A stretch of DNA of 64,000 nt from assembly GCF_032393985.1 (NCBI RefSeq), contig NZ_CP135918.1, forward strand, positions 5,395,724 to 5,459,723, given 5' to 3'. Origin of the DNA: Fischerella sp. JS2 (GTDB taxonomy: Bacteria > Cyanobacteriota > Cyanobacteriia > Cyanobacteriales > Nostocaceae). Under the pieces are notes generated by a model that ran no database searches, was not told the origin of the DNA, and worked only from the letters and a program-made list of their open reading frames with translations. Numbering within the stretch: position 1 is the first letter of the stretch; each line of letters starts with the position of its first letter. Both the position numbers and the translations under genes were made by a program. Of the stretch, positions 1-64,000 are shown piece by piece.

Positions 1-2
1 TC

Positions 3-1787
3 TGTGGTAGACATCGCCAAATCTCTTGTGTGGAAAAACTACCGCCCCATCTACCTGAGCGAAAATTGTTTGCAAGTATGTCGTTTCAATCTTTACTTGC
101 TGTACCCATGCTTCATGCTGGTAGAGTGGTTGGGTTTGTGGGTGCAGCGATGATTCATCAGACGAAAACCTGGAACCAAGAAGATATTAATTTATTAAAA
201 CTCGTAGGTGAAATCATAGCGATCGGTCGATCTAGGCATCAAGCAGAAGAGGCACTGAGAATTGCCAAAGAAGCCGCCGAAACTGCTAACCGTGCCAAAA
301 GTGCTTTTTTGGCTAATATGAGTCACGAACTCCGCACGCCTTTAAATGCCATCCTGGGTTTTTCTCAATTAATGGAACGAGACACCAGCCTCAACTCAAA
401 TCAGCGTGAATCTTTGGCTACCATTAACCGTAGTGGCGAACACTTACTCAACCTGATTAACGATGTGTTGGAAATGTCCAAAATAGAAGCCGGACACATT
501 GTTTGCAACCCCGAAGATTTCGATCTTTATTTACTGTTGCAAATTTTACAAGAAATGTTCCAGGCACGGACACAAGCAAAGCATTTGTTTCTCAACTTTG
601 AAATTGCTCCCGATCTTCCCCGTTATATCAACACAGACGAGGGCAAACTCCGCCAAGTTCTGATTAACCTCTTGGGTAATGCCGTTAAATTTACACAAGC
701 AGGAGGAGTAACATTACGGGCGAGGTTGGGGACTGGAGATCGGGGACAAGGCGGACAAAAAGGAAATTTTTCTTCCCACACTTCCAGACGCGATGAATCG
801 CGTCTCTACATTACTCCCCACACTCCCCATCTCCCCAATCCCCAATCCCTAATCTTTGAAGTCGAAGACACCGGACGGGGGATCGCACCAGAAGAAATGG
901 AGAATCTTTTCCAGCCTTTTGTCCAGACAACAAGCGGTATCCAAACTAAGGAAGGTACTGGGTTAGGGCTAACTATCAGCCGTCAGTTTGTGCGATTGCT
1001 GGGGGGTGAGATTCACTTTAGTAGTACCTTGGGACAAGGATCTACTTTTAGCTTTGATATCCAAGTCAATTTGGCATCAGCATTGAAAGTTGCACCAAAG
1101 TTGAGTAAGGGACGGGTGATTGGGTTGGCAGCAGATCAACCCTCTTACCGTATTCTCGTAGTGGACGATCGCCCCGAAAACCGTGACTTAATTGTGCAAC
1201 TCCTTGGTAGTGTAGGTTTTGAGGTAGATGCTGCCAATAACGGGCAAGAAGCGATCGCTAGATGGCAAAATCGACAACCCCACCTAATATGGATGGATAT
1301 GCGGATGCCTATAATGAACGGTTACGACGCAACAAAAGAAATTAGAGCCAGGGAAAAAACTACAGCTACAAATTTCCGCACTGTAATTATTGCTCTGACT
1401 GCTAGTGCTTTTGAAGAACAACAGGCAAGTATCTTAGCCGTTGGTTGCGACGATTTAATTCGCAAGCCATTCCGAGAACAAGTAATTTTTGAAAAGATAG
1501 CTGAATATTTGCAGGTACGCTATGTGTATGCAGAAGACAGCAGCGACAATGTAACAAGCAATCAGTCAGAGAATATTCAATCTTCCATTGTGGATCTGCA
1601 CTCTGCGATTACTGTGATGTCGGCTGCATGGCTAGAAGAAGTTAATCAAGCAGCAGTTGAAGTTGATGCTGAGCGAATTTTCCAATTAATAGAGCAAATT
1701 CCGCAAACTCATTCTGACTTGGCAGAAAATTTAGCAAATTTAGTACGCAGTTTCTGCTTTGATGAAATTATTGAACTAACGAATTGA
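3..1787 (+). CDS. hybrid sensor histidine kinase, 5' partial
   Basis: Two-component hybrid kinase. The frame is open to the left edge, so the N-terminus is outside; an in-frame GTG at 30 is probably internal. Numbered from that GTG: the end of a GAF domain (1-70), HisKA with MSHELRTPLN and phospho-acceptor H99, an HATPase domain with N-box NLLGNAVKF (213-221), G1 DTGRGI (280-285) and G2 GTGLGL (309-314), then a receiver domain (about 373-495) with D423 and a helical tail. The kinase would autophosphorylate and pass phosphate to its own receiver and then probably to the next gene product, 53 bp downstream. Oddity: residues about 234-272, between the N-box and G1, are a low-complexity stretch encoded by repeat DNA. 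The catalytic motifs on both sides are intact, so the insert looks tolerated. Confidence 0.93.
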   Translation, partial: CGRHRQISCVEKLPPHLPERKLFASMSFQSLLAVPMLHAGRVVGFVGAAMIHQTKTWNQEDINLLKLVGEIIAIGRSRHQAEEALRIAKEAAETANRAKSAFLANMSHELRTPLNAILGFSQLMERDTSLNSNQRESLATINRSGEHLLNLINDVLEMSKIEAGHIVCNPEDFDLYLLLQILQEMFQARTQAKHLFLNFEIAPDLPRYINTDEGKLRQVLINLLGNAVKFTQAGGVTLRARLGTGDRGQGGQKGNFSSHTSRRDESRLYITPHTPHLPNPQSLIFEVEDTGRGIAPEEMENLFQPFVQTTSGIQTKEGTGLGLTISRQFVRLLGGEIHFSSTLGQGSTFSFDIQVNLASALKVAPKLSKGRVIGLAADQPSYRILVVDDRPENRDLIVQLLGSVGFEVDAANNGQEAIARWQNRQPHLIWMDMRMPIMNGYDATKEIRAREKTTATNFRTVIIALTASAFEEQQASILAVGCDDLIRKPFREQVIFEKIAEYLQVRYVYAEDSSDNVTSNQSENIQSSIVDLHSAITVMSAAWLEEVNQAAVEVDAERIFQLIEQIPQTHSDLAENLANLVRSFCFDEIIELTN

Positions 1788-1840
1788 ATCAGTGAACAGT
1801 TAACAGTTAATAGGGAATAGGAAAATAAAGGAAGTCGGCA

Positions 1841-3733
1841 GTGAGAATCTTGCTCATCGAGGATGACGAGGTATTAGTGAGTGTTTTGTTGCAGTCTTTG
1901 ACCAAGCAACACTATGTTGTTGATGTTGTTCAGGATGGTCAAATGGGCTGGGAATATAGCCAAAGCACAAACTACGACCTGCTGCTGATGGATGTGGGAT
2001 TACCGAAAATAGACGGGATATCCTTGTGTCAAAAATTACGTAAAAAAGGTTGTAATACTCCGATTTTGTTGATGACGGCAAAAGATGCTAGTAGCGATCG
2101 CATTCGGGGACTGGATACAGGTGCAGATGATTACTTGATCAAACCTTTGGATTTAGAAGAACTACAAGCACGAATCCGCGCCCTTTTACGTCGGGGTGAA
2201 ATTCCTCATACCCCGGTACTGGAGATTGAGAGATTGCGGCTAGATCCGAGTAGTTGCCAAGTTACCTATAACGAAAAACAAATCGAATTAACACCCAAAG
2301 AATACAGTCTACTAGAACTGTTGATGCGGAATCCATCGCGAGTATACAGTCGGGGCGATATTATTGAGCATCTTTGGACTTTTGATGATCCACCACAGGA
2401 GGAAACTGTCAAATCGCACATTAAATGGTTGCGACATAAGCTGAAAGTTGCGGGGGCTGTAGATTGGATTGAGAATGTCTACGGTGTGGGATATCGGCTT
2501 AATCCTCAGAAGTTAAAGCAGGGGACAAGGGGGACACGGGGACAAGGGGGACACGGGGACAAGGGGGACAGGGGGGAGGTTTCTTTTGATCCTAACTCCG
2601 CAAATTCAGTAAATTCCGCATCTGTGGTGCAGCAGTTTCAACAAGCGATGGGTGGTTTGTGGAACCAGTATCAAGGGCTGATGACGCAGCGTATGGATGT
2701 ATTGGCACAAGCTGCAACCGCTCTTGCTAGTAACAACTTAACAGCAGAATTAAGTCAATCTGCCCAACAGGCGGCGCACAAACTAGCTGGTGTTTTGGGA
2801 ATGTTTGAACTGGATGCTGGGACTGAAATAGCACGAAAAATAGAAGTAAATTTTAGTCAAAAGGGCGAATTATCAACAATCCAAAAGCAGCAATTGCTGT
2901 CATTAATTCAACAGTTGGGCGACTTGTTAAATCTTGCAGTCCAAAAACCTAGTCATCAATCAACTCTCCCTGTTCCAGCTTCTGCAAACACCCGTTTATT
3001 ATTAATTGAACCTGATCTGCAACTAGGGGCAGAGTTGCAACAGCTAGCGCTGGGTACGGGTACACTATGCGAGCAGATAGCCACAATTGAAGGTGTCAAA
3101 AATTACCTCAAAACAACATCACCAGATTTAGTAGTTCTGAATATGGATGAGGTGGGAACACGGGAAGATAGTTTGACATTATTAGCAGAATTAGCAAAAC
3201 GCACTCCACCCATACCCGTAATTGTTCTGACTACCGCGAATGGGCTAGCAGACCGTGTTACCATTGCCCGTGCTGGAGGACGAGGATTTTTAGTCAAGCC
3301 AGTAACAGCAATGCAGGTATGGGATATTGCCTCTCAAATATTACAAAAACACAAAAATTTAGCAATTAATGTACTTATTGTAGATGATGACCCATTGATT
3401 TTAGCTGCCCTACGTCCCATGTTAGAACCTTGGGGTATACGGATGACAGGGTTAGCTAAACCGTTAGGTTTTTGGGAAGTACTAGAAGCGATCGCACCTG
3501 ATTTAGTGATTTTAGATGTCGAAATGCCCCAAATCAATGGTATTGAACTTTGCCAAGCGGTACGTACCGATCCCAAATGGCGAGGATTACCGATTTTGTT
3601 TCTGACTGCACACCGGGAAATAGAAACCGTACAGCAAGTATTTGCCGTTGGCGCAGATGACTACGTACTCAAACCTGTAGTAGGAGAAGAATTGTTAACA
3701 CGGATTATCCGCCGCCTCGAACGCAATCGATGA
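1841..3733 (+). CDS. multidomain response regulator (REC-wHTH-Hpt-REC-REC)
   Basis: Response regulator of 630 aa starting at GTG. Domains: receiver 1-115 (D51, K101), OmpR/PhoB-type winged helix 125-220, a repeat-encoded Gly/Arg linker at 227-246, an Hpt-like helical domain about 262-365 with candidate H313 in AHKLAGVLG, a second receiver about 385-500, and a third 509-628 (D559). In the second receiver the usual Asp aligns with N434, although the later Lys (K487) remains, so it may be a non-phosphorylated docking domain. With the hybrid kinase upstream, all parts of a phosphorelay ending in a DNA-binding output are present. Probably co-transcribed with that kinase; the 53-bp gap holds short repeats. 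The target genes are unknown. Confidence 0.92.
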   Translation: MRILLIEDDEVLVSVLLQSLTKQHYVVDVVQDGQMGWEYSQSTNYDLLLMDVGLPKIDGISLCQKLRKKGCNTPILLMTAKDASSDRIRGLDTGADDYLIKPLDLEELQARIRALLRRGEIPHTPVLEIERLRLDPSSCQVTYNEKQIELTPKEYSLLELLMRNPSRVYSRGDIIEHLWTFDDPPQEETVKSHIKWLRHKLKVAGAVDWIENVYGVGYRLNPQKLKQGTRGTRGQGGHGDKGDRGEVSFDPNSANSVNSASVVQQFQQAMGGLWNQYQGLMTQRMDVLAQAATALASNNLTAELSQSAQQAAHKLAGVLGMFELDAGTEIARKIEVNFSQKGELSTIQKQQLLSLIQQLGDLLNLAVQKPSHQSTLPVPASANTRLLLIEPDLQLGAELQQLALGTGTLCEQIATIEGVKNYLKTTSPDLVVLNMDEVGTREDSLTLLAELAKRTPPIPVIVLTTANGLADRVTIARAGGRGFLVKPVTAMQVWDIASQILQKHKNLAINVLIVDDDPLILAALRPMLEPWGIRMTGLAKPLGFWEVLEAIAPDLVILDVEMPQINGIELCQAVRTDPKWRGLPILFLTAHREIETVQQVFAVGADDYVLKPVVGEELLTRIIRRLERNR

Positions 3734-3896
3734 ATTATTTTCTATGGAGAACAGGGAACAGACTAGAAAGTCTCTTTAGTACGAAATTACATAAATTCAT
3801 AGCGAAATTTTGACACCAAAACTCAGCGCCCCTCTGCGTTTACCTTTGCGTCCCTCTGCGTTTAAAACCGCTACGAATTAACGCAAAAAGAAAACT
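3734..3896. repeat. intergenic repeat, CTCTGCGTTT type
   Basis: Short intergenic stretch with two near copies of a CTCTGCGTTT-containing motif around 3832-3870. Related short words (AACGCAAAGG, CGCAGAGG) occur at 17283-17320 and 35760-35800, so this is one of the dispersed repeat families of the genome. No gene seen. Confidence 0.5.
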
Positions 3897-4526
3897 CTAC
3901 CCGCCAATCACCGAATGTTCCAACTGTCTGGCTACCAATCGGGCAAATAATCCTTCTTGGGATATTAACTCCAAAAAAGTACCTTCTTGCACGACTCGCC
4001 CAGCATCGATCACATATATACGATCAGCATTGCGAATCGTGCTGAGGCGGTGGGCAATTACCACACGGGTAGCTTGCAACTGATCTAAACTGTTGCTAAC
4101 AATTGTCTGGGTGCGGTTATCTAAAGCGCTGGTGGCTTCATCCATGAGGATAACTTTTGGTTTACCAACAAGCGATCGCGCAATCAATAATCTTTGTCGT
4201 TGTCCACCAGAAAGATTAGTTCCCCCCTCACTAATAATAGTGTGCATTCCCATTGGCATTTGCTCGATGTCATCTGCCAAACCTGCCATACGTGCGGCTT
4301 CCCAAGCTTTATCGATTGTGACTAATGCCCCGGCAGTAATATTATCAAAAATCGAGCCTGATCCGATTTTGCCATTTTGCAGCACTACACCCAACGACCT
4401 GCGTAAACCTTGGAGATCCAAATTTGCCAAATCCTTACCGTCATAGTAAACGCCACCACTCAAGGAAGTCTCAAAGCCCTACACAAATGTGGAACGACTA
4501 ATGCCAATTAAAGTGGTGATGCTGTC
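3897..4526 (-). pseudogene. NHLM-type bacteriocin-export ABC ATPase remnant
   Basis: C-terminal part of an ABC transporter ATPase. An intact stretch of 188 aa (4463 down to 3897) carries the Q-loop (VVLQNGKIG), signature LSGGQRQRLL, Walker B VILMDEATSALD and the H-loop in IAHRLST. The wording (VYYDGKDL, AARMAGL, PMGMHT) is that of NHLP/NHLM leader-peptide exporters as I remember them. Upstream in the same frame a stop codon (4479-4481) is followed by TTLIGISRSTFV, which looks like a Walker A region that has lost its GSGK core. The permease and peptidase parts are absent. It therefore cannot bind ATP normally and reads as a decayed gene. No precursor peptide gene was recognised nearby. Confidence 0.82.
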
Positions 4527-4654
4527 AGTGCCACAGATGAAGATGGAGCAACTGTAGGGTGGGGTAGGGGGCGATCGCATAAAAAAACGTATGCAAAGTA
4601 ATAGATCTTTACATACGTGTGCGTGCGGAGATATTTGAGATAGAAAGATTCCAG

Positions 4655-5149
4655 TTATGCTGCTAGTTCTGGTTTTTGATTAACCCACTGTCTCAGCTGT
4701 TCTATTTTTTCTCTTTCATGATCCAGTAAATCATTTGGATTTAATTCCAGCAAATGATGAATAGCTGCAATCACTTCCTCTGTTGTCCAGCCAAGAATCA
4801 TATTGTTTCTGATTAAATCATCCAGACTCTTATAAGAAAAGAGGAAAAAGTTACCAAGATTCTTAACATCTTCAACAATTCTTTCTGAATCAGGATTAAG
4901 AACGTTTTGCGGCTTATAAAAACATCTCCAAATTTCCTTAAACCTTACATTATAGGCACATTCAAGCTCTCTGAACTCCAGCTCGTTTTCAGAATTTCTA
5001 GTTTCTTTTTGCACTTCATAGACAAAGTAATGTGTTTTGATGTGTCTATACTTTATCTCATGAGGCTTCTCGCTTATTTTTCTTTGTTCCCAGATGTAAT
5101 TGTTTAAAACGTGTTCTATCTCAGCGTCCTCAGCATTTAAGCTCGTCAT
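4655..5149 (-). CDS. hypothetical protein, 164 aa
   Basis: Soluble, charged protein of 164 aa that I do not recognise. There is no signal peptide or membrane segment. The middle has a Cys-Tyr and Trp-rich stretch (ELECAYNVRFKEIWRCFY), and the C-terminal third is helical and rich in Glu and Leu (TTEEVIAAIHHLLELNPNDL). The body is AT-rich and different in base use from the conserved genes around it. It stands alone between the ABC remnant and a repeat-rich gap, so context gives no function. The frame is uninterrupted and the start near 5149 is the first good ATG. Confidence 0.6.
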   Translation of the reverse strand: MTSLNAEDAEIEHVLNNYIWEQRKISEKPHEIKYRHIKTHYFVYEVQKETRNSENELEFRELECAYNVRFKEIWRCFYKPQNVLNPDSERIVEDVKNLGNFFLFSYKSLDDLIRNNMILGWTTEEVIAAIHHLLELNPNDLLDHEREKIEQLRQWVNQKPELAA

Positions 5150-5593
5150 TTCGGGATTGTATCTTTATCCATGAAGGTAGTATTTTTGACAAATGAGATA
5201 GCCTTCAGAAATAAATTTTGTTGTTTGAGGTATTGGCATAATTACTCCTATTTGACTCTTCTGATTTGGCAGAGAAACATACGAAGGCTAGTTGTAAAAA
5301 ATGCGATCGCCACTCCGACACTGACGATTGTTTTAGATTTGCTCATCTTTTATTAAGAAAGTGGTGTCTATTGACACCACAAAAACGTTTCCAAGTGCTG
5401 AGTCCTTAAACTCAGCATTCACGTTCTACTTGGCAAGAACAGCGAATGCCGGGTTTAGGAAAGTGGTGCTGGCACGTCGGGGTTATTACTTCTGGGGAAA
5501 ATTATATCAATTTTGGGGGAATTAGGGAATATGGGAATATGAAAATATGGGAATATTGCTGAGATTCCCCCTATGCTATGCCAGAATGATGTG
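5150..5593. other. intergenic region with short palindrome
   Basis: AT-rich gap. On the minus strand a 32-codon frame (5346 down to 5248) reads like the start of a signal peptide (MSKSKTIVSVGVAIAFFTTS) and then stops; it may be the stump of a lost exported protein. A perfect hairpin GTGGTGTC-TATT-GACACCAC lies at 5361-5380 without a T-run on either strand. Nothing else could be supported. Confidence 0.4.
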
Positions 5594-5770
5594 ATGGCAA
5601 AACCCGAAGATACGGTCAAACTGGTAATTGGCAAGGAATTAAAAATCCGTTTCAAGTCCCTATGTGTCCAGGCAGAAACGGATATGAGTAGTGTTGCTAA
5701 AGATTTAATAGCGCAGTGGTGTAGTGAGCAAGAGAAAAAGCTTGCTCAAGAGAAAAAAAGCTATGAATAA
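5594..5770 (+). CDS. small ribbon-helix-helix-like protein, 58 aa
   Basis: Small basic protein starting MAKPEDTVKLVIGKEL. The pattern of a short beta strand (TVKLVIG) followed by two helices (ELKIRFKSLCVQ and MSSVAKDLIAQWCSEQEKK) fits the CopG/ParD/Arc-type DNA-binding fold seen in antitoxins and plasmid regulators. I start at 5594 because the upstream in-frame ATG at 5573 adds only a weak MLCQNDV extension; neither has a strong Shine-Dalgarno. No toxin partner is adjacent, so this may be an orphan antitoxin or a regulator. Family assignment is by fold pattern only. Confidence 0.55.
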   Translation: MAKPEDTVKLVIGKELKIRFKSLCVQAETDMSSVAKDLIAQWCSEQEKKLAQEKKSYE

Positions 5771-6139
5771 AAATACTAAGGCAATCACTCCCCAGGTCGC
5801 CTTATTGATGAGTTAGGTTCGTCATTACCTGTTGGATGCGATCGCCAACCTCGACTGAGCAACAACTTTATCGGTTATATCTCATGAGTGTCGGTAAAAT
5901 TTGGGAATAGCGTCTTGTTTATCTGGCAATTTCCCAGCAAGTCTACGAAAGTACAGCACGTTGCAATTAAGTGAAGTACAATGCTTAGGTCTAAAAGCCA
6001 GACATAGAGAAAATTTTACTTCTGTAGCTTGCTTCCCGTAGGGTATTCTGACTTCTGATTCCTAAATTCTGCTGTAACTGAACCGTATTGGAGTATATTG
6101 AGAAATTCTCAGAAATACTTGCTTTAACTAACAGATTTC
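5771..6139. other. intergenic region, partial dispersed repeat
   Basis: No gene seen. It holds a HIP1-like GCGATCGC near 5838 and at 6029-6044 one arm of the dispersed element described elsewhere (GCTTCCCGTAGGGT) without its other arm. Confidence 0.4.
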
Positions 6140-6421
6140 ATGTTCGATGAAATTTTACGACGAATGCGGGAGAAGGTCACATCGCTTCAATATGTAATGA
6201 CTCTCCATGCAGAAGAAGAAATGAACGATGATAATTTAACAATCTACGATATCCAAAAAAGCATCCTGACAGGTGATATATTGGAACGTCAAAAACATAA
6301 AGTCACTGTCGAATAAAAATACCGCATTAGAGGAACAACCTCTGACGGTGTAGAAGTCGAAGTCATCGCCAAACTTGGTTTAACAGGAAAGTTAGTTATC
6401 ATTACCGTATATCGAGTCTAA
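6140..6421 (+). pseudogene. DUF4258 toxin-like gene with nonsense codon
   Basis: The frame starts MFDEILRRMREKV and reads as a DUF4258 protein, the toxin-like partner usually found just upstream of a YgiT/MqsA-type zinc-finger antitoxin. TAA at 6314-6316 interrupts it after 58 codons; in the same frame the family continues to a natural end at 6419-6421 (KYRIRGTTSDG, then LVIITVYRV). In the family as I remember it, the interrupted position is normally Trp (EWKYRIRG). The second half is well conserved, so the mutation looks recent. One base separates it from the antitoxin frame. A 58-aa N-terminal fragment could still be made. Confidence 0.75.
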
Positions 6422-6437
6422 GATGGGAGAGGGCAAA

Positions 6438-6689
6438 ATGAAGTGCGATATTTGCAGTAGTCAAGGTGTAAATATTCGCAGGGTTGCGAGGACGTATGGT
6501 AAAGGTGAAGACTTGCTGGTAATTGAGAATATTCCAATAATCAGTTGTCCTCATTGTGGCGAGAGTTACCTAACAGCAGAAACCCTGCATGAAATTGAGA
6601 GAATTAAACAAAACCGCACAAGCTTGGCGGTTGAACGTTATGTGGACGTGGCTAGTTTTGGTGAGGATAACTCACCTATTGCTGTATGA
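6438..6689 (+). CDS. YgiT-type zinc-finger antitoxin (MqsA N-terminal-like)
   Basis: Antitoxin-like protein of 83 aa. Two CxxC pairs (CDIC at residues 3-6 and CPHC near 39) form the zinc ribbon typical of the MqsA N-terminal domain, followed by a helix LTAETLHEIERIK. I start at 6438 rather than the in-frame ATG at 6423, because GGAGAGGG sits 5-12 bases before 6438 and the family usually begins MKCDIC. It would bind and neutralise the DUF4258 protein and may repress its own operon. The neighbouring toxin gene carries a nonsense codon, so this antitoxin may have outlived its toxin. Confidence 0.82.
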   Translation: MKCDICSSQGVNIRRVARTYGKGEDLLVIENIPIISCPHCGESYLTAETLHEIERIKQNRTSLAVERYVDVASFGEDNSPIAV

Positions 6690-6759
6690 AGTCTAGGATA
6701 GGGCTAAAAATTCCTACAATAAAAATTAATGCCGTAAAAATACATATAATAAATACCAA

Positions 6760-7335
6760 ATACCTACCAAAATTACTCTTACAATTACCGAAGGCAAACT
6801 ACAAGACAATATATTTTTGACTCTCGCACCACTTGCATTATTGGTAGGTCAAACGACTGTAACCCAAAACTACCTAATGATGAAGACCATAGTACTATTT
6901 TCCGCTATCACTGCTTGTTAGATATCAACCCGCCAGCTATTCGCGTGCGGGATTTTGTATTGCGACTTTTTTGGCAGTGTTGCAAAATGAACCCCTACCT
7001 ATTCGCCAACGCGATGCATCTATTCCGCAAAAACTAGCAGAGGTAATTGATTTAGCGTTAGTAGAGAAACCAGAAATTTATCTCGCTGCGCGAGGAAGGC
7101 AGAGGGCAGAGGACAGGAGGCATCTATGTTGAGTTGTCGGTTGAGCAGCCCTATTGCCGTCCGAGCTTTTGGGTTTAAGACCCCCGCTAAAACGAAGTTT
7201 AGCGGATACGAATTGCTGGTGGGTATGAATTCTCCCAGGAACATCGCTCCTTGTGCCCTCTGCCTCCTGCATAGCTGCCTTCTTCAATTTAAGAGTGCAA
7301 CAGAGTTTAAGCAGGCATTATTAGGTATGTTGTAA
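6760..7335 (+). pseudogene. FHA-Ser/Thr protein kinase remnant with inserted element
   Basis: Pieces of one cyanobacterial FHA-kinase gene. Frame 1 (about 6769-6809) gives KITLTITEGKLQD; after a frameshift 6816-6950 gives FDSRTTCIIGRSNDCNP, then the FHA core ISRYH-like IFRYHCLLDINPP and IRVRDF. The kinase catalytic domain is gone. From about 6966 another frame gives a kinase C-terminal end (LPIRQRDASIPQKLAEVIDL), ending EKPEIY at about 7080, and after roughly 210 bp of foreign DNA the natural end FKSATEFKQALLGML resumes (stop 7333-7335). At least one frameshift, a large internal deletion and one insertion make this a clear pseudogene. Confidence 0.72.
7081..7290. mobile_element. small inserted element with inverted ends (MITE-like)
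   Basis: About 210 bp splitting the kinase remnant. The ends are inverted: GAGGAAGGCAG near 7098 and CTGCCTTCTTC ending near 7288, with further matching purine/pyrimidine runs (GGCAGAGGGCAGAGG against CCCTCTGCCTCCTGC). Inside is a short hairpin (GCTAAA...TTTAGC). Flanking AATTTA on both sides may be a target duplication. It has no coding capacity of its own. The GGCAGAGGGCAGA ends resemble the GGCAGAA tandem repeats seen elsewhere, so capture of repeat DNA is an alternative to transposition. Confidence 0.5.
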
Positions 7336-7430
7336 TATTAAACGCAAGTTGTAATTATACACTTTACAAATCGCACTATAAATTACTGTAACTTTTCTGG
7401 TGTGGGTATCACAACCACTAAGGAGGGCCA

Positions 7431-8144
7431 ATGAACTCAGAAAAGCAAATACCAAGGATAGCGATCGCTACTGGTGCAAATCGCGGTATCGGACTGGAAG
7501 TTGCACGTCAACTTGCTCGTCAAAATATTACTGTAATTTTAGGAGCGCGTAACTTAGAAAAGGGAAAAGCCGCAGCCGAGACATTGGCAAAAGAAGGACT
7601 TGAGGTTTTACCGCGTTGGCTGGATGTGACTAATCAAGAGAGTATTGATCGCCTAGCGACTCAAGTCAAAGAAGAATTTGGGCGATTAGATATCCTGATT
7701 AATAATGCTGGCATTCTCTACGACACTTGGCAGCAGGCAATTAATGCTAACTTTGATACAGTACACGAAGCATTGGAAACCAACACCTTTGGCCCTTGGC
7801 GCATGTGTCAAGCATTTATTCCCCTGCTACGCCAAAGCCAACATGGTCGAATTGTAAATGTTTCCAGTGGGGCTGGATCGTTGACTAGCATGAGTGGTGG
7901 CACACCTGCATACAGTGTGTCAAAAGTAGCACTCAATGCCCTGACTCGAATGTTAGCTGACGAGTTAAGAAGTACTGGCATTTTGGTTAACTCAGTTTGT
8001 CCAGGCTGGGTTGCAACCGATATGGGTGGTGCAGGAGGAAGACCAGTTGAGGATGGTGCAGCAGGGATTGTGTGGGCAGCCACATTACCAGATGATGGCC
8101 CAACCGGTGGATTCTTCCGCGATGGGAAACCTCTGCCTTGGTAA
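7431..8144 (+). CDS. SDR family NAD(P)-dependent oxidoreductase
   Basis: Short-chain dehydrogenase/reductase of 237 aa. The N-terminal Rossmann motif TGANRGIG binds the cofactor; NNAG follows near residue 90, and the catalytic Ser/Tyr/Lys set is seen in NVSSGAG and YSVSK. The PGWVATDMGG stretch near the C-terminus is typical of carbonyl-reductase-like SDRs. The start is fixed by AAGGAGGG seven to fourteen bases before ATG. The substrate cannot be told from sequence. It stands alone between the kinase remnant and a long terminator-like repeat, convergent with plsY. Confidence 0.93.
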   Translation: MNSEKQIPRIAIATGANRGIGLEVARQLARQNITVILGARNLEKGKAAAETLAKEGLEVLPRWLDVTNQESIDRLATQVKEEFGRLDILINNAGILYDTWQQAINANFDTVHEALETNTFGPWRMCQAFIPLLRQSQHGRIVNVSSGAGSLTSMSGGTPAYSVSKVALNALTRMLADELRSTGILVNSVCPGWVATDMGGAGGRPVEDGAAGIVWAATLPDDGPTGGFFRDGKPLPW

Positions 8145-8241
8145 GCATAGCCTGAAAAATTTATGTTTAAAAATCGAACACCGATGCACACAGATTGACA
8201 CAGATAGATTATACCAATTCAAATAATGTTTGCGGCAGATA

Positions 8242-8296
8242 ACCCCACCCGCCTAACGGCACCCTCCCCTTGGAAAGGGGAGGGTTGGGGTGGGGT
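8242..8296. terminator. terminator-like C/G hairpin repeat
   Basis: Long hairpin: inner stem CCCTCCCCTT/AAGGGGAGGG (8262-8284) inside outer arms CCCCACCC and GGGGTGGGG. It lies between the convergent SDR gene and plsY and could stop transcription from both sides, but it lacks a strong T-run. A second hairpin of the same style is at 52525-52588. Confidence 0.5.
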
Positions 8297-8376
8297 CTTA
8301 TATAATCATGTGTTGTATTATTTTTTTAAATTGCGATTACCGTTAGTGGCTAAGAATTATCAGTGTTCATCGGTGT

Positions 8377-8409
8377 ACCCTACGGGAAGCCGCCCTTAGG
8401 GGCGTCTAC
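8377..8409. repeat. small dispersed repeat (ACCCTACGGGAAGCC type)
   Basis: One copy of the window's main dispersed element: ACCCTACGGGAAGCC, variable centre, then CGTCTAC. The 8 bp ATCGGTGT occurs directly on both sides (8369-8376 and 8410-8417), as expected if the element inserted into an older repeat and duplicated the target. Confidence 0.75.
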
Positions 8410-8439
8410 ATCGGTGTACATCTGTGTTCGTTTTTTCTT

Positions 8440-9126
8440 TTATATATTGACGCTTTCCGGTGTCTGTGTCTGTAACTTCTGTCCTAACTTTGGTTCAGTA
8501 CCTGCAATAATACGCTCAATATTACTACGATGCCGCAAAATTACATACAAACCAGCCGCAACGCCAAACAAGATGTAGGGTAGGGGTTGGTGCAGAAGTA
8601 CCATGAAAATGGAAACTGCGATCGCACCAGAAATTGAACTTAAAGATACAATTCTTGATATTGCTACGACAACGGCAAATACTCCTGCTGTTGCCAAAGC
8701 GACTTGCCAATTCATCGCCAGCAATACTCCCAAACTGGTAGCAACAGACTTACCACCAGTAAACCCTAAAAAAATAGATTTACTGTGTCCGAGTACTACT
8801 GCTAGTCCTGCTAAAGTTACCATCCACGCTTGCCAGATTCCAAAATTGACGGTTGAGGGAATTAAATCTTGATTTTGGGCAAAGTTAAACAACCAGTAAA
8901 CCAGAAAGATAGCTAAAACTCCCTTGAGGCAATCAATTAACAAAACAAATGCCCCAGGCCCCTTACCCAGTGTTCTTAACACATTAGTTGCTCCCGTAGA
9001 ACCGGAACCAACTTCCCGAATATCAATGCCTTTTAATAGCTTCACTATTGTGTAACCAGTGGGTAGAGAACCCAACAGGTAAGCTACAAATAGAATTGCT
9101 CCACACAAAATTAACCAAGTAGACAT
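8440..9126 (-). CDS. plsY: glycerol-3-phosphate acyltransferase PlsY
   Basis: Membrane acyltransferase of 228 aa that moves an acyl group from acyl-phosphate to glycerol-3-phosphate, the first step of phospholipid and glycolipid synthesis. Several membrane helices carry the three PlsY motifs: GSGSTGATNVLR (40-51), GHSKSIFLGFTGGKSVAT (113-130) and RHRSNIERIIAGTEPK (198-213). The length is normal for the family. It is the last gene of a minus-strand group of envelope/lipid genes, 78 bp after the DUF3086 gene; the gap is filled with GGTAATTGGTA-type short repeats. Confidence 0.96.
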   Translation of the reverse strand: MSTWLILCGAILFVAYLLGSLPTGYTIVKLLKGIDIREVGSGSTGATNVLRTLGKGPGAFVLLIDCLKGVLAIFLVYWLFNFAQNQDLIPSTVNFGIWQAWMVTLAGLAVVLGHSKSIFLGFTGGKSVATSLGVLLAMNWQVALATAGVFAVVVAISRIVSLSSISGAIAVSIFMVLLHQPLPYILFGVAAGLYVILRHRSNIERIIAGTEPKLGQKLQTQTPESVNI

Positions 9127-9204
9127 AGTTAGTAATTGGTAATTGGTAATTGGTAGTTGGTAATAGGTAATTCTTGCCCATTACCCATTACTTATTACCC
9201 ATTA

Positions 9205-10461
9205 TTAAAAATCATCTTCGTAACTTCTCATCATTTTGGGGTCAGGGGCAAAGGCTAACCATAAAGGAAATTGCAACAGTGCCAAGCTGATTAACTCTTC
9301 AGAATCATCAATGATAATTAAAGGCAGTTGCTTGGATTTTTCCAAGCGTTCGGCTTTTTGTGCCACTGCTTCTGGAGACTCAAATAATACAACTCCCCGG
9401 TCAGGCCCAAAATCTGGACGACCAATTCCTAAGCAGTCTTGTAAGCCACGCCGCCATTCACCCAAGCGTTCCGGTGTATTAGCTAAAACTAAAGTACGGA
9501 CGCGATCGCCATAAAGTTTATACAATATCGATATAATTGCTGAGGAAATCAGTATATTCTGTAACCTGCTACCCATCGTCCGCAAAGCACCCCGTCCACC
9601 TTGGTTGAAAAACCAGTTAGAAACTCTTTCGGCGTGGACAGGTTCAAATGTACGACGCAGCTGCCACGGTGGCCCATAATAATCTGGCTTGGTGCGGTAC
9701 TGGTCAATCAGGCGACGAATTTGCTTGGTAGTGTCTTGAAACTGCTGCTGGGCAAATTGTGGTGTTCCTGGTTGGGTTTCAGCAGGTCTGACTTCTTTGA
9801 TGATAACTTTTTCTGGTTCTGGTTTTGGTGCGGAAACTAGTTGTAATTGTTCTGCGGCAGCTGCTAAATCCTGTAAGCTACCAGTGAGATAGTCTTTAAA
9901 ACCTTGTACCCGAATTGCCAATTCTTGAGAAGCACCTGCAAACGTAGTTCGCATCTCGCTACGGATGCGTTCTTGACGCCTTTCGAGCTGTTCTATAGAA
10001 ATTTGTAGCGTATTCTTACGCTGTTCTAAGCTAGAAAGCGTCTCTTGCACAAAATTCCCCATCAGAATTTGCGTTTGATTCATTTGTGCTTGCAGAGTTT
10101 TATATGCAGCCTGCAAGTTAGCAATTTCTGCTTTTAGGGCTTGTTCTTGTGCTTGTAACTGGGCAAGTCGTTGTGTTACTTGGATTTCTGCTTGATTTTC
10201 TAATCCTAAAGTGGTGATTTCCTCTTGTTGCTGCACCACAAACTCATCTTTAGAGTTGCTGGCTTGTGAGTTTGCTATAGGTAAGACAGAAGTTTGATTA
10301 TTTTGTTCTGTATCCACTGTGGAGTTCTGTGTTGTTGATTCTAAGACTGGTTCAACAGATAAGTTTTCTGTTTGTTCATTTGTAGATGTAGGGCTTTTTT
10401 CTGCTGGTGATTGCAAAGACTCATCTGTTGGTTGTGGGTTTTGATATTCCTCTGGATACAT
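9205..10461 (-). CDS. DUF3086 domain-containing protein
   Basis: Cyanobacterial protein of 418 aa with unknown function. Residues 1-100 are Gln/Ser/Thr-rich and likely disordered; about 100-195 is a coiled coil (repeated Leu/Gln heptads, QAQEQALKAEIANLQAA); the C-terminal half (about 235-418) is the conserved DUF3086 domain with PPWQLRRTFEPVHAERV and LPLIIIDDSEELISLA. There is no signal peptide or obvious membrane segment. It lies directly upstream of plsY on the same strand, suggesting a link to the envelope, though that is inference from position only. Confidence 0.88.
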   Translation of the reverse strand: MYPEEYQNPQPTDESLQSPAEKSPTSTNEQTENLSVEPVLESTTQNSTVDTEQNNQTSVLPIANSQASNSKDEFVVQQQEEITTLGLENQAEIQVTQRLAQLQAQEQALKAEIANLQAAYKTLQAQMNQTQILMGNFVQETLSSLEQRKNTLQISIEQLERRQERIRSEMRTTFAGASQELAIRVQGFKDYLTGSLQDLAAAAEQLQLVSAPKPEPEKVIIKEVRPAETQPGTPQFAQQQFQDTTKQIRRLIDQYRTKPDYYGPPWQLRRTFEPVHAERVSNWFFNQGGRGALRTMGSRLQNILISSAIISILYKLYGDRVRTLVLANTPERLGEWRRGLQDCLGIGRPDFGPDRGVVLFESPEAVAQKAERLEKSKQLPLIIIDDSEELISLALLQFPLWLAFAPDPKMMRSYEDDF

Positions 10462-10572
10462 AAAAAATAGTGTAATTCCTATGACGCAAATAAAAACTCA
10501 GGTATCAGTTATCAGTTACCAATCATCAGCTACCAATTGATCACTGATAACTGACCACTGTTCACTGATTTC

Positions 10573-10989
10573 CTAAATACGCGGACAGCGTTGTTCCAAA
10601 CAAGTTTTTAGAATGTTGGGGTCAAATAAAATTGGCAAAAAATGAATACTTTTAACTTCTTTAAAGTAAAACAAAATGGGAACACGCTCCCAGAATATCC
10701 GCCAGTTTTGCCATTCTTGGTAAGGAAATCGCCTAATTAACTTTTCCCCTCTGTAAACATCTAAATCGGTAGCAGTGAATTGCAGACGTATTGTGAGTGT
10801 CTGAAACATGAGAAATAACCCAAATAGGGCGATCGCACCTCCTACCCAAGGTTGCACCAAAAGTAGTGGAATAGCCAAAATCACTAACACTACAGGGATG
10901 TTGTAACTAGGCTTAAGTTCCACAGTTGATGTTGATAATGGTGTGCTTGTTGTAGTCACAGTCTTGAATCCTGTTCTGTTAGTAGACAT
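10573..10989 (-). CDS. DUF3119 family membrane protein
   Basis: Small protein of 138 aa. A polar Thr/Ser-rich N-terminus (1-27) is followed by two close membrane segments (about 29-66, NIPVVLVILAIPLLLVQPW and IALFGLFLMFQTL) and a cytosolic PH-like beta-rich part (LQFTATDLDVYRGEKLIRRF). This matches the cyanobacterial/plastid DUF3119 family; the function is unknown. Same strand as DUF3086 and the MlaE permease, with repeat-filled gaps of 86-111 bp, so an operon is plausible. Confidence 0.88.
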   Translation of the reverse strand: MSTNRTGFKTVTTTSTPLSTSTVELKPSYNIPVVLVILAIPLLLVQPWVGGAIALFGLFLMFQTLTIRLQFTATDLDVYRGEKLIRRFPYQEWQNWRIFWERVPILFYFKEVKSIHFLPILFDPNILKTCLEQRCPRI

Positions 10990-11075
10990 TATTCCTATTC
11001 TAGGAGTTAGTGGTTAATCGTTAGTGGTTAGTGGCTAAACCAACTACTAACTACTACTACTAACTACTAACCACT

Positions 11076-11873
11076 TTAAAACCCCTGCAATAACGCACTA
11101 CCTGTTCCTTGATACATTAACCAAGAAAGAAAGAAATTACTAATAAATATGATCAATAAGGCAGTAACAACAGCAGTTGTCGTTGATTGTCCCACACCTT
11201 TGGCTCCTCCCGTTGTTGTCAAACCCCAATTGCAACCAATTATGGCTATCAAAACTCCAAAGCAACATGCCTTGATCATGGCGCTAATGATATCCCAACT
11301 GCCAAGAAAATTACGGGCAGAGTCCAGAAATTGTGTGTCAGAGAGATTGTAAATATTTGTGGCAATGATCAAGCCCCCCAACATTCCTGTCACCAAAGAT
11401 AGCAGGGTCAAAATTGGCATCATTAATAGGCAAGCAAGTAAGCGGGGAATAACTAAATAATCAACTGGATCAGTTTTTAGCATCAATAGAGCATCTATTT
11501 GTTCAGTTACCCGCATTGTGCCAATTTCGGCTGCAAATGCCGAACCAACACGCCCTGCGATCACCACAGCTGTTAGGACTGGCGAGAGTTCCCGTGTTAA
11601 GGCTACCGCCAATACCCCACCAACAAGATTTCCTGCACCAAAGGTGATAAACTCCCGTGCTACCTGAATAGTAAATACTGCACCTACAAAAACAGCCGTT
11701 AATAGGGCAATAAACAGCGAATCTGGCCCTACTACAGCCATTTGCTCTAGAGTATTGCGACGATGGATTTTACCTCTGAGGAGATGGATGATAACTTGTC
11801 CACCTAAAAAAATCGCCGCCAGCAACCGCTGACTCCATTTTCCCAAACTAGATGTGGATGTAATCTCGCTCAA
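11076..11873 (-). CDS. MlaE/TGD1-like lipid ABC transporter permease
   Basis: Permease of 265 aa of the MlaE (YrbE) family, which in Gram-negative bacteria and chloroplasts (TGD1) moves phospholipid between membranes together with an ATPase and an MCE-domain binding protein. Seen: an N-terminal amphipathic region, five to six hydrophobic helices, and the family signature ELSPVLTAVVIAGRVGSAFA plus AEIGTMRVTEQIDAL. The partner ATPase and MCE protein are not in this window. It opens the minus-strand envelope group that ends with plsY; that grouping fits a role in lipid traffic or supply. Confidence 0.94.
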   Translation of the reverse strand: MSEITSTSSLGKWSQRLLAAIFLGGQVIIHLLRGKIHRRNTLEQMAVVGPDSLFIALLTAVFVGAVFTIQVAREFITFGAGNLVGGVLAVALTRELSPVLTAVVIAGRVGSAFAAEIGTMRVTEQIDALLMLKTDPVDYLVIPRLLACLLMMPILTLLSLVTGMLGGLIIATNIYNLSDTQFLDSARNFLGSWDIISAMIKACCFGVLIAIIGCNWGLTTTGGAKGVGQSTTTAVVTALLIIFISNFFLSWLMYQGTGSALLQGF

Positions 11874-12470
11874 TGTTCACCAGCTAACTCAGTAACTGCA
11901 ATTAAGAATAGCAATTTAGTTGGTTGTTGGTTGTTGGTTGTTGATTGTTGGTGAGTCCAGCCCCCCAAAAAGGCGGTTCCCGTCACGTAGACGCGCAGCG
12001 GCTTAAGGTAAGGGTAGGGGGACTGGCGAACCCAAAGGGTTGTTAGTGGTTAGTAGTTAGTTGTTCTTTAACATGACTTACTCCACCCTACGGGAAGCCA
12101 CTTGCGTGTCTACACACTCCCCCACTCCACCCTTACCTTAAGCCGCTACGTGTCTACACACTCCCCATCACCCCATCTCCCCACCTCGGTTAACTAACTT
12201 TAAATCTCATTTCAGAAATTCTCAGAAATTAACATTGCTTCGTCTATGCATATGTTTGTAGCTAGTCGCTTCAGGCTTGATTTTTGGGGATTATCTAGAT
12301 TGAGTGCTTTGTTTAGCTTGACAATACACCTGAAAATTTGTGTGTAGGTATTTTAATGAAAACTTAAGATTTTTGAAATCTCGCCCATCGAAGAGCGATC
12401 GCACTTATTGTAGAAAGTGACTACTCAGGAAAACAGCTATTGTCTTATTAATTCAGGGAGCTAGACCTTC
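11874..12470. repeat. repeat-rich intergenic region
   Basis: About 600 bp with no gene. It holds a heptamer tandem repeat (TTGGTTG units, about 11918-11952), three copies of the dispersed element (11987-12015 inverted, 12085-12113, and a divergent copy at 12129-12157) and C-rich runs (ACTCCCC) between them. The last two copies are each preceded by CACTCC or CTCC and followed by CACTCC, as if they sat in a tandem ACTCC array. Confidence 0.65.
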
Positions 12471-12758
12471 ATGACAATTTGGATGAACTTTCTGCGATCA
12501 CTACTACTGACGATCATTTTTAGCTTTGTCGCACCTATGTTTCTGGTCGGCAGCATCTTGTTAACTGTATCGCTAATGGGTTATATCCCCGTCTTACAAA
12601 CTGTGACTGAAGCGATCGCTACTCCCATTATGCAGTTTCTTGCTATTTTTGGTAGCGGCAACGCGATCGGAGGATTATTTACTATTAGTTTGACCTGTAG
12701 CTTTGTTGGAGGACTGTTTGATACCTATGCTTATTATAGGTGTCAAATCTTACGTTAA
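12471..12758 (+). CDS. small hydrophobic membrane protein, 95 aa
   Basis: Protein of 95 aa with two to three membrane helices: about 5-35 (LLLTIIFSFVAPMFLVGSIL), 40-60 and 62-85 (IGGLFTISLTCSFVGGLFD). GGGAG lies about 12 bases before the ATG, a somewhat long spacing. I recognise no domain. The run of helices without charged catalytic residues suggests a small structural or accessory membrane protein. It is isolated by repeat-rich DNA upstream and a long AT-rich gap downstream. Confidence 0.65.
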   Translation: MTIWMNFLRSLLLTIIFSFVAPMFLVGSILLTVSLMGYIPVLQTVTEAIATPIMQFLAIFGSGNAIGGLFTISLTCSFVGGLFDTYAYYRCQILR

Positions 12759-13328
12759 TCTCCTTAGTGGTCTGCGTGGTTCAAGCTAATATTGTTGAGG
12801 ATAAAGATGCAGCCAGTCAAAGAAGATACATTTACTGTATGTGGGCGTAGACTCTCAGCTTTTTTCTCTACGCCAAAGGCATTTCCATAGCTGACTTACC
12901 CTACTGTTGCAACTTCTACAAAGAGTATAGGTAGGCTAAGATTCAGTGAAAGACAACAAGCTTAATATAGTCAAATTTTAGATATAATTGAAATAATCTT
13001 ACTAATTTTCGCTGTGACGTATACTTAAATCGTCATAAAATCAAGCAAAATTTTTATAGATAAAAAATTTCTGTAATTTAGATTTTTCAGTGAAAAAATT
13101 GTTTATCTCTACAACTGGGTAAGTTGAATCAAAACCAAACTAAATTTTTTATGGTACAAGGTCTACAAAAGTCTTGTAGATTTTGGTGTCTACACCCTTG
13201 ATTGGATGTACAACAGATTGCTCAAAAAGCAAAACATCAATAATACACACGCAAACCATAAAAATTCCATTAAAATTCGGATTAGCACTTTTGCCTTTTA
13301 TTGACTTTAGAAGTATTCTTGACTGCAC
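12759..13328. other. AT-rich gap, probable sppA promoter region
   Basis: No convincing gene. Very AT-rich, with a TATAAT-like hexamer near 12980 and runs of T and A up to the sppA start. No operator or riboswitch fold was recognised. Confidence 0.3.
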
Positions 13329-14138
13329 ATGGTTTGGCCTTTTAAGCCTAGATTTCGTAAACAAATAGCTCGAATTGAAATTACTGGTGCGATTGCTAGC
13401 AACACTCGCAAACGGGTACTAGAAGCCCTAGAAACCGTAGAAGAGAAAAAATTCCCGGCTTTGCTGCTACGCATTGATAGTCCTGGCGGTACAGTAGGTG
13501 ATTCCCAGGAAATCTATAGCGCCCTCAAACGCTTACGTGAAAAAGTCAAAATTGTAGCTAGTTTTGGCAATATTTCTGCTTCTGGGGGTGTCTACATTGG
13601 TATGGGCGCTGAACATATCATGGCTAACCCAGGGACAATTACGGGTAGCATTGGTGTAATTCTGCGCGGTAACAACTTAGAACGCTTGCTACAAAAAATC
13701 GGTGTTTCCTTCAAAGTAATTAAGTCTGGTCCTTACAAAGATATTTTGGCATTTGACCGAGAACTGACTGAAGCAGAACAAAATATTTTGCAAGAATTGA
13801 TTGATACTAGTTATCAACAGTTTGTGCAAACAGTTGCTGAAGCTAGGAATTTAGCAGTAGAAACTGTGAGAAGTTTTGCCGATGGTCGGATTTTTACTGG
13901 TCAGCAAGCCTTAGAATTGGGTATTGTAGACAGATTAGGAACAGAAGAAGATGCTCGTCGTTGGGCAGCAGAACTAGTTGGTCTTGATCCGGAAAAAACA
14001 CCCGTCTTTACCCTAGAAGAACGCAAACCTTTATTGAGTCGCTTACTTCCAGGAAATAGTCAGGCTGCATCTGGAATTAGCTGGCTAGAGTTTGAAGTGT
14101 CTACAAGTGGTCTACCTTTGTGGTTGTATAGACCATAA
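13329..14138 (+). CDS. sppA: signal peptide peptidase SppA, short form
   Basis: Serine protease of 269 aa, family S49, which cuts released signal peptides in the membrane. It uses a Ser/Lys dyad: S85 in SASGGVY and K137 in SGPYKDIL; the 52-residue spacing equals that of short Bacillus-type SppA. IDSPGGTV (49-56) supplies the oxyanion region. There is no clear N-terminal membrane anchor beyond a weakly hydrophobic beginning, so it may be peripheral or processed. No strong Shine-Dalgarno precedes the ATG. Followed by tandem hairpins and then aroH. Confidence 0.95.
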   Translation: MVWPFKPRFRKQIARIEITGAIASNTRKRVLEALETVEEKKFPALLLRIDSPGGTVGDSQEIYSALKRLREKVKIVASFGNISASGGVYIGMGAEHIMANPGTITGSIGVILRGNNLERLLQKIGVSFKVIKSGPYKDILAFDRELTEAEQNILQELIDTSYQQFVQTVAEARNLAVETVRSFADGRIFTGQQALELGIVDRLGTEEDARRWAAELVGLDPEKTPVFTLEERKPLLSRLLPGNSQAASGISWLEFEVSTSGLPLWLYRP

Positions 14139-14186
14139 AAATGTCAAATGTCCATTGTCAAATGTCCATAGCATAAAGTTTAAATC

Positions 14187-14242
14187 CTTGTTACCAGGTT
14201 CAACTTGGTAACAAGAACAAGAGCAAGAAGCTCTTGCTCTTG
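14187..14242. terminator. two tandem perfect hairpins after sppA
   Basis: Hairpin 1: CTTGTTACCA (14187-14196) pairs with TGGTAACAAG (14206-14215), 9-nt loop. Hairpin 2: CAAGAGCAAG (14218-14227) pairs with CTTGCTCTTG (14233-14242), 5-nt loop. Both stems are perfect, 10 bp. There is no T-run, so a rho-independent terminator is not certain; transcript-end protection is an alternative. Confidence 0.5.
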
Positions 14243-14327
14243 CCTTGAATGGTACAAGTTATCAGTAGGATAAATTTTTGACGATTGACCCTTGACAATT
14301 GACAATTGACTAATTTAAGGAGGATAA

Positions 14328-14717
14328 ATGGTAGAGTGGCGAACGCGTGCTATTCGCGGCGCAACAACCGTTTCAGAAAATACGGTTGAGGCAATGCAAG
14401 AATCAGTAATGGAACTATTAGATGAGTTGGAAAAACGTAATCAACTGCATCCTTCAGATATCATTAGCATTACTTTTACAGTCACACAGGACTTGGATGC
14501 AATTTTTCCGGCTGCCATAGCACGCCAACGCCCCCACTGGGATACTGTCGCCATGCTAGATGTCCAACAAATGCATGTCAAAGGCAGTTTGGAACGCTGT
14601 ATTCGATTTTTAGTCCATGCTTATTTGCCAGGATCTGCCTCAGTGTTTCATATCTATTTACGTCATGCCCAAAAGTTACGTCCTGATTGGGTTCAACCCC
14701 TAGCGCACCGGGATTAA
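14328..14717 (+). CDS. aroH: chorismate mutase, AroH class
   Basis: Monofunctional chorismate mutase of 129 aa, converting chorismate to prephenate for Phe and Tyr synthesis. The sequence matches the trimeric AroH fold: WRTRAIRGATTV at the start with the active-site Arg, TFTVTQDLDAIFPA, and MHVKGSLERCIRFLVH with the later Glu/Arg pair. AAGGAGG lies 8-14 bases before the ATG. Its last 18 bases overlap the end of the convergent PstS-like gene. No other aromatic gene is adjacent, but a chorismate-binding synthase using the same substrate is 12 kb away. Confidence 0.95.
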   Translation: MVEWRTRAIRGATTVSENTVEAMQESVMELLDELEKRNQLHPSDIISITFTVTQDLDAIFPAAIARQRPHWDTVAMLDVQQMHVKGSLERCIRFLVHAYLPGSASVFHIYLRHAQKLRPDWVQPLAHRD

Positions 14718-15779
14718 ACCAGCCTCTTCTATTACCCTTTGTCCTTGATCGGTCAACAAAAGATTTGTATAAGCCTCTCCTGCTTGCTGTTGTTGACCAT
14801 TGTTCTGTTTAGTAATCACATACAACTTGGTAATTAATGGATAACTGCCGTTATTAATAACCTCTGTATTTACTTGATTGCGCTTTTGCGGACACTGATT
14901 TTTTGCTACTAAAGGTTCAATGTAGGGTGAAACTAATTTTGTAGGAACTAAACCCACATTTAAAAGTTTGACTGTACATTGAGGTACTATTGTCCGAGCG
15001 GCAGCGTAATAAATACTACCAGGAGTCTGGTTAACTCGGCGCAGTGCTTCCGTAGGAGAATAGACATACTGAATTTTAGAACCAAAAGTTTGCGGGTCTA
15101 ATATTTGCTTGTCAGCAGATATGACTGTATCTGCGCTCTCTGGACGCCCAGAAAAGGCAGTAATTACTAAATCAGGACCGCCTACTTGCTGCCAATTTGT
15201 GATTTTTCCGGAATAAATCTGCTGTAATTGTTCCACAGTTATACCTGAAACTTGCAGTGATGGATGAGTTGCGATCGCTACACCATCAACAGCAACTTGA
15301 CGTGATGCAAGCGTGAAACCTCGTTGCCTAGCAATTTCCTGTTCTGCGGCGGTGGGGAGACGAGAAGATTCAACAAAATCTAATTCCCCATCAAGTAACA
15401 TTTGAATTCCCGACCCAGAACCAGGACTGCTGTTGATGGGGTCTACATAGCGTAACTGTAGTTCCGGACGAAGATTTTGGATCTGGGCGTCTACTAACGG
15501 TCTAACAGATGCCCAAGCAGTACTCCCACCATGTTTGAATGAGCCAATGGGAACATTTGTCACTGTCTGGAAAGTTGAATCGCTAAGATCAGAGGTAGTA
15601 TTTGTACCTTGACTCGCAGGTCTAGAGAAAGCACGGTTATCGATTTGCAAGCGTGGTCTGAGCCATAACCAGAGTCCACCAATAATAATAATTGTGATCA
15701 GTTCGCCGACAACTAGACCTCTGACTATCTGTACAGCGTCTCTGCTGAGTGGGACGCTTCTTTTACGTTCATTAGTCAT
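14700..15779 (-). CDS. PstS-like phosphate/anion-binding protein
   Basis: Substrate-binding protein of 359 aa of the PBP-like PstS superfamily. An N-terminal membrane anchor (about 20-43, GLVVGELITIIIIGGLWLWL) is followed by a linker and a periplasmic bilobal domain: GSFKHGGSTAWA resembles the PstS opening strand/loop, then GSGSGIQMLLDGELDFVESSR and ITNWQQVGGPDL. No PstA, PstB or PstC gene is nearby, so it may be an orphan sensor or binding protein. The 3' end overlaps aroH by 18 bp tail to tail. Confidence 0.88.
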   Translation of the reverse strand: MTNERKRSVPLSRDAVQIVRGLVVGELITIIIIGGLWLWLRPRLQIDNRAFSRPASQGTNTTSDLSDSTFQTVTNVPIGSFKHGGSTAWASVRPLVDAQIQNLRPELQLRYVDPINSSPGSGSGIQMLLDGELDFVESSRLPTAAEQEIARQRGFTLASRQVAVDGVAIATHPSLQVSGITVEQLQQIYSGKITNWQQVGGPDLVITAFSGRPESADTVISADKQILDPQTFGSKIQYVYSPTEALRRVNQTPGSIYYAAARTIVPQCTVKLLNVGLVPTKLVSPYIEPLVAKNQCPQKRNQVNTEVINNGSYPLITKLYVITKQNNGQQQQAGEAYTNLLLTDQGQRVIEEAGLIPVR

Positions 15780-15972
15780 CTTCTCTTACTGGCGTTTACT
15801 AGGTCAAAGCAATTTGGATTTGAATGCACGCTCTTGATAACTCTTGATAAGATTTAAATGTAACTTCTGGTGGTTATACCTAAAACTTTCTTTATAAAAA
15901 CTATATATTAAATCTATAAGTAAATTTGATTTAAGTAAAGTTACTTAATATAGCCGTCAGATCAATCGTGAC

Positions 15973-17250
15973 ATGTTGAGTCAGTTGCTAGGAGAACGAT
16001 ACCGAGTTGTTCAAGTTTTAAGTCAAGGTATATTTTGTCAAACCTATGTAGCACAAGATATTTACTCATCCGGCTGTCCTACTTGTGTAGTCAAGCATTT
16101 CTTACCAAGTGATAAATGTCCTATTTCAGTAGAAATACGTAGGCGACTGTTTATTCGAGAAACAGAAGCCTTGAAAAAACTAGGTGATTATAACCTAGTT
16201 CCTAATCTTCTGACTCATTTTGAAGATAATTTAGAGTTTTATTTAGTACAAGAATTTATTGATGGGCATCCTCTAAGTGTAGAGCTTCCCCTTGGTAAAC
16301 AGTGGTTAGAAAAGGAAGTTTTTCAACTACTAGTAGAAGTTTTAGAAATCCTGAATTTTGTTCATAGTCACGGGTTGATTCACCGAGATGTCAAGCCAAG
16401 CAACATTCTCAGACGTAAGCAAGATCATCGCTTAGTTCTGATTGACTTTGGTGCTGTTAAGCCCATCTGGAATCAATTGGTTAAAGATTTTATTCCCCCT
16501 GAACAAAATACTACCATTGCGATCGGTACACCTGGCTATATGCCTCATGAACAAGAACGAGGCAAACCACGGCGCAATAGTGATATTTATGCTTTGGGTA
16601 TGATTGGCATCCAAGCCCTGACAGGGGTACATCCAACACAATTACCAGAAGACGGGCATACGGGTGAAGTGATTTGGCAACATTTAACTCCAGTAAGTGC
16701 TGAACTCGCCTCAGTACTTAATAAGATGGTGCATTACCACTTTAAAGACCGATATCAATCAGCACAAGAGGCGCTATTAGCATTGCTACCGTTGGCTAAC
16801 CTCTACGCATCAACACAGGAGACAAAATTTACTTCTACATCGCTATTCACCTTTACACCCCAAACTTTACCGCCAGAAGCGGATACTTATCTAATTTCTG
16901 GAGAGAATAAAATATCACCACCACTGTTGGATGAGCAAACGAGTAAATTCACTATCCCAGAGACGCTACTGTCACCAAGAAATTTTTACAAACCAAGGCA
17001 AGATAACGAGGAGTTGCAACTTCAAAACCTCTCATCTGGACAAAGTGATAACCAAGATTTTGAGAATGATAGTCAGGTTAGAAATACCACTGTTACTATT
17101 TTTCTTAAAAGACCAGCTTTGCTAATTGGTCTAGTGCTTGGTGCTGTCTCTGGTGTAATTCTCATGGTTGTCAGCTATTGGTCTGTACAGATAGTTTCTC
17201 CTACTCCAAAATTGCAAGACTTGCAATTACACAAACATGGCTCACCCTAA
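15973..17250 (+). CDS. Ser/Thr protein kinase with C-terminal membrane anchor
   Basis: Hanks-type kinase of 425 aa. The catalytic domain covers about 10-275: K41 in VVKHF, HRDVKPSN (137-144), DFGAV (158-162) and GTPGYMP (185-191). The glycine-rich loop is degenerate (LSQGIFCQTYVA, one Gly instead of the usual three), so nucleotide binding may be weaker or altered. A Ser/Thr/Gln-rich linker follows, then one membrane helix near 380-402 and a short tail, probably periplasmic. No substrate is evident; the gene is alone on its strand. Confidence 0.93.
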   Translation: MLSQLLGERYRVVQVLSQGIFCQTYVAQDIYSSGCPTCVVKHFLPSDKCPISVEIRRRLFIRETEALKKLGDYNLVPNLLTHFEDNLEFYLVQEFIDGHPLSVELPLGKQWLEKEVFQLLVEVLEILNFVHSHGLIHRDVKPSNILRRKQDHRLVLIDFGAVKPIWNQLVKDFIPPEQNTTIAIGTPGYMPHEQERGKPRRNSDIYALGMIGIQALTGVHPTQLPEDGHTGEVIWQHLTPVSAELASVLNKMVHYHFKDRYQSAQEALLALLPLANLYASTQETKFTSTSLFTFTPQTLPPEADTYLISGENKISPPLLDEQTSKFTIPETLLSPRNFYKPRQDNEELQLQNLSSGQSDNQDFENDSQVRNTTVTIFLKRPALLIGLVLGAVSGVILMVVSYWSVQIVSPTPKLQDLQLHKHGSP

Positions 17251-17339
17251 GTACTGGTTTGCATTAATTTCGTTGTGTTTTTAAACGCAAAGGTTTGCAA
17301 AGGAGAACGCAAAGGGGCGCGAAGTTTGACAATTTTGTA

Positions 17340-17495
17340 CTAAGTTTTGATCATCGCTAATTTCTGTTCGTCGAGCGCTCGATTCTGGTTTGGTTGGACA
17401 CTATCTCTGTAAATCAAAAACGCTACAATTGTAACTACAACTAAGTTAGTAACGAGCAGTCCAATAGTACTCCACATCCAAATTTTCATCTTCAT
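17340..17495 (-). CDS. small single-pass membrane protein, 51 aa
   Basis: Short frame running from ATG at 17495 to TAG at 17340. The product begins MKMKIWMWSTIGLLVTN, continues as one clear membrane helix (VVVTIVAFLIYR) and ends in a polar tail (DSVQPNQNRALDEQKL). The positive N-terminus, helix and polar C-terminus have the layout of a real small membrane protein. A second start (MKIW) two codons in is possible. The Shine-Dalgarno is weak. It sits just downstream of crtR on the same strand. I know no homologue. Confidence 0.45.
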   Translation of the reverse strand: MKMKIWMWSTIGLLVTNLVVVTIVAFLIYRDSVQPNQNRALDEQKLAMIKT

Positions 17496-17619
17496 CACCA
17501 GTGCTTACTTTAGCTAGTGTTTTGCATACCATCCTAGTAAATAGTGGTTAGTGGTAATAAGCCCACTACCAACTATTAACTATTGTACGGAAGAAGAATT
17601 TGTACAAAAAATTTTTTGT

Positions 17620-18549
17620 TTAATCTAAAGATACATGTTGCAATGCTTCGCTCCTGTCCGCTGATTTTTTTCGATGAAAACGAATTCCTAAAAAAATGTC
17701 ATAAAGGAAATCAAAAAAATCTTTTTTTTGGAGTAATCCTAAAGATTGATAACAACCTTTTTGATCTAGCAGAGGCTTCATGAGATAGTATGTAGGCTGA
17801 TAATTGTACCAAGGAATAGAAGGCCACAAATGATGAATTAAGTGGTAGTTCTGTCCGAGAATCAGAATGTTGAGAATTGGGTTAGCGTAGACACGAGCAT
17901 TTTTCCAGCGATCGCGCTCAGCAAAAGGACGATGGGGCAAGTAATCAAAAAATAATCCCAAAGCTAACCCGACGATGCCAGAAGGTACAAACCAAAAATT
18001 GAGAACGTAACCTAAAAAATGGTAATGAACTGAGGCAAAGACAATTGTCACCACAAATAAACGGCTGAGAAACCATTCAAGAAGTTCATACTTGCGCCAG
18101 AGACGTCGTTTGAAGAAAAATACCTCATGGTAGAAAAAACGCACTGCGATTAACCACAGGGGGCCACCTGTAGAAACAAAATGATCCGGGTCATTTTTTG
18201 GATCATTGACATGAGCATGATGCTGCAAATGTACCCGTGTAAATACTGGAAAAGCAAAAGCTAGCATCAAAGCACTACCATGCCCCAACATCGCGTTAAT
18301 TATCTTGTTGTGATGGGCAGACTGGTGACAGGCATCATGAATTACCGTACCGGAAATGTGTAGGGCAATAACGTTCATGACAAATGATATCCAGTGCGGC
18401 CAGTGCCAAACCCAGTAACCAAGGCAAGATAACACAACAATTGCCACAGCTGCCAAAAACATTAGCAGCGTCGGGTTAAAACCACCGGGAGGCGCTAACA
18501 ATTCTTTGGGGGGGACTGTCAGTGGCTTCTGTGCCTCCGACGTCAGCAT
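17620..18549 (-). CDS. crtR: beta-carotene hydroxylase CrtR
   Basis: Membrane diiron hydroxylase of the fatty-acid-desaturase superfamily, 309 aa, adding hydroxyl groups to beta-ionone rings (zeaxanthin and related xanthophylls). Three His clusters are visible: HDACHQSAHH, HLQHHAHVND and HHLWPSIPWY, with four hydrophobic segments. I start at 18549 (MLTSEAQ) because AAGGAG lies six to twelve bases upstream; an earlier ATG at 18570 would place the ribosome site inside the gene. The N-terminal PPKELLAPPGGFNP matches cyanobacterial CrtR. Its upstream region is a dense repeat block. Another desaturase-type hydroxylase is the alternative, less likely given the motif wording. Confidence 0.9.
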   Translation of the reverse strand: MLTSEAQKPLTVPPKELLAPPGGFNPTLLMFLAAVAIVVLSCLGYWVWHWPHWISFVMNVIALHISGTVIHDACHQSAHHNKIINAMLGHGSALMLAFAFPVFTRVHLQHHAHVNDPKNDPDHFVSTGGPLWLIAVRFFYHEVFFFKRRLWRKYELLEWFLSRLFVVTIVFASVHYHFLGYVLNFWFVPSGIVGLALGLFFDYLPHRPFAERDRWKNARVYANPILNILILGQNYHLIHHLWPSIPWYNYQPTYYLMKPLLDQKGCYQSLGLLQKKDFFDFLYDIFLGIRFHRKKSADRSEALQHVSLD

Positions 18550-19173
18550 CGTGAACTCCTTATTAATCAAATGTTGCTAGTAAAAAAAGACAGAGGGCAG
18601 AAGGCAAAAGGCAGAAGGCAGAAGGCAGAAGGCAGAAGGCAGAAGGCAGAAGGCAGAAGGCAGAAGGATAAAAATTTATACTTCATCCTTCATACTTCAT
18701 CCTTCACACTTCATCCTTCACCCTACTCTACGAGAAGCCTATGAGCGCGTCTACACCCTTCACACTTCATCCTTCATTCTTCACACTTCATCCTTCATCC
18801 TTCATCCTGGAATTTTTCTACATAGTTATCCTCCTTGGCAATTGGCTGTTGGTCAAGAGACTTCACTTTCAATAGGGTAAAGGGGAAGGGTAAAGGGGTA
18901 AAGTAAAAAACATTCCCCTTCTCTTTTCCTCTAGAGCAAAAGTAATAGCACTAAATCCACTCTAAAAAATAATAAAGTTTTAAAGTTTTGTGTAGCAAGA
19001 TTTATCGATAATCTTCGCATATCATGGGCAAAATAACGGTATGATTCGAGTCGAAGCTTCTGGCTTTGATCCTTAACCTGCTATGAGTTCCCCCATTCAA
19101 TCAGTGAACAGTGAACAGTTATTCAGTGAACATTGATAAAACTGATAACTGATAACTGAATCTGTCAGCCTCT
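18550..19173. repeat. repeat block between crtR and pyk
   Basis: No gene. From 18590 to 18668 a 7-bp tandem repeat (GGCAGAA, about ten units); from 18675 to 18805 a CTTCATC/CTTCACAC repeat interrupted at 18720-18754 by a copy of the dispersed element; at 18875-18935 an inverted pair of GGGAAGG and CCTTCTC runs. Near 19105-19160 there are GTGAACA and CTGATAA repeats just before the pyk start. The promoters of both divergent genes must lie within this mixture. Confidence 0.7.
18590..18668. repeat. heptamer tandem repeat GGCAGAA
   Basis: Roughly ten head-to-tail units of GGCAGAA, the first ones imperfect (GGCAGAAGGCAAAAGG). This is a short tandemly repeated repetitive (STRR) sequence of the type known in heterocystous cyanobacteria. 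The same word forms the C-terminal codons of the TPR protein at 37640-37680. Confidence 0.85.
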
Positions 19174-20943
19174 ATGCAATTGAAAGACTCTTTACGCCGA
19201 ACCAAAATTGTTGCCACCATTGGCCCTGCCACCAGCAGTCCAGAAATGCTCAAAGCTATTATTGAAGCTGGTGCAACGACGTTGCGATTGAACTTTTCTC
19301 ACGGTTCTCATGCTGATCATCAGCGCAACATTCGCCTGATTAGGCAAACTGCCTTTGAGCTTAATCAACCGGTGGGAATTCTCCAAGACTTGCAAGGGCC
19401 GAAAATTCGCTTGGGCAAGTTTGAGAATGGGTCGATAGTGCTAGCAAAAGGCGATCGCTTTACCTTAACTAACCGTCCAGTAGTTGGTACACAAGATATT
19501 AGCTGCGTTACCTATGATTATTTAGCAGAGGAAGTGCCTGTAGGAGCAAGGATTCTCCTTGATGATGGGCGCGTCGAAATGCTCGTAGAAGATATTAATA
19601 AAGAAAAAGGCGATCTCCACTGTCGTATTACCGTACCTGGGACTCTTTCCAATAACAAGGGCGTAAACTTTCCTGGAGTCTACCTTTCTATTAAAGCCAT
19701 GACCGACAAAGACCGTGAGGATCTGATGTTCGGTCTGGATCAAGGTGTTGACTGGGTGGCACTTTCCTTTGTTCGTAACCCCCAAGATGTGATGGAAATT
19801 AAGGAACTAATTTCTAGCACAGGTAAAAATGTTCCAGTGATTGCCAAAATCGAAAAGCACGAAGCGATCGAACAAATGGAAGCAATTTTGGCTTTGTGTG
19901 ATGGCGTGATGGTAGCCAGAGGGGATTTAGGGGTAGAACTACCAGCAGAAGATGTTCCTATGCTGCAAAAGCGATTAATTGCTACTGCTAATCGCTTGGG
20001 AATTCCCATCATTACTGCTACCCAGATGTTAGACAGCATGGTCAATAATCCCCGTCCTACCCGTGCCGAAGTGTCGGATGTGGCAAATGCGATTTTAGAT
20101 GGTACGGATGCGGTGATGCTCTCCAATGAAACTGCTGTGGGTAAGTTCCCAGTCGAAGCTGTGGCGACAATGGCACGGATTGCGGAAAAAATTGAGCAAG
20201 AAAACATCCAAAACAATAACGCAAGCCAAGTTAGAGATCGAAAGCGTTCTATTCCTAACGCGATTAGCCAAGCAGTAGGACAAATCGCTCAACAACTAGG
20301 AGCCGCAGCCATTATGAGCTTGACTCAAACAGGCTCCACAGCTCGCAACGTTTCTAAATTCCGTCCTTGGACACCAATTTTAGCGATTACACCCCATGTA
20401 AATGTTGCAAGACAACTGCAATTAGTATGGGGAGTCAAACCGTTATTGGTATTAGAATTGCCCTCCACTGGTCAAACGTTCCAAGCAGCAATTAACGTAG
20501 CTTTAGAAAATAATCTCGTTTTTGAGGGAGATTTAGTAGTCATGACCGCCGGTACACTCCAAGGTGTGTCTGGCTCAACAGATTTAATTAAAGTAGAAGT
20601 TGTGACAGCTGTATTAGGACGGGGAATTGGACTTGGGCAAGGTTCAGTCAGTGGTCGTGCCAGGGTAGCACATACCAGTATGGATGTGAGTAACTTTAAT
20701 CCTGGTGATATTTTGGTTGCACCCCGCACTAGTGCCGATTTTGTCGAGGTAATTCGCAAATCCGCAGGTATTATTACTGAAGAAGATAGTCTTACTTGTC
20801 ACGCCGCAGTTATTGGTTTGCGTCTCGGTGTTCCTGTGATAGTCGGTGTCAAGAAGGCAACACAAGTAATTCGAGATGGGTCGATTCTGACAATGGATAT
20901 GCAACGGGGTTTAGTTTACTCTGGGGCAGTGGGAACTCCTTAA
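19174..20943 (+). CDS. pyk: pyruvate kinase with PEP-utiliser domain
   Basis: Pyruvate kinase of 589 aa, making pyruvate and ATP from PEP and ADP. The barrel domain carries RTKIVATIGPATSS, LRLNFSHG, the B-domain stretch LLDDGRVEML, MVARGDLGVELP and TATQMLDSM. After the alpha/beta C-domain there is an extra region (about 500-589) with ITEEDSLTCHAAVIGLRLG, the mobile His domain of PEP-utilising enzymes, as in Bacillus and many cyanobacterial long-form pyruvate kinases. Length and motifs are complete. It stands alone, next to repeats on both sides. Confidence 0.96.
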   Translation: MQLKDSLRRTKIVATIGPATSSPEMLKAIIEAGATTLRLNFSHGSHADHQRNIRLIRQTAFELNQPVGILQDLQGPKIRLGKFENGSIVLAKGDRFTLTNRPVVGTQDISCVTYDYLAEEVPVGARILLDDGRVEMLVEDINKEKGDLHCRITVPGTLSNNKGVNFPGVYLSIKAMTDKDREDLMFGLDQGVDWVALSFVRNPQDVMEIKELISSTGKNVPVIAKIEKHEAIEQMEAILALCDGVMVARGDLGVELPAEDVPMLQKRLIATANRLGIPIITATQMLDSMVNNPRPTRAEVSDVANAILDGTDAVMLSNETAVGKFPVEAVATMARIAEKIEQENIQNNNASQVRDRKRSIPNAISQAVGQIAQQLGAAAIMSLTQTGSTARNVSKFRPWTPILAITPHVNVARQLQLVWGVKPLLVLELPSTGQTFQAAINVALENNLVFEGDLVVMTAGTLQGVSGSTDLIKVEVVTAVLGRGIGLGQGSVSGRARVAHTSMDVSNFNPGDILVAPRTSADFVEVIRKSAGIITEEDSLTCHAAVIGLRLGVPVIVGVKKATQVIRDGSILTMDMQRGLVYSGAVGTP

Positions 20944-21013
20944 AAATTATGAACTATGAATTATGAAGGGTGAAGAAGTAATTTATCCTTCTGCCATCTG
21001 CCCTTTGCCTTTC

Positions 21014-22183
21014 TTAAAGATACTGTTTCAAAACTTCTGTGGTTGCTAGTCCTGTTTTTTCCCAGCTAAATTGATTTGCCCTAGTGATGCTAGCAATGGA
21101 TAGGCGATCGCGCAGTTGTGTATCAGTAGCAATTTTATCCATTGCTTCTGTAATTTCTCTAGTATTGTAGGGGTTGATGAGAATGGCAGCATCACTAGCA
21201 ACTTCTGGGAGAGAGGAAATATTAGAGGTAATTACAGGAGTACCGCAGGCCATTGCTTCTAGAATCGGGAAACCAAAACCCTCCCAGAGACTAGGAAAGA
21301 CAAGTGCGATCGCCCCACTAATTATTTTTGGTAATTCACTATAGGGAACGTAGTCCAAAAATTTGACTTGCTTAGCGATACCCAATTCCTCAACTTGCGC
21401 TTGCAACAGGGGAGTATAACGTTTATCCTGTGGCCCTGCTAACCACAATTGGTAATCAAAATGATTTGGTAAACTTGCAAAAGCAGCGATGAGTCTGTGT
21501 AGGTTCTTATGGGGATCATGTCTACCAATGTAGAGAAAGTAAGGGCAAGATTTTGATGACGGGGCTATGAAAACACACGAGAGATGAGAAGACAAAGAAG
21601 AAAGACTACTCCCTTGTCCCCCATGTCCTCCTTGTCCCCATATTCCCGTATCTTCCCTAACAGGTCGAAAACGCTTAACATCATGCGCTAAGAGAATTGG
21701 CGTAATTTTCCTAGCAGGAACCTGGTAAAAATCAGTAATATCTTTAGCTGTAGCTTGGGAATTACAAATAATGTGTTGTGCCTGCTGAAGAACTTGGGGA
21801 ATATAGTAGCGAAAGTAGGGTGTCAGGGGCGAAAAGCGCTTAGGAAAACGCAATGGAATTAAGTCGTGAACCATTACGACAAAACGACAATTAGAATAAA
21901 GTGGTGCTTCTGGAAGAGGGGAAAAAATCAGTTGAGATTTTAAGTTTTTATATATTTTTGGTAATTGAAACTGTGTCCATAACAAGCGATCAAGATGCCC
22001 TTTTGTCCCATCAGCAGGAGTAAGATTACCTGGGATTGAGTAACATTTAAATTCTGGATAATTTAGGGCAGTTAATAAGGTGGGGTTAAGAGGTTTTAAA
22101 TAAGGAAAAATATTTTTAGCATAGTTACTTATACCTGTAGGTTGAGAAAATACCACAGATAAATTAATTAATAAATCGCTCAT
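21014..22183 (-). CDS. glycosyltransferase family 4 protein
   Basis: Group 1 (GT-B fold) glycosyltransferase of 389 aa, probably adding a sugar to a surface polysaccharide or lipid-linked oligosaccharide. The N-terminal acceptor domain starts with QPTGISNYAKN; the C-terminal donor domain has FLYIGRHDPHKN (216-227), the nucleotide-sugar motif LWEGFGFPILEAMACG with E301 and E309, and SSLPEV. Oddity: residues about 177-211, between the two domains, are a Gly/Ser-rich segment encoded by GGGACAAGGGGGACA-type repeat DNA (about 21551-21653). Its ATG directly follows the stop of the Uma2 gene, so the two are probably coupled. Confidence 0.92.
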   Translation of the reverse strand: MSDLLINLSVVFSQPTGISNYAKNIFPYLKPLNPTLLTALNYPEFKCYSIPGNLTPADGTKGHLDRLLWTQFQLPKIYKNLKSQLIFSPLPEAPLYSNCRFVVMVHDLIPLRFPKRFSPLTPYFRYYIPQVLQQAQHIICNSQATAKDITDFYQVPARKITPILLAHDVKRFRPVREDTGIWGQGGHGGQGSSLSSLSSHLSCVFIAPSSKSCPYFLYIGRHDPHKNLHRLIAAFASLPNHFDYQLWLAGPQDKRYTPLLQAQVEELGIAKQVKFLDYVPYSELPKIISGAIALVFPSLWEGFGFPILEAMACGTPVITSNISSLPEVASDAAILINPYNTREITEAMDKIATDTQLRDRLSIASITRANQFSWEKTGLATTEVLKQYL

Positions 22184-22759
22184 TTATTCAAACTTAATCC
22201 GCTCATAAATTTGATGATATGGTATTTGACAGTTTACTGAAAATAGAGTCAAAACTCCATCTTTATCCTCAGATTCTCTAAATAACCAATTACCATCAGA
22301 AGTTTTACTAAACTGCTCAATGTGGGTAGAATACTGGTCAATCAAAATATATTCTTGGAATTCAGGTATAGAACGGTAATAAGTAAATTTGTCACCGCGA
22401 TCGCGACTGCTTGTAGACTTTGAGAGAACTTCAAAAATTATACAGGGATTGAGGACTGTATCGTTACGTCCTTCTTCAAAAATAGGTTCATCTTTGATAA
22501 TTAAGACATCAGGATAGGTGTATTGACGATAGCGAGGAATCCACAAGCGTAGATCATTGGCATAAACACTGTAACCTTGTTCCTTGAGAGCAAGAGTTAG
22601 AGCAATAATTAAATTAACAATGATTTGATTATGATTAATCGAACCTCCTGTCATTGGAACAATTTCTCCATCACAATATTCGCTACGGTACTCAGCAGTT
22701 TCTTCATGTGCCAAATATTCTGCTGTTGAGTAGTAACGGGGTAGAGTTTGCACAACCAT
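22184..22759 (-). CDS. Uma2 family endonuclease-like protein
   Basis: PD-(D/E)xK superfamily protein (Uma2, formerly DUF820), 191 aa from the ATG at 22759; an in-frame GTG at 22786 would add nine residues. Visible nuclease-core elements: YPDVLIIKDEP (acidic residue), IIFEVLSKSTSSRDRG (Glu) and KFTYYRSIPEFQEYILID. These genes are very numerous in cyanobacteria and their cellular role is unproven. It abuts the glycosyltransferase start with no gap, an arrangement probably due to chance insertion in this gene block. Confidence 0.88.
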   Translation of the reverse strand: MVVQTLPRYYSTAEYLAHEETAEYRSEYCDGEIVPMTGGSINHNQIIVNLIIALTLALKEQGYSVYANDLRLWIPRYRQYTYPDVLIIKDEPIFEEGRNDTVLNPCIIFEVLSKSTSSRDRGDKFTYYRSIPEFQEYILIDQYSTHIEQFSKTSDGNWLFRESEDKDGVLTLFSVNCQIPYHQIYERIKFE

Positions 22760-22860
22760 AACACTAGTCTGTAGTTTCAAGCTCACTAAGATAACCTTAG
22801 CCTAACATTTAAATTATCAGTTATTAGCAATCGTAAATTAGTTGTTAAAATTGATATATT

Positions 22861-22893
22861 AGATACCAGAATTCTTAAAGAATTCTGGTATCT
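22861..22893. terminator. perfect 14-bp palindrome after GT2 gene
   Basis: AGATACCAGAATTC (22861-22874) pairs perfectly with GAATTCTGGTATCT (22880-22893), loop TTAAA. It lies seven bases after the stop of the glycosyltransferase on the minus strand, so it could end that operon. The run after it (TAATATATC on the minus strand) is A/T-rich but not a pure T-run. A bidirectional mRNA-stabilising hairpin is possible. Confidence 0.6.
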
Positions 22894-22899
22894 TGTTGT

Positions 22900-23748
22900 T
22901 TACTCATTACCTCTTTTCCAAAAATAAAGAAAAACTCCATATATTTTCCCCAACCCTATCTGAGGCTTGATGAACATTAAGAATAACGCATAAAAAACCA
23001 GTCTACTTAATCTCAAGCTAAAAACTAGTTGATTTGTATATCTATCTAAACTTAATAAATAACTATAAGTACTATTTTTGATTTTGCGGAAGACATATTT
23101 ATTAGTAATAGAAGACGGTTGATGTATAACTCCAAATTTCTGAGTTACTGCGATTAAATGTCCTTGTTGGGCGTAACGTTGACAAAAATCAAAGTCTTCA
23201 TAATAAAGAAAGTAAGCAGGATCAAATAAAGGGCATTCTCCAAAATTACAAAAATTAATTATGAAACTACAACCTGTTACCCAATCACATTTAATATAAT
23301 CTTGATTTTGCTCTATGAATAAGTTGCAACTCGAAATTTCACCTGTTTTAAGATTAAAACAACCACCTGCAAACCAAACTTCACCAGCAGGAGTATGAAT
23401 TATTGTGCCAAGAATAGAAATTTCGGGTTGAAATTGAAAAAATGATTGGACTTTATTTAAATCACTTTCTATTAAATATGCATCTGGATTAATTATCCAA
23501 ACAATTGCCTGTGGATCTTCAGCATATATAAATTTCAGACCAAGATTACAGGCATTACCGAACCCTAAATTCTTGGTAGCATTCAAGATAATTACATTCT
23601 CATCTTTTAGACTAACAATAGAATCATCATCAAAGGAGTTGTTGATAATAATTACTTTGAAATCTAAATTTTTCTCCCTGGGTAGAGAACTGATTAATTT
23701 GGCAATAAGATTTGTAGAATAATAGTTGACTGTTAAAAAATAAATCAC
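22900..23748 (-). CDS. glycosyltransferase family 2 protein (rhamnosyltransferase-like)
   Basis: GT-A fold glycosyltransferase of 282 aa. The N-terminal strand pattern IYFLTVNYYSTNLI, IIINNSFDDDS and NLGFGNACNLGL, and the acidic NPDAYL motif in IVWIINPDAYL, are those of the WcaE/RfbF-like rhamnosyltransferases; FLYYEDFDFCQRYAQQG is the typical acceptor-side motif. A hydrophobic C-terminal segment (LSRLVFYALFLMFIKPQIGLG) may anchor it to the membrane. Its ATG overlaps the stop of rfbA by 4 bp, indicating translational coupling, which fits use of dTDP-rhamnose. Confidence 0.9.
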   Translation of the reverse strand: MIYFLTVNYYSTNLIAKLISSLPREKNLDFKVIIINNSFDDDSIVSLKDENVIILNATKNLGFGNACNLGLKFIYAEDPQAIVWIINPDAYLIESDLNKVQSFFQFQPEISILGTIIHTPAGEVWFAGGCFNLKTGEISSCNLFIEQNQDYIKCDWVTGCSFIINFCNFGECPLFDPAYFLYYEDFDFCQRYAQQGHLIAVTQKFGVIHQPSSITNKYVFRKIKNSTYSYLLSLDRYTNQLVFSLRLSRLVFYALFLMFIKPQIGLGKIYGVFLYFWKRGNE

Positions 23749-24821
23749 GTTAATTCAATTTGACAGTCATCACCAATCATAAATCGCAAGGCTTTAGGAC
23801 GCTGTGGTGCAGTAGTTAATTGCGCCCTTTGTCCAATTACGCTGTCAATAATACGTTGATGAATTCTCGTTATTTTAGCACCTTCCAAAACTACACTATG
23901 CTCTATGTCGCTTTCAATAAGTTGGGTATTATCGGCAATGCTGGTGTAAGGGCCTATAAAGCAGTTTTCTAAATAACAATTGCTACCTATAACTACAGGG
24001 CCACGAATAGTAGTGTTCACTAATTGAGAATGAGTACCAATTTGAACTCGACCGATGATATTACTTTCGGCATCGATTTCCCCTAAAATTTTCGTGTTTA
24101 AGTAGGTGTCCAGAATCAGACGATTCGCTTCTAGCAAGTCATCTTTTTTACCAGTATCTAGCCACCAGCCTTGCAATTGGCAAGCTAGAACTTGCTTTTG
24201 CTGATCTATTAGACATTGAATAGCATCGGTGATTTCTAGTTCACCTCGTGCGGAAGGTTGGATACAGGCGATCGCATCATGAATAACAGGAGAAAAGAAG
24301 TAAACCCCTACTAATGCCAAATTAGACGGGGGTACTTTGGGTTTTTCGACTAACTGCAAAACTCGCCCTGTTTCATCAATCCTAGCTACACCAAAGGCAC
24401 TAGGATTGCTTACTTGACGCAGGAGAATAATAGCATCTTGCTGTTGGTTAGTAAATTTTTGTAAAAAGTAGCTTAAATCGCCTTGTTGAATTAAGTTATC
24501 GCCTAAGTACATGACAAAAGGCGAATCTTCTAAGAAGGGATAAGCAACTTTCACGGCGTGGGCAAGTCCAGCTGGTTGGTCTTGTAAGATGTATGTAATT
24601 TTTGCGCCAAAGCGATCGCCATTTCCAGTTTTGGCTTGTACTTCTGTTCCAGTTTCTGAGCTGATAATGATGCCAATATCAGTTATACCAGCAGCAACCA
24701 TCTCTTCAATGCCATACCACAAAATTGGTTTATTAGCAACGGGAACCAGTTGTTTTGCCCCTGTATAAGTAAGAGGGCGTAAACGAGTACCTTTACCGCC
24801 AGCAAGAATTAATGCTTTCAT
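23745..24821 (-). CDS. rfbA: glucose-1-phosphate thymidylyltransferase, long form
   Basis: Enzyme making dTDP-glucose from dTTP and glucose-1-phosphate, the first step to dTDP-rhamnose. The N-terminal LAGGKGTRLRPLTYTGAKQL holds the nucleotide-binding loop; VMYLGDNLIQ gives the metal-binding Asp; EKPKVPPSNLALVGVYFF is the sugar pocket. At 358 aa it is the long form, with a left-handed beta-helix C-terminus (about 245-340, repeated hexapeptides such as IGRVQIGTHSQLVNT). It is coupled to the downstream glycosyltransferase by a 4-bp overlap. An archaeal-type or StrD-like specificity for other deoxysugars is possible. Confidence 0.92.
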   Translation of the reverse strand: MKALILAGGKGTRLRPLTYTGAKQLVPVANKPILWYGIEEMVAAGITDIGIIISSETGTEVQAKTGNGDRFGAKITYILQDQPAGLAHAVKVAYPFLEDSPFVMYLGDNLIQQGDLSYFLQKFTNQQQDAIILLRQVSNPSAFGVARIDETGRVLQLVEKPKVPPSNLALVGVYFFSPVIHDAIACIQPSARGELEITDAIQCLIDQQKQVLACQLQGWWLDTGKKDDLLEANRLILDTYLNTKILGEIDAESNIIGRVQIGTHSQLVNTTIRGPVVIGSNCYLENCFIGPYTSIADNTQLIESDIEHSVVLEGAKITRIHQRIIDSVIGQRAQLTTAPQRPKALRFMIGDDCQIELT

Positions 24822-24954
24822 AAGTATTAGTTAGTGGATAGTGGTAGAAAAGTGGATATTAGTTTAGTAGTAGAAAAGTGAATATTAGTTAGTGGTAGAA
24901 AAACAGCTACTAACCACTAATATACAGACGCGAGGAACATCGCGTCTCTACCCA
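24822..24954. repeat. gap with TTAGTGG repeats and hairpin element
   Basis: Several TAGTTAGTGGTAGAAAA-type repeats, then a second repeat family at 24926-24950: GACGCGA...TCGCGTC hairpin followed by TCTAC. A close relative of the latter sits inside the histidine kinase gene at 786-810. Confidence 0.6.
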
Positions 24955-25839
24955 CTAACCACTAACTACTAACTCTTTCAACATTTTCCTTAATCTCTGC
25001 CGCCAATGGGGCGCATGATTTCCCAAAGTCTCAGTTATTTTGGCACATGCGAGAACTGAGTATGCAGGTCGACGGGCAGGTGTGGGATATCCTGAAGTAG
25101 TAATCGGAACAATTCGCTGTACTTTTAGAGGGAAACCTAATTGTTGGGCTTCTTCAAAAATTGCAACAGCAAAGTCATACCAGCTAGCAACACCACTATT
25201 TGTATAGTGATAAGTTCCAGCAATTTCTGAATTCAACAAAGGTATTAATTTGGTTATAGTTTCTGCTATGTCTCTCGCCCAAGTAGGACTACCAATTTGA
25301 TCTGCAACAACACGAATTTCTTCTCTTTCTCTTCCTAGTCGTAGCATTGTTTTGACAAAATTGCTTTTGCCAAAAGTTCCATAAACCCAGGCAGTACGAA
25401 GAATAAGATGATGAATGTAAGTCTCGCGAATAGCTTCTTCTCCTGCTAGTTTAGTTTGACCATAGATATTTAAAGGGTTAGTTTTATCTGTTTCTTGATA
25501 GGGACGGCTGCTGTTGCCATCAAAAACATAATCGGTAGATATATGAATTAGAAAAGCTTGTTGTTTTTTGGCTTCCTGTGCGAAAATTTGCGGGGCGATT
25601 GTATTAATCGCTTTTGCTAATTCTGGTTCACTTTCAGCTTTATCAACAGCAGTATAAGCAGCAGCATTGATAATGATTTGTGGTTGCTTTTCTCTAATTA
25701 CACTGCATATAGTATCTGGTTGAGCAAGATCTACAGTAGGACGTGCAATTGAAATTACATTTGCGTAGGTTGATAAACTTTGTTGCAGTTCTTTGCCTAA
25801 TTGACCGTTACTGCCGATTAGTAGAATTAATTTACTCAT
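24955..25839 (-). CDS. rfbD: dTDP-4-dehydrorhamnose reductase
   Basis: SDR-type reductase of 294 aa, last enzyme of dTDP-L-rhamnose synthesis. GSNGQLGKEL at the N-terminus binds NADPH; STDYVFDGNSSRPYQE and YGQTKLAGE give the Thr/Tyr/Lys catalytic set; RTAWVYG follows. It lies 133 bp upstream of rfbA on the same strand, the gap holding repeats. With rfbA and rfbC this makes three of the four rhamnose genes in one block; rfbB, the 4,6-dehydratase, is not in the window. Confidence 0.95.
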   Translation of the reverse strand: MSKLILLIGSNGQLGKELQQSLSTYANVISIARPTVDLAQPDTICSVIREKQPQIIINAAAYTAVDKAESEPELAKAINTIAPQIFAQEAKKQQAFLIHISTDYVFDGNSSRPYQETDKTNPLNIYGQTKLAGEEAIRETYIHHLILRTAWVYGTFGKSNFVKTMLRLGREREEIRVVADQIGSPTWARDIAETITKLIPLLNSEIAGTYHYTNSGVASWYDFAVAIFEEAQQLGFPLKVQRIVPITTSGYPTPARRPAYSVLACAKITETLGNHAPHWRQRLRKMLKELVVSG

Positions 25840-26376
25840 AAATTAATGTTTAAATTAATACTTCAAAGCTCCTGATTTTAAAGCAAAATTTAGATTTTTT
25901 AAGATTTTTTTAATCTCAAGTCAACGGATCTCATTGTGTGAATAATGAACAAATATATAGGCTGAGGTAGATCGCCTTTTTCATAGTTAGTACAAAAATC
26001 CATTAGTACTACTACAACCTTGTGTTTTATTTCTTCTTTTTTTTACACTATGTTACACATCTTGTTATGTTTGATTGATATAATCATGCCCGTGTGTTCC
26101 CTTTTTAGATTTTTTAGACCTCAGCTAGAAAAATTACTGTTTTTATAGTCTTGTTTGTTGATAAGTAGAAGGCAGATGACAGAAGGAAAAACCCTCTTTC
26201 TCACAGAGTTCCAAGAATTAGCATTTTACATTTGATTATGTCCAGCTACTTAATTTCAGATTTAATAGTGTGGAACGACTTTGCCATCATTGCAGTGAAA
26301 TAGTTAGCTAATTCAGTGTTCTTTAACCTCAAATTTTGGGAAAATATGCCACAGGTTACGCCACAACCAAAATCAT
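25840..26376. other. AT-rich gap between rfbD and rfbC
   Basis: About 540 bp without a supported gene. It contains runs of A and T, a GTAGAAGGCAGATGACAGAAGG repeat remnant near 26166-26187 and no clear hairpin. rfbD probably has its own promoter here. Confidence 0.35.
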
Positions 26377-26946
26377 CTACTTTATAGCCAAAATTGGGGA
26401 TTGAGTATAAACTTCGGATTCTTTCAAAGGTTTACCTGCTTTGTCTTTAGTAGATAAGATTGGTGATGTGGTGAGACGCCAATCTATCGCCAAGTCAGGA
26501 TCATTCCAAAGGATGCATCGTTCATATTGGGGTGCGTAATAGTCGGTGGTTTTATAGAGGACTTCAGCAACTTCTGAAAGGACAACAAATCCGTGAGCAA
26601 AGCCTGGTGGTATCCAGAGTTGGCGTTTGTTCTCGGCATTGAGTTCACAACCTATCCACTTACCAAAAGTCGAGGAGCTTTTTCTGATATCTACAGCAAC
26701 ATCAAATATACTACCAATTACAACTCTGACCAACTTTCCCTGTGGTTGTCGAATTTGGTAATGTAAACCACGCAAAACGTTTTGTTTAGAGTAAGAATGG
26801 TTGTCTTGAACAAAGTTAAACAAATTACTAGTTACTTCAGCAAATTTTTGGTAGTTATAGCTTTCAAAGAAAAAGCCACGATCATCTTGGAAGACTTGAG
26901 GTTCGATGATGAAAATATCAGGAATTTTAGTACGAATAATCTTCAT
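26377..26946 (-). CDS. rfbC: dTDP-4-dehydrorhamnose 3,5-epimerase
   Basis: Cupin-fold epimerase of 189 aa for dTDP-rhamnose synthesis. Visible: FQDDRGFFFESYNYQKF, the catalytic His region RGLHYQIRQPQGKLVRV, GSIFDVAVDIRKSS, and IPPGFAHGFVVLSE with the second His and the following Tyr region. Full length. It lies over 500 bp upstream of rfbD on the same strand and is divergent from the chorismate-binding synthase. Expression of the rhamnose genes is therefore probably from more than one promoter. Confidence 0.95.
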   Translation of the reverse strand: MKIIRTKIPDIFIIEPQVFQDDRGFFFESYNYQKFAEVTSNLFNFVQDNHSYSKQNVLRGLHYQIRQPQGKLVRVVIGSIFDVAVDIRKSSSTFGKWIGCELNAENKRQLWIPPGFAHGFVVLSEVAEVLYKTTDYYAPQYERCILWNDPDLAIDWRLTTSPILSTKDKAGKPLKESEVYTQSPILAIK

Positions 26947-27081
26947 ATTACTAGAAAATTTACTTGCTTTAGATAGTATACAAAATTACTTTAAGATAAA
27001 AAAACCACATACAGCAAAAACACACTCAAAATTAATTTTCAATTATCTCCTAAATTACAATTAATTGAGCTAGTCAAATTT

Positions 27082-28896
27082 ATGACACAACCTTGGTATT
27101 GGCGATCGCTTCCTTTAGATAATCGCACTGGTTCCCATATTTTTAAAGCTTTATTTGGTTCTACACAGACATCAGAAATAGCAACTTTATTAGAAAGCCC
27201 ATACCCCACACCCACAGATAACCCTCAATTAGCCCGTTATTCTATTTGTGCAGGTACTCCTCGGTATGTGGATGGATACCCCCAAATGTGGACTCCTGCG
27301 CTGGGAAATGTTTTACCCTTTCTAGAACAGTTATTGCAAGCAAAAGTAGGGGGAGGTGGGGGACATCGGGGACATGGGGGACAAGAGGAAGAAAATACTT
27401 TTCACACCCCTCACACCCCTCACACCCCACCCTACGGGAAGCCGCGCAAAGCGCGTCTACACACTCCCCCCACTGCCCCTAATCCCCACTCCCCCAAGGG
27501 AGTAGGGACCCCGAGTTCCCCACCTCCCCACCTCCCCTTCACCGGTGGTTGGCTCGGTTGGTTAGGATATGATATCGCCAGAGAAATTGAACGGCTACCA
27601 TACACTAAATCTGATTCATTGCCATTTCCAGTTGCTTTTTGGTACGAACCAGATAGTTTTGCTGTTTTGGATCATTGGGAGCAAATTTTATGGTTAGCCG
27701 CCACTAGTCCCGACGGGTTGGATGAGTTAGAGAGGAAACTCGAACACGAAGATGATGGGGAACTCGGGGTCCCCACTCCCTTGGGGGGGTGGGGATTAGG
27801 GGCAATGGGGAGATTGGGAGATGGGGAGAAAGATTTTACCCCACCACCCCACCACCCCACCTCCCTATCTCCCTATCACACTCTCCCCATCCTCCCCCCT
27901 CTTTGCTTCCATAGTTCTCAAGAAGAGTACGAAGCAGCAGTTAACAGTGCCAAAAAATACATCCAGGCTGGAGACATATTTCAGACTAATTTGTCGTTGC
28001 GGTTTGAAACACATACAACTGCTTCTGGTTGGGAAATATATCGTGCTTTACAGCAGATCAATCCTTCTCCCTTTGCTTGCTATTTCCAAACACCTTGGGG
28101 GGAAGTGATTAGCTGTTCACCAGAGAGGTTAGTAAAGTCACAAAGACATACAGACACGACTTTTCACGTCTCCACCAGGCCGATCGCAGGGACGCGATCG
28201 CGTGGGATCATGCCAGAACAAGACCAAAAATTAGCACAAGAGTTACTTAATAACACCAAAGAGCGTGCCGAACATATCATGCTGGTAGATTTAGAACGCA
28301 ACGATTTAGGACGGGTCTGTGAATGGGGAAGTGTAAAGGTTGATGAACTATTGACTATTGAGCGATATAGCCACGTCATGCATCTGGTCAGCAACATCAC
28401 AGGTACTCTCAGACATGATGTTAGTGCTGTTGACTTGATTCGTGCCATATTCCCTGGTGGTACAATCACAGGCTGTCCCAAAGTCCGCTGTATGGAAATC
28501 ATCGAAGAACTAGAACCTGTACGGCGTAGTTTGTTCTATGGTTCCTGCGGCTACTTGGATTGGCAAGGTAACTTGGATTTAAACATCTTAATTCGCACCC
28601 TGCTGTTGGTTCCCTCCTCACCTGAAGAGGTAGAGGGAGATAGGGAGGTGGGGAGATCGGGAGTTAGGGAGAATATTGAATTAGATTCTCCCCATTACCC
28701 CATCACTTCATCACTCCATCATATAAACCCCATCACCTCACCACTCAACACTGTCTGGGGACAAGTGGGAGCAGGAATTGTCGCAGACAGCGATCCTGAG
28801 CGAGAATGGCATGAATCTTTACATAAAGCTCAGGCACAACTACAGGCGCTAGCAACTGTTTTTGGGGATCGGGGAGTAGGAAGACAAGGAGGATAA
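27082..28896 (+). CDS. anthranilate synthase component I / PabB-like, repeat-laden
   Basis: Chorismate-binding enzyme of 604 aa, about 100-150 longer than usual. Catalytic motifs are intact: IQAGDIFQTNLSLRF (294-308), STRPIAGTRSRG (364-375), EHIMLVDLERNDLGRV, FPGGTITGCPKVRCMEIIEE and GAGIVADSDPEREW. PIAGT (Ala, not Lys) favours TrpE-type anthranilate synthase over PabB, while TGCPK is more PabB-like, so the reaction is left open. Four parts come from repeat DNA: about 89-150, 225-272, 511-556 and the last ten residues. All fall between conserved blocks, so the enzyme may still work. No glutamine amidotransferase subunit is adjacent. Confidence 0.9.
   Translation: MTQPWYWRSLPLDNRTGSHIFKALFGSTQTSEIATLLESPYPTPTDNPQLARYSICAGTPRYVDGYPQMWTPALGNVLPFLEQLLQAKVGGGGGHRGHGGQEEENTFHTPHTPHTPPYGKPRKARLHTPPTAPNPHSPKGVGTPSSPPPHLPFTGGWLGWLGYDIAREIERLPYTKSDSLPFPVAFWYEPDSFAVLDHWEQILWLAATSPDGLDELERKLEHEDDGELGVPTPLGGWGLGAMGRLGDGEKDFTPPPHHPTSLSPYHTLPILPPLCFHSSQEEYEAAVNSAKKYIQAGDIFQTNLSLRFETHTTASGWEIYRALQQINPSPFACYFQTPWGEVISCSPERLVKSQRHTDTTFHVSTRPIAGTRSRGIMPEQDQKLAQELLNNTKERAEHIMLVDLERNDLGRVCEWGSVKVDELLTIERYSHVMHLVSNITGTLRHDVSAVDLIRAIFPGGTITGCPKVRCMEIIEELEPVRRSLFYGSCGYLDWQGNLDLNILIRTLLLVPSSPEEVEGDREVGRSGVRENIELDSPHYPITSSLHHINPITSPLNTVWGQVGAGIVADSDPEREWHESLHKAQAQLQALATVFGDRGVGRQGG
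27345..27531. repeat. in-frame repeat segment 1 in the chorismate-binding gene
   Basis: Mosaic of intergenic-type repeats inside the gene: GGGGGACATCGGGGACA units, CACACCCCT units, a complete copy of the dispersed element (27429-27460) and a C-rich stretch (27478-27530) that is the near reverse complement of segment 2. It keeps the frame open for about 62 codons. Confidence 0.85.
27754..27897. repeat. in-frame repeat segment 2 in the chorismate-binding gene
   Basis: GGGGAACTCGGGG... to GATTAGGGGCAATGGGG, followed by CCACCCCACC-type runs. The first about 45 bp are an inverted near copy of 27478-27530 in the same gene; a related copy in direct orientation is intergenic at 40622-40676. Confidence 0.85.
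28612..28749. repeat. in-frame repeat segment 3 in the chorismate-binding gene
   Basis: GGGAGATAGGGAGGTGGGGAG-like runs followed by CCCCATTACCCCATCACTT-like runs, encoding about 46 low-complexity residues between the conserved NILIRTLL and VWGQVGAGIVAD blocks. The frame is open throughout. Confidence 0.75.
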
Positions 28897-29593
28897 GGAA
28901 GACAACGGAAGGGGGAGTGGTAAACCACTAACCACCAACAATCAACAACCAACAACCAACAACTAACAACCAATGAACCTTGTTCTTTTTCCATCCCAGC
29001 TCTACAGAAAGTCTATTCTTAGGTTGTTGGCGAATTTGTATAACAAAAAGACGGCAATTATGGCAGCATTGGTAGAGGGGAAACAAACAGAGGATGAGAG
29101 CAAAATAGGAAGGAATGGGCAAATTTTCCTTTCGTGTCTCTACTTCCCCAAACCCTCTGTGAACTTTACCCCAAAAGCTAATGCCATTTAGTTACGACGG
29201 CAATATGCCTTAGCTACACATTACTATCGGTTTGGTGAAAGGTTAAATCAGTGAACAGTGAACAGTGAACAGTGAACAGTGAACAGTGTAGACGCGCTCA
29301 TAGGCTTCCCGTAGGGTACAGTTATCAGGCGTATGGTGAGGGTATGTTACCCACCAGCAATACCTGACACCCATTATTGGGGGACTTATACTTAGTAATG
29401 AATACTGATGACTGATGACTGATAACTGAATAACTGTTAAAGGCTAGAGGGTAAAGGCATCTCAACTCCCTTTCCCCTTATTCCTTTCCTCTTACCCCTT
29501 TACCTTTAATTTATGCAAATGAAACCGTCAGCCTTACCAATCTTGGCATTCAACTGCAAAAACATACTATCTATTCTTACCTTCAAGTATTAA
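28897..29593. repeat. repeat-rich gap before pipX
   Basis: About 700 bp without a supported gene. Contents: AACCAACAACCAAC repeats (28925-28970), five units of CAGTGAA (29249-29287), a dispersed element (29288-29317) flanked by ACAGT, and CCTTTCCCC/TTACCCC runs near 29465-29510. A 72-codon frame at 28973-29191 looks like chance. The pipX promoter presumably lies in 29510-29590. Confidence 0.6.
29288..29317. repeat. small dispersed repeat with ACAGT flanks
   Basis: GTAGACGCGCTCATAGG then CTTCCCGTAGGGT, with ACAGT directly on each side (29283-29287, 29318-29322). Identical in sequence and flanks to the copy at 30579-30608. Confidence 0.8.
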
Positions 29594-29872
29594 ATGAACC
29601 CAGAAAGCTCAGAAACTTACATAAATCATCCAACTTGGGGTTTGCTCTATAGGATCTGTATGGTGGATGAAAACCAAGAGTTATTCACTACACTGTATGC
29701 TCAGCGCCTATTTTTTTTAGTAATATCCGATGCTAAAGGTGTCAAATTTCAGCCGATAGGACGTACTGAAGCAAGAATGCTGCTAGAAAATCGCTTGCGT
29801 AACCTACGTCGTGCTGGACAAGCCCAGGAGTACGATCAGTTGCAGAGTATCTTCCAACGCACCTTCCAATGA
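29594..29872 (+). CDS. pipX: PipX, PII- and NtcA-interacting coactivator
   Basis: Small regulator of 92 aa that co-activates NtcA when 2-oxoglutarate is high and is captured by PII when nitrogen is ample. The N-terminal Tudor-like/KOW domain reads NHPTWGLLYRIC and LFTTLYAQRLFFLV; the C-terminal helices (EARMLLENRLRNLRRAG) follow. The wording matches cyanobacterial PipX closely. Its stop overlaps the start of pipY by 4 bp, the usual arrangement, so both are translated from one message. Confidence 0.96.
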   Translation: MNPESSETYINHPTWGLLYRICMVDENQELFTTLYAQRLFFLVISDAKGVKFQPIGRTEARMLLENRLRNLRRAGQAQEYDQLQSIFQRTFQ

Positions 29873-30540
29873 GTGGCTCGATTAGTGAACGTATTAATAC
29901 TGTGCGCGCACAACTACCACCTTCAGTTCGGTTGATAGCTGTTACCAAGCAAGTCCCAAGTGATGTAATTCGTGCTGCCTATACTGCGGGAATTCGAGAT
30001 TTTGGTGAAAATCGCATTCAAGAAGCGATCGCAAAACAAGCTGACTTACAAGATTTATCTGATATCACTTGGCATTTTATCGGACACTTGCAAAGCAATA
30101 AAGCCAAAAAAGCCTTAGAAAATTTTCAGTGGATTCACTCAGTAGATAATTTGAAGCTGGCACAGCGCCTAAACGAGTTGGCCCAGCAAATAGGTGTCAG
30201 TCCCTATGTGTGTTTGCAAGTCAAAATTCTTCCTGACCCTAATAAGTCGGGTTGGAGTGTACCTCAACTTTTAGCTGACCTACCAACACTGAATCAATAC
30301 AAAAATTTACAAATTCAAGGTTTGATGACAATCCCGCCTCTAGGATTAAATGACCAGGAAATTGTGGCAGTGTTTAATCGCACACGCGAACTAGCACAAG
30401 AAATCCAGGAACAAAACTGGTCCCATATTCAAATGCAGCATTTGTCGATGGGAATGTCAGGTGATTATCAACTAGCCGTAGAAGCTGGTGCAACGATGGT
30501 GCGTTTGGGAACTATCTTATTTGGAGAGCGTGGTGCTTAA
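29869..30540 (+). CDS. pipY: PipY, YggS/PLPBP-type PLP-binding protein
   Basis: PLP homeostasis protein of 223 aa. A single-barrel fold with the PLP Lys in LIAVTKQVPSDVI, the DFGENRIQEA motif, WHFIGHLQSNKAKKAL, SGWSVPQ and HLSMGMSGDYQLAVEAGATMVR at the phosphate-binding end. No enzyme activity is known for the family; it affects amino/keto-acid and vitamin B6 balance. Overlaps pipX by 4 bp. The next gene, sepF, follows after a repeat-filled gap, so the order pipX-pipY-sepF-proC is the common cyanobacterial one. Confidence 0.96.
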   Translation: MSGSISERINTVRAQLPPSVRLIAVTKQVPSDVIRAAYTAGIRDFGENRIQEAIAKQADLQDLSDITWHFIGHLQSNKAKKALENFQWIHSVDNLKLAQRLNELAQQIGVSPYVCLQVKILPDPNKSGWSVPQLLADLPTLNQYKNLQIQGLMTIPPLGLNDQEIVAVFNRTRELAQEIQEQNWSHIQMQHLSMGMSGDYQLAVEAGATMVRLGTILFGERGA

Positions 30541-31216
30541 ATTGGGATAAGGGATTGGGAATAAATTCAGTTAACAGTGTAGACGCGCTCATAGGCTTCC
30601 CGTAGGGTACAGTTATCAGACCTGTGGTGGGGATCAAACAATTTTTGATTGCTCCCACATATGAAGTTTGGGACTTCGTGATCCGAATTATTAGTCATAC
30701 CAATTTGAAAAAAGAATGCGACACAGAGACTTACAGAACTCTTATGCGTAAGGCTCTTCTCAATCCATCTTGAAAAACTTTGAGCGCCGCAAGCTGGCGA
30801 TCAAACTTTTCGCAAAATCTAAAATTCAAAATCCAAAATGGAATCAGAGTCCGCACCACCAACACCCTCTAATTAGTGCAGGACTCATCCCATTTCACAA
30901 AACTATAAATTCTCAAAGATACTGGTCTAGCAAATAACTCAGGATATAGTATAAACAAAAGCAAACACATAAGAAATTTGGGGTTGCAGCAACTTTGCAT
31001 TCAAAAATAGTTAGGCTATAATCTTGACTCATTATTGCGTACAAATTAAATACAGACGTTCTAGGGGGGCGTCCGTTGATGGTTTGTGCCGTAGTATATG
31101 CTACAAACAACTTATAGAATTGCAAAATAGTCCGCCTTATGTCATAGCGGCACAGATTGGCAGCATTAGTTGCTGTCACATCCTTTGAAGGTGATTTGCA
31201 CCAGGAGCGTAACACT
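30541..31216. repeat. gap before sepF with dispersed element
   Basis: Contains the dispersed element at 30579-30608 with ACAGT on both sides, AAATCTAAAATTCAAAATCC-type words near 30818-30840, and an AT-rich stretch up to the sepF ribosome site. No gene supported on either strand; a 107-codon minus-strand frame here has no family features. Confidence 0.55.
30579..30608. repeat. small dispersed repeat with ACAGT flanks
   Basis: Second copy identical to 29288-29317, here placed inside a single CAGTTAACAGTTATCAG word. The uninterrupted word plus one extra ACAGT explains both sides, which is what a 5-bp target duplication would give. Confidence 0.82.
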
Positions 31217-31816
31217 ATGAACAATATTTTCTCCAAACTGAGAGACTTTGTTGGTTTAAATGAGCCAGTAGAATACGAGTACTATGAGGAAGAGCCTGAA
31301 GCAGAAAGCTATCAGAATCTATATCAGGAACAAAATCAACAGCCTGTACCCCAAGAAACGACCTCTGCAAATCGACGTTGGCGTGAGCCAATGCCTACAA
31401 TGAATGCAAATCCAGATGTAGCAACTGCTTCTGCAAAAACGATGAGTAATGTTATTGGTATGCCCGGTGCTATTAACGGTATTTCAGAAGTTTTAGTACT
31501 AGAACCACGTACTTTTGAAGAAATGCCACAAGCGATTCAAGCTTTACGAGAGCGAAAGTCTGTGGTATTAAACTTGACAATCATGGACCCGGATCAAGCA
31601 CAGCGAGCTGTTGATTTTGTTGCAGGTGGCACTTACGCGTTGGATGGACATCAAGAACGTATCGGCGAAAGCATCTTTTTGTTTACACCCAGTTGTGTGC
31701 AAGTCAGCACTCAAGGCGGAGTTCTACACGAAGTACCTCAACCACCAGTTCGTACCTCCCGCCCTGCACCTGGCAACCAAACCTGGGGCAATGAACCCAA
31801 TCGCATGGTACAATAA
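31217..31816 (+). CDS. sepF: cell division protein SepF (Cdv2)
   Basis: FtsZ-binding, membrane-tethering division protein of 199 aa. The N-terminus [14 protein letters not shown] is the amphipathic membrane helix; an acidic and then Gln/Pro-rich linker runs to about 80; the SepF domain (about 85-170) has [20 protein letters not shown] and the [20 protein letters not shown] end; the C-terminal tail is disordered. I start at 31217 because AGGAG lies about ten bases upstream and the family begins at this Met; an in-frame earlier start would add 20 unrelated residues. In cyanobacteria SepF links Z-ring and envelope. Confidence 0.95.
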
Positions 31817-31834
31817 ACTAAATTTAGTCTCATG

Positions 31835-31883
31835 TCAATAGTCAAGAGTACATAGTCCTCAAGTTAACGCTCTTGGTTATTGA
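31835..31883. terminator. interrupted inverted repeat between sepF and proC
   Basis: TCAATA-GT-CAAGAG (31835-31848) pairs with CTCTTG-GT-TATTGA (31870-31883). Two 6-bp stems separated by a symmetric GT/GT mismatch, 21-nt loop. Could attenuate between sepF and proC, or be a product of local GACTAATGA repeats. Confidence 0.35.
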
Positions 31884-31908
31884 CTAATGACTAATGACTT
31901 AATGACTA

Positions 31909-32721
31909 ATGAGTTATAAATTTGGATTAATTGGTGGCGGGGTAATGGGAGAAGCTTTATTATCCCGCCTTATTGCTCGCTCGATTTATCACCCATCAGA
32001 AGTGATAGTTAGTGAACCACAGCCCACACGCCAGAAATTTTTAGCGCATCAGTACAATGTGGCAGTGACAGATGATAACCGTCTGGTTTTCAGCCAAACA
32101 ACCGAAGTGATATGCTTAGCGGTTAAACCGCAAGTTTTCAGTGCGATCGCTCAAGAATTAGCGGATGTTCTCGAGCAAGGGCATTCACCACTAGTAATTT
32201 CTGTGTTGGCAGGTGTAACTTTATCTAAATTAGAAGCAGCTTTTCCCCAATTGCCAGTCATTCGAGCCATGCCCAATACACCAGCAACTGTAGGTGCGGG
32301 TATGACTGCGATCGCTCCTGGTGCTTACACCCATAGTAAACACTCGGAAACAGCACAACAGTTGTTTTCAGCAGTGGGGGAAGTAGTAGAAGTTCCGGAG
32401 TCGTTAATGGATGCGGTAACTGGTTTATCAGGTAGTGGACCAGCTTACGTAGCGTTAATGATAGAAGCACTTGCAGATGGAGGAGTCGCTGCTGGTTTAC
32501 CTAGAGCAATTGCCTATCAACTCGCTTTACAAACAGTCTTAGGAACTGCTCAGTTACTACATGACACCAAACTCCACCCCGCAGAACTCAAAGATCGTGT
32601 TACCAGTCCTGGTGGAACCACAATTACTGGCATAGCCCAATTAGAACGTTCAGCATTCCGCTCTGCTCTCATTGAGGCAGTTAAAGCTGCTACCATTCGT
32701 TCTCAGGAGTTGGGGAAGTGA
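31909..32721 (+). CDS. proC: pyrroline-5-carboxylate reductase
   Basis: NAD(P)H-dependent reductase of 270 aa making L-proline from pyrroline-5-carboxylate. GLIGGGVMGEALL is the Rossmann loop; VIRAMPNTPATVGAGM and LSGSGPAYVALMIEALADGG are the family signatures, and DRVTSPGGTTITGI marks the dimerisation end. Length is typical. It closes the pipX-pipY-sepF-proC group. A purine-rich repeat run starts directly after the last codons (GGGGAAGTGAGAGGTGGGG). Confidence 0.97.
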   Translation: MSYKFGLIGGGVMGEALLSRLIARSIYHPSEVIVSEPQPTRQKFLAHQYNVAVTDDNRLVFSQTTEVICLAVKPQVFSAIAQELADVLEQGHSPLVISVLAGVTLSKLEAAFPQLPVIRAMPNTPATVGAGMTAIAPGAYTHSKHSETAQQLFSAVGEVVEVPESLMDAVTGLSGSGPAYVALMIEALADGGVAAGLPRAIAYQLALQTVLGTAQLLHDTKLHPAELKDRVTSPGGTTITGIAQLERSAFRSALIEAVKAATIRSQELGK

Positions 32722-32958
32722 GAGGTGGGGAGATGGGGAGTGTGAGGAGTAGGGGGGGTGTGTAGACGCGCTTTGCGCGGCTTCCCGTAGGGTGGGGTGT
32801 GAGGGGTGTGAGGGGTGTGAGGGGTGTGAAAAGTATTTTCTCTTGTCTTCCTTGTCCTTCTTGTCCCCGATCCCCGATCCCTGATCCCCGATCCCTAATG
32901 CCCTACTTGCCAAGGGTTCATATAATATAGTAAAAAGTCTGGTTGCAATTGTGATTGA
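32722..32958. repeat. repeat gap with dispersed element
   Basis: GGTGTGAGGGGTGTG units, a dispersed element at 32762-32793 (GTAGACGCG, CTTTGCGCGG, CTTCCCGTAGGGT) and CCCCGATCCCTGATC units. The same mosaic, in reverse order, forms segment 1 inside the chorismate-binding gene. Confidence 0.75.
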
Positions 32959-35634
32959 GTGAATTATTCTGCACTGTCTTCAGAAGTAGACCCCAGTTCT
33001 GTATTTCCTTTTGAACTGGATAAATTCCAGCTAGATGCGATCGCCTCTCTAAATGCTGGACGCTCTGTAGTGGTTTGTGCGCCAACAGGTTCAGGTAAAA
33101 CCTTGGTTGGAGAATATGGTATTTATCGTGCCTTAGCGCGAGGAAAACGGGTATTTTACACTACCCCCCTGAAGGCACTTTCTAACCAAAAATTACGTGA
33201 CTTTCGTGAACAATTCGGCTTTGACGCAGTTGGATTGTTAACAGGAGATGCCTCCATCAATCGGGATGCGCCCATTGTAGTCATGACTACAGAAATTTTC
33301 CGTAACATGCTCTACGGCACACCCATCGGGCAAGTTGGTATTTCCTTAACAGACGTAGAAGCAGTGGTGTTAGATGAGTGCCACTACATGAATGATCGCC
33401 AACGGGGAACAGTTTGGGAAGAAGCGATAATTTATTGCCCCCGCGAAATTCAACTGATCGCCCTATCAGCAACAGTTGCCAATAGTGAACAACTTACCGA
33501 CTGGCTCAATCAAGTCCACGGCCCCACTGATCTCATCTACTCCGATTTTCGTCCTGTTCCTTTAGAATTTCACTTTGGTAATCTCAAAGGGGTATTTCCA
33601 CTCCTGAATGACGATAAAACCCAAATTAACCCCCGTCTGCTCAAGCGAGGCAGAAAAAAAGAGCTAGAAAAGGGCAAAGGCAATCGCAGACCAGAAGCAC
33701 CTAGTATCAATTTTATTCTCACTCACCTCCAAGAACGAGATATGCTGCCAGCAATCTACTTTATCTTCAGTCGTCGCGGCTGTGATAAAGCAGTGGCAGA
33801 AGTCGGTGAGATGTGGCTGGTGAACGAGCAAGAGGCGCAGCAGTTACGGCGACAGATTGACGAATTTTTAACCCGTAACCCAGAGGCGGGGCGTTCCGGT
33901 CACATAGCTCCTCTTTACAAGGGTATCGCCGCCCACCACGCTGGGATTTTACCAGCCTGGAAAGTACTAGTAGAAGAACTATTTCAGCAAGGGCTAATTA
34001 AAGTAGTATTTGCCACAGAAACACTAGCAGCAGGAATTAACATGCCTGCTCGGACAACAGTTATTTCTACCATATCCAAACGTACCGACACCGGACACCG
34101 GATGTTGACAGCCTCTGAGTTTCTGCAAATGGCAGGAAGAGCTGGACGTCGGGGTATGGATAAAGTCGGTCATGTGGTGACATTACAAACTCCCTTCGAG
34201 GGAGCAGAACACGCAGCAGCTTTGGCAATCAAAAAACCAGACCCGTTGGTTAGCCATTTTACGCCTAGTTATGGCATGGTGCTGAACTTGCTGCAAATCC
34301 ACACTCTTGATGAAGCCAGAGAACTCATAGAGCGCAGCTTTGGGCAATATCTAGCAAATGTGCATCTCCAACCAAGGCAACAATATATCGCTCAATTGCA
34401 AGCAGAATTAGAGCAAATTAAGACGCAAATTGCTACGGTTGAAGAAAGCGAAATAGCTAGTTATGAAAAACTGCGACAACGCCTAAAAGTAGAACAAAAG
34501 ATATTAAACACACTGCAAGAGCAAGCAGACGAAGGGCGACAAGAAGAATTAACAATGATGCTCAGCTTTGCTGTGTCAGGGACATTACTTTGCCTTAAGG
34601 GTAAATACTTAACAATGTCTCTACCAGTAACCGCAGTGTTAATAGGCAAAACCCAAGGTGCTAGCCAAACACCTTATTTAGTTTGTTTAGGCAGAGATAA
34701 CCGTTGGTATGTGGCAACTACAGCAGATGTAGTCAATTTATATGCAGAATTACCACGGATTGACGTACCTCCTGACTTGCTACCACCTGCACAGATGTCT
34801 TTAAAGCCGGGACAGTCGTGTCGTGGTGATGAAGAAAGTATGGCTATTGCTAGTCAAATTCCCGAACCGGAGGAGTCTCTAAATATGGCACCCGAAGTAG
34901 CTGAACAACTTCAGGTAGTTGCAGCCTTGCGAGAGCAAATAGAAGCTCACCCACTACACAAAACTGGCAATGTCGGTACTATTTTCAAACGGAAGGTACG
35001 CGCCGCCGAACTAGAAGCAGAAATTCAAGAGTTGCAAACACAGGTAGAGCAACAGTCCCAACGGCATTGGGAAGAGTTTCTTAGCCTGATTGAAATTTTG
35101 CAATACTTTGAATGCTTAGATAACCTATTACCTACACAACTAGGACAAATTGCAGCAGCAATTCGGGGTGAAAATGAATTGTGGCTTGGTTTAGCCTTAG
35201 CCAGTGGAGAACTAGATAACCTTGATCCCCACTGTTTAGCTGCTGCTGCTGCTGCTTTAGTGACAGAAACCCCGCGTCCAGATAGTAAAGTGCGCTTTGA
35301 TCTCAGTGATCAAGTTGCAGAGGCTTTAGCGAAATTACGCGGAATTCGCCGTAAGATGTTCCAATTACAACGCCGATATAACGTCGCTTTACCCATCTGG
35401 TTGGAATTTGAGTTAATCGCCTTGGTTGAACAATGGGCATTAGGGATGGATTGGGTTGAACTGTGCGACAATACCACTTTAGATGAAGGTGATGTTGTGC
35501 GAATTTTAAGGCGGACGCTGGATTTATTGTCACAAATTCCTCACGTACCTTATATGTCAGAATCTTTGCGGCGTAATGCTTTACGCGCTATTCAGTTGAT
35601 TGATCGATTCCCAGTTAATGAGGTTGTGGAATAG
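32959..35634 (+). CDS. DEAD/DExH helicase, Ski2/Mtr4-like
   Basis: Superfamily 2 RNA helicase of 891 aa starting at GTG. Motif I APTGSGKTLVGEYG, motif II LDECHYMND, motif III LSATVAN, motif V ATETLAAGINMPARTT and motif VI QMAGRAGRRGMD are all present in the first half. The middle is a coiled coil (QLQAELEQIKTQIATVE) and the C-terminal about 200 residues form the DSHCT helical domain. In eukaryotes relatives feed RNA to the exosome; in cyanobacteria and plastids (ISE2-like) a role in rRNA or mRNA processing is likely but inferred. Stands alone after proC. Confidence 0.95.
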   Translation: MNYSALSSEVDPSSVFPFELDKFQLDAIASLNAGRSVVVCAPTGSGKTLVGEYGIYRALARGKRVFYTTPLKALSNQKLRDFREQFGFDAVGLLTGDASINRDAPIVVMTTEIFRNMLYGTPIGQVGISLTDVEAVVLDECHYMNDRQRGTVWEEAIIYCPREIQLIALSATVANSEQLTDWLNQVHGPTDLIYSDFRPVPLEFHFGNLKGVFPLLNDDKTQINPRLLKRGRKKELEKGKGNRRPEAPSINFILTHLQERDMLPAIYFIFSRRGCDKAVAEVGEMWLVNEQEAQQLRRQIDEFLTRNPEAGRSGHIAPLYKGIAAHHAGILPAWKVLVEELFQQGLIKVVFATETLAAGINMPARTTVISTISKRTDTGHRMLTASEFLQMAGRAGRRGMDKVGHVVTLQTPFEGAEHAAALAIKKPDPLVSHFTPSYGMVLNLLQIHTLDEARELIERSFGQYLANVHLQPRQQYIAQLQAELEQIKTQIATVEESEIASYEKLRQRLKVEQKILNTLQEQADEGRQEELTMMLSFAVSGTLLCLKGKYLTMSLPVTAVLIGKTQGASQTPYLVCLGRDNRWYVATTADVVNLYAELPRIDVPPDLLPPAQMSLKPGQSCRGDEESMAIASQIPEPEESLNMAPEVAEQLQVVAALREQIEAHPLHKTGNVGTIFKRKVRAAELEAEIQELQTQVEQQSQRHWEEFLSLIEILQYFECLDNLLPTQLGQIAAAIRGENELWLGLALASGELDNLDPHCLAAAAAALVTETPRPDSKVRFDLSDQVAEALAKLRGIRRKMFQLQRRYNVALPIWLEFELIALVEQWALGMDWVELCDNTTLDEGDVVRILRRTLDLLSQIPHVPYMSESLRRNALRAIQLIDRFPVNEVVE

Positions 35635-35861
35635 TCAGACAATTTTGGATTTTAGATTTTGCGAAAAGTTTGTAGACACGAAGCGGCTTCCCGTCAAGGT
35701 AGTGGCTTCTCGTAGGCTGTAAGGCGTTGCGTAGGGTAGGTGCAAAGGTTTATTTTTAAACGCACAGTCGCGCAGAGGTTTACGCAAAGGTTCGCAGAGT
35801 GTTTACTAATTACCCATTACCGACCCCAACGAGCAATATAAGTGTTCAAGCGGGCATGATA
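35635..35861. repeat. dispersed-repeat fragments
   Basis: Degenerate copies of the dispersed element (GTAGACACGAAGCGGCTTCCCGT from 35672, and CTTCTCGTAGG further on to about 35740), then a CGCAGAGGTTTACGCAAAGG repeat (35770-35795). No gene. Confidence 0.55.
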
Positions 35862-36344
35862 TCATAGCTTATAACCAAACTTCCGCAACAATTCCTTGCG
35901 TGCCTTCACATCCTCAGCACTTTCTACACCCTTGGGTGAAAATCCATCTACTACACCCATAATGCCACGCCCTTGTTCTGTTTCAGCAACAATCACCTGC
36001 ACCGGATTGGCTGTAGCACAGTAAATATTGCACACTTCCGGACACTGTTTGATGGCATTCAAAAAGTTAATCGGGTAGGCCTGTTTTAAGAGAATAACGA
36101 AGCTGTGACCTGCTGCTAAATTTTGGGCATTTTTTGTTGCTACTTCTTCAAGATTGCGATCGTTGCCTGTCACTCTAATTAAACAAACTCCTGATGCTTC
36201 ACAAAAAGCAAGACCAAATTTCACCTGAGATGAAGTTCCCACCATAATTTCATACAAATCTTCGACTGTTTTAATAAAGTGTGTTTGCCCAATGATAATA
36301 TTACTTCCTTCAGGAATTTCCATTGCCACTAATTTGAGTTCCAT
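35862..36344 (-). CDS. adenosine-specific kinase family protein (DUF355)
   Basis: Compact protein of 160 aa of the adenosine-specific kinase family (PF04008), known from archaeal structures that bind adenosine; cellular role uncertain. Conserved stretches: IIIGQTHFIKTVEDLYE, KFGLAFCEASG, RVTGND, AAGHSFVI and RGIMGVVDGFSPKGVE. I start at 36344 (MELKLVAMEIPEGSN): AAGGAG is nine bases before it and the family begins here; the earlier in-frame start at 36380 adds 12 unlike residues. No operon partner. Confidence 0.9.
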   Translation of the reverse strand: MELKLVAMEIPEGSNIIIGQTHFIKTVEDLYEIMVGTSSQVKFGLAFCEASGVCLIRVTGNDRNLEEVATKNAQNLAAGHSFVILLKQAYPINFLNAIKQCPEVCNIYCATANPVQVIVAETEQGRGIMGVVDGFSPKGVESAEDVKARKELLRKFGYKL

Positions 36345-36421
36345 ATTATTTGTCTCCTTGACTAAATTAAGCCGACACAAATAAAGCTAATTAGTAGGGG
36401 TCGTCATTTGTCATTTGTCAT

Positions 36422-36453
36422 ACCCTACGGGAAGCCGAAGAAGGCACGTCTAC
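36422..36453. repeat. small dispersed repeat with GTCAT flanks
   Basis: ACCCTACGGGAAGCC, centre GAAGAAGGCA, then CGTCTAC. GTCAT lies directly on both sides (36417-36421 and 36454-36458), within an older TTTGTCA tandem. This is an independent site supporting a 5-bp target duplication. Confidence 0.8.
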
Positions 36454-36584
36454 GTCATCGGGTAGGGACAAAGCATTTGTACTAGTACATTCAGTTTTGA
36501 TGTCAAGATATACATACAAATGCTTTGCTGTTACAAGCATGTTGACTTTTGTCACTCCCGTTATGTTTATTCCTACCGACTTAC

Positions 36585-37568
36585 TTACTCTGGGTACTCG
36601 TGAGAAACAAACGGAAGTTCTACAATTTCGCCTGTAACTTCTCCGACTTTGACTTGTAAACCTACGCCACCCGCTTTAGTACGGATGTAGCCTAAACCAC
36701 GATAACCATCTACAGTTTCAATGCAACTGGTTAATTTACCGACTTTTTCATCCCCTACTGTAATAGTTGTTCCTGGTTCCACAGCAGCAATGAGATTGAT
36801 ACCCCAGAGGTGTTGTTTTACACCTTTACAAGTATTTAAACGGGCAATAGTTTCTTGGCCAATGTAACAACCTTTATTAAATGAAATGGTCTGCCATAAG
36901 CCCACTTCCAAAGGATTATAATCCTCAGTCAGTTCTTGGTCTGGAACAGGGCGACCTTGGGTAATTCGTAACACTTCCCAAGCGCGATCGCTCATTGGTA
37001 CTGCGCCTAACTCGACTATTTTATTCCAGATGCTTTCTTTGATGGCAGTTGGCAAAATCAGGGTGTATCCGGGAGAAGCAAGACCACTACCAACGGCTAT
37101 ATGTATACCATCAAATACTAGGTGATTGCCGTAGGGTTGACCAATAATTGTGCCTGCGCCTAACTTTTCCACAATAGTGTCACTGTCTGGCCCGATGAGA
37201 CTCAAAGTCGCAGTATCATCAGTGATATCAGTCAGTTGTACTTTGTCAGCAAAAAAGATATAACGGTCTAGCCATTGCAACAGATACTCACGACGATTAG
37301 GCGAAACCAAAAGCATTACTGCATCTTCCATAACATAGCCTGTTGCTAAGTCAATGGTACGGGCGGTGGATGTCACAAAAACCGTATCACAGCCTTGTCC
37401 TGGTTGCAGTTTTTGGAAATCGTTGGTGCTTTGATTGTGCAAAAAGCGCAGACGATCATCATCAGATACTTTAATTCGTCCCCAGTGTGAGCGATCGCAT
37501 ATTGCAACTGTTGTTTGGGCTGCTTGGATAGCTGCTGTGTCTTGAGTGTCAATGACAGATGTAGGCAT
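36585..37568 (-). CDS. ygfZ: YgfZ/GcvT-like folate-binding Fe-S maturation protein
   Basis: Protein of 327 aa of the YgfZ (CAF17/IBA57) family, which with folate helps repair or assemble 4Fe-4S clusters. The family signature KGCYIGQE (about 218-225) with its essential Cys is present, preceded by ITQGRPVPDQELTEDYNPLE as in GcvT-fold proteins; the N-terminus has LSVSDDDRLRFLHNQSTND-like RFLHNQSTNDF. Length is normal. Single gene, head to head with nothing; the following TPR gene is on the same strand upstream. Confidence 0.93.
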   Translation of the reverse strand: MPTSVIDTQDTAAIQAAQTTVAICDRSHWGRIKVSDDDRLRFLHNQSTNDFQKLQPGQGCDTVFVTSTARTIDLATGYVMEDAVMLLVSPNRREYLLQWLDRYIFFADKVQLTDITDDTATLSLIGPDSDTIVEKLGAGTIIGQPYGNHLVFDGIHIAVGSGLASPGYTLILPTAIKESIWNKIVELGAVPMSDRAWEVLRITQGRPVPDQELTEDYNPLEVGLWQTISFNKGCYIGQETIARLNTCKGVKQHLWGINLIAAVEPGTTITVGDEKVGKLTSCIETVDGYRGLGYIRTKAGGVGLQVKVGEVTGEIVELPFVSHEYPE

Positions 37569-37623
37569 AGTAATAGCTTAAGATGTTAAATTTTGGATTC
37601 AAGCTACCCTGTAATATATCAAG

Positions 37624-40425
37624 TCAAATTTCAGATTGCCTTACAGGGTTCCTTCTGCCATCTGCCATCTGCCTTCTGTCTTTATTATCTGCAATCATCT
37701 GCCGAAAGCGCTTGTCTTTGGCAATTAACTCAAAATCTATGTCGGTTTCTGCTTGTTGTCTATACCTGGGATTGAGATTTATTGCCTGTTGGAGATTTTC
37801 TAAGGCTAATTCTAGCTGGGGTTGTAAAGCATAACAGGCGGCTTTGTTGTAATAGGCGTTGGCGTAATCTGGTTTAATTTTCAACGCCCGATCAAAGCTT
37901 TGAATTGCTTCATCGTCATCACCCAGCATCACGAGGGCGTAACCCCTGTTATTCCATGCTTTGTAAGAGTCGGGGTTTAATTGGAGTGCTGTATCAAAAG
38001 ATGCGATCGCTTCTTCGTATTCTTCCAATTCTTCTAGGGCTAGTCCCCGGTTTAACCAAGCTACAGCATCATCTGGTTTGATTTTGACGGCTTTGTCAAA
38101 ACATTGAAAAGCTTCTTTTTGGCGCTGGAGGAATCCGAGTGCTACACCTTTGTCACACCAAGCTTGATGATATTCAGGGTTAATTTGTAAGGCTTGATCG
38201 TAACAGGCGATCGCATCTTGGTATTGTTTTAATCTTGCCAAAGCAATACCCCGCTTCAACCATATTACTGGCTCGTCTGGGTTAAGTTTAATTGCTTTTT
38301 TATAGAGAGCGATCGCATCTTCATAACGTTTTTCTGCAAGCAGCACATCTCCCTGTTTGAGGTAATCATTAGCAGTCAATATATTTTCTTGTTCACCAGT
38401 TTCTGAGTCTGGTGTTTGTTGCGGTTCTGGCTTCAATATTTCTTGAACTTCCGCAGTGACAGTTTCTAAATTAGCTGGGGGTGTAATTTCCGCAAGTTGT
38501 TTGAGGGTTTCTTCTTTTTGTTGTTGAGCTTCTGTTTGTAACTGAGCCAGTTGCGAGATAAAATCTGACTTGATTTTTTCTAGTTTTTCGATAATTTCTA
38601 ACTTTTGTGATTGTGCATTTGACTGTAATTCTGAATACTGAGAGGCCAATTCAGAACCTGATTTTTCTAAATTTTCGATTACTAATTCCTTGCTACGTTT
38701 CACATCTATCAACAGCTTAGAGATTTGCGAAGCAATTTCAGTCTGTAATTTCTCCAACCTTTTAATAATGCGCTGTTTTTGCTGTACAGCTTCTGTTTGT
38801 ACATCACTAAGTTGAAATTTAATCTCAGATACTGTTTTATTTAGTTCTGCCAAAGCTTGTTCTTTTTGTTGTTGAGTTCCTACTTGCCATAGCGTCAGTT
38901 GGGCTGTAAAGTCCGCTTGTGATTTCTCCAATCTTTTCAGGACTCGTTGCTTTTGTTCCTCAGTCTCTAACTGCACATTTTCCAATTGAGCTGTTAACTC
39001 AGATATTGCTCTGTCTAATTGAAGCAAAGCTTGTTCTTGGCGTTGTTGCGTCCCTGTTTGTAATTCTGACAATTGCGAGGTAAATTCTGACTGTAATGTT
39101 TGCAAACTTGCCAGAATTTGTTGCTTTTGTTGCTGTACTTCCAACTCCGAACCAGCCAATTGCGAGACAAATTGCGATATTAAGTTTTGCTTGGAAGCTT
39201 CTAAATCTGCCAAGGCTTGTTCTTTTTGTTGTTGAGTTATGAGGTTTAAATTGGCAAGCTGTGCGGCGAATTCTGATTGCCAATTAGTCACAGTAGCTAA
39301 AACTTGCTGTTGTTGTTGCTCAACTTCCGATTGCCATTTTACTAATTGAGATGTAAATTCTTGTCGTGATTTTTCTAAATCAGCAGCTGTGTGTTCCTGA
39401 TTTTGTTGATTCGCTAACTGATATTCTGTTAATTTAGCAGCAAACTCTGTTTGTAAACCTTCCATATTTTCTATAATTCGCTGCTTCTGTTGCTGAGCAT
39501 CAGACTGGATTTCAGCCAGTTTTGATGTCAACTCTGTAATTGATTGTTCGAGTAGTGCAAAAGCTTGTTCTTTCTGCTGTTGAGTTTCTGTTTTGATCTC
39601 TGATAATTGAGCCGTAAATTCTAGCTGTGTTTGATGTAAATTTTCCCGAATCTGTTCATTTTTTTGCTTTACCTCTGACTGCCAGGCAGTTAGCTGAGAG
39701 GTAAATTCTTGTCGCGACGCTTCTAAATCGGCAAAAGTTTGTTCTCTTTGTTTTTGATGTTCGTGCTGTAACTGAGAAATTTCTGATATTAGTTCTGATT
39801 TTAATTTACCTAAAGTATCAAGCGTGATATTTTTTTGATGTTGAGCGTCTATTTCTAATTCAGACAAACGAGAGCCAAATTCTGTTTCTAAATTTTTTAA
39901 TTCCTGTTTTGATACGTTAATTTGTTTTTCTAATTCTGTGAATGCCTGTAGTTTTGATTGAGATATTTCTGATGGAATTACAGATATGATCTGTTCTCGA
40001 ACCGCTTTGGCTTCTTGTTCTAAGTCAGCAGTAATATTTTTGGCTTGTTGAATACTGTTTTGAGCAGTTTCTCTCACCCTGATTAGTTGATTTTGTAATT
40101 CTTCTAATTCCTTAAACTGCTGTGTAGCTCTATCTACGATTTCACGCACCACAGCCCGCCGCAATAGCCAAAAAGAAGCAATGACGGCGACAGGAAATAC
40201 GGTTAGTATAACTACCCAAATGTTTAGTAAATTGCGTGTTCGACCAAAAGCCCGGTCTACTTCTGTTTGGACTAGTTCTCTAACTTGTTGCTGTGGAGGC
40301 TGTTGAGTAACTGCGGGAGATGGTGTAACTTGAGCAATAACATCACCAACGGATAGTAAGTTCGTAGAAAATACTACAGCGCTTTGCAACAGACATGCGT
40401 AGACAAATTGATGCTTGCTTTTCAT
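37624..40425 (-). CDS. coiled-coil and TPR membrane protein, 933 aa
   Basis: Large structural protein. An N-terminal signal-like helix (1-32) is followed by a Pro/Gln linker, a membrane helix about 66-88 (NIWVVILTVFPVAVIASFWL), a coiled coil of about 550 residues built from degenerate repeats (EFTSQLAEIQ and QQQKEQALADLE units), and six or seven TPRs from about 670 (EDAIALYKKAIKLNPDEP type). I start at 40425 because AAGGA lies seven bases upstream and the signal-like segment begins there. The last 15 or so residues (RRQMADGRRNPV) are encoded by GGCAGATGG repeat DNA, so the original end has probably been replaced. Likely a scaffold at the membrane; partner unknown. Confidence 0.85.
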   Translation of the reverse strand: MKSKHQFVYACLLQSAVVFSTNLLSVGDVIAQVTPSPAVTQQPPQQQVRELVQTEVDRAFGRTRNLLNIWVVILTVFPVAVIASFWLLRRAVVREIVDRATQQFKELEELQNQLIRVRETAQNSIQQAKNITADLEQEAKAVREQIISVIPSEISQSKLQAFTELEKQINVSKQELKNLETEFGSRLSELEIDAQHQKNITLDTLGKLKSELISEISQLQHEHQKQREQTFADLEASRQEFTSQLTAWQSEVKQKNEQIRENLHQTQLEFTAQLSEIKTETQQQKEQAFALLEQSITELTSKLAEIQSDAQQQKQRIIENMEGLQTEFAAKLTEYQLANQQNQEHTAADLEKSRQEFTSQLVKWQSEVEQQQQQVLATVTNWQSEFAAQLANLNLITQQQKEQALADLEASKQNLISQFVSQLAGSELEVQQQKQQILASLQTLQSEFTSQLSELQTGTQQRQEQALLQLDRAISELTAQLENVQLETEEQKQRVLKRLEKSQADFTAQLTLWQVGTQQQKEQALAELNKTVSEIKFQLSDVQTEAVQQKQRIIKRLEKLQTEIASQISKLLIDVKRSKELVIENLEKSGSELASQYSELQSNAQSQKLEIIEKLEKIKSDFISQLAQLQTEAQQQKEETLKQLAEITPPANLETVTAEVQEILKPEPQQTPDSETGEQENILTANDYLKQGDVLLAEKRYEDAIALYKKAIKLNPDEPVIWLKRGIALARLKQYQDAIACYDQALQINPEYHQAWCDKGVALGFLQRQKEAFQCFDKAVKIKPDDAVAWLNRGLALEELEEYEEAIASFDTALQLNPDSYKAWNNRGYALVMLGDDDEAIQSFDRALKIKPDYANAYYNKAACYALQPQLELALENLQQAINLNPRYRQQAETDIDFELIAKDKRFRQMIADNKDRRQMADGRRNPVRQSEI

Positions 40426-40911
40426 ATAGCAGTCCTTATCCGTTTGGTCAGCTCTAAAGTTGCTTGCCTTTCTCCAATTTACCAGCCTTTCAGCCTGGAT
40501 TCGAGAATACAGCAGTTTCAAACAGAACCTATTTACTCTCCATGATAGAACTTAGCGTTGTGATTGTTGGTAGTTAGTGGTTGATTTGTTATTTACTACT
40601 CTGAGGGTGTGGGGAGATGGAGAACTCACCGGCCCCCACTCCCACAAGGGAGTGGGGATTAGGGGCAATGGGGAGGTGAGGGGTGTGAGGAGAATAGCTA
40701 TCAACCACTAAGCATTAACCAGTAACCCTAACAATAACTTTATTTAAGAATTAGATTTTTAAAAAAATAAATAAGTCCAGGGCTTTTAGTTGTTCTGGAT
40801 TTTTTTTCGTAGGATAATAATTTCAGCTTTACAACCGTTAAAACACTGATATTTCCACACCATGAACTAGTTGTTAATGGTGGTAGTTTTACTGTTTAAA
40901 AATTTAAAAAT
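40426..40911. repeat. intergenic repeat region
   Basis: TTGTTGG and TAGTTAGTGG words near 40562-40600, then 40622-40676, an intergenic copy of the GATTAGGGGCAATGGGG repeat that is also found inside the chorismate-binding gene, then AT-rich DNA that probably holds the promoter of the next gene. No gene. Confidence 0.6.
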
Positions 40912-41679
40912 ATGAAGTTTTTACAATTTAGATTGTATCACAAAGGAAGTTTAAAGTTAGCCTTTGTCAGTCTCAACTGCTTATTATTTTTCTCTCCTTT
41001 TGCAAAAATACAAGCACAAATTATAAAGGAATCTACATCAGTAAATAACTTCAATTATTCCTTTATCCAACTAACAAAAAAACAAGTTTGTCCATCTGCA
41101 CAATTACTACCGAAGCGAATTTTTGAGACAGCTAAATATTATGTTTATATTTGCAGGGGAGACGAAAAAAACTCTCTAGGTTATTACGTACAAATTTATA
41201 AAAATAGTAGTAGTAAAATTATTATTCCCGTCAGTAATCAAGTAGGTGAAGCTTACTTTGCTAAAAATACTGGGGTAATATATACTGTTACACCCTATGA
41301 ATTAGTAGTAACTAAACTCACTAAACGTAGTAGTGTTGTTTTAAGAGAAAAAGTTAATAGTGCGATCGCAGCTGATGGTCAATCTTTAGTGAAGGGTTGT
41401 CCTGAAGGTAATACTTCCTTTGTAGAAGCTGCAACCAAAAACTATATTGTGTATATTTGTGGTAGAGAAACGCCAGATACTTATATAGCTGTGACTAAGA
41501 ATGGAACTAATATAATTACTCTGCCATTACAGCTAAACTACAACTCCTCTGCGAAAGCAGAAGATAGTGAATATGTTGCGATTAAAGGTAAAACTCGTTA
41601 TCTTCTCAACCGGAAAATGCTTAAGGTTTCTCGTGAGGGACGCAATTTAGTTAAGGAAAAAATTTTATATTGGTATTAA
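40912..41679 (+). CDS. secreted protein with internal duplication, 255 aa
   Basis: Exported protein I do not recognise. A signal peptide (about 1-37, LAFVSLNCLLFFSPFAKIQAQ) is followed by two similar halves: CPSAQLLPKRIFETAKYYVY with ICRG, and CPEGNTSFVEAATKNYIVY with ICGR, each about 75 residues, each with a Cys pair and a beta-rich end. The body is AT-rich and Lys/Asn-rich. It converges with the CHAT gene, and their stop codons overlap. Whether it works with that protein is unknown. Confidence 0.72.
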   Translation: MKFLQFRLYHKGSLKLAFVSLNCLLFFSPFAKIQAQIIKESTSVNNFNYSFIQLTKKQVCPSAQLLPKRIFETAKYYVYICRGDEKNSLGYYVQIYKNSSSKIIIPVSNQVGEAYFAKNTGVIYTVTPYELVVTKLTKRSSVVLREKVNSAIAADGQSLVKGCPEGNTSFVEAATKNYIVYICGRETPDTYIAVTKNGTNIITLPLQLNYNSSAKAEDSEYVAIKGKTRYLLNRKMLKVSREGRNLVKEKILYWY

Positions 41680-44600
41680 GGAGATAAAGGAAAAAATTCA
41701 TATTGATTTGCAAACTTATGACTTGGTTTAATTTTCACCAAAATAATATCATTCTTGTTTTGAATATGGCGATCGCCTGATTGTAAAAACTGGATTTTAC
41801 CAGTCGCGCCAATGGCAGAAAATTTGGGATTTCGCAAGACTTTTTGCAGTCCATCACGAGTTTTACTTTGCTGTAAACCATTAACTATGGCTACAGTTGC
41901 ATCATAACTTGTAGCAGAACGCCAAGTTACTAAACTTCTCCAAAGTTTGCGGGAGTTTTTAGCAAATTCACTTTCAAAATTACTCCTAGCTTCCCAAGGC
42001 ACAGCTAACACTAAATTATTAATATCAGCTTTTCCTTGTTGGAGAGTTTGTAAGGTATATAGTGAAGTACTGGCAAATAATGTGAGTCTGCCTTGATTGG
42101 CTTTAGCTAAATCTAAAGCTTTACTAATTCTATCAATATGGGGAGCTAAAAATAATCCTTCAGCACCATTACTAATTGCATCTGCAATAATTTTAGGAGG
42201 ATCAAAATCTGGTGCAGAAAAATCACACCTAATATTCACAATATTTCCACCATCGGCAATGGTAGCAGAAGCAAATTCATCGCGAAAAGATTGATTATCT
42301 ATAGCTTTTTCATCTACACAAATAGCCAAGTTTTTTGTCCCCGCAACATTGATGGCATAGTGAGAAACAGAATCAGCAAGAAAACGGAGATTGGGAGCAG
42401 TGCGAAATATATAGGAACCACATCCCGACAATTTTAACGAAAAGCTAGTAGGAGAAATATTGACTAATTTTCCATCTTGGTAAATTCCACATGCTTTGAC
42501 AGAAGCATCAGAGGCATTATGAGCAATAACTGCTAAAATTTTCTTGTGGTTGACAAAATAGTTAGCAATTTTTCTAGCAATATCAGGATTGTTATCGTCA
42601 TTTGCTATTTCTATCTGTAATAAATATCCTTGAATGCCACCTTTATTATTAACTTCATCTTGAGCTTGAGCCACACCTTGCAGTATTTCTTTAGCAACAT
42701 TGGGATTACTACCCAGAGGGACACTGACAGCAATTTTTAAAACTTTGCCATGACGAGCAGCAAGGGCATTTTGTAAGTATATGTGTGTTTCAGGATCATT
42801 GGGCATATTTTGCAGAGATTTTTGAAAATATGCGATCGCTACCTCATATTTCTCTGCTGCAAAAGCTTGTATACCTGCTTTTTTCTCGTTACTAGGTTGT
42901 GTATCTTGAGCTAAAATTTTATCTCCCAAGCTAATACGATTAAAAACAGAGTCTTTGAGTACAAAACTATAGTTACTAGGATTTTTGGGATCGGGTTTAA
43001 CTTCCACTAACACCGCCGTACCGATGCGATCGCCCCAAGGTGAAAATTGAATAGTCCCCGTAGCGCCTTCTAAAACAAAACTACCGGATAAAGCTTGTTG
43101 GATGCCTTCTCTGGTGTTATCTTTTTGGATTAAAGCTTGAGCGATCGCATTTGTAGCATCGTAGGCATTTGCTGTGCGCCAAGTGATAGAATTTGGATCA
43201 CTCCAAAGTTTATAGGCATCTTTAACAAATTTTTTATTAGCAGAAGCGTCGGTGTGCCAAGAAACAGCCATCACTAAACCGTTAACAGCTTTACCTGCTT
43301 TGAGAGTTTTTTGAGTTTGCATACTGTGACTGCCAAAGAGCATTAATTTGCCTTTATTAGCTTTAGCAACTTCTATAGCTTTATCAATTCTGTCAACATG
43401 GGGATTGAGAAATATACTATTTGCTCGCACTTTGATTGCACGTTCAATGGCGACTTCTGGCTGAAAATTCTTGGCTGACAAATCACAGTGAATATCAATT
43501 AACTGAATATCATTTTTGCTCAGTGCTGAAGCTATTGCTGGTTCATAAGACTGATCTTTTGCTTGAGAATCACGACAGATAGCAATGCGAGTTTTGCCTT
43601 CTTTTTTTGCGTACTCAGCTAAAGTTTCGGCAATCACATCATTTCTGATGACGGTTCTGTAGATATAACTCCCAGCAGACCGATTTTCGGGATTAGTTAC
43701 CAATGGAGAAGTACTAGTTGGTGAAATCATCACCAATTTTCCGGCTTGATAAATATTAGCAGCAGGGACACTAGCATCACTACTGTTATGTCCGATGACT
43801 GCCAAAATATTTTTTTGATCTTGGACAAATCTGTTGGCAACCCTTTGAGCGATCGCAGGATTATTATCATCATTGACTATTTCAACTTTTAGTAACTGAC
43901 TATTAATACCATCTCTACGGTTAATTTCATCTTGGGCTTGTGCTACACCCCGCAAAATTTCCTGGGCAACATCAGGATTTGTACCAATAGGAACCACAAC
44001 TGCGATCGTCAATTTTTCTTGATTGCCAATCTTGGCATTATTCAAATATATTAATGATTCTGGATCATTAGGTTTTTGTTGTAAAGAAATCTTGAATTTA
44101 CTAACTGCTTGATTATAATTTTTCCATGATAATGCTTGCACTCCTTGCTTTTTATATTCAGTAGAAACTGTTTTTACTAAAATTTTATCGCCATCACTAA
44201 ACCGATTACGGAAATTAATTTCATCAATCCCACGCCACAAAACTGCACCAACACACCCCAGTGAAACTGTGACAATAGCTGTGCGAAAAGCCTTTTGTTT
44301 CCAGTTCAAAATTCGGGGATATTTTAGTTCCGTTGCGGCTGGATTCTGAAAAATTACAGGTAGCCAAGAAGCACAAGGATAATCTCTTTCCCACTCCTCA
44401 TATAGGCGTTCCCGTGCTTGGTTTACAGACGCATATAAAGATTCGCCACTAGTAAATGCAGTCAGAAAATATTTTAAAAACTCTTGGGCAATAATATCAG
44501 GTACAGGTTCCCGCATGACAATTGTGTAAGGAATGCGTAAATCAGCTAAATTGCGTGCTAATCCCAATCCATCACAGGAGTTAAAAATTGCCAATTTTAA

Positions 44601-45401
44601 TCCCTGTCTGACTGCATGTCTGAGAGAGTAACGTAAATTTCGTAATGATAAATAACTCTCATCAGCATTAATTTGAATTTCTCCCCAACTGTCACCTTCT
44701 TTACTGATACTATGTCCAGCAAAAAATAAAATATCCCAAGGTTGAGTTCTCAAATTGTCAATCAGTTGACGGCGTGTAGGTTCGATTAATGCCTTAACTT
44801 TTGCACCTGGTAAGTTTTTGAGAAAGTATAAATCTTGATTGAGATCAATTCCCTGGTTACTACCTAAAATTGCCAAAATTTTGACTGGTACTTTCAGTTG
44901 CTTTGTTGATGGTTCGTATTCTGAACCAATGACTATTTCTGCTTGGGGATGGCTAGTAGAAAAAAAACCCCACAAATGCCAAGGTAATCTCCGCAATAAT
45001 GAATCTGAAGTCTGTAAAATAAAGCGAATATCTTCAGAATTACCAATTTGTCTTGATAATTGTCGCTCTATTTCTAAAACAGGCGCTTGATTTAGCCAGG
45101 TGTTGAAACTATCTTGAAATGCTTTAGCAGCTTGATTACAAGCATCTTTACTAGAAAAGTTTGTAATCTGATTTTTAGGAATAATAATCAACCAATTTGC
45201 TGGCAATTTTTCATAAATAGATTGCCATGTAGTGTACGTTGTCGGAACTTCTGGTGCAGGTGGTAATCTACCAGAAATCTCAGCAATATGACGCTTACCA
45301 GCCTCACCAATTCTCACTTTGACAGGAAATCCCCTCTCAAAAGAACCCTCTCCTATTTCAAAAATAACTAGTTTAACCTGCTTAACCACATTTACCACCA
45401 C
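41676..45401 (-). CDS. CHAT protease fused to tandem TPR/periplasmic binding domains
   Basis: Protein of 1241 aa. An N-terminal CHAT (caspase-like) domain has the catalytic pair H230 (FFAGHS) and C276 (FNSCDG). One membrane helix (about 372-390) follows. Then come two near copies, about 420 residues each, of a short TPR (GVQALSWKNYNQAVSKF; GIQAFAAEKYEVAIAYF) plus a type I periplasmic binding domain of the LivJ/Peripla_BP_6 kind (463-803 and 888-1226, each opening AVVVPIGTNP or AVSVPLGSNP). Proposed topology: protease in the cytosol, ligand-binding copies outside. Upstream on the same strand are a DUF1822 gene and a sigma-like factor. The ligand and the protease target are unknown. Confidence 0.88.
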   Translation of the reverse strand: MVVNVVKQVKLVIFEIGEGSFERGFPVKVRIGEAGKRHIAEISGRLPPAPEVPTTYTTWQSIYEKLPANWLIIIPKNQITNFSSKDACNQAAKAFQDSFNTWLNQAPVLEIERQLSRQIGNSEDIRFILQTSDSLLRRLPWHLWGFFSTSHPQAEIVIGSEYEPSTKQLKVPVKILAILGSNQGIDLNQDLYFLKNLPGAKVKALIEPTRRQLIDNLRTQPWDILFFAGHSISKEGDSWGEIQINADESYLSLRNLRYSLRHAVRQGLKLAIFNSCDGLGLARNLADLRIPYTIVMREPVPDIIAQEFLKYFLTAFTSGESLYASVNQARERLYEEWERDYPCASWLPVIFQNPAATELKYPRILNWKQKAFRTAIVTVSLGCVGAVLWRGIDEINFRNRFSDGDKILVKTVSTEYKKQGVQALSWKNYNQAVSKFKISLQQKPNDPESLIYLNNAKIGNQEKLTIAVVVPIGTNPDVAQEILRGVAQAQDEINRRDGINSQLLKVEIVNDDNNPAIAQRVANRFVQDQKNILAVIGHNSSDASVPAANIYQAGKLVMISPTSTSPLVTNPENRSAGSYIYRTVIRNDVIAETLAEYAKKEGKTRIAICRDSQAKDQSYEPAIASALSKNDIQLIDIHCDLSAKNFQPEVAIERAIKVRANSIFLNPHVDRIDKAIEVAKANKGKLMLFGSHSMQTQKTLKAGKAVNGLVMAVSWHTDASANKKFVKDAYKLWSDPNSITWRTANAYDATNAIAQALIQKDNTREGIQQALSGSFVLEGATGTIQFSPWGDRIGTAVLVEVKPDPKNPSNYSFVLKDSVFNRISLGDKILAQDTQPSNEKKAGIQAFAAEKYEVAIAYFQKSLQNMPNDPETHIYLQNALAARHGKVLKIAVSVPLGSNPNVAKEILQGVAQAQDEVNNKGGIQGYLLQIEIANDDNNPDIARKIANYFVNHKKILAVIAHNASDASVKACGIYQDGKLVNISPTSFSLKLSGCGSYIFRTAPNLRFLADSVSHYAINVAGTKNLAICVDEKAIDNQSFRDEFASATIADGGNIVNIRCDFSAPDFDPPKIIADAISNGAEGLFLAPHIDRISKALDLAKANQGRLTLFASTSLYTLQTLQQGKADINNLVLAVPWEARSNFESEFAKNSRKLWRSLVTWRSATSYDATVAIVNGLQQSKTRDGLQKVLRNPKFSAIGATGKIQFLQSGDRHIQNKNDIILVKIKPSHKFANQYEFFPLSP

Positions 45402-45664
45402 TTGATAACTTAATGTTTAACATCAATTCATGGCTAGAAATCACCACTCAATAGCTAACGAATAATCCATCGGTGTGCATCTGGGTTCGATTAAAAAATG
45501 AATCTGTTTTTCCTTAAATCAGTAAATGGCGATCGCATCAATGAAGGTGTGAAAAACGAACACCGATTAACACCGATTAACACCGATGAAAATCTATCTG
45601 TGTCTATCTGTGTGATCTGTGTTTGATAAAAAATGATTTCTATACAAGTTCCAATAATTCATAT
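45402..45664. repeat. ACACCGAT repeat between DUF1822 and CHAT genes
   Basis: Tandem ACACCGATTA units (45550-45590) and TATCTGTGTC units (45595-45620), with an inverted partner near 45465-45490 (CATCGGTGTGCATCTGGG). Same family as 8165-8440 and 48876-49025. It may separate the CHAT gene from its upstream neighbours or act as an attenuator. Confidence 0.65.
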
Positions 45665-46822
45665 CTAGATGATAAAATTTTCTGTAATCATTGCATCATT
45701 TAAACCAACCCTAACTCGAAATCTCTCACCAAATTCCGCACAAAATTTTAATTGAATATAATCATCTTCTTCTCTAGCTTGAACTTCTAAAAATGCTTGT
45801 CCATCCTCATATAATCCTGCTAATTGTAAACCTAATGGTAAATAAGCATTATTCATAGGATAAACCCGTAATAGCACAGCAACTGTTTGATCTGGTTTTG
45901 GTAAAACTGCTACCATCAAAGCTACAGCGCTACCATCTAACTGCATTCCCAAATCCATAATGCGTCTAGCAGTCACAGCAGGGTGGTTCGGTTGAAGAGT
46001 CCACAAAATTTCCGCAAGAGTCCAACGTGTTTCTTCATCTTCAGTAGTTTTGATTAAATGAACTAAAATATCCAGAAGTTCTGAGGAAATGTTACTATTA
46101 TTATTTACCTCTATTTTTTCACAACGATTATTAAATTTTTTGGACAATAATTTGGATGGTAAACCTTTTTGCCAACTATGATTGGGGTAAAATTGCTCAA
46201 TAATTTGCCAAACAATATCTTGTGATTCTAATTTCAATCCTCTGACACGTTTAATAGAGCGAAAAGCAAATTGAGGTTTTCTTTTACGAGTAAATTCTTC
46301 AACTGTTTGCCACTCAGTTGTGTAAATATTTTCTAGCCATGCTCTTAAAGAAATTAGATGCGATCGCTCAATTAATTCATCCAATGAATGTAACTGGTTA
46401 ATATCAATTTCTGCGGCGGTAACATGAGGCAAAAATCCCCAGATTTTACCTTCCTTACAAGTTTGATTAATTTCGACAACCACATAACCAATGCGATCAT
46501 CCCAAACTTCTGGCGGGATATAACAAACGCGATCGCCTGTGCGAATTGCTCGACATTCTAAGTGTCCTATCCCAGTTAAGACTAAATCGGCGACATCATC
46601 AATTAATCTCCGGTAAGGATGCCAACTATAGCTAGATTCTAAATCTGTAGGAATATCTAGCATTTGCAAATAGGTATTAACTACCTGGACAGCTAAAGTA
46701 TTTAAATATACTTGCCTTGCTCTTGTTTGTGTTGGTTGTTCTCTGACAAATTTAAGAGCATTTTCTCGGAATTCTTCAGAAATAGGGATAGATATAGTTT
46801 GACGTTCAGTTAAGTAATTCAT
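45665..46822 (-). CDS. DUF1822 family protein
   Basis: Cyanobacterial protein of 385 aa, unknown function. The N-terminal part has ISIPISEEFRENALKFV and LNTLAVQVVNTYLQMLDIPTDLE, then SYSWHPYRR; the family is typically found beside sigma-70-like genes and CHAT-domain genes. The C-terminal third is beta-rich (VAVLLRVYPM, VRVGLNDA). I start at 46822 (MNYLTERQ), an ATG; an in-frame TTG at 46858 would overlap the sigma-like gene by 8 bp. Its position between the sigma-like factor and the CHAT receptor suggests a coupling role, which is inference. Confidence 0.86.
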   Translation of the reverse strand: MNYLTERQTISIPISEEFRENALKFVREQPTQTRARQVYLNTLAVQVVNTYLQMLDIPTDLESSYSWHPYRRLIDDVADLVLTGIGHLECRAIRTGDRVCYIPPEVWDDRIGYVVVEINQTCKEGKIWGFLPHVTAAEIDINQLHSLDELIERSHLISLRAWLENIYTTEWQTVEEFTRKRKPQFAFRSIKRVRGLKLESQDIVWQIIEQFYPNHSWQKGLPSKLLSKKFNNRCEKIEVNNNSNISSELLDILVHLIKTTEDEETRWTLAEILWTLQPNHPAVTARRIMDLGMQLDGSAVALMVAVLPKPDQTVAVLLRVYPMNNAYLPLGLQLAGLYEDGQAFLEVQAREEDDYIQLKFCAEFGERFRVRVGLNDAMITENFII

Positions 46823-46850
46823 AGTTGTAGATTCAAATTTCAAAAAACTA

Positions 46851-47498
46851 TTAATCAAGATAGCCTTGGGATTTACAAAATTCTTCTAGCAAAGGTAGGC
46901 ATTTTTTTTGATAGAAATTGCTGAGAGTCGGGATAGGAACACCAAAATCTTGGGATAAAACTTTCCAAGCAACTTCCAAAAGAAAACGGCGTTCAATCAT
47001 AACTTGACAATTAACATCCGGGCGATCGCTAATATGAATACGCCGTAATCTACTGGTTTCATTTGTAAGCCATTCCCGAATTTCTTTGAGCATAGGTGAT
47101 GGTTCTGGTGGTGCGGGAATAATATCTAAAGGATCTATTGCTTCACCATTTTCTCCTGTGAAGGGATTAATTCTTCTGTTTCTCTCTTGTTTATTTCTCT
47201 GACTAATTTCTTTAATACGATAATACAAGTAACCATTTAACCAGCTAATCACACAACCTTGTTTGGGATCATAAGGATTCCTAGCAGTAGTTGCTTCACA
47301 GAGATTTTGGCAAAAATATATCCAGGTTTTCTGAAAAGCTTCCTCTACATCAGGTACACCTGTACATCGCAAAAGTCTACCCGATTTTTGAATCAGACAA
47401 ATAATTTGATTCAGTTTCCTTTTGCGTTCTAAACTACCTCTGGGATGCTGACAAGCTTCTTGAACAAGTTGGAGGATTTGCGCGTTGAATTCATCCAT
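46851..47498 (-). CDS. sigma-70-like factor of the DUF1822/CHAT group
   Basis: Protein of 215 aa annotated in relatives as a sigma-70 family factor. The region 2-like part (about 68-122) has VEEAFQKTWIYFCQN and CVISWLNGYLYYRIKEISQR; the C-terminal part (about 172-215) PIPTLSNFYQKKCLPLLEEF resembles a reduced region 4, but a canonical -35 helix-turn-helix is not obvious. It would be soluble, and could either direct RNA polymerase or have become a signalling adaptor. It is the first gene of the minus-strand group leading to DUF1822 and CHAT. Confidence 0.75.
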   Translation of the reverse strand: MDEFNAQILQLVQEACQHPRGSLERKRKLNQIICLIQKSGRLLRCTGVPDVEEAFQKTWIYFCQNLCEATTARNPYDPKQGCVISWLNGYLYYRIKEISQRNKQERNRRINPFTGENGEAIDPLDIIPAPPEPSPMLKEIREWLTNETSRLRRIHISDRPDVNCQVMIERRFLLEVAWKVLSQDFGVPIPTLSNFYQKKCLPLLEEFCKSQGYLD

Positions 47499-47554
47499 AC
47501 TGTAAAGAATTAGTTAACTTTTAACAGTCTTGGCTCAACCTACTGCTACAGTTT

Positions 47555-48832
47555 CTAAGGGCGTTTATCCAGATTTGATTTCACTTCCGGAATCAGAATT
47601 TTCCCGTCACCCTTGAATTCATTAATCGCCTTACTAACATCGATACCAGTAGTCTGGCGTAACTGTTCTAAGAAAGATGCGAATTTTGGCACATTACCAC
47701 CATTAGCAGCATCAATAACAGTCAAATTTTCTACCTCCACTTGCGGAACTCCCGCAGCCATCATTTTCAACAATGGTTCCAACTTCTGGAACAGGAATAT
47801 TTCTCGCGCCGCCGCACCAGCATTTTGCCAAGATTCAGCCAAACGCTGTGTACCTGCGGCTTGGGCTTTACCATCTTCGATAATTCTGGCTGCATCGCCC
47901 TTGGCTTTGGCGATCGCTTGCTGACATGCGGCTGCGGCTGGCGCAATCACATCAGCTTGCAACTGCTTTTCCACCTGTTTGATACGTTCAGTTTGTACCG
48001 CCACCTCTGCTTGTACCCGCGCAATTTCTGCATTGACTACCGCTTCCACTTCCGCCACCATCGCCGTGCGCTTTGTCAGTGCATCTCTAACTCTGCGTTC
48101 CGCTTCCGCCTTCGCCACCTCCAAATCGCGTGCAATTTGCCTTAACTTAGTAATGCGATCGTTTTCCGAACTTTTAATAATCGCCTCCGCCTTAGCTTGC
48201 GCTTCCGCTATGCGCGCATCTCGTAATAACTCCGCCTGCTGCTTACGTCCAATTGAATCTAAATAACGTACCTCATCAGAAATATTTTTAATTTGCAAAT
48301 TATCCAAAACCAATCCCAACTTTTCTAAATCATCCTCCGCCTCTTCCAACAAAGTTTTCGCAAAAGCAATCTTATCTTCATTCACTTGTTCCGGTGTGAG
48401 ATTCGCCAATACCCCCCGCAAATTTCCTTCCAATGTTTCCTTGGCTAACTGTTCAATATCTTTGCGAGTTTTACCCAACAAGCGTTCGATCGCATTGTAA
48501 ATAATTGGTTCTTCGCCAGCAATTTTAATATTCGCCACCCCTTCTACCGTCAAAGGAATACCACCTTTAGAAAAGGCATTTACCACCCGCAATTCAATAA
48601 TCATATTCGTTAAATCCATGCGGAAAGTCTTTTCAATCAGGGGGATTTGAATTCCACTACCGCCTTTTACCAAACGGTATCCTACCGAATTGCTATCACC
48701 TGTAGAAGTGCGACTACCAGCAAAAATCAACACCTCACTTGGCTGACAAATATAGTACAAATTGCGAATCACCCACCAACCAGCAGCAGTACCAGTACCA
48801 AAAATTCCGAGTAGTAAAGCTATGATTTCCAT
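47555..48832 (-). CDS. flotillin-like SPFH domain protein
   Basis: SPFH/band 7 protein of 425 aa. An N-terminal membrane helix (1-25, IIALLLGIFGTGTAAGWWVI) and YICQPSEVLIFAGSR are followed by the SPFH domain (to about 190, VNAFSKGGIPLTVEGVANIKI) and a long Ala/Glu-rich coiled coil (RDARIAEAQAKAEAI), as in flotillin, which forms membrane microdomain scaffolds. I start at 48832 because GAGGA lies eight bases upstream; the frame upstream of that is repeat DNA. Paralogous to the next gene and probably co-transcribed despite a 196-bp repeat gap. Confidence 0.9.
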   Translation of the reverse strand: MEIIALLLGIFGTGTAAGWWVIRNLYYICQPSEVLIFAGSRTSTGDSNSVGYRLVKGGSGIQIPLIEKTFRMDLTNMIIELRVVNAFSKGGIPLTVEGVANIKIAGEEPIIYNAIERLLGKTRKDIEQLAKETLEGNLRGVLANLTPEQVNEDKIAFAKTLLEEAEDDLEKLGLVLDNLQIKNISDEVRYLDSIGRKQQAELLRDARIAEAQAKAEAIIKSSENDRITKLRQIARDLEVAKAEAERRVRDALTKRTAMVAEVEAVVNAEIARVQAEVAVQTERIKQVEKQLQADVIAPAAAACQQAIAKAKGDAARIIEDGKAQAAGTQRLAESWQNAGAAAREIFLFQKLEPLLKMMAAGVPQVEVENLTVIDAANGGNVPKFASFLEQLRQTTGIDVSKAINEFKGDGKILIPEVKSNLDKRP

Positions 48833-48875
48833 GATATTTTTCCTCGAATAAGTAAACGGCGATGGGAGGAATGAA

Positions 48876-49025
48876 ATTGGAAAAAGCGAACACAGATGCA
48901 CACCGATACACACCGATGATTGCAGGGGAATTGTTCGTTGGTGGTTGAGGGTTATGAGTACTAAATTCAGATTCAGAGGGCAAAATCTATCTGTGTGCAT
49001 CGGTGTGCATCGGTGTTCGATTAAA
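48876..49025. repeat. inverted ACACCGATGCACAC repeat pair
   Basis: GAACACAGATGCACACCGAT at 48889-48908 and its reverse complement-like partner GTGTGCATCGGTGTTCG ending near 49020 enclose about 70 bp. A transcript through both flotillin genes would fold into a long stem here. Same family as 8165-8440 and 45455-45645. Confidence 0.7.
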
Positions 49026-49028
49026 AAA

Positions 49029-50363
49029 TTAATTATTTTGCTGATTTAAAGTCCCTGTCACATCAATACCCAAAGTCCGATTCACATTCTCTAAATACTG
49101 CAACACAATCTCTGGATAAACATTTACCAAACTAGCCAAAGATTTACCATCACCGTTGTCAATCACATTCACTTTATCGATTTGAATTCGCTGGGGAATT
49201 TGCACAGCTTCTTGTAATACCATTTCGATTTGTTGAATTAAGAACAACTTGCCAGCCTCAGTTCCTGTTTGCTGCCAAACCTGGGAAAGAATATCGTTGA
49301 CTAAGGCTGCTGCTTTCGCATTTTCTTCCAAAGCGGCGGCTTCACCTCTGGCATGAAGTTCTTGGGCTTGAGATTGGGCGAGGGCTGGTAAAACTGTGTC
49401 TGCTTCCAAACGCAGACGTTCTAATTCAGCCCGTAGTGCTTGCAGTGCTTGTTCGGCTTTGGCTTTCTTCTCTTGGGCTGCGGCTTTGGTAATTTCTTCT
49501 TCGGAACGGGCTTTCTGTTCTAACTTGGCTTTGATTTTACGCAGTTCGTTTTCTTTTTCCAGAACAATGATTCTGTCTTGGGTTTTGGCAACTTGGGCGT
49601 GTTCCTCACATTGGGCTTCCACTTGTTCGGCTTGGGCGATCGCATCTGATTCGGCAATTTCTGCATCTCTGAGAATTAAGGCTATTTGCTTGCGTCCCAA
49701 GGATTTGAGATAATCGACATCATCAGACACACTTTGAATTTTCAAAGTATCGAGTTGTAATCCCAGTTTCGCTAAATCACGACTGACATCAGAGGCGATA
49801 CGTTCAGCAAAACTTAGTCTATCTTCGTTGAGTTCTTCGGGTGTGAGGGTAGCCACAACACCCCGTAAATATCCTTCTAAAGTTTCGCGAGAAACACGCG
49901 CCAATTCTGAGCGATCGCGATCTAAAAAACGTTCGATCGCATTACCCACCACTGCCGCATCAGTGGAAATTTTCACGTTAGCGATCGCTTGAATATTTAA
50001 AGGCGTTCCTCCCTTGGCGTAGGCATTCCGCACCTCTACCCGCACAGGCATTGTCGTTACATCCATGCGTTTGACAGTTTCCACAATCGGAATCCGGATC
50101 GCACGTCCACCTACCAATACCCGATAACCTACTTGTTGTCCATCCTGATTTCGCCACTTACGCCCCGAAAGAATCAAAACTTCATTCGGCTTGCAAATGC
50201 ACAAAAACGACTTTAAAAACCAGACAATAACAACAGCGCCAAAAATAGAAGCAGCAATCGGAAGGCTAGTAAATAGTAATCCTTCCATCCCATTATCTTT
50301 ATTTGTTGTGACAGGCCGATCAGCTGGAATTTGCCCGACTTGTACAGTTGCAATATTTTTCAT
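49029..50363 (-). CDS. flotillin-like SPFH domain protein
   Basis: Second SPFH protein, 444 aa, about one third identical in wording to the first. The polar N-terminal 28 residues precede a membrane helix (about 30-55, LLFTSLPIAASIFGAVVIVWFL); the SPFH part has CICKPNEVLILSGRKW and VRNAYAKGGTPLNIQA, the coiled coil ALQALRAELERLRLEAD. A second in-frame start (MEGLLF, residue 26) is possible and would put the helix at the N-terminus as in flotillins. Adjacent NfeD-like and flotillin partners match known flotillin/NfeD operons. Confidence 0.9.
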   Translation of the reverse strand: MKNIATVQVGQIPADRPVTTNKDNGMEGLLFTSLPIAASIFGAVVIVWFLKSFLCICKPNEVLILSGRKWRNQDGQQVGYRVLVGGRAIRIPIVETVKRMDVTTMPVRVEVRNAYAKGGTPLNIQAIANVKISTDAAVVGNAIERFLDRDRSELARVSRETLEGYLRGVVATLTPEELNEDRLSFAERIASDVSRDLAKLGLQLDTLKIQSVSDDVDYLKSLGRKQIALILRDAEIAESDAIAQAEQVEAQCEEHAQVAKTQDRIIVLEKENELRKIKAKLEQKARSEEEITKAAAQEKKAKAEQALQALRAELERLRLEADTVLPALAQSQAQELHARGEAAALEENAKAAALVNDILSQVWQQTGTEAGKLFLIQQIEMVLQEAVQIPQRIQIDKVNVIDNGDGKSLASLVNVYPEIVLQYLENVNRTLGIDVTGTLNQQNN

Positions 50364-50506
50364 AACTCAGTTAGTAGTTAGTAGTTAGTAGTTAGTGGTT
50401 AGTAGTTAGTGGTTAGTAGTTGGTAGTTAATAGCTATTCTCCCCACACTCCTCACACTCCCCATCTCCCCATCTCCCCATCTCCCCACTGCCCCTAATCC
50501 CCACCC
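50364..50506. repeat. TAGTTAG tandem repeat and C-rich run
   Basis: 50369-50432 is an imperfect heptamer repeat (TAGTTAG/TGGTTAG); 50445-50510 is a CTCCCCATCTCCCC-type run. The last part resembles the repeat pieces inside the chorismate-binding gene. No gene. Confidence 0.65.
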
Positions 50507-50827
50507 TCACACCCCCACCACCCACACCTTATTACCCTTCATCCTCACAACAACAACGCGATCGCCTTGGTGAAATTGTTGAGTTTCATCGGTGAGGGCG
50601 ACAAAATCTACTAAGGAACCTTTGAGATTGACACGGATTTTTCCGGGGCTTTTGCGGTTGAGAGGAATTTCCACAGTTCCGTAACAACCGACGATATTAT
50701 CCGTGCGTACAAGGCTATCGATTGCGAGGCGTTGGCGTTGCAAAAAAATTAGTCCAACTATGAACACACCAGCCAAAATTCCTAAGGCGATTGCAATACC
50801 AGTAATTATCAGGATGGAATTTTTCAT
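50507..50827 (-). CDS. NfeD-like membrane OB-fold protein
   Basis: Small protein of 106 aa: an N-terminal membrane helix (about 3-30, ILIITGIAIALGILAGVFIVGLI truncated here as IAIALGILAGVFIVGLI), then a short OB-fold domain (VGCYGTVEIPLNRKSPG and FHQGDRVVVVRMKGNKVWV) like the C-terminal domain of NfeD, the usual partner of flotillin. I start at 50827; TAATATG shows one base between the upstream stop and this ATG, so the two are coupled. The frame further upstream is only the out-of-frame reading of the neighbour's Gly/Cys repeat. Confidence 0.82.
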   Translation of the reverse strand: MKNSILIITGIAIALGILAGVFIVGLIFLQRQRLAIDSLVRTDNIVGCYGTVEIPLNRKSPGKIRVNLKGSLVDFVALTDETQQFHQGDRVVVVRMKGNKVWVVGV

Positions 50828-50828
50828 A

Positions 50829-52316
50829 TTAACCACCACAGCCGCCACAACCACCACCACAACCACCACCACAGCCACCACCGCAACCGCCACCACAACC
50901 ACTACCAACACTACTGCTAACATCACCACTACTAGTACTTGGTGGTACGAGGGCTTGTTTTAAATCTGCTAAAGAACCTACTAAAACTGCACTACCAAAC
51001 AAAGCAACACCAAATGCAATGTCAGATGAGCTAGGGGAGTAAGATGAGCGATAGTAATTGAGGGTGCGATCGCCAAATCGAGTACGGTGTGGCTTAGGCA
51101 ATAGCAAGAACGCAAGAATAGCCGTCATAATGCACATTCCAATTAAGAAACCTACAGGTTTCCCTCGGGAAAGCCCCACAAAGATTTTGCTGATTCCCAA
51201 CAAAAGTACTGCTAAGACGGGTATTGCAGTCGCAATTTGAATTATCTTCGCTTGGCGATCGCTAACCAGCAAACCTTGGTTTTCCAAGTTTCGCCTAATT
51301 GAATTTGTTGCAGATATGGCTCTTTTGCGGATAGTTTCAATAGGAGCATAATTCGTACCACTGACACTTTCCTCAGTAATTGCTTCTGCGATTGATTTCT
51401 CTAAAGGATGACTATTGGCACAAAGAGTATTTTCCAACTGCAAAGTACGACTTGTGGCCGAAACTGTGAGATATTTGTCTTGCACAAGTTTAGCGATCGC
51501 AGCATCTACTGCCCTATAGGCACCACTAGCCAAATATGCTAATTCATAACCATTGAGAGAGCCAGATTCACTACGTGGATTATTAGCAGATATACTTAAA
51601 AACCAACGTAAACTTCTAGCTATGACAAAAGTAATAATTACCGTCAAAAAGTAAAACCAGAGGAAATCAGGGCCGCTTAAATTCAGGGGATTGGTAATAG
51701 AAGCTGCTAACAAAGGCTTATTATTTGCTACTAATAATCCCAAAGAAAATAGTGGTAGCCAAATTAACGATAAATTTCCTGTCGGGCGCAGTGAAAAACG
51801 AGCTATATTTATCTTTGGCAACTTCACTAATTTTTTCGGTAAAACCCAGTTTTCCTGAGTATTCACCCGCACAAAATGCGTATCACGATTAAAACGAATA
51901 TGCGGCAATGGCCAAATATCTAGCGGTGGAGTTTGCCCAAAAAAACGCTCGTAACTTGCCAAAGTTTTGATATACAAATCTTGGAATTTACCAAGTTCCA
52001 CACTACCACCCTGACTAGGATTATGATGCAGTGGTGTTTGTAAAACTTTTGCACAAAATTCTTCCCAATAAGAATGTGTATAACTTAAGTGCAGATGCCA
52101 AACTTGATCGACTTGTTCTGATGGAACCACCGTATGTCCAGCAACTACCGCTAAAAAAGCAAACTTTTTATACTCCTCAATTGCCCGTTTTGTATATTCG
52201 GCACTCCAACCATTTTCTTTAGCTAGCTTTCTGCTGAAAGGATAAACAGCATTATTTTCATCTAAAGAAAACTCTTGAATTCGTGTGTATAATTTTGCTT
52301 GTTCAATGTTCATCAT
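50829..52316 (-). CDS. TIGR04222 membrane protein with Gly/Cys tail
   Basis: Protein of 495 aa. The N-terminal about 115 residues form a soluble domain with VPSEQVDQVWHLHLSYTHSY, like the glycine-rich-protein (DUF1399/GRDP) module; three to four membrane helices follow (about 180-195, 222-240, 360-400), with a cytosolic part containing PIETIRKRAISATNSIR. The C-terminus is a run of (GGGC)n, about 30 residues, typical of the TIGR04222 family. Likely first gene of an operon with the NfeD-like and flotillin proteins. Function unknown; the Cys/Gly tail could bind metal or be modified. Confidence 0.85.
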   Translation of the reverse strand: MMNIEQAKLYTRIQEFSLDENNAVYPFSRKLAKENGWSAEYTKRAIEEYKKFAFLAVVAGHTVVPSEQVDQVWHLHLSYTHSYWEEFCAKVLQTPLHHNPSQGGSVELGKFQDLYIKTLASYERFFGQTPPLDIWPLPHIRFNRDTHFVRVNTQENWVLPKKLVKLPKINIARFSLRPTGNLSLIWLPLFSLGLLVANNKPLLAASITNPLNLSGPDFLWFYFLTVIITFVIARSLRWFLSISANNPRSESGSLNGYELAYLASGAYRAVDAAIAKLVQDKYLTVSATSRTLQLENTLCANSHPLEKSIAEAITEESVSGTNYAPIETIRKRAISATNSIRRNLENQGLLVSDRQAKIIQIATAIPVLAVLLLGISKIFVGLSRGKPVGFLIGMCIMTAILAFLLLPKPHRTRFGDRTLNYYRSSYSPSSSDIAFGVALFGSAVLVGSLADLKQALVPPSTSSGDVSSSVGSGCGGGCGGGCGGGCGGGCGGCGG

Positions 52317-52848
52317 TGCCTGTCACCCACTATTCACAGGACTCTCCTAGTGGTTAGCCTTGCTTCTATAGGTTCTTCAGTTGGGACAGGAAAAATTTAT
52401 TCTTGTGTTTACATAAATTTACAATCAGGCGATAGTCAAGCCCAATTTATATAGATTCTTATCTTGAATTGAATTCCTAGCGAATTTTCCATAGAAAAAC
52501 TCTGCGTACCTCTATCTTGAAAGTAACCTCACCCCGTCAAGAGAGGACACCCCTCTCCTTAGCAAGGAGAGGGGCAAGGGGTGAGGTTTTTCATGGCAAA
52601 GTTCGTGAAACTTGTTTCATCGGGACTGCGTTTAAAAACGCTAGCTTTTAACAACGAACAGCCTTGATTTGTGCATAACTAACTTAATCTTTGCCCATAT
52701 CTTAAATAGAAGAGTTCGCTTGATATATCCTTTTATATATATATTTATTTAAATTTTGACCCTGAAAGCTTTATTTCAGGGCTGTTTGCTTCTATTTTGA
52801 AGCATTTTCTTTCGTGGGAAACATCTACTGGAATTTTAGGTAAAGCTG
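52317..52848. other. intergenic region with terminator-like hairpin
   Basis: No gene. Contains the hairpin at 52525-52588, a GTTTAAAAACGC word near 52629 shared with other gaps, and a TATATATAT run near 52733-52750 that could serve as promoter DNA for the next, broken gene. Confidence 0.45.
52525..52590. terminator. long hairpin repeat, AACCTCACCCC type
   Basis: Outer stem AACCTCACCCC (52525-52535) with GGGGTGAGGTT (52578-52588); inner stem CCCCTCTCCTT (52550-52560) with AAGGAGAGGGG (52564-52574). A T-run follows on the plus strand. Same design as 8242-8296, so it is a dispersed repeat that may also terminate transcription. Confidence 0.55.
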
Positions 52849-53661
52849 ATGCAACAGCAAAAAGCTCGTCGTAAACGGGGTGTAATCCTTACTCCCAAAG
52901 GCTGGGAGAGATTTCAAGCTGCCAAAATTCAAGCTGAGTTTGAGGAGAATGCTGGAGACGATTTTACTTTAGAAGAGTTGAGCGATCGCACCCGTTTAGC
53001 TCTCCACACTATCTCTAGAATTTTGGCACGCTTGGAACCTGTAGATAAAAGTTCCTTGCAGGCCGCCTTTACGGCTTTTGGTTTGGAGTTATCTCCAAAC
53101 GATTATACCCGACCTACCTCGACCTTAGAGGAACTAGAAACTCGACAAGCAAATCCTCAGTATGATTGGGCAGAAGCACCGAATGTATCTGTGTTTTTTG
53201 GTCGCAGTGAAGAATTATTGCAGCTATGACAGTGGATATTAGAAGAACGCTGTCGTTTAGTTGGACTTATAGGAATTGGTGGTATTGGCAAAAGCACCTT
53301 AGCGGTGAAGTTGGGGCTACAAATTCAAAGCGAATTTGAAGTAGTGGTATGGCGCAGCCTGCAAAATGCACCACCAGTAGAGGAACAAATAACCAACATC
53401 CTGCAATCTTTGCTGTCGGGGTTGCGAAAGGAGATGGCGATCGCCGAAAGCTTTGATAGCAAACTAGCAAAGCTGATGGAATGTTTGCAATCAAACCGAT
53501 GTCTGCTGATATTAGACAATGTTGAAACAATTCTCGCTGGTAATCAAGCAGGGCAATGTCGTCCTGGCTATGAGGGATATGATCAATTACTCAAGCGCGT
53601 TGGCGAAGTACGCCATAATAGTTACTGTCACCAGACATCGTCTACATTAATTCATCTTTAA
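52849..53661 (+). pseudogene. STAND NTPase (NB-ARC) remnant with in-frame TGA
   Basis: N-terminal part of a cyanobacterial NB-ARC/WD40-type STAND protein. The first frame (52849-53229) is the usual helical N-terminal domain (RRKRGVILTPKGWERFQ, LEELSDRTRLALHTISRI) ending FFGRSEELLQL; TGA at 53227-53229 interrupts it, and the same frame goes on with WILEERCRLVGL, P-loop GIGGIGKSTLAV, Walker B-like CLLILDNVETIL and YEGYDQLLKRVGEVRH. The sequence then breaks into unrelated residues and stops at 53661; the rest of the ATPase and the repeat domain are missing. Two lesions, so a real pseudogene rather than recoding. Confidence 0.82.
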
Positions 53662-53701
53662 ATACTTTAAAATTAAAACACCCTAGATAAAAGGAAAAAG
53701 T

Positions 53702-54085
53702 ATGATTAGTTTTAGCCCTTCAACAAGTTCTAATAGTGATGCTTCTAAGCTAACTTATACTGTGCTAGTTGAAAGTGAGCCAGATGGTAGATTTAGTGCA
53801 GTTGTGCTAGGTTTATCAGACTGTAAAAGCTCTGGCAAAACTGAAAATGAAGCTCTAGAAAACTTACAGCAGCTTTTACAAAAACGTTTACAGAATTCAA
53901 GAATAGTTACTTTAGAAATAGATTCTCCCCAAACAGATAATCCTTGGCTCAAGGTAGCTGGAATGTATAAAGATAATCCACTTTTTGATGAGGTACTAGC
54001 TGATATAAAAGCAGAACGCAGTAAAGTTGATACACAAATGGAGGAATACTATCAACGAATTGATGCAGAGGATGAGGTAAAGTGA
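53702..54085 (+). CDS. HicB-like antitoxin
   Basis: Protein of 127 aa. The N-terminal half has the HicB-like beta-alpha pattern (TYTVLVESEPDGRFSAVVLGL, SGKTENEALENLQQLL) and the C-terminal half is charged and helical (NPLFDEVLADIKAERSKVD), as in PIN-associated antitoxins, where the tail wraps the toxin. Its stop overlaps the GTG start of the next gene by 4 bp (GTGA). It is placed as antitoxin of that PIN toxin. No DNA-binding domain is obvious, so autoregulation is uncertain. Confidence 0.82.
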   Translation: MISFSPSTSSNSDASKLTYTVLVESEPDGRFSAVVLGLSDCKSSGKTENEALENLQQLLQKRLQNSRIVTLEIDSPQTDNPWLKVAGMYKDNPLFDEVLADIKAERSKVDTQMEEYYQRIDAEDEVK

Positions 54086-54519
54086 TAGTTGTTTGGGTGC
54101 TAGATACTGACCATTTATCACTTTTTCAAAGAGAACATCCAATTGTTACACAGCGTCTCAACCAAATTAATTTTGTTAATACAGCCATCACAGTTGTGAC
54201 ATTGGAAGAACAAATGAAAGGATGGCTGAATGTAATTAATAAGTATAACGATCAACCTTCCCAATCTGAAAAACTGATACTGGCTTACAAAGGATTAAGG
54301 GATGGTGTGGAATACCTTAACAAGCTCAAATTACTTGACTTTGACCATTCTGCTTACAATATTTATCAAGAATTAGTTCGTCAGAGAATTCGTATAGGTA
54401 CGAGAGATTTACGCATTGCTGCTATTACTTTGTCCATAAACGGTATTTTGGTTACACGCAATACTAAATATTTTACCAAAGTGCCTAATTTATTAATGGA
54501 AGATTGGACAATACCTTAA
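54082..54519 (+). CDS. PIN-domain toxin (VapC family)
   Basis: RNase toxin of 145 aa. PIN signatures: VLDTDHLS near the N-terminus (first Asp), the TLEEQMKG Glu, and IRIGTRDLRIAAITL followed by VTRNTKYFTKVP, giving the later acidic residue and the conserved Asn/Thr end. Such toxins cut tRNA or rRNA at a single site when freed from antitoxin. Starts at GTG inside the antitoxin stop, so the two are coupled. It sits in an accessory patch with a broken NTPase and repeats. Confidence 0.9.
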   Translation: MIVVWVLDTDHLSLFQREHPIVTQRLNQINFVNTAITVVTLEEQMKGWLNVINKYNDQPSQSEKLILAYKGLRDGVEYLNKLKLLDFDHSAYNIYQELVRQRIRIGTRDLRIAAITLSINGILVTRNTKYFTKVPNLLMEDWTIP

Positions 54520-54641
54520 AGCGATCGCCCCTATCAACCCCATCACCAAAAATACGATCGCTTTTGCTCCCATCATCAGAAATGCGATCACCTAAATTAA
54601 CCCCATTACCAAAAGTGCGATCGCTTATTTAACACAGTTGC

Positions 54642-54770
54642 TTAGAATGCGATCGCCAAGGCGATCGCTTCTTCTTCTGTTCTCCTCTCAACTGTTAAGT
54701 CTGGCATTCCCACAACAGATGCAACAAAGTGGCTTTCGGATCGACTCCTAACAAATATCTGATATTGCAT
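54642..54770 (-). pseudogene. HicB-like antitoxin fragment, 42 aa
   Basis: Frame from ATG at 54770: MQYQIFVRSRSESHFVASVV, GMPDLTVERRTEEEAIALAIAF, stop. This is the first half of a HicB-like antitoxin (the family continues with a KAxLEAQL helix), cut off where two overlapping HIP1 octamers begin. No toxin follows. A gene fragment broken at a HIP1 site. Confidence 0.55.
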
Positions 54771-54932
54771 CGTTCCTACCTCTAGATTCTTTGTACTATT
54801 AATTATATTTAGACTGAAAATGCGTCCGCGTAGCGACTCCTAATGCCTCCGGCACGCTTGCGCGAACGGAGCATCGCCCATATCAACCCCATCATCAGAA
54901 GTGCGATCGCTTGCGAAAATAAGCTAACTTGA

Positions 54933-55067
54933 GAACAGTCTCTAAACCGCGATCACAATATAGCTTTAGCAGAATTTGATGCCTACACAAGATTTAAAGC
55001 AATGGCTGCAACTGGCGATCCAGAAGAAGGCTTAAGAATACTAGCTAAACTTGATACTCTATTGTGA
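54933..55067 (+). pseudogene. unidentified gene 3' fragment
   Basis: Open frame without a proper start: SLNRDHNIALAEFDAYTRFK, AMAATGDPEEGLRILAKLD, TLL, stop. Protein-like composition (helical, charged) suggests the tail of a lost gene; I do not recognise the family. Confidence 0.3.
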
Positions 55068-55158
55068 AATATGCAGAATCGGTTAGTAGTAGCTGGTTAA
55101 TTAGAAATTATGAATGCGTTTAAGATGAAAACAACATACTTTCAGGAGATTGGCTTTT

Positions 55159-55764
55159 ATGACATTTATCTCCCAAAAAACCCTCACTAAAGAAGATTTT
55201 CTCTCCCAATATCAAGATAATCCCCGCTATGAATTAGCAGACGGAGAACTAATTGACATGGAACCTACAGGCCCTCACGAAACAGTGAGTGGCAAACTTG
55301 CAACTCAAATTGGTATACACCTTGTTGCAGAACAACTCCCCTGGTTTATTCCTCGTACTTGTTTAATTTACCCCTTTGCAGATGCAGCTACAGTTCGTCG
55401 TCCTGACATTGTAGTGCTTGATGAAACCGTTCTTGATCGCGAACCTCTTTGGGAACGAGAACCTGTAATTACCCAGGGACGCTCTATGAAACTGGTGGTT
55501 GAAGTTGTTAGTACCAACTGGGAAACCGACTATGCTCGGAAGGTAGAAGAGTATGCACTTTTAGGCATTCCTGAATATTGGATTGTGGATTATCGAGGAT
55601 TAGGTGGAGTCGCATTTATTGGTAAACCTAAACAACCTACCTTCACTATCTGTCAACTAGTTGAAGACATTTATACTCAACAACAATATCGATTAAATCA
55701 ATTAATTAACTCACCGCTTTTGCCCCATCTTCAACTTCGCTTAGATGATATTTTGCCTCGTTGA
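55159..55764 (+). CDS. Uma2 family endonuclease-like protein
   Basis: PD-(D/E)xK protein of 201 aa. Core elements: RYELADGELIDMEPTGPHE, VRRPDIVVLDE (Asp), MKLVVEVVSTNWETDYARK (Glu, Lys) and LLGIPEYWIVDYRG. I start at 55159 because AGGAG is nine to thirteen bases upstream; an in-frame TTG at 55150 is weaker. The second Uma2 gene in the window, only distantly similar to the one at 22184. Function unproven in cyanobacteria. Confidence 0.9.
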   Translation: MTFISQKTLTKEDFLSQYQDNPRYELADGELIDMEPTGPHETVSGKLATQIGIHLVAEQLPWFIPRTCLIYPFADAATVRRPDIVVLDETVLDREPLWEREPVITQGRSMKLVVEVVSTNWETDYARKVEEYALLGIPEYWIVDYRGLGGVAFIGKPKQPTFTICQLVEDIYTQQQYRLNQLINSPLLPHLQLRLDDILPR

Positions 55765-55983
55765 GTGTTAAGTGTAGAAGAAAATTGACAAGCGATCGCC
55801 TACATCAACCCCATCAACAAAAGTGCGATCACCTGGATGAGAACCTGTCATTACGCACTTTGCGATCGCTTTGAGTAACCGTAACACTACTAATGGCGAC
55901 GAGTTGTATGCAATCAACTCAGTTTTGAAACTATTAGATGATTTTGTAAGTTTCTGGTAGTTAAGGAATCAGTAATACCACAA

Positions 55984-56361
55984 TCAAAACCAACCACAAT
56001 CTGTTGTGGTATATGGTCTATATACATTCGGAACAATATTTTTTTGACCAGCAAACTTCCTTCCGTAATAACCATCATCAAAACCACGTGCAAATTCACC
56101 ACCAGCTGTGCGTGGCTTGTACTCTTTCCCCTCTTTAGCATTCTCACGTCCTTGGCGATATCCATCAGCGTAAGCTTGGGGATGATAGGCTGGATCTTCA
56201 TCAACAAGCCAATGGGTAATCGGATAACAATAGTTCAATGGATAAAAAGGATAGGCATCATGATAGCGGTAGCGTCGATGAGCTTGAGCTGGTTGATCAT
56301 TGAGGAGAAAACTAGTAGCGGTCATTAAAGCTACTAGACTTGTCATAATTATCTTTTTCAT
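55984..56361 (-). CDS. small secreted protein, 125 aa
   Basis: Exported protein. The signal peptide (1-26, IMTSLVALMTATSFLL then AQA-HRRY cleavage) is followed by a Tyr/His/Pro-rich stretch (RRYRYHDAYPFYPLNYCYP) and a Gly/Asn-rich helix pattern (YADGYRQGRENAKEGKEY, FARGFDDGYYGRKF) typical of small periplasmic repeat proteins. I start at 56361: GGAGA lies ten bases upstream. Unknown function; nothing in the neighbourhood explains it. Confidence 0.75.
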   Translation of the reverse strand: MKKIIMTSLVALMTATSFLLNDQPAQAHRRYRYHDAYPFYPLNYCYPITHWLVDEDPAYHPQAYADGYRQGRENAKEGKEYKPRTAGGEFARGFDDGYYGRKFAGQKNIVPNVYRPYTTTDCGWF

Positions 56362-56769
56362 AATATTAGTCTCCAGAGTTATAAAACTCCTGGTACTTTT
56401 AAGATATCGATAAGAAGATTTAATTGCCATCACCTGTTAGGGTGAGCAAAACAATTTTTGATTTAGAAATAGTCAATTTATCTAACTGTTTCCACACAGC
56501 TTCTCATTACTCATCTAATGTCTGGAAACATTTCATTCTTGGTACTACTTCCGCAACTCAGCAATATTTACTTTTGATGACGCGAATGATGAATTCTTAT
56601 TATCCAAAACTCACAAATGTAAAAAGTTTAGACACAAAAAAGCTGCTTAAATGACAAAGTATGCTCGTAAAATGTCAATAAGCAGCAAAATTGTGATGAA
56701 TCAATATAAAAATAGGGCGGGTAGGCAGCCGTCCTTAATGCTTAAAAGAGAAATTTTTCATATAAACCC
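56362..56769. other. intergenic region upstream of rpsD terminator
   Basis: AT-rich, no supported gene. A 76-codon plus-strand frame from a TTG at 56424 has no family features. The right end leads into the rpsD terminator. Confidence 0.3.
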
Positions 56770-56796
56770 ACGCCACACTGCAAATGCAGTTGGCGT
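56770..56796 (-). terminator. rpsD terminator hairpin
   Basis: Eleven bases after the rpsD stop: two stems ACGCCA/TGGCGT and ACTGC/GCAGT with a single bulged C and a 4-nt loop. On the minus strand it is followed by GGGTTTATATG. Position and structure fit a terminator for rpsD. Confidence 0.6.
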
Positions 56797-56806
56797 CGGG
56801 AGTATA

Positions 56807-57415
56807 TTATGCTTGTCGTGAGTAGTACTCAACTACAAGCAGTTCGTTAATACTTAGTGCTACCCATTCACGTTCAATGACACCATTGACTTTACCTTCC
56901 ATCTTGTTTTTGTCAAATTCAAGATGACTGGGAAGGTTAGCTAAACCGGGATATTGTAAGTTAGTTTCCACTAGCTTCCGGGATGCTTCTCTATTTCTTA
57001 CAGCAATAACTTCTCCCGGACGACACTGGTAACTGGGAATATTTACAACGCGACCGTTGACTGTGACATGGCCGTGGTTTACCAACTGGCGTGCTGCTGG
57101 GATAGTTGGAGCCATACCCAAGCGGAAAACCGTATTATCCAAGCGCATTTCTAGCAATTGCAGTAGCACTTGTCCGGTAGAACCAGTTACACGTCTGGCT
57201 TTCCGTACGTATCGTAGTAGTTGCTTTTCTGTCAAACCGTAGTTGAAACGGAGTTTTTGTTTTTCTTCAAGACGGATAGCGTATTCAGAGCGCTTCTTAC
57301 GGTTCTGACCGTGTTGACCGGGAGGATAAGAGCGTCTGGCGCTCTTACGAGTTAGTCCTGGCAATTCACCCAGGCGACGTGTAATTCTTAGTCGTGGTCC
57401 TCTGTATCGGGACAT
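56807..57415 (-). CDS. rpsD: 30S ribosomal protein S4
   Basis: Ribosomal protein S4 of 202 aa, an early 16S rRNA binder. [20 protein letters not shown] at the N-terminus without zinc cysteines, then [18 protein letters not shown], and the S4 RNA-binding domain [20 protein letters not shown] and HVTVNGR. Length and wording are those of cyanobacterial/plastid S4. In many bacteria S4 represses its own message; the 360-bp leader is discussed separately. Stands alone rather than in the alpha operon, as usual in cyanobacteria. Confidence 0.97.
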
Positions 57416-57780
57416 GAGCTTCCTAATCTAATCCTAATTTCAACTGTTACCCAGACATATCATTTTGACATTCCCTGCCCAAAAGTGCTAGAGATTCTTG
57501 GTTTACAGAACCACGTTTTAACAGTTCTCAGTTAACAGTTCTCAGTTATCAGGTATTGATTACTGTTTACTGATTTAAATGAAGTTGCTTCTGTTTCCAA
57601 GCTTTTACTCTGATTGCTCCAGAGTCAGTTCCGGCGTGTCTCGCCGTACTGTACTTGTTGTTTCAAGCTTTTAGTTGCGATCGCGCGACTTACCGTTAGT
57701 CACTGCTTGAGTTTCAAGCCTCATACGGTAGCGCTAAATGCCAGCAGCCAGGACATTTTCGCTAACTCCACAAGATATTA
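57416..57780. promoter_or_regulatory. rpsD upstream leader region
   Basis: About 365 bp upstream of rpsD without a gene. It contains TTAACAGTTCTCAG repeats (57516-57545) and GGCGTG/TCTCGCC and GCGATCGCGC palindromes that could fold in the leader RNA. I cannot recognise an S4 pseudoknot by eye, so a regulatory role is only possible. Confidence 0.3.
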
Positions 57781-57965
57781 TACAAGTAATTAGGCGTGAT
57801 TGGTGATCAAAAAGAATTTTAGATTTTAGATTTTGGATTTGAGATTGAAATCCAAAATTTCTTGTCCTCCTTGTCTGTCCCTATTCAAAGCTTCCTGCCA
57901 AAATAGGTGAGAACAAACTTTGAAGATGAGATAGCATAACTTTGCGTGACTGGAGTAGAACGGAA
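57781..57965. other. short intergenic stretch, no feature seen
   Basis: AT-rich with ATTTTAGATTTTGGATT-type words, a common repeat in this genome. GGAG at about 57952 serves the next gene. Confidence 0.3.
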
Positions 57966-58670
57966 ATGTCTTTCAAGAAAAATGGTAACTATTTATACAG
58001 AAGTATGCTAAAAGCTAAACAAAGATTGAGTGCTGGGATAGCCGCACCAGCATTGGTTGTGATCGGATGGTTAGGAATGACTTTTTTACCTAGTACAAGT
58101 GCGATCGCTGTTACCACAGGTGATTACAGGGCGTGTGCCTTTCGACTCCTAAAGGCAGGCATCACTGCGGACGCAGCAGCAAGCGCATGTGCAAGGGCAT
58201 TGCGTCCGAGAGATTTGTCCTCTTGTGTAGCTGAAATTGAAGATGAGACAGAAATAGCTGCGGTAGAAGCACTATCTACCTGTATACGGGCATGGCGTCC
58301 TGAAGATGTAGGCGCGTGTGTAGTTGGCATCAGTAAAAATACTGAAGAAGGAAACCAAGTTCTAGATAAACAGTTATTGAACAGAACAATTTTAAGTAAT
58401 TGCGGTCTGAGTTTGTTACCAAGGCGCTATGCTCAATGCGTTGTGGGTTTACGATTGCAAATTGACAATTTAGCGCCTACTCAAGCCATAAATACCTGTA
58501 TTGATGCCAGCAATTACGTTAGTGAGTATTTACCTACTTTTATACCTGCTAATAGAACAGATAACACGATTTTTCAGCCTTCTTTTCAAACTCAACCAAT
58601 TCCTAACAACCAGATTCCCAACAACCAGATTCCCAACAACCAGATTCCTAATAACCAAAACAGTCAATGA
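57966..58670 (+). CDS. cysteine-patterned secreted protein with IPNNQ repeats
   Basis: Exported protein of 234 aa. A signal peptide (about 20-50, LSAGIAAPALVVIGWLGMTFL) is followed by four related about-35-residue units, each with two Cys and an Ala/Leu core (CAFRLLKAGITADAAASAC; CVAEIEDETEIAAVEALSTC). The last part is four tandem IPNNQ pentapeptides encoded by a 15-bp repeat. I start at 57966, with GGAG ten bases before; an in-frame TTG at 57942 is the alternative. Looks like a cell-surface repeat protein; family unknown to me. Confidence 0.72.
   Translation: MSFKKNGNYLYRSMLKAKQRLSAGIAAPALVVIGWLGMTFLPSTSAIAVTTGDYRACAFRLLKAGITADAAASACARALRPRDLSSCVAEIEDETEIAAVEALSTCIRAWRPEDVGACVVGISKNTEEGNQVLDKQLLNRTILSNCGLSLLPRRYAQCVVGLRLQIDNLAPTQAINTCIDASNYVSEYLPTFIPANRTDNTIFQPSFQTQPIPNNQIPNNQIPNNQIPNNQNSQ
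58599..58658. repeat. 15-bp minisatellite encoding IPNNQ
   Basis: Four head-to-tail units of ATTCCCAACAACCAG with silent changes (CCT/CCC, AAT/AAC). Copy number probably varies between strains. Confidence 0.9.
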
Positions 58671-58869
58671 AGGAAGATGGGGAAAGGGTAAAAGGAATCC
58701 TATATAAAAAAATAGGGGCTTTATACCTTGTGGGGGAAAGTTCTTTGGGCAGCTTTAATTAGGTAAAAAGCAAAGGTTAAAGAGAAAGCACTCATAAAAA
58801 TTCTTTTTCCCCTTCCCCTTCTTCTTTATACCCCTTATCCTTTAATAAAGCTGGAGTTAAAATCCTCAT
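58671..58869. other. intergenic region with inverted repeat arms
   Basis: GGGGAAAGGGTAAAAGG at 58679-58695 and CCCCTTCCCCTTCTTC at 58810-58825 are roughly inverted arms of a dispersed repeat also seen at 18875-18935 and 29460-29500. No gene. Confidence 0.4.
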
Positions 58870-60297
58870 CTAAAGATTTTTGGACTCTTGACCCTTGACT
58901 TTGTGTAGCGATTTAATACGTTTTACTTGTTGTTGAAACTCTGCTCCTTTTTCTGGATTCACCATTGCGACAAAATTAGCAAAGCCAGTAATAGTAGCAA
59001 TTAAATTCGGAGAATTCCCCCAATGTTTACCTTCTAAACCATCTTTTTCAATTTGGTATAAAGTAGCACGAAATTGTTTTAATACTTTCTTAGAAATATT
59101 GAGCTTATTATTAACTACAACTCCTGTAACTTCCTGCTGACGAGATTTGCGAAGAATGCGGGTTTTTTCTTGGTTGATCGTAAAACCCTCATGAGTCACA
59201 ATTGATTCTGTTTGTTTGAGAATATTACAGATGTAACGCTGACTATCACCAACCGCAGAAAAGGTGAGGTCATCGGCGTAACGAGTGTAAGTAAATCCGA
59301 AATTTTCTGCCATTGCAGTTAATCTGCGGTCTAAACGACGACACAAAAGGTTAGTAATTACCGGACTTGCTGGTGAACCTTGGGGAAGATGTCTTTCCCC
59401 CAGTGCAACATAATATGTCTTGCCATCTAGGTCTAATTCTTCAACTTCGGCGGCGGTACACAGCAAACCAAAAATTGTCGCAGCTGCTTCTGAATAACCA
59501 AAAGATTGAAAAAGTCCTTTGACGCGCTTGTAACAAATGGAAGGAAAAAAGTCTTTGAGGTCAAAGTTAATAATGACATCAGCACCAACATGAGGAGTGG
59601 CGTTAGTAACAATAGAACGTTGGGCGCAAAAACCGTGAGCAGCGTCGTGAACTGTTATTTTTTTGAGAATATTTTCTAAAATCCAATGCTGTGTTTGTTT
59701 TAAACTAGGCATGGGTGCTGAGATCAGCCGTTCTCCCCCAGTTTTTTTCGGCATTTTGAAGCGAATGTAGTGAGAGACAGTAGAGGTTTTGCGGTCAAAT
59801 GCCAAAAATCGTAGTTTACCGATGCTAATTCCCATTGCTGCGGCTATTTGTTCAGCAGTGTTGAGTATTGGTAAACCGTAGCTTTGTAATCGTTCTGCGT
59901 TAGCTTGGGTATGATTTAACCCAGCCGATACTCCTTCACCAAGATAAATTATTTCCTGTTGCTTTTTTTGTTTCCATGCTTCGGCACGTTCTAGGCGTTC
60001 CTGTTCCTGGCGTTCTTTTGTTTCTTGGCGCTTGCGCCGCGACTCCTCCAAACGTTGCTTAAGCATTTGCTTTCGCAGCGCTTGTTCATTTTTTAAGCGC
60101 CCACTTTCCCGGCGCAATTGGTCAAGTTCCCGACGAATTTCCCCGACGCGGCGAATTTCATCTGCTGGATCTTCCGGTAGACTACCTTGGGCAGGCCAAA
60201 AACCGTAGCGGATCATCTCTTCGAGGATGAATTCGTCTCTGCCCATTTTACGGATGCGATCGTATAGTTCTTCGCGAGTACGGGGTTGGTCGGTCAT
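58870..60297 (-). CDS. retron-type reverse transcriptase
   Basis: RNA-directed DNA polymerase of 475 aa. The N-terminal about 120 residues are a charged coiled coil after TREELYDRIRKMGRDEFILE; the polymerase begins near 145. Seen: retron-specific NAxxH (NATPH, 232-236), the catalytic Asp motif FDLKDFFPSI (245-254), PQGSPASP (305-312), YADD (340-343) and VTG (390-392). NAxxH and VTG set retron RTs apart from group II intron and diversity-generating RTs, and stretches such as LGEGVS and KLRFLAF recall the myxobacterial Mx162 enzyme. It starts 333 bp from acsF, head to head. No msr-msd structure could be recognised in that gap. Confidence 0.9.
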   Translation of the reverse strand: MTDQPRTREELYDRIRKMGRDEFILEEMIRYGFWPAQGSLPEDPADEIRRVGEIRRELDQLRRESGRLKNEQALRKQMLKQRLEESRRKRQETKERQEQERLERAEAWKQKKQQEIIYLGEGVSAGLNHTQANAERLQSYGLPILNTAEQIAAAMGISIGKLRFLAFDRKTSTVSHYIRFKMPKKTGGERLISAPMPSLKQTQHWILENILKKITVHDAAHGFCAQRSIVTNATPHVGADVIINFDLKDFFPSICYKRVKGLFQSFGYSEAAATIFGLLCTAAEVEELDLDGKTYYVALGERHLPQGSPASPVITNLLCRRLDRRLTAMAENFGFTYTRYADDLTFSAVGDSQRYICNILKQTESIVTHEGFTINQEKTRILRKSRQQEVTGVVVNNKLNISKKVLKQFRATLYQIEKDGLEGKHWGNSPNLIATITGFANFVAMVNPEKGAEFQQQVKRIKSLHKVKGQESKNL

Positions 60298-60630
60298 GTC
60301 GATTTTGGATTTTGGATTGTGGATTGTGGATTGTGGATTGGAAGTTTGCTAGGTATTACTAATCACCATGCTTAAGATCATATCCTCAGTCTATTTGCAA
60401 TTTTCTGAATTCGAGTAGATTCAAGGACAAAGTTATTCACCAATCCCCGATCCCCGATCCCCCAAATTTGTTGCAACTCTTAATGTTTTATCCCTCTACT
60501 GTCACGCCATGCCTTGGTAGACTGATTTTTAATACACAAAATGCATTATTCTGTCTGTTGCACCGCCTGAAAGCAAAAACCTTGGCTTTCTAGGGCATTG
60601 AACAATAAAAAACACAAGAGCAATCACAAC
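60298..60630. promoter_or_regulatory. RT/acsF divergent promoter region
   Basis: GGATTGT tandem repeat (60303-60341), GATCCCCGATCCCC repeat (60442-60465) and a hairpin at 60568-60596 (CCTGAAAGC/GCTTTCTAGG with one bulged base, 10-nt loop) just upstream of acsF. Promoters for both genes must be here. If a retron ncRNA exists it should lie in this gap or nearby; I could not identify one. Confidence 0.5.
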
Positions 60631-61707
60631 ATGGTAGATTCCCTAAAAAAACCAGGTTTTGAAGAATTGCGTCCAGGAATTAAAGTCCCGGCAAAAGAAA
60701 CCCTGTTAACACCCCGGTTTTACACCACAGACTTTGATGCGATGGCGCAGATGGATATCTCCGTCAACGAAGATGAATTAAGAGCCATCCTAGAAGAGTT
60801 CCGCGCTGACTACAACCGCCATCACTTTGTTCGGGATGCGGAGTTTGAACAATCCTGGGATCATATTGACGGGGATACTCGCCGCTTATTTGTTGAATTT
60901 TTAGAGCGTTCTTGTACAGCAGAATTTTCTGGCTTTTTGCTATACAAAGAACTCAGCCGCCGCCTCAAGGACAAAAGCCCTGTTTTGGCAGAGTGTTTCG
61001 CCCTGATGTCGCGGGATGAAGCGCGTCATGCTGGTTTCTTGAATAAAGCATTGGCAGATTTTAATCTGTCTCTAGATTTAGGATTTTTGACAAAGAGCAA
61101 AAATTACACCTACTTCCAGCCGAAATTTATCTTCTACGCGACTTATCTTTCGGAAAAGATTGGTTACTGGCGCTATATCACTATTTATCGTCATCTGGAA
61201 GCACATCCGGAGGATCGAATTTATCCTATTTTCCGGTGGTTTGAAAACTGGTGTCAGGATGAAAACCGTCATGGGGATTTCTTTGATGCTGTGATGAAAG
61301 CGCAGCCACAAATATTAAATGACTGGAAGGCGCGGTTGTGGTGTCGGTTCTTCTTGTTGTCAGTGTTTGCGACAATGTATCTCAACGATATTCAGCGTCA
61401 AGACTTCTACGCTTCTATTGGGTTGGATGCGCGTGAATATGACAAATATGTGATTGAGAAGACAAATGAAACTGCTGGACGGGTGTTCCCAGTAATGCTG
61501 GATGTCAATAATCCGGAGTTTTATGATCGCTTGGAAATTTGTGTTCAGAATAACGAGAAATTGACAGCGATCGCCAATTCTAACACTCCTAAGTTTTTAC
61601 AGTTCTTCCAAAAGCTACCTTATTACATTTCCAATGGTTGGCAAACTCTGCGCTTGTATTTCATGAAACCTATTGACGCAACTGTTGCTGAAGGTACTGT
61701 GCGCTAA
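60631..61707 (+). CDS. acsF: Mg-protoporphyrin IX monomethyl ester cyclase, aerobic
   Basis: Diiron enzyme of 358 aa that closes the isocyclic ring of chlorophyll using oxygen. Iron-binding motifs: [14 protein letters not shown] with its Glu, [10 protein letters not shown], and [10 protein letters not shown]. The N-terminal [19 protein letters not shown] matches cyanobacterial AcsF. I start at 60631; an in-frame TTG at 60598 would add 11 Lys/Asn-rich residues. A clear terminator follows at 61732. As the aerobic enzyme it is expected in oxygen-growing conditions. Confidence 0.97.
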
Positions 61708-61731
61708 GTTCTCTAGGTTTTGCTAAAAATT

Positions 61732-61767
61732 AAGTGGTTCTGCTGAAAGCAGGGCCACTTTTTTATT
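61732..61767 (+). terminator. rho-independent terminator of acsF
   Basis: AAGTGGTTCTGCT pairs with AGCAGGGCCACTT (13 bp with two G-U pairs), loop GAA, followed by TTTTATT. About 25 bp after the acsF stop. The clearest intrinsic terminator in the window. Confidence 0.85.
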
Positions 61768-61783
61768 AACCGCCATGACGCCA

Positions 61784-61810
61784 TAGACGCGTCAGCGGCT
61801 TCTGTATAGG
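61784..61810. repeat. partial dispersed repeat
   Basis: TAGACGCGTCAGCGGCTTC with a changed tail (TGTATAGG). Degenerate copy of the main dispersed element, just before the next gene. Confidence 0.5.
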
Positions 61811-61820
61811 ACACCAAGGA

Positions 61821-62501
61821 ATGAGAGGCCAGTTGTCTATTTTTTGTTTTGGATTGGGTATGAGTTTGCTTTTGGTAGCTAACCCTGGTTGGTGTGAAAC
61901 TTCTAGTAATTCTGCCCAGGATTTGGATTTAAGTCCAGAGGTGATTAAAAAGAGTCCTGTTTTGCAGCGCTGGCGACGGGAAGTACCGAATGTTTTGGAG
62001 GAAATTCAGAATGATCCCAGTTTTCGTACTAAGGTACGGCTAGGCTATTCTGGGGAACAGGGAGGGGGAATAATTTTTGGTGTAGAAGATGTATTTATCG
62101 GTCGGAGTGGTTTGACGGTGAGTGCTGAGTATGAGTCAGCATTCAACGGTAAGTATGAGTCTTATGGTGGTAATTTATATTATTATCTACGTCCTTTAGG
62201 TAGCTATGTTAACTTTGCACCCTTGGTAGGATATCAGAATTTACAAACTAATGATTATTCTACAGATGGGGTGAATGTAGGTATCAAGTTGTTATTGGTA
62301 TTATCTCGTGGTGGTGCGGCAGATATTTCTGTAACTCAAAGTTGGGTTTCTCCCGGTAGTGAAGAAGAAGTGGGTTTAACAACGGCTGCAATTGGTTATG
62401 CGATCACTCGTAATCTACGCTTATCTACTGGTTTTAAGCAACAGACTTCACGGCAATATCAAGATAGTAGTGTAGGAGTAGTTTTAGAGTGGATGCCATA
62501 A
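61821..62501 (+). CDS. exported beta-barrel-like protein, 226 aa
   Basis: Signal peptide (1-25, LSIFCFGLGMSLLLVANPGWC) then a short helical part and alternating strands ending in Phe/Trp/Tyr-type residues (KVRLGYSGEQGGGIIFGVED, LTVSAEYESAFNGKYESYGG, LEWMP at the end). The strand pattern and aromatic C-terminus fit an outer-membrane beta barrel. Family not recognised. It begins 54 bp after the acsF terminator and may have its own promoter. Confidence 0.78.
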   Translation: MRGQLSIFCFGLGMSLLLVANPGWCETSSNSAQDLDLSPEVIKKSPVLQRWRREVPNVLEEIQNDPSFRTKVRLGYSGEQGGGIIFGVEDVFIGRSGLTVSAEYESAFNGKYESYGGNLYYYLRPLGSYVNFAPLVGYQNLQTNDYSTDGVNVGIKLLLVLSRGGAADISVTQSWVSPGSEEEVGLTTAAIGYAITRNLRLSTGFKQQTSRQYQDSSVGVVLEWMP

Positions 62502-62607
62502 TGTCAAGGGTTAAGCGTTAGTGGTTAGTGGTTAGTTGTTGGTAGTTGGTTGTTCACTACTCCTCACACTCCCTACACCCCTCACACCCCTCACACTCCC
62601 CACCTCA
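62502..62607. repeat. repeat gap
   Basis: TTAGTGGTTAGT units followed by CACTCCC/CACCCCT units, the mosaic seen in many gaps and in the chorismate-binding gene. No gene. Confidence 0.6.
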
Positions 62608-63999
62608 TTAACCTTGGTAACTTTCTAAATCCTTGACTGGTGGCCCGTGCAACACTTTGCCATCATAGTCATAACGTCCACCGTGACAGGGACAGTCCCA
62701 ACTTTTTTCGGCGCTGTTCCAGTTGACAATACAACCGAGATGGGTGCATGTAGCCGAAATTGTGTGAAGTTGTCCCTGTTGATCGCGGTAGGCAGCTATC
62801 TTTTTACCATCAATTGTCAGTAGCTTAGCTTCATCTTTTGCTACTGCTGCCAAAGAAGAATCATCAAGTCCCTTGAGGCGATCGCCTACCCAATGAAATC
62901 CTACCTCTAGGTTATTCTTGAGTGATTCGGTAGTTAAAAATGGAGTTGTACGCGTAGAATCGTAGAGTTTTAACCAATGATTGTCTATTCCTAAAATTAA
63001 ATCTGAAAGCAACATTCCTGCTAGTGTACCTTTGCTCATACCCCAAAGGCTAAATCCTGTTGCTACGTAGACATTCTTACTAAAGGGGGTAAGTTTACCA
63101 ATATAAGGTAGCTGATCAAAAGACACCATATCCTGTGTAGACCAGCGATACTCAAATTGCTCGACTCTAAAACGGGAACGAGCATAAGTTTCTAGTTTTT
63201 GGTAACGTTCTTCGGTTTTGGTAACAGTACCAACTTTATGTCCACCGCCACCGACTAATAACAGCAATCCACCATCACCAGCAGGAGTTGTCCGAATTGA
63301 ATGATAGTCGCTGCCAGTACCAATATACATTCCTTCTGGCGCTCTTGCTGGGTCTATGCGAGCAGCAATAATATAGGAACGCTTGGGATAAGTCTTAGCA
63401 AAAAATAGTCCTTGATTGAGAATAGGTAAATTAGTAGATACTATTACATTTTGTGCTTTGACAGTTCCTGTCGCTGTTACTACCTGACAGGGAGTACCTT
63501 CTTCGACGTTTTCTACGCGGGTATTTTCAAATATATAACTGCCATTACCATCAATTAATTTTGCAAGATGCAGCAAATATTTACGAGCATGAAATTGAGC
63601 TTGGTTATCAAATTTAATAGCTCCAGCAATAGAAAATGGTAAAGAAGTTTCTGTCACAAAGGAAGCTGGCAATCCTAAATTAACTGCTGCTTCTACTTCT
63701 TTTTTGATGTCATCTAAATTCTCTGCTGTTTCTGCAAAGGTATAAGCACTTCTACGACTAAAATCACAATTGATATTTTCTTCTTCTACAAATTGTGCTA
63801 CTCTTTCAATAGCAGCTTGATTAGAATCTGCATAAATTTGTGTTTTTTGATCACCAATTTCCTTAATCAATTGCGCGTAAATTAATTGGTGAAGTGAAGT
63901 AATTTTTGCTGTTGTATGTCCACTGACACCCGTTGCAATCTGTTGCGAATCAAGGATAGCCACAGTTTTTCCGGCACGCTTGAGGAGCATACCAGCTGT
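62608..63999 (-). CDS. FAD-dependent oxidoreductase with Rieske domain, 5' partial
   Basis: N-terminal DAO-type FAD enzyme fused to a C-terminal Rieske [2Fe-2S] domain. The frame is open to the right edge, so the start and the first Gly-rich loop are outside. Seen: TVAILDSQQIATGVSGHTT, GGLLLLVGGGGHKVG, and the Rieske ligands CTHLGC and CPCHGG (C-x-H...C-x-x-H spacing of 15-17). Related proteins are common in cyanobacteria and Bacillus (YhfW-like); the substrate is unknown. Converges with the beta-barrel gene. The last residues VKDLESYQG are near the family's usual end. Confidence 0.92.
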   Translation of the reverse strand, partial: TAGMLLKRAGKTVAILDSQQIATGVSGHTTAKITSLHQLIYAQLIKEIGDQKTQIYADSNQAAIERVAQFVEEENINCDFSRRSAYTFAETAENLDDIKKEVEAAVNLGLPASFVTETSLPFSIAGAIKFDNQAQFHARKYLLHLAKLIDGNGSYIFENTRVENVEEGTPCQVVTATGTVKAQNVIVSTNLPILNQGLFFAKTYPKRSYIIAARIDPARAPEGMYIGTGSDYHSIRTTPAGDGGLLLLVGGGGHKVGTVTKTEERYQKLETYARSRFRVEQFEYRWSTQDMVSFDQLPYIGKLTPFSKNVYVATGFSLWGMSKGTLAGMLLSDLILGIDNHWLKLYDSTRTTPFLTTESLKNNLEVGFHWVGDRLKGLDDSSLAAVAKDEAKLLTIDGKKIAAYRDQQGQLHTISATCTHLGCIVNWNSAEKSWDCPCHGGRYDYDGKVLHGPPVKDLESYQG

Positions 64000-64000
64000 G

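Follow-up and report, generated by a model that had tools for sequence, protein, structure and literature searches.

A predicted transmembrane receptor protease with two periplasmic-binding-type sensor units beside sigma-like and DUF1822 genes in Fischerella sp. JS2

Results

Within the window, the 64,000-nucleotide stretch of Fischerella sp. JS2 DNA that was analyzed, the list of open reading frames (ORFs) places three genes in succession on the minus strand, encoding a divergent sigma-70/ECF-like protein of a short form (215 aa; 46851-47498), a DUF1822 protein, and a 1241-aa receptor protease (41676-45401). The DUF1822 protein, a candidate anti-sigma factor or partner, was assigned by PF08852 (E 5.3e-91). 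Its longest ORF spans 45665-46858, and an alignment of relatives suggests the ATG at 46822 as the start, which probably gives a protein of 385 aa (45665-46822) and therefore no overlap with the sigma gene. These ORFs, together with Pfam and fold comparisons, confirmed the trio of sigma-like, DUF1822, and 1241-aa proteins that a sequence-only reading of this DNA had proposed.

All receptor features likewise lie on the minus strand. The receptor opens with an EACC2-like region (approximately residues 10-165; 44907-45374), delimited by alignment with CHASE2-type receptors and by the definition of Kaur et al. (2021; PMC8195603), and its true start may lie a few codons inside the annotated GTG. A Pfam match to CHAT follows (residues 198-346; 44364-44810; E 4.2e-13), in which the putative catalytic residues H230 (44712-44714) and C276 (44574-44576) are invariant in 53 of 53 receptor rows covering both sites, the window receptor included (54 rows in total; identical sequences were dropped from this count, as from those of PBP units and DUF1822 proteins below). 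A simple Kyte-Doolittle scan found one hydrophobic helix in the receptor (residues 371-389; 44235-44291) and none in the DUF1822 and sigma-like proteins, bearing out the earlier claim of a caspase-like CHAT domain joined to a single membrane helix. Beyond the helix lie two sensor units, each TPR-like plus type I periplasmic-binding protein (PBP): unit 1 at residues 401-815 (42957-44201; Pfam and LivJ alignment) and unit 2 at residues 823-1238 (41688-42935; Pfam). Of the two TPR/PBP units first read from the sequence, the PBP parts were confirmed, with Peripla_BP_6 matching over two stretches (E 1.8e-57 for the whole protein; the best stretch is 465-802), and the TPR parts fell under the Pfam cut-off (TPR_2, E 0.0059) and are therefore called TPR-like.

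The N-terminal region and CHAT domain align with those of CHASE2-type members at a mean column identity of 54% (14 rows, 4 of them CHASE2-type), and the same N-terminal module carries PBP, CHASE2, or other C termini in relatives. None of the profile libraries searched (Pfam, PADLOC, and NCBIfam) reported an EACC2 model for the receptor, so the EACC2 name rests on architecture: as in the systems of Kaur et al. (2021), where an alpha+beta region is constant at the N terminus, a caspase-like domain comes next, with a variable C terminus behind the transmembrane segment and sigma and DUF1822 neighbors. By architecture, the receptor fits EACC2-CHAT proteins better than gRAMP/TPR-CHAT, the example named in the earlier reading. 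Searching PDB chains with profiles of the receptor CHAT part and of DUF1822 returned neither Csx29 nor Csx30 at E up to 1, a weak test because the CHAT profile matched no CHAT protease at all.

Several lines of evidence place the sensor part very probably outside the cell, as the sequence-only reading had supposed for a transmembrane caspase-like receptor with external sensors. Of 54 receptors, 49 have a helix above the cut-off of 1.6, and 37 are richer in K/R on the inner side. CHASE2 occupies the place of the PBP units behind the same module in other receptors, and of 22 stand-alone TPR-PBP proteins, 21 carry a helix at the N terminus, the remaining one being cut by its locus end. Furthermore, the cysteines corresponding to C609 and C639 behave as a pair across 90 PBP units: 67 units have both, 18 have neither, and 5 have a single one.

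Alignments with LivJ relate the PBP units to LivJ/LivK-type binding proteins. In a tree of the PBP units, units 1 and 2 form separate old clades with different pocket residues. A recent sensor duplication was rejected on this tree, although one second unit, that of locus L059, falls outside the main unit-2 clade. We take the amino acid contacts of LivJ to be Ser79, Thr102, and Glu226. The Ser79 equivalent is kept in 89 of 90 units, the Thr102 equivalent is Thr in unit 1 and Phe in unit 2 of the window receptor, and Glu occupies the Glu226 position in 2 of the 90; the LivJ contact set is thus incomplete, which bears on the ligand and not on the fold. The duplicated sensor had been read as seeing two ligands or dimerizing internally. 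Because the sensors are old and nonequivalent, our analysis favors a two-ligand reading over simple duplication within the protein. In four scanned proteins, TPR-PBP parts are joined instead to kinase, caspase, and AAA_35 domains, and the TPR-PBP protein of L042 carries Peptidase_C14 rather than EACC2-CHAT.

Among the best 80 scan matches, the PBP-type fusion occurred in 39 of 79 loci across several cyanobacterial families; these at least 39 loci, six of them from Microcystis, are a sample of best matches and not a census. Where at least 2.8 kb of upstream sequence was available, 31 of 36 PBP-type loci had the order sigma, DUF1822, receptor; upstream here requires location on the same strand and allows a distance of up to 9 kb for DUF1822 and 10 kb for sigma. 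This survey supports conservation of the trio in other genomes, on which the sequence-only reading had staked itself in advance. DUF1822 lay within 0.7 kb of the receptor in 29 of the 31 trio loci (L062 counted by a split CHAT ORF), at 0.9 kb in L083, and at 3.6 kb in L069. Of three PBP loci with less than 2.8 kb upstream, L070 had both genes and L057 and L088 had neither; in L075, the sigma-DUF1822 pair is downstream on the opposite strand. Five loci contained two to four receptors behind one sigma-DUF1822 pair, as would suit a single switch that takes several inputs. Linkage to upstream SPFH/NfeD genes was judged lineage-local because matches were limited to L055, L056, and L060. Separately, sequence upstream in L068 resembles the same SPFH/NfeD gene end, though the linkage search did not report this locus.

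We also examined 40 DUF1822 loci, picked by hand down the list of best matches and not at random, with at least one repeat among them (L159 is L091 again). A sigma gene lay upstream of DUF1822 in 38 of these 40 picked loci, the sigma model for the second 20 having been rebuilt with matches from the first 20, and EACC2-CHAT was near 21 of 40. Locus L170 has a sigma fragment of 113 aa, located 0.5 kb upstream, and a fragmentary CHAT match where its contig ends; in L171, two other genes precede the CHAT gene, which lies 1.5 kb downstream. Sigma plus DUF1822 therefore looks like the stable core in these comparisons, and its recurrence without EACC2-CHAT suggests that DUF1822 is the keeper of the sigma factor and the likelier substrate. 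CHASE2-type receptors with 3 kb upstream had DUF1822 within 0.7 kb in 30 of 34 cases.

The structure model of DUF1822 (pLDDT 83.4, pTM 0.55) dips to pLDDT 57 at residues 191-200 and 67 at 201-210. This low-confidence stretch includes Arg200 of an AFR motif (397-aa ORF numbering; 46259-46261, minus strand), which is kept as Arg in 55 of the 78 DUF1822 proteins aligned and may be a cleavage or docking site. No known fold could be assigned: the best match was the AgI/II V domain (E 1.2e-3), none reached E <= 0.001, and the others among the 50 listed were mostly local beta-sandwich parts of other proteins; query TM-scores were at most 0.18 across the 50. The DUF1822 profile found only unrelated matches in the PDB (E 0.44 or worse).

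For the window sigma-like protein, neither Pfam nor NCBIfam gave a match at E up to 1. At the same threshold, TIGR02937 matched 11 of 22 short-form members (best 2.1e-5), the window member not among them, and Sigma70_r2 matched 4 of 22; in long-form relatives, TIGR02937 matched 17 of 17 and Sigma70_r4 15 of 17. The AF2 model of the window protein (pLDDT 89.3, pTM 0.49) retrieved sigma factors as most of the 50 Foldseek matches listed, including sigmaE (E 0.015), AlgU (0.017), SigL (0.026), SigK (0.17), and CnrH (0.73), with none at E <= 0.001 and TM-scores of 0.41 or less. A short-form profile could not establish sigma identity against the PDB, where only designed proteins matched (E 0.046 or worse), and comparison of short- and long-form profiles gave no significant match (probability 3.7).

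Discussion

Our comparisons support a predicted receptor anatomy and topology, a putative catalytic pair, and a recurrent gene order built on a sigma-DUF1822 pair. We tentatively favor a model, plausible but short of probable, in which an external ligand activates CHAT, CHAT cleaves DUF1822 as a candidate anti-sigma factor, and the sigma factor is freed. The receptor would be a one-pass protein with two different type I PBP sensors outside and, in the cytosol, the EACC2-like region and a CHAT cysteine peptidase bearing the His-Cys pair. A solute, possibly a small molecule and perhaps amino acid-like for unit 1, would close a PBP unit, and closure would be passed through the TPR-like spacer and the helix to switch on CHAT. 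Active CHAT would then cut DUF1822, which would normally hold the sigma-like factor, and the freed factor would start a gene program. We infer the anti-sigma role of DUF1822, its cleavage by CHAT, and gating by ligand.

A number of observations count against this model. Sigma plus DUF1822 was missing upstream in 5 of the 36 PBP loci among the best 80 matches, sigma lay within 3.5 kb of CHASE2-type receptors in only 7 of 34 cases and within 10 kb in 11 of 34, an inner K/R excess was lacking in 17 of 54 receptors, and the Arg200 position was not Arg in 23 of 78 DUF1822 rows. DUF1822 resembled no known anti-sigma factor among the fold and profile matches listed, no family model recognized the window sigma-like protein, whose fold matches were weak, and no common promoter motif was visible by eye upstream of 11 sigma genes. 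In addition, Kaur et al. (2021; PMC8195603) propose autopeptidase activation for such systems.

In that published alternative, which we consider rather unlikely here, a stimulus makes the caspase domain cut its own protein, DUF1822 is an adaptor and not a substrate, and sigma acts late. The adjacency of DUF1822 to CHASE2 receptors even without a close sigma gene suggests that DUF1822 may serve the receptor, but the 38 of 40 against 21 of 40 picked loci make sigma look like the first partner of DUF1822. It is unlikely that the receptor is instead a broad defense or cell death protease, in which triggered CHAT cuts many proteins and sigma and DUF1822 only set expression of the locus. CHAT and caspase-like proteins are known for such roles, as the earlier reading had pointed out, and this genome has 26 CHAT matches (23 above cut-off). 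Against this, PADLOC scanning of the three locus proteins left the receptor and the sigma-like protein unmatched at E up to 0.1 and yielded a single weak match, DrmA (E 0.014), for DUF1822, a result on which we rejected membership in a defense system; the LivJ-type sensors suggest solute sensing, and one pair is common to several receptors in five loci.

A relay without proteolysis, in which the CHAT part binds DUF1822 or sigma uncut at the membrane under ligand control, would agree with the common sequestration of sigma regulators at membranes. Binding alone would not demand a catalytic pair identical in every covering row, and we regard this relay as quite improbable. Kinship with LivJ/LivK-type proteins would also suit ordinary amino acid uptake proteins fused to CHAT by chance. 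This is highly improbable considering the spread of the fusion across cyanobacterial families, the near absence of the Glu226 equivalent, and the sensor-like fusions of TPR-PBP to kinase, caspase, and AAA_35 domains.

The cleavage model for DUF1822 has relatives in print. The general gene set is already published: Kaur et al. (2021; PMC8195603) describe EACC2-caspase proteins that, like the window receptor, combine a constant N-terminal module, a caspase-like domain, and variable C termini with ECF sigma and DUF1822 neighbors. Their main text mentions DUF1822 once, in the EACC2 setting, and does not contain the terms "periplasmic" or "PBP"; our favored substrate is DUF1822, unlike the receptor itself in their model. 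In type III-E systems, TPR-CHAT Csx29 is reported to cut Csx30 and relieve CASP-sigma (PMC10028731), a comparable cascade of CHAT protease, sigma inhibitor (a candidate here), and ECF sigma, though activated by RNA. CalpL is likewise described as cutting the anti-sigma factor CalpT in a sensor-protease, anti-sigma (again a candidate here), and ECF sigma trio with CalpS, but it is a Lon protease with a SAVED sensor of cyclic oligoadenylate (PMC11417357), unlike the window receptor. HetF of Anabaena, a cyanobacterial CHAT-TM-TPR protein whose domain plan is given without PBP (PMC8406250) and which can cut the inhibitor PatU3 (PMC12288457), resembles our receptor in the published description. Cyanobacterial orthocaspases reportedly carry Peripla_BP_6 in 8 of 473 cases (PMC8283722), joining a caspase-like domain to the same sensor family; this set is comparable to L042 and not to EACC2-CHAT.

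What our analysis suggests as an addition is the double-sensor PBP form and the sigma-DUF1822 core, likened to Csx29-Csx30-CASP-sigma and CalpL-CalpT-CalpS. Somewhat more doubtful is the broader proposal that DUF1822 represents a new class of anti-sigma factor and forms, with sigma, a widespread cyanobacterial switch under varied receptor-proteases, in which two different outside molecules would lead to caspase-like cutting of an anti-sigma factor as a membrane counterpart of Craspase and CalpL. If true, an outside molecule would reach transcription through one caspase-like membrane receptor, DUF1822 would gain a role, and CRISPR-associated protease, anti-sigma, and sigma trios would be linked to a wider, non-CRISPR design.

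Gene order and recurrence of the trio

Within a cyanobacterial contig of 7.02 Mb, the window carries on its minus strand, in this order, a sigma-like gene (46851-47498; 215 aa), a DUF1822 gene (45665-46822, counted from its likely ATG) and a receptor gene (41676-45401; 1241 aa), confirming the trio named in the sequence-only reading. The receptor contains a CHAT match, one helix and two Peripla_BP_6 stretches; of the two TPR/PBP units claimed earlier, the type I periplasmic-binding (PBP) parts were recovered, while the TPR parts score under the Pfam cut-off. The closest rows found were from Fischerella muscicola PCC 7414 (sensor units 94% and 93% identical), in a scan from which relatives very near the window may be absent; this match suggests that the host probably belongs to Hapalosiphonaceae.

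Directly upstream of the sigma gene are two SPFH/Band 7 proteins and a small protein that is NfeD-like by eye (47555-50929, minus strand). Since matches to both SPFH/Band 7 proteins and the NfeD-like protein also precede the sigma gene in three other loci (L055, L056 and L060), these genes and the sigma gene may be on one transcript in the window's lineage. A 495-aa ORF (50829-52316, minus strand) has a glycine/cysteine-rich GGCGG tail and, by eye, hydrophobic stretches.

A search with the whole receptor matched 132 of 386 cyanobacterial genomes at E up to 1e-10, a figure that mixes CHAT and PBP matches. Among the best 79 loci listed, 39 contained PBP-type receptors (8 two-sensor and 39 one-sensor ORFs), 6 of them from Microcystis, and these 39 loci do not equal 39 independent events. 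At least 2.8 kb of upstream sequence was present for 36 of the 39. Both a DUF1822 gene and a sigma-like gene were found upstream on the same strand in 31 of these 36 listed loci, with DUF1822 within 0.7 kb of the receptor in 29 of the 31, so that the trio does recur in other genomes as the earlier proposal required. The upstream pair was absent from L059, L065, L075, L078 and L080; in L075, a sigma/DUF1822 pair is instead found downstream, encoded by the opposite strand. For CHASE2-type receptors with 3 kb of upstream sequence (n=34), DUF1822 was within 0.7 kb in 30 and a sigma gene within 3.5 kb in 7.

More than one receptor occurred in L067 (2), L071 (4), L076 (2), L079 (2) and L081 (3). We observed four and three EACC2-CHAT-PBP receptors arrayed after a single DUF1822 gene in L071 (3394-15114) and L081 (1792-12369), respectively. 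The receptor is split over two ORFs in Calothrix sp. NIES-3974 (L062, also L038; 10001-13752) and is one ORF in its uncultured Calothrix relative (L058). In L165 (6421-9375), the CHAT and TPR-PBP parts are adjacent ORFs in the same frame after sigma and DUF1822, representing either a split or a decayed gene.

The genome carrying the window has 26 CHAT matches, of which 23 exceed the cut-off, as well as three DUF1822 genes and a further, sub-cut-off DUF1822 match. Each of the three DUF1822 genes adjoins an EACC2-CHAT gene, and the other two adjoining receptors have CHASE2 in place of PBP. In one of these loci (L001), a long sigma-like gene lies upstream. The upstream side of the other (L002) contains a second CHAT gene, and the 10 kb covered gave no sigma match. 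At a further locus (L003; G000:C1:748500-763500), we observed a DUF1822 match under the cut-off alongside several CHAT matches, some of them interrupted by internal stops; EACC2-CHAT and DUF1822 queries gave no match there at E 1e-5.

Protease residues and placement of the sensor

The CHAT His-Cys pair, H230 and C276, was identical in all 53 covering rows of 54 receptors. Four signs place the sensor part of the receptor outside the membrane, in agreement with the earlier reading at the level of sequence. A helix scored above the cut-off of 1.6 in 49 of 54 receptors (only about 1 in L072, L073 and L074), and 37 of the 54 have an excess of K/R on the inner side. CHASE2, described as possibly extracellular (Kaur et al. 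2021, PMC8195603), occupies the PBP position after the same EACC2-CHAT module. Of 22 stand-alone TPR-PBP relatives, 21 have an N-terminal helix, and the remaining one is cut by the locus end. Finally, among 90 sensor units, 67 have both members of a cysteine pair (C609/C639), 18 have neither and 5 have one only.

The two sensor units

In a tree of these 90 units, 8 of 9 second units formed one clade (100/99), and another clade (100/98) held 8 of 9 first units together with five single-unit receptors, from Anabaena catenula and four genomes of the window's family. The tandem arrangement accordingly appears to predate the families carrying it, and the five single-unit receptors have probably lost unit 2. 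The equivalent of LivJ Ser79 is retained in 89 of 90 units. At the Thr102 equivalent, all nine second units have Phe, and each of the nine first units has Ser, Thr, Asn or Glu. These LivJ residues are amino-acid contact positions, and the pockets of units 1 and 2 differ.

TPR-PBP was also found in four other fusions scanned, attached to a caspase (C14) domain, AAA_35 or protein kinases with a helix between (L042 4039-6546, L043 1556-4309, L046 5895-8321 and L053 11292-13739), which by sequence marks it as a portable cyanobacterial sensor. The CHAT parts of the L071, L079 and L081 arrays fall in one group of nine (96/72) and their PBP parts in three separate places in the tree, as expected if sensors were swapped on a constant protease.

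The sigma-DUF1822 pair

Of 386 cyanobacterial genomes, 227 have DUF1822 above the cut-off, versus 0 of 14 control genomes; any match occurred in 240 genomes, many of which are small, belong to one family and have just one, weaker match. In a hand-picked DUF1822-centred sample, one set of 20 loci was taken high in the best-match list and a second set of 20 lower down. A sigma-like gene lay upstream in 19 of 20 of each set (one in the lower set a fragment), and EACC2-CHAT was close to DUF1822 in 4 loci of the first set and 17 of the second. The sigma-DUF1822 pair therefore reads as the putative core of the system. In L164 (3917-4573) and L171 (7494-8135), another, short DUF1822-like gene comes after the main pair, with an uncharacterised protein (230 aa and 237 aa, respectively) encoded ahead of it.

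Model matches identify the long form of the sigma-like gene as a sigma-70 protein: at E up to 1, all 17 members matched TIGR02937 (best E 1.1e-31), 15 of 17 matched Sigma70_r4, and the PDB matches include sigma factors (E down to 5.9e-11). The short form, to which the window protein belongs, appears more diverged: TIGR02937 matched 11 of 22, the window protein not among them. Matches listed for the structure model of the window protein were mostly sigma factors (E 0.0088 or more) with poor overall superposition, which could be expected of two flexibly joined domains.

In the DUF1822 model (pLDDT 83, pTM 0.55), an alpha/beta part at the N-terminus is followed by a low-confidence stretch, helices and C-terminal strands with weak beta-sandwich matches. 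Arg200, within an AFR motif, falls in the low-confidence stretch and is Arg in 55 of 78 aligned proteins; positions 202-262 reach at most 37% each, in part since many rows lack that region. We put Arg200/AFR forward only as a candidate site of cleavage or docking.

Proposed mechanism and relation to known systems

The general EACC2-CHAT/sigma/DUF1822 system is already published: Kaur et al. (2021, PMC8195603) report EACC2-caspase proteins whose C-termini vary and include small-molecule-binding domains, with an ECF sigma and DUF1822 as neighbours, and suggest autopeptidase activation as the mechanism. It was the only full-text paper found to join at least three of DUF1822, CHAT, ECF sigma, CHASE2 and cyanobacteria. 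Among the matches listed for literature pairing CHAT or caspase with periplasmic or substrate-binding terms, no paper was recognised as describing the window's receptor; a PBP example may be present in the figures or source data of the 2021 study. Peripla_BP_6 is reported in 8 of 473 orthocaspases (PMC8283722).

The earlier reading, in which an outside ligand acts through CHAT on the sigma-like or DUF1822 partner, gains sequence support for trio recurrence and an outside sensor; action of CHAT on DUF1822 or sigma is the part that we infer. We favour a route in which ligand binding outside would switch on CHAT, CHAT would then cut DUF1822, and cutting of DUF1822, as a putative anti-sigma factor, would free sigma, because the layout of sensor-protease, sigma partner and sigma has tested counterparts. 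Csx29 cleaves Csx30, an inhibitor of CASP-sigma (PMC10028731), and CalpL cleaves CalpT, with CalpS release thought to follow (PMC11417357). Cyanobacterial HetF combines CHAT, TM and TPR (PMC8406250) and can cleave the inhibitor PatU3 (PMC12288457). The double-sensor receptor, the recurring sigma-DUF1822 pair and the parallel with the CRISPR protease/anti-sigma trios together provide the basis for a clear, cheap test.
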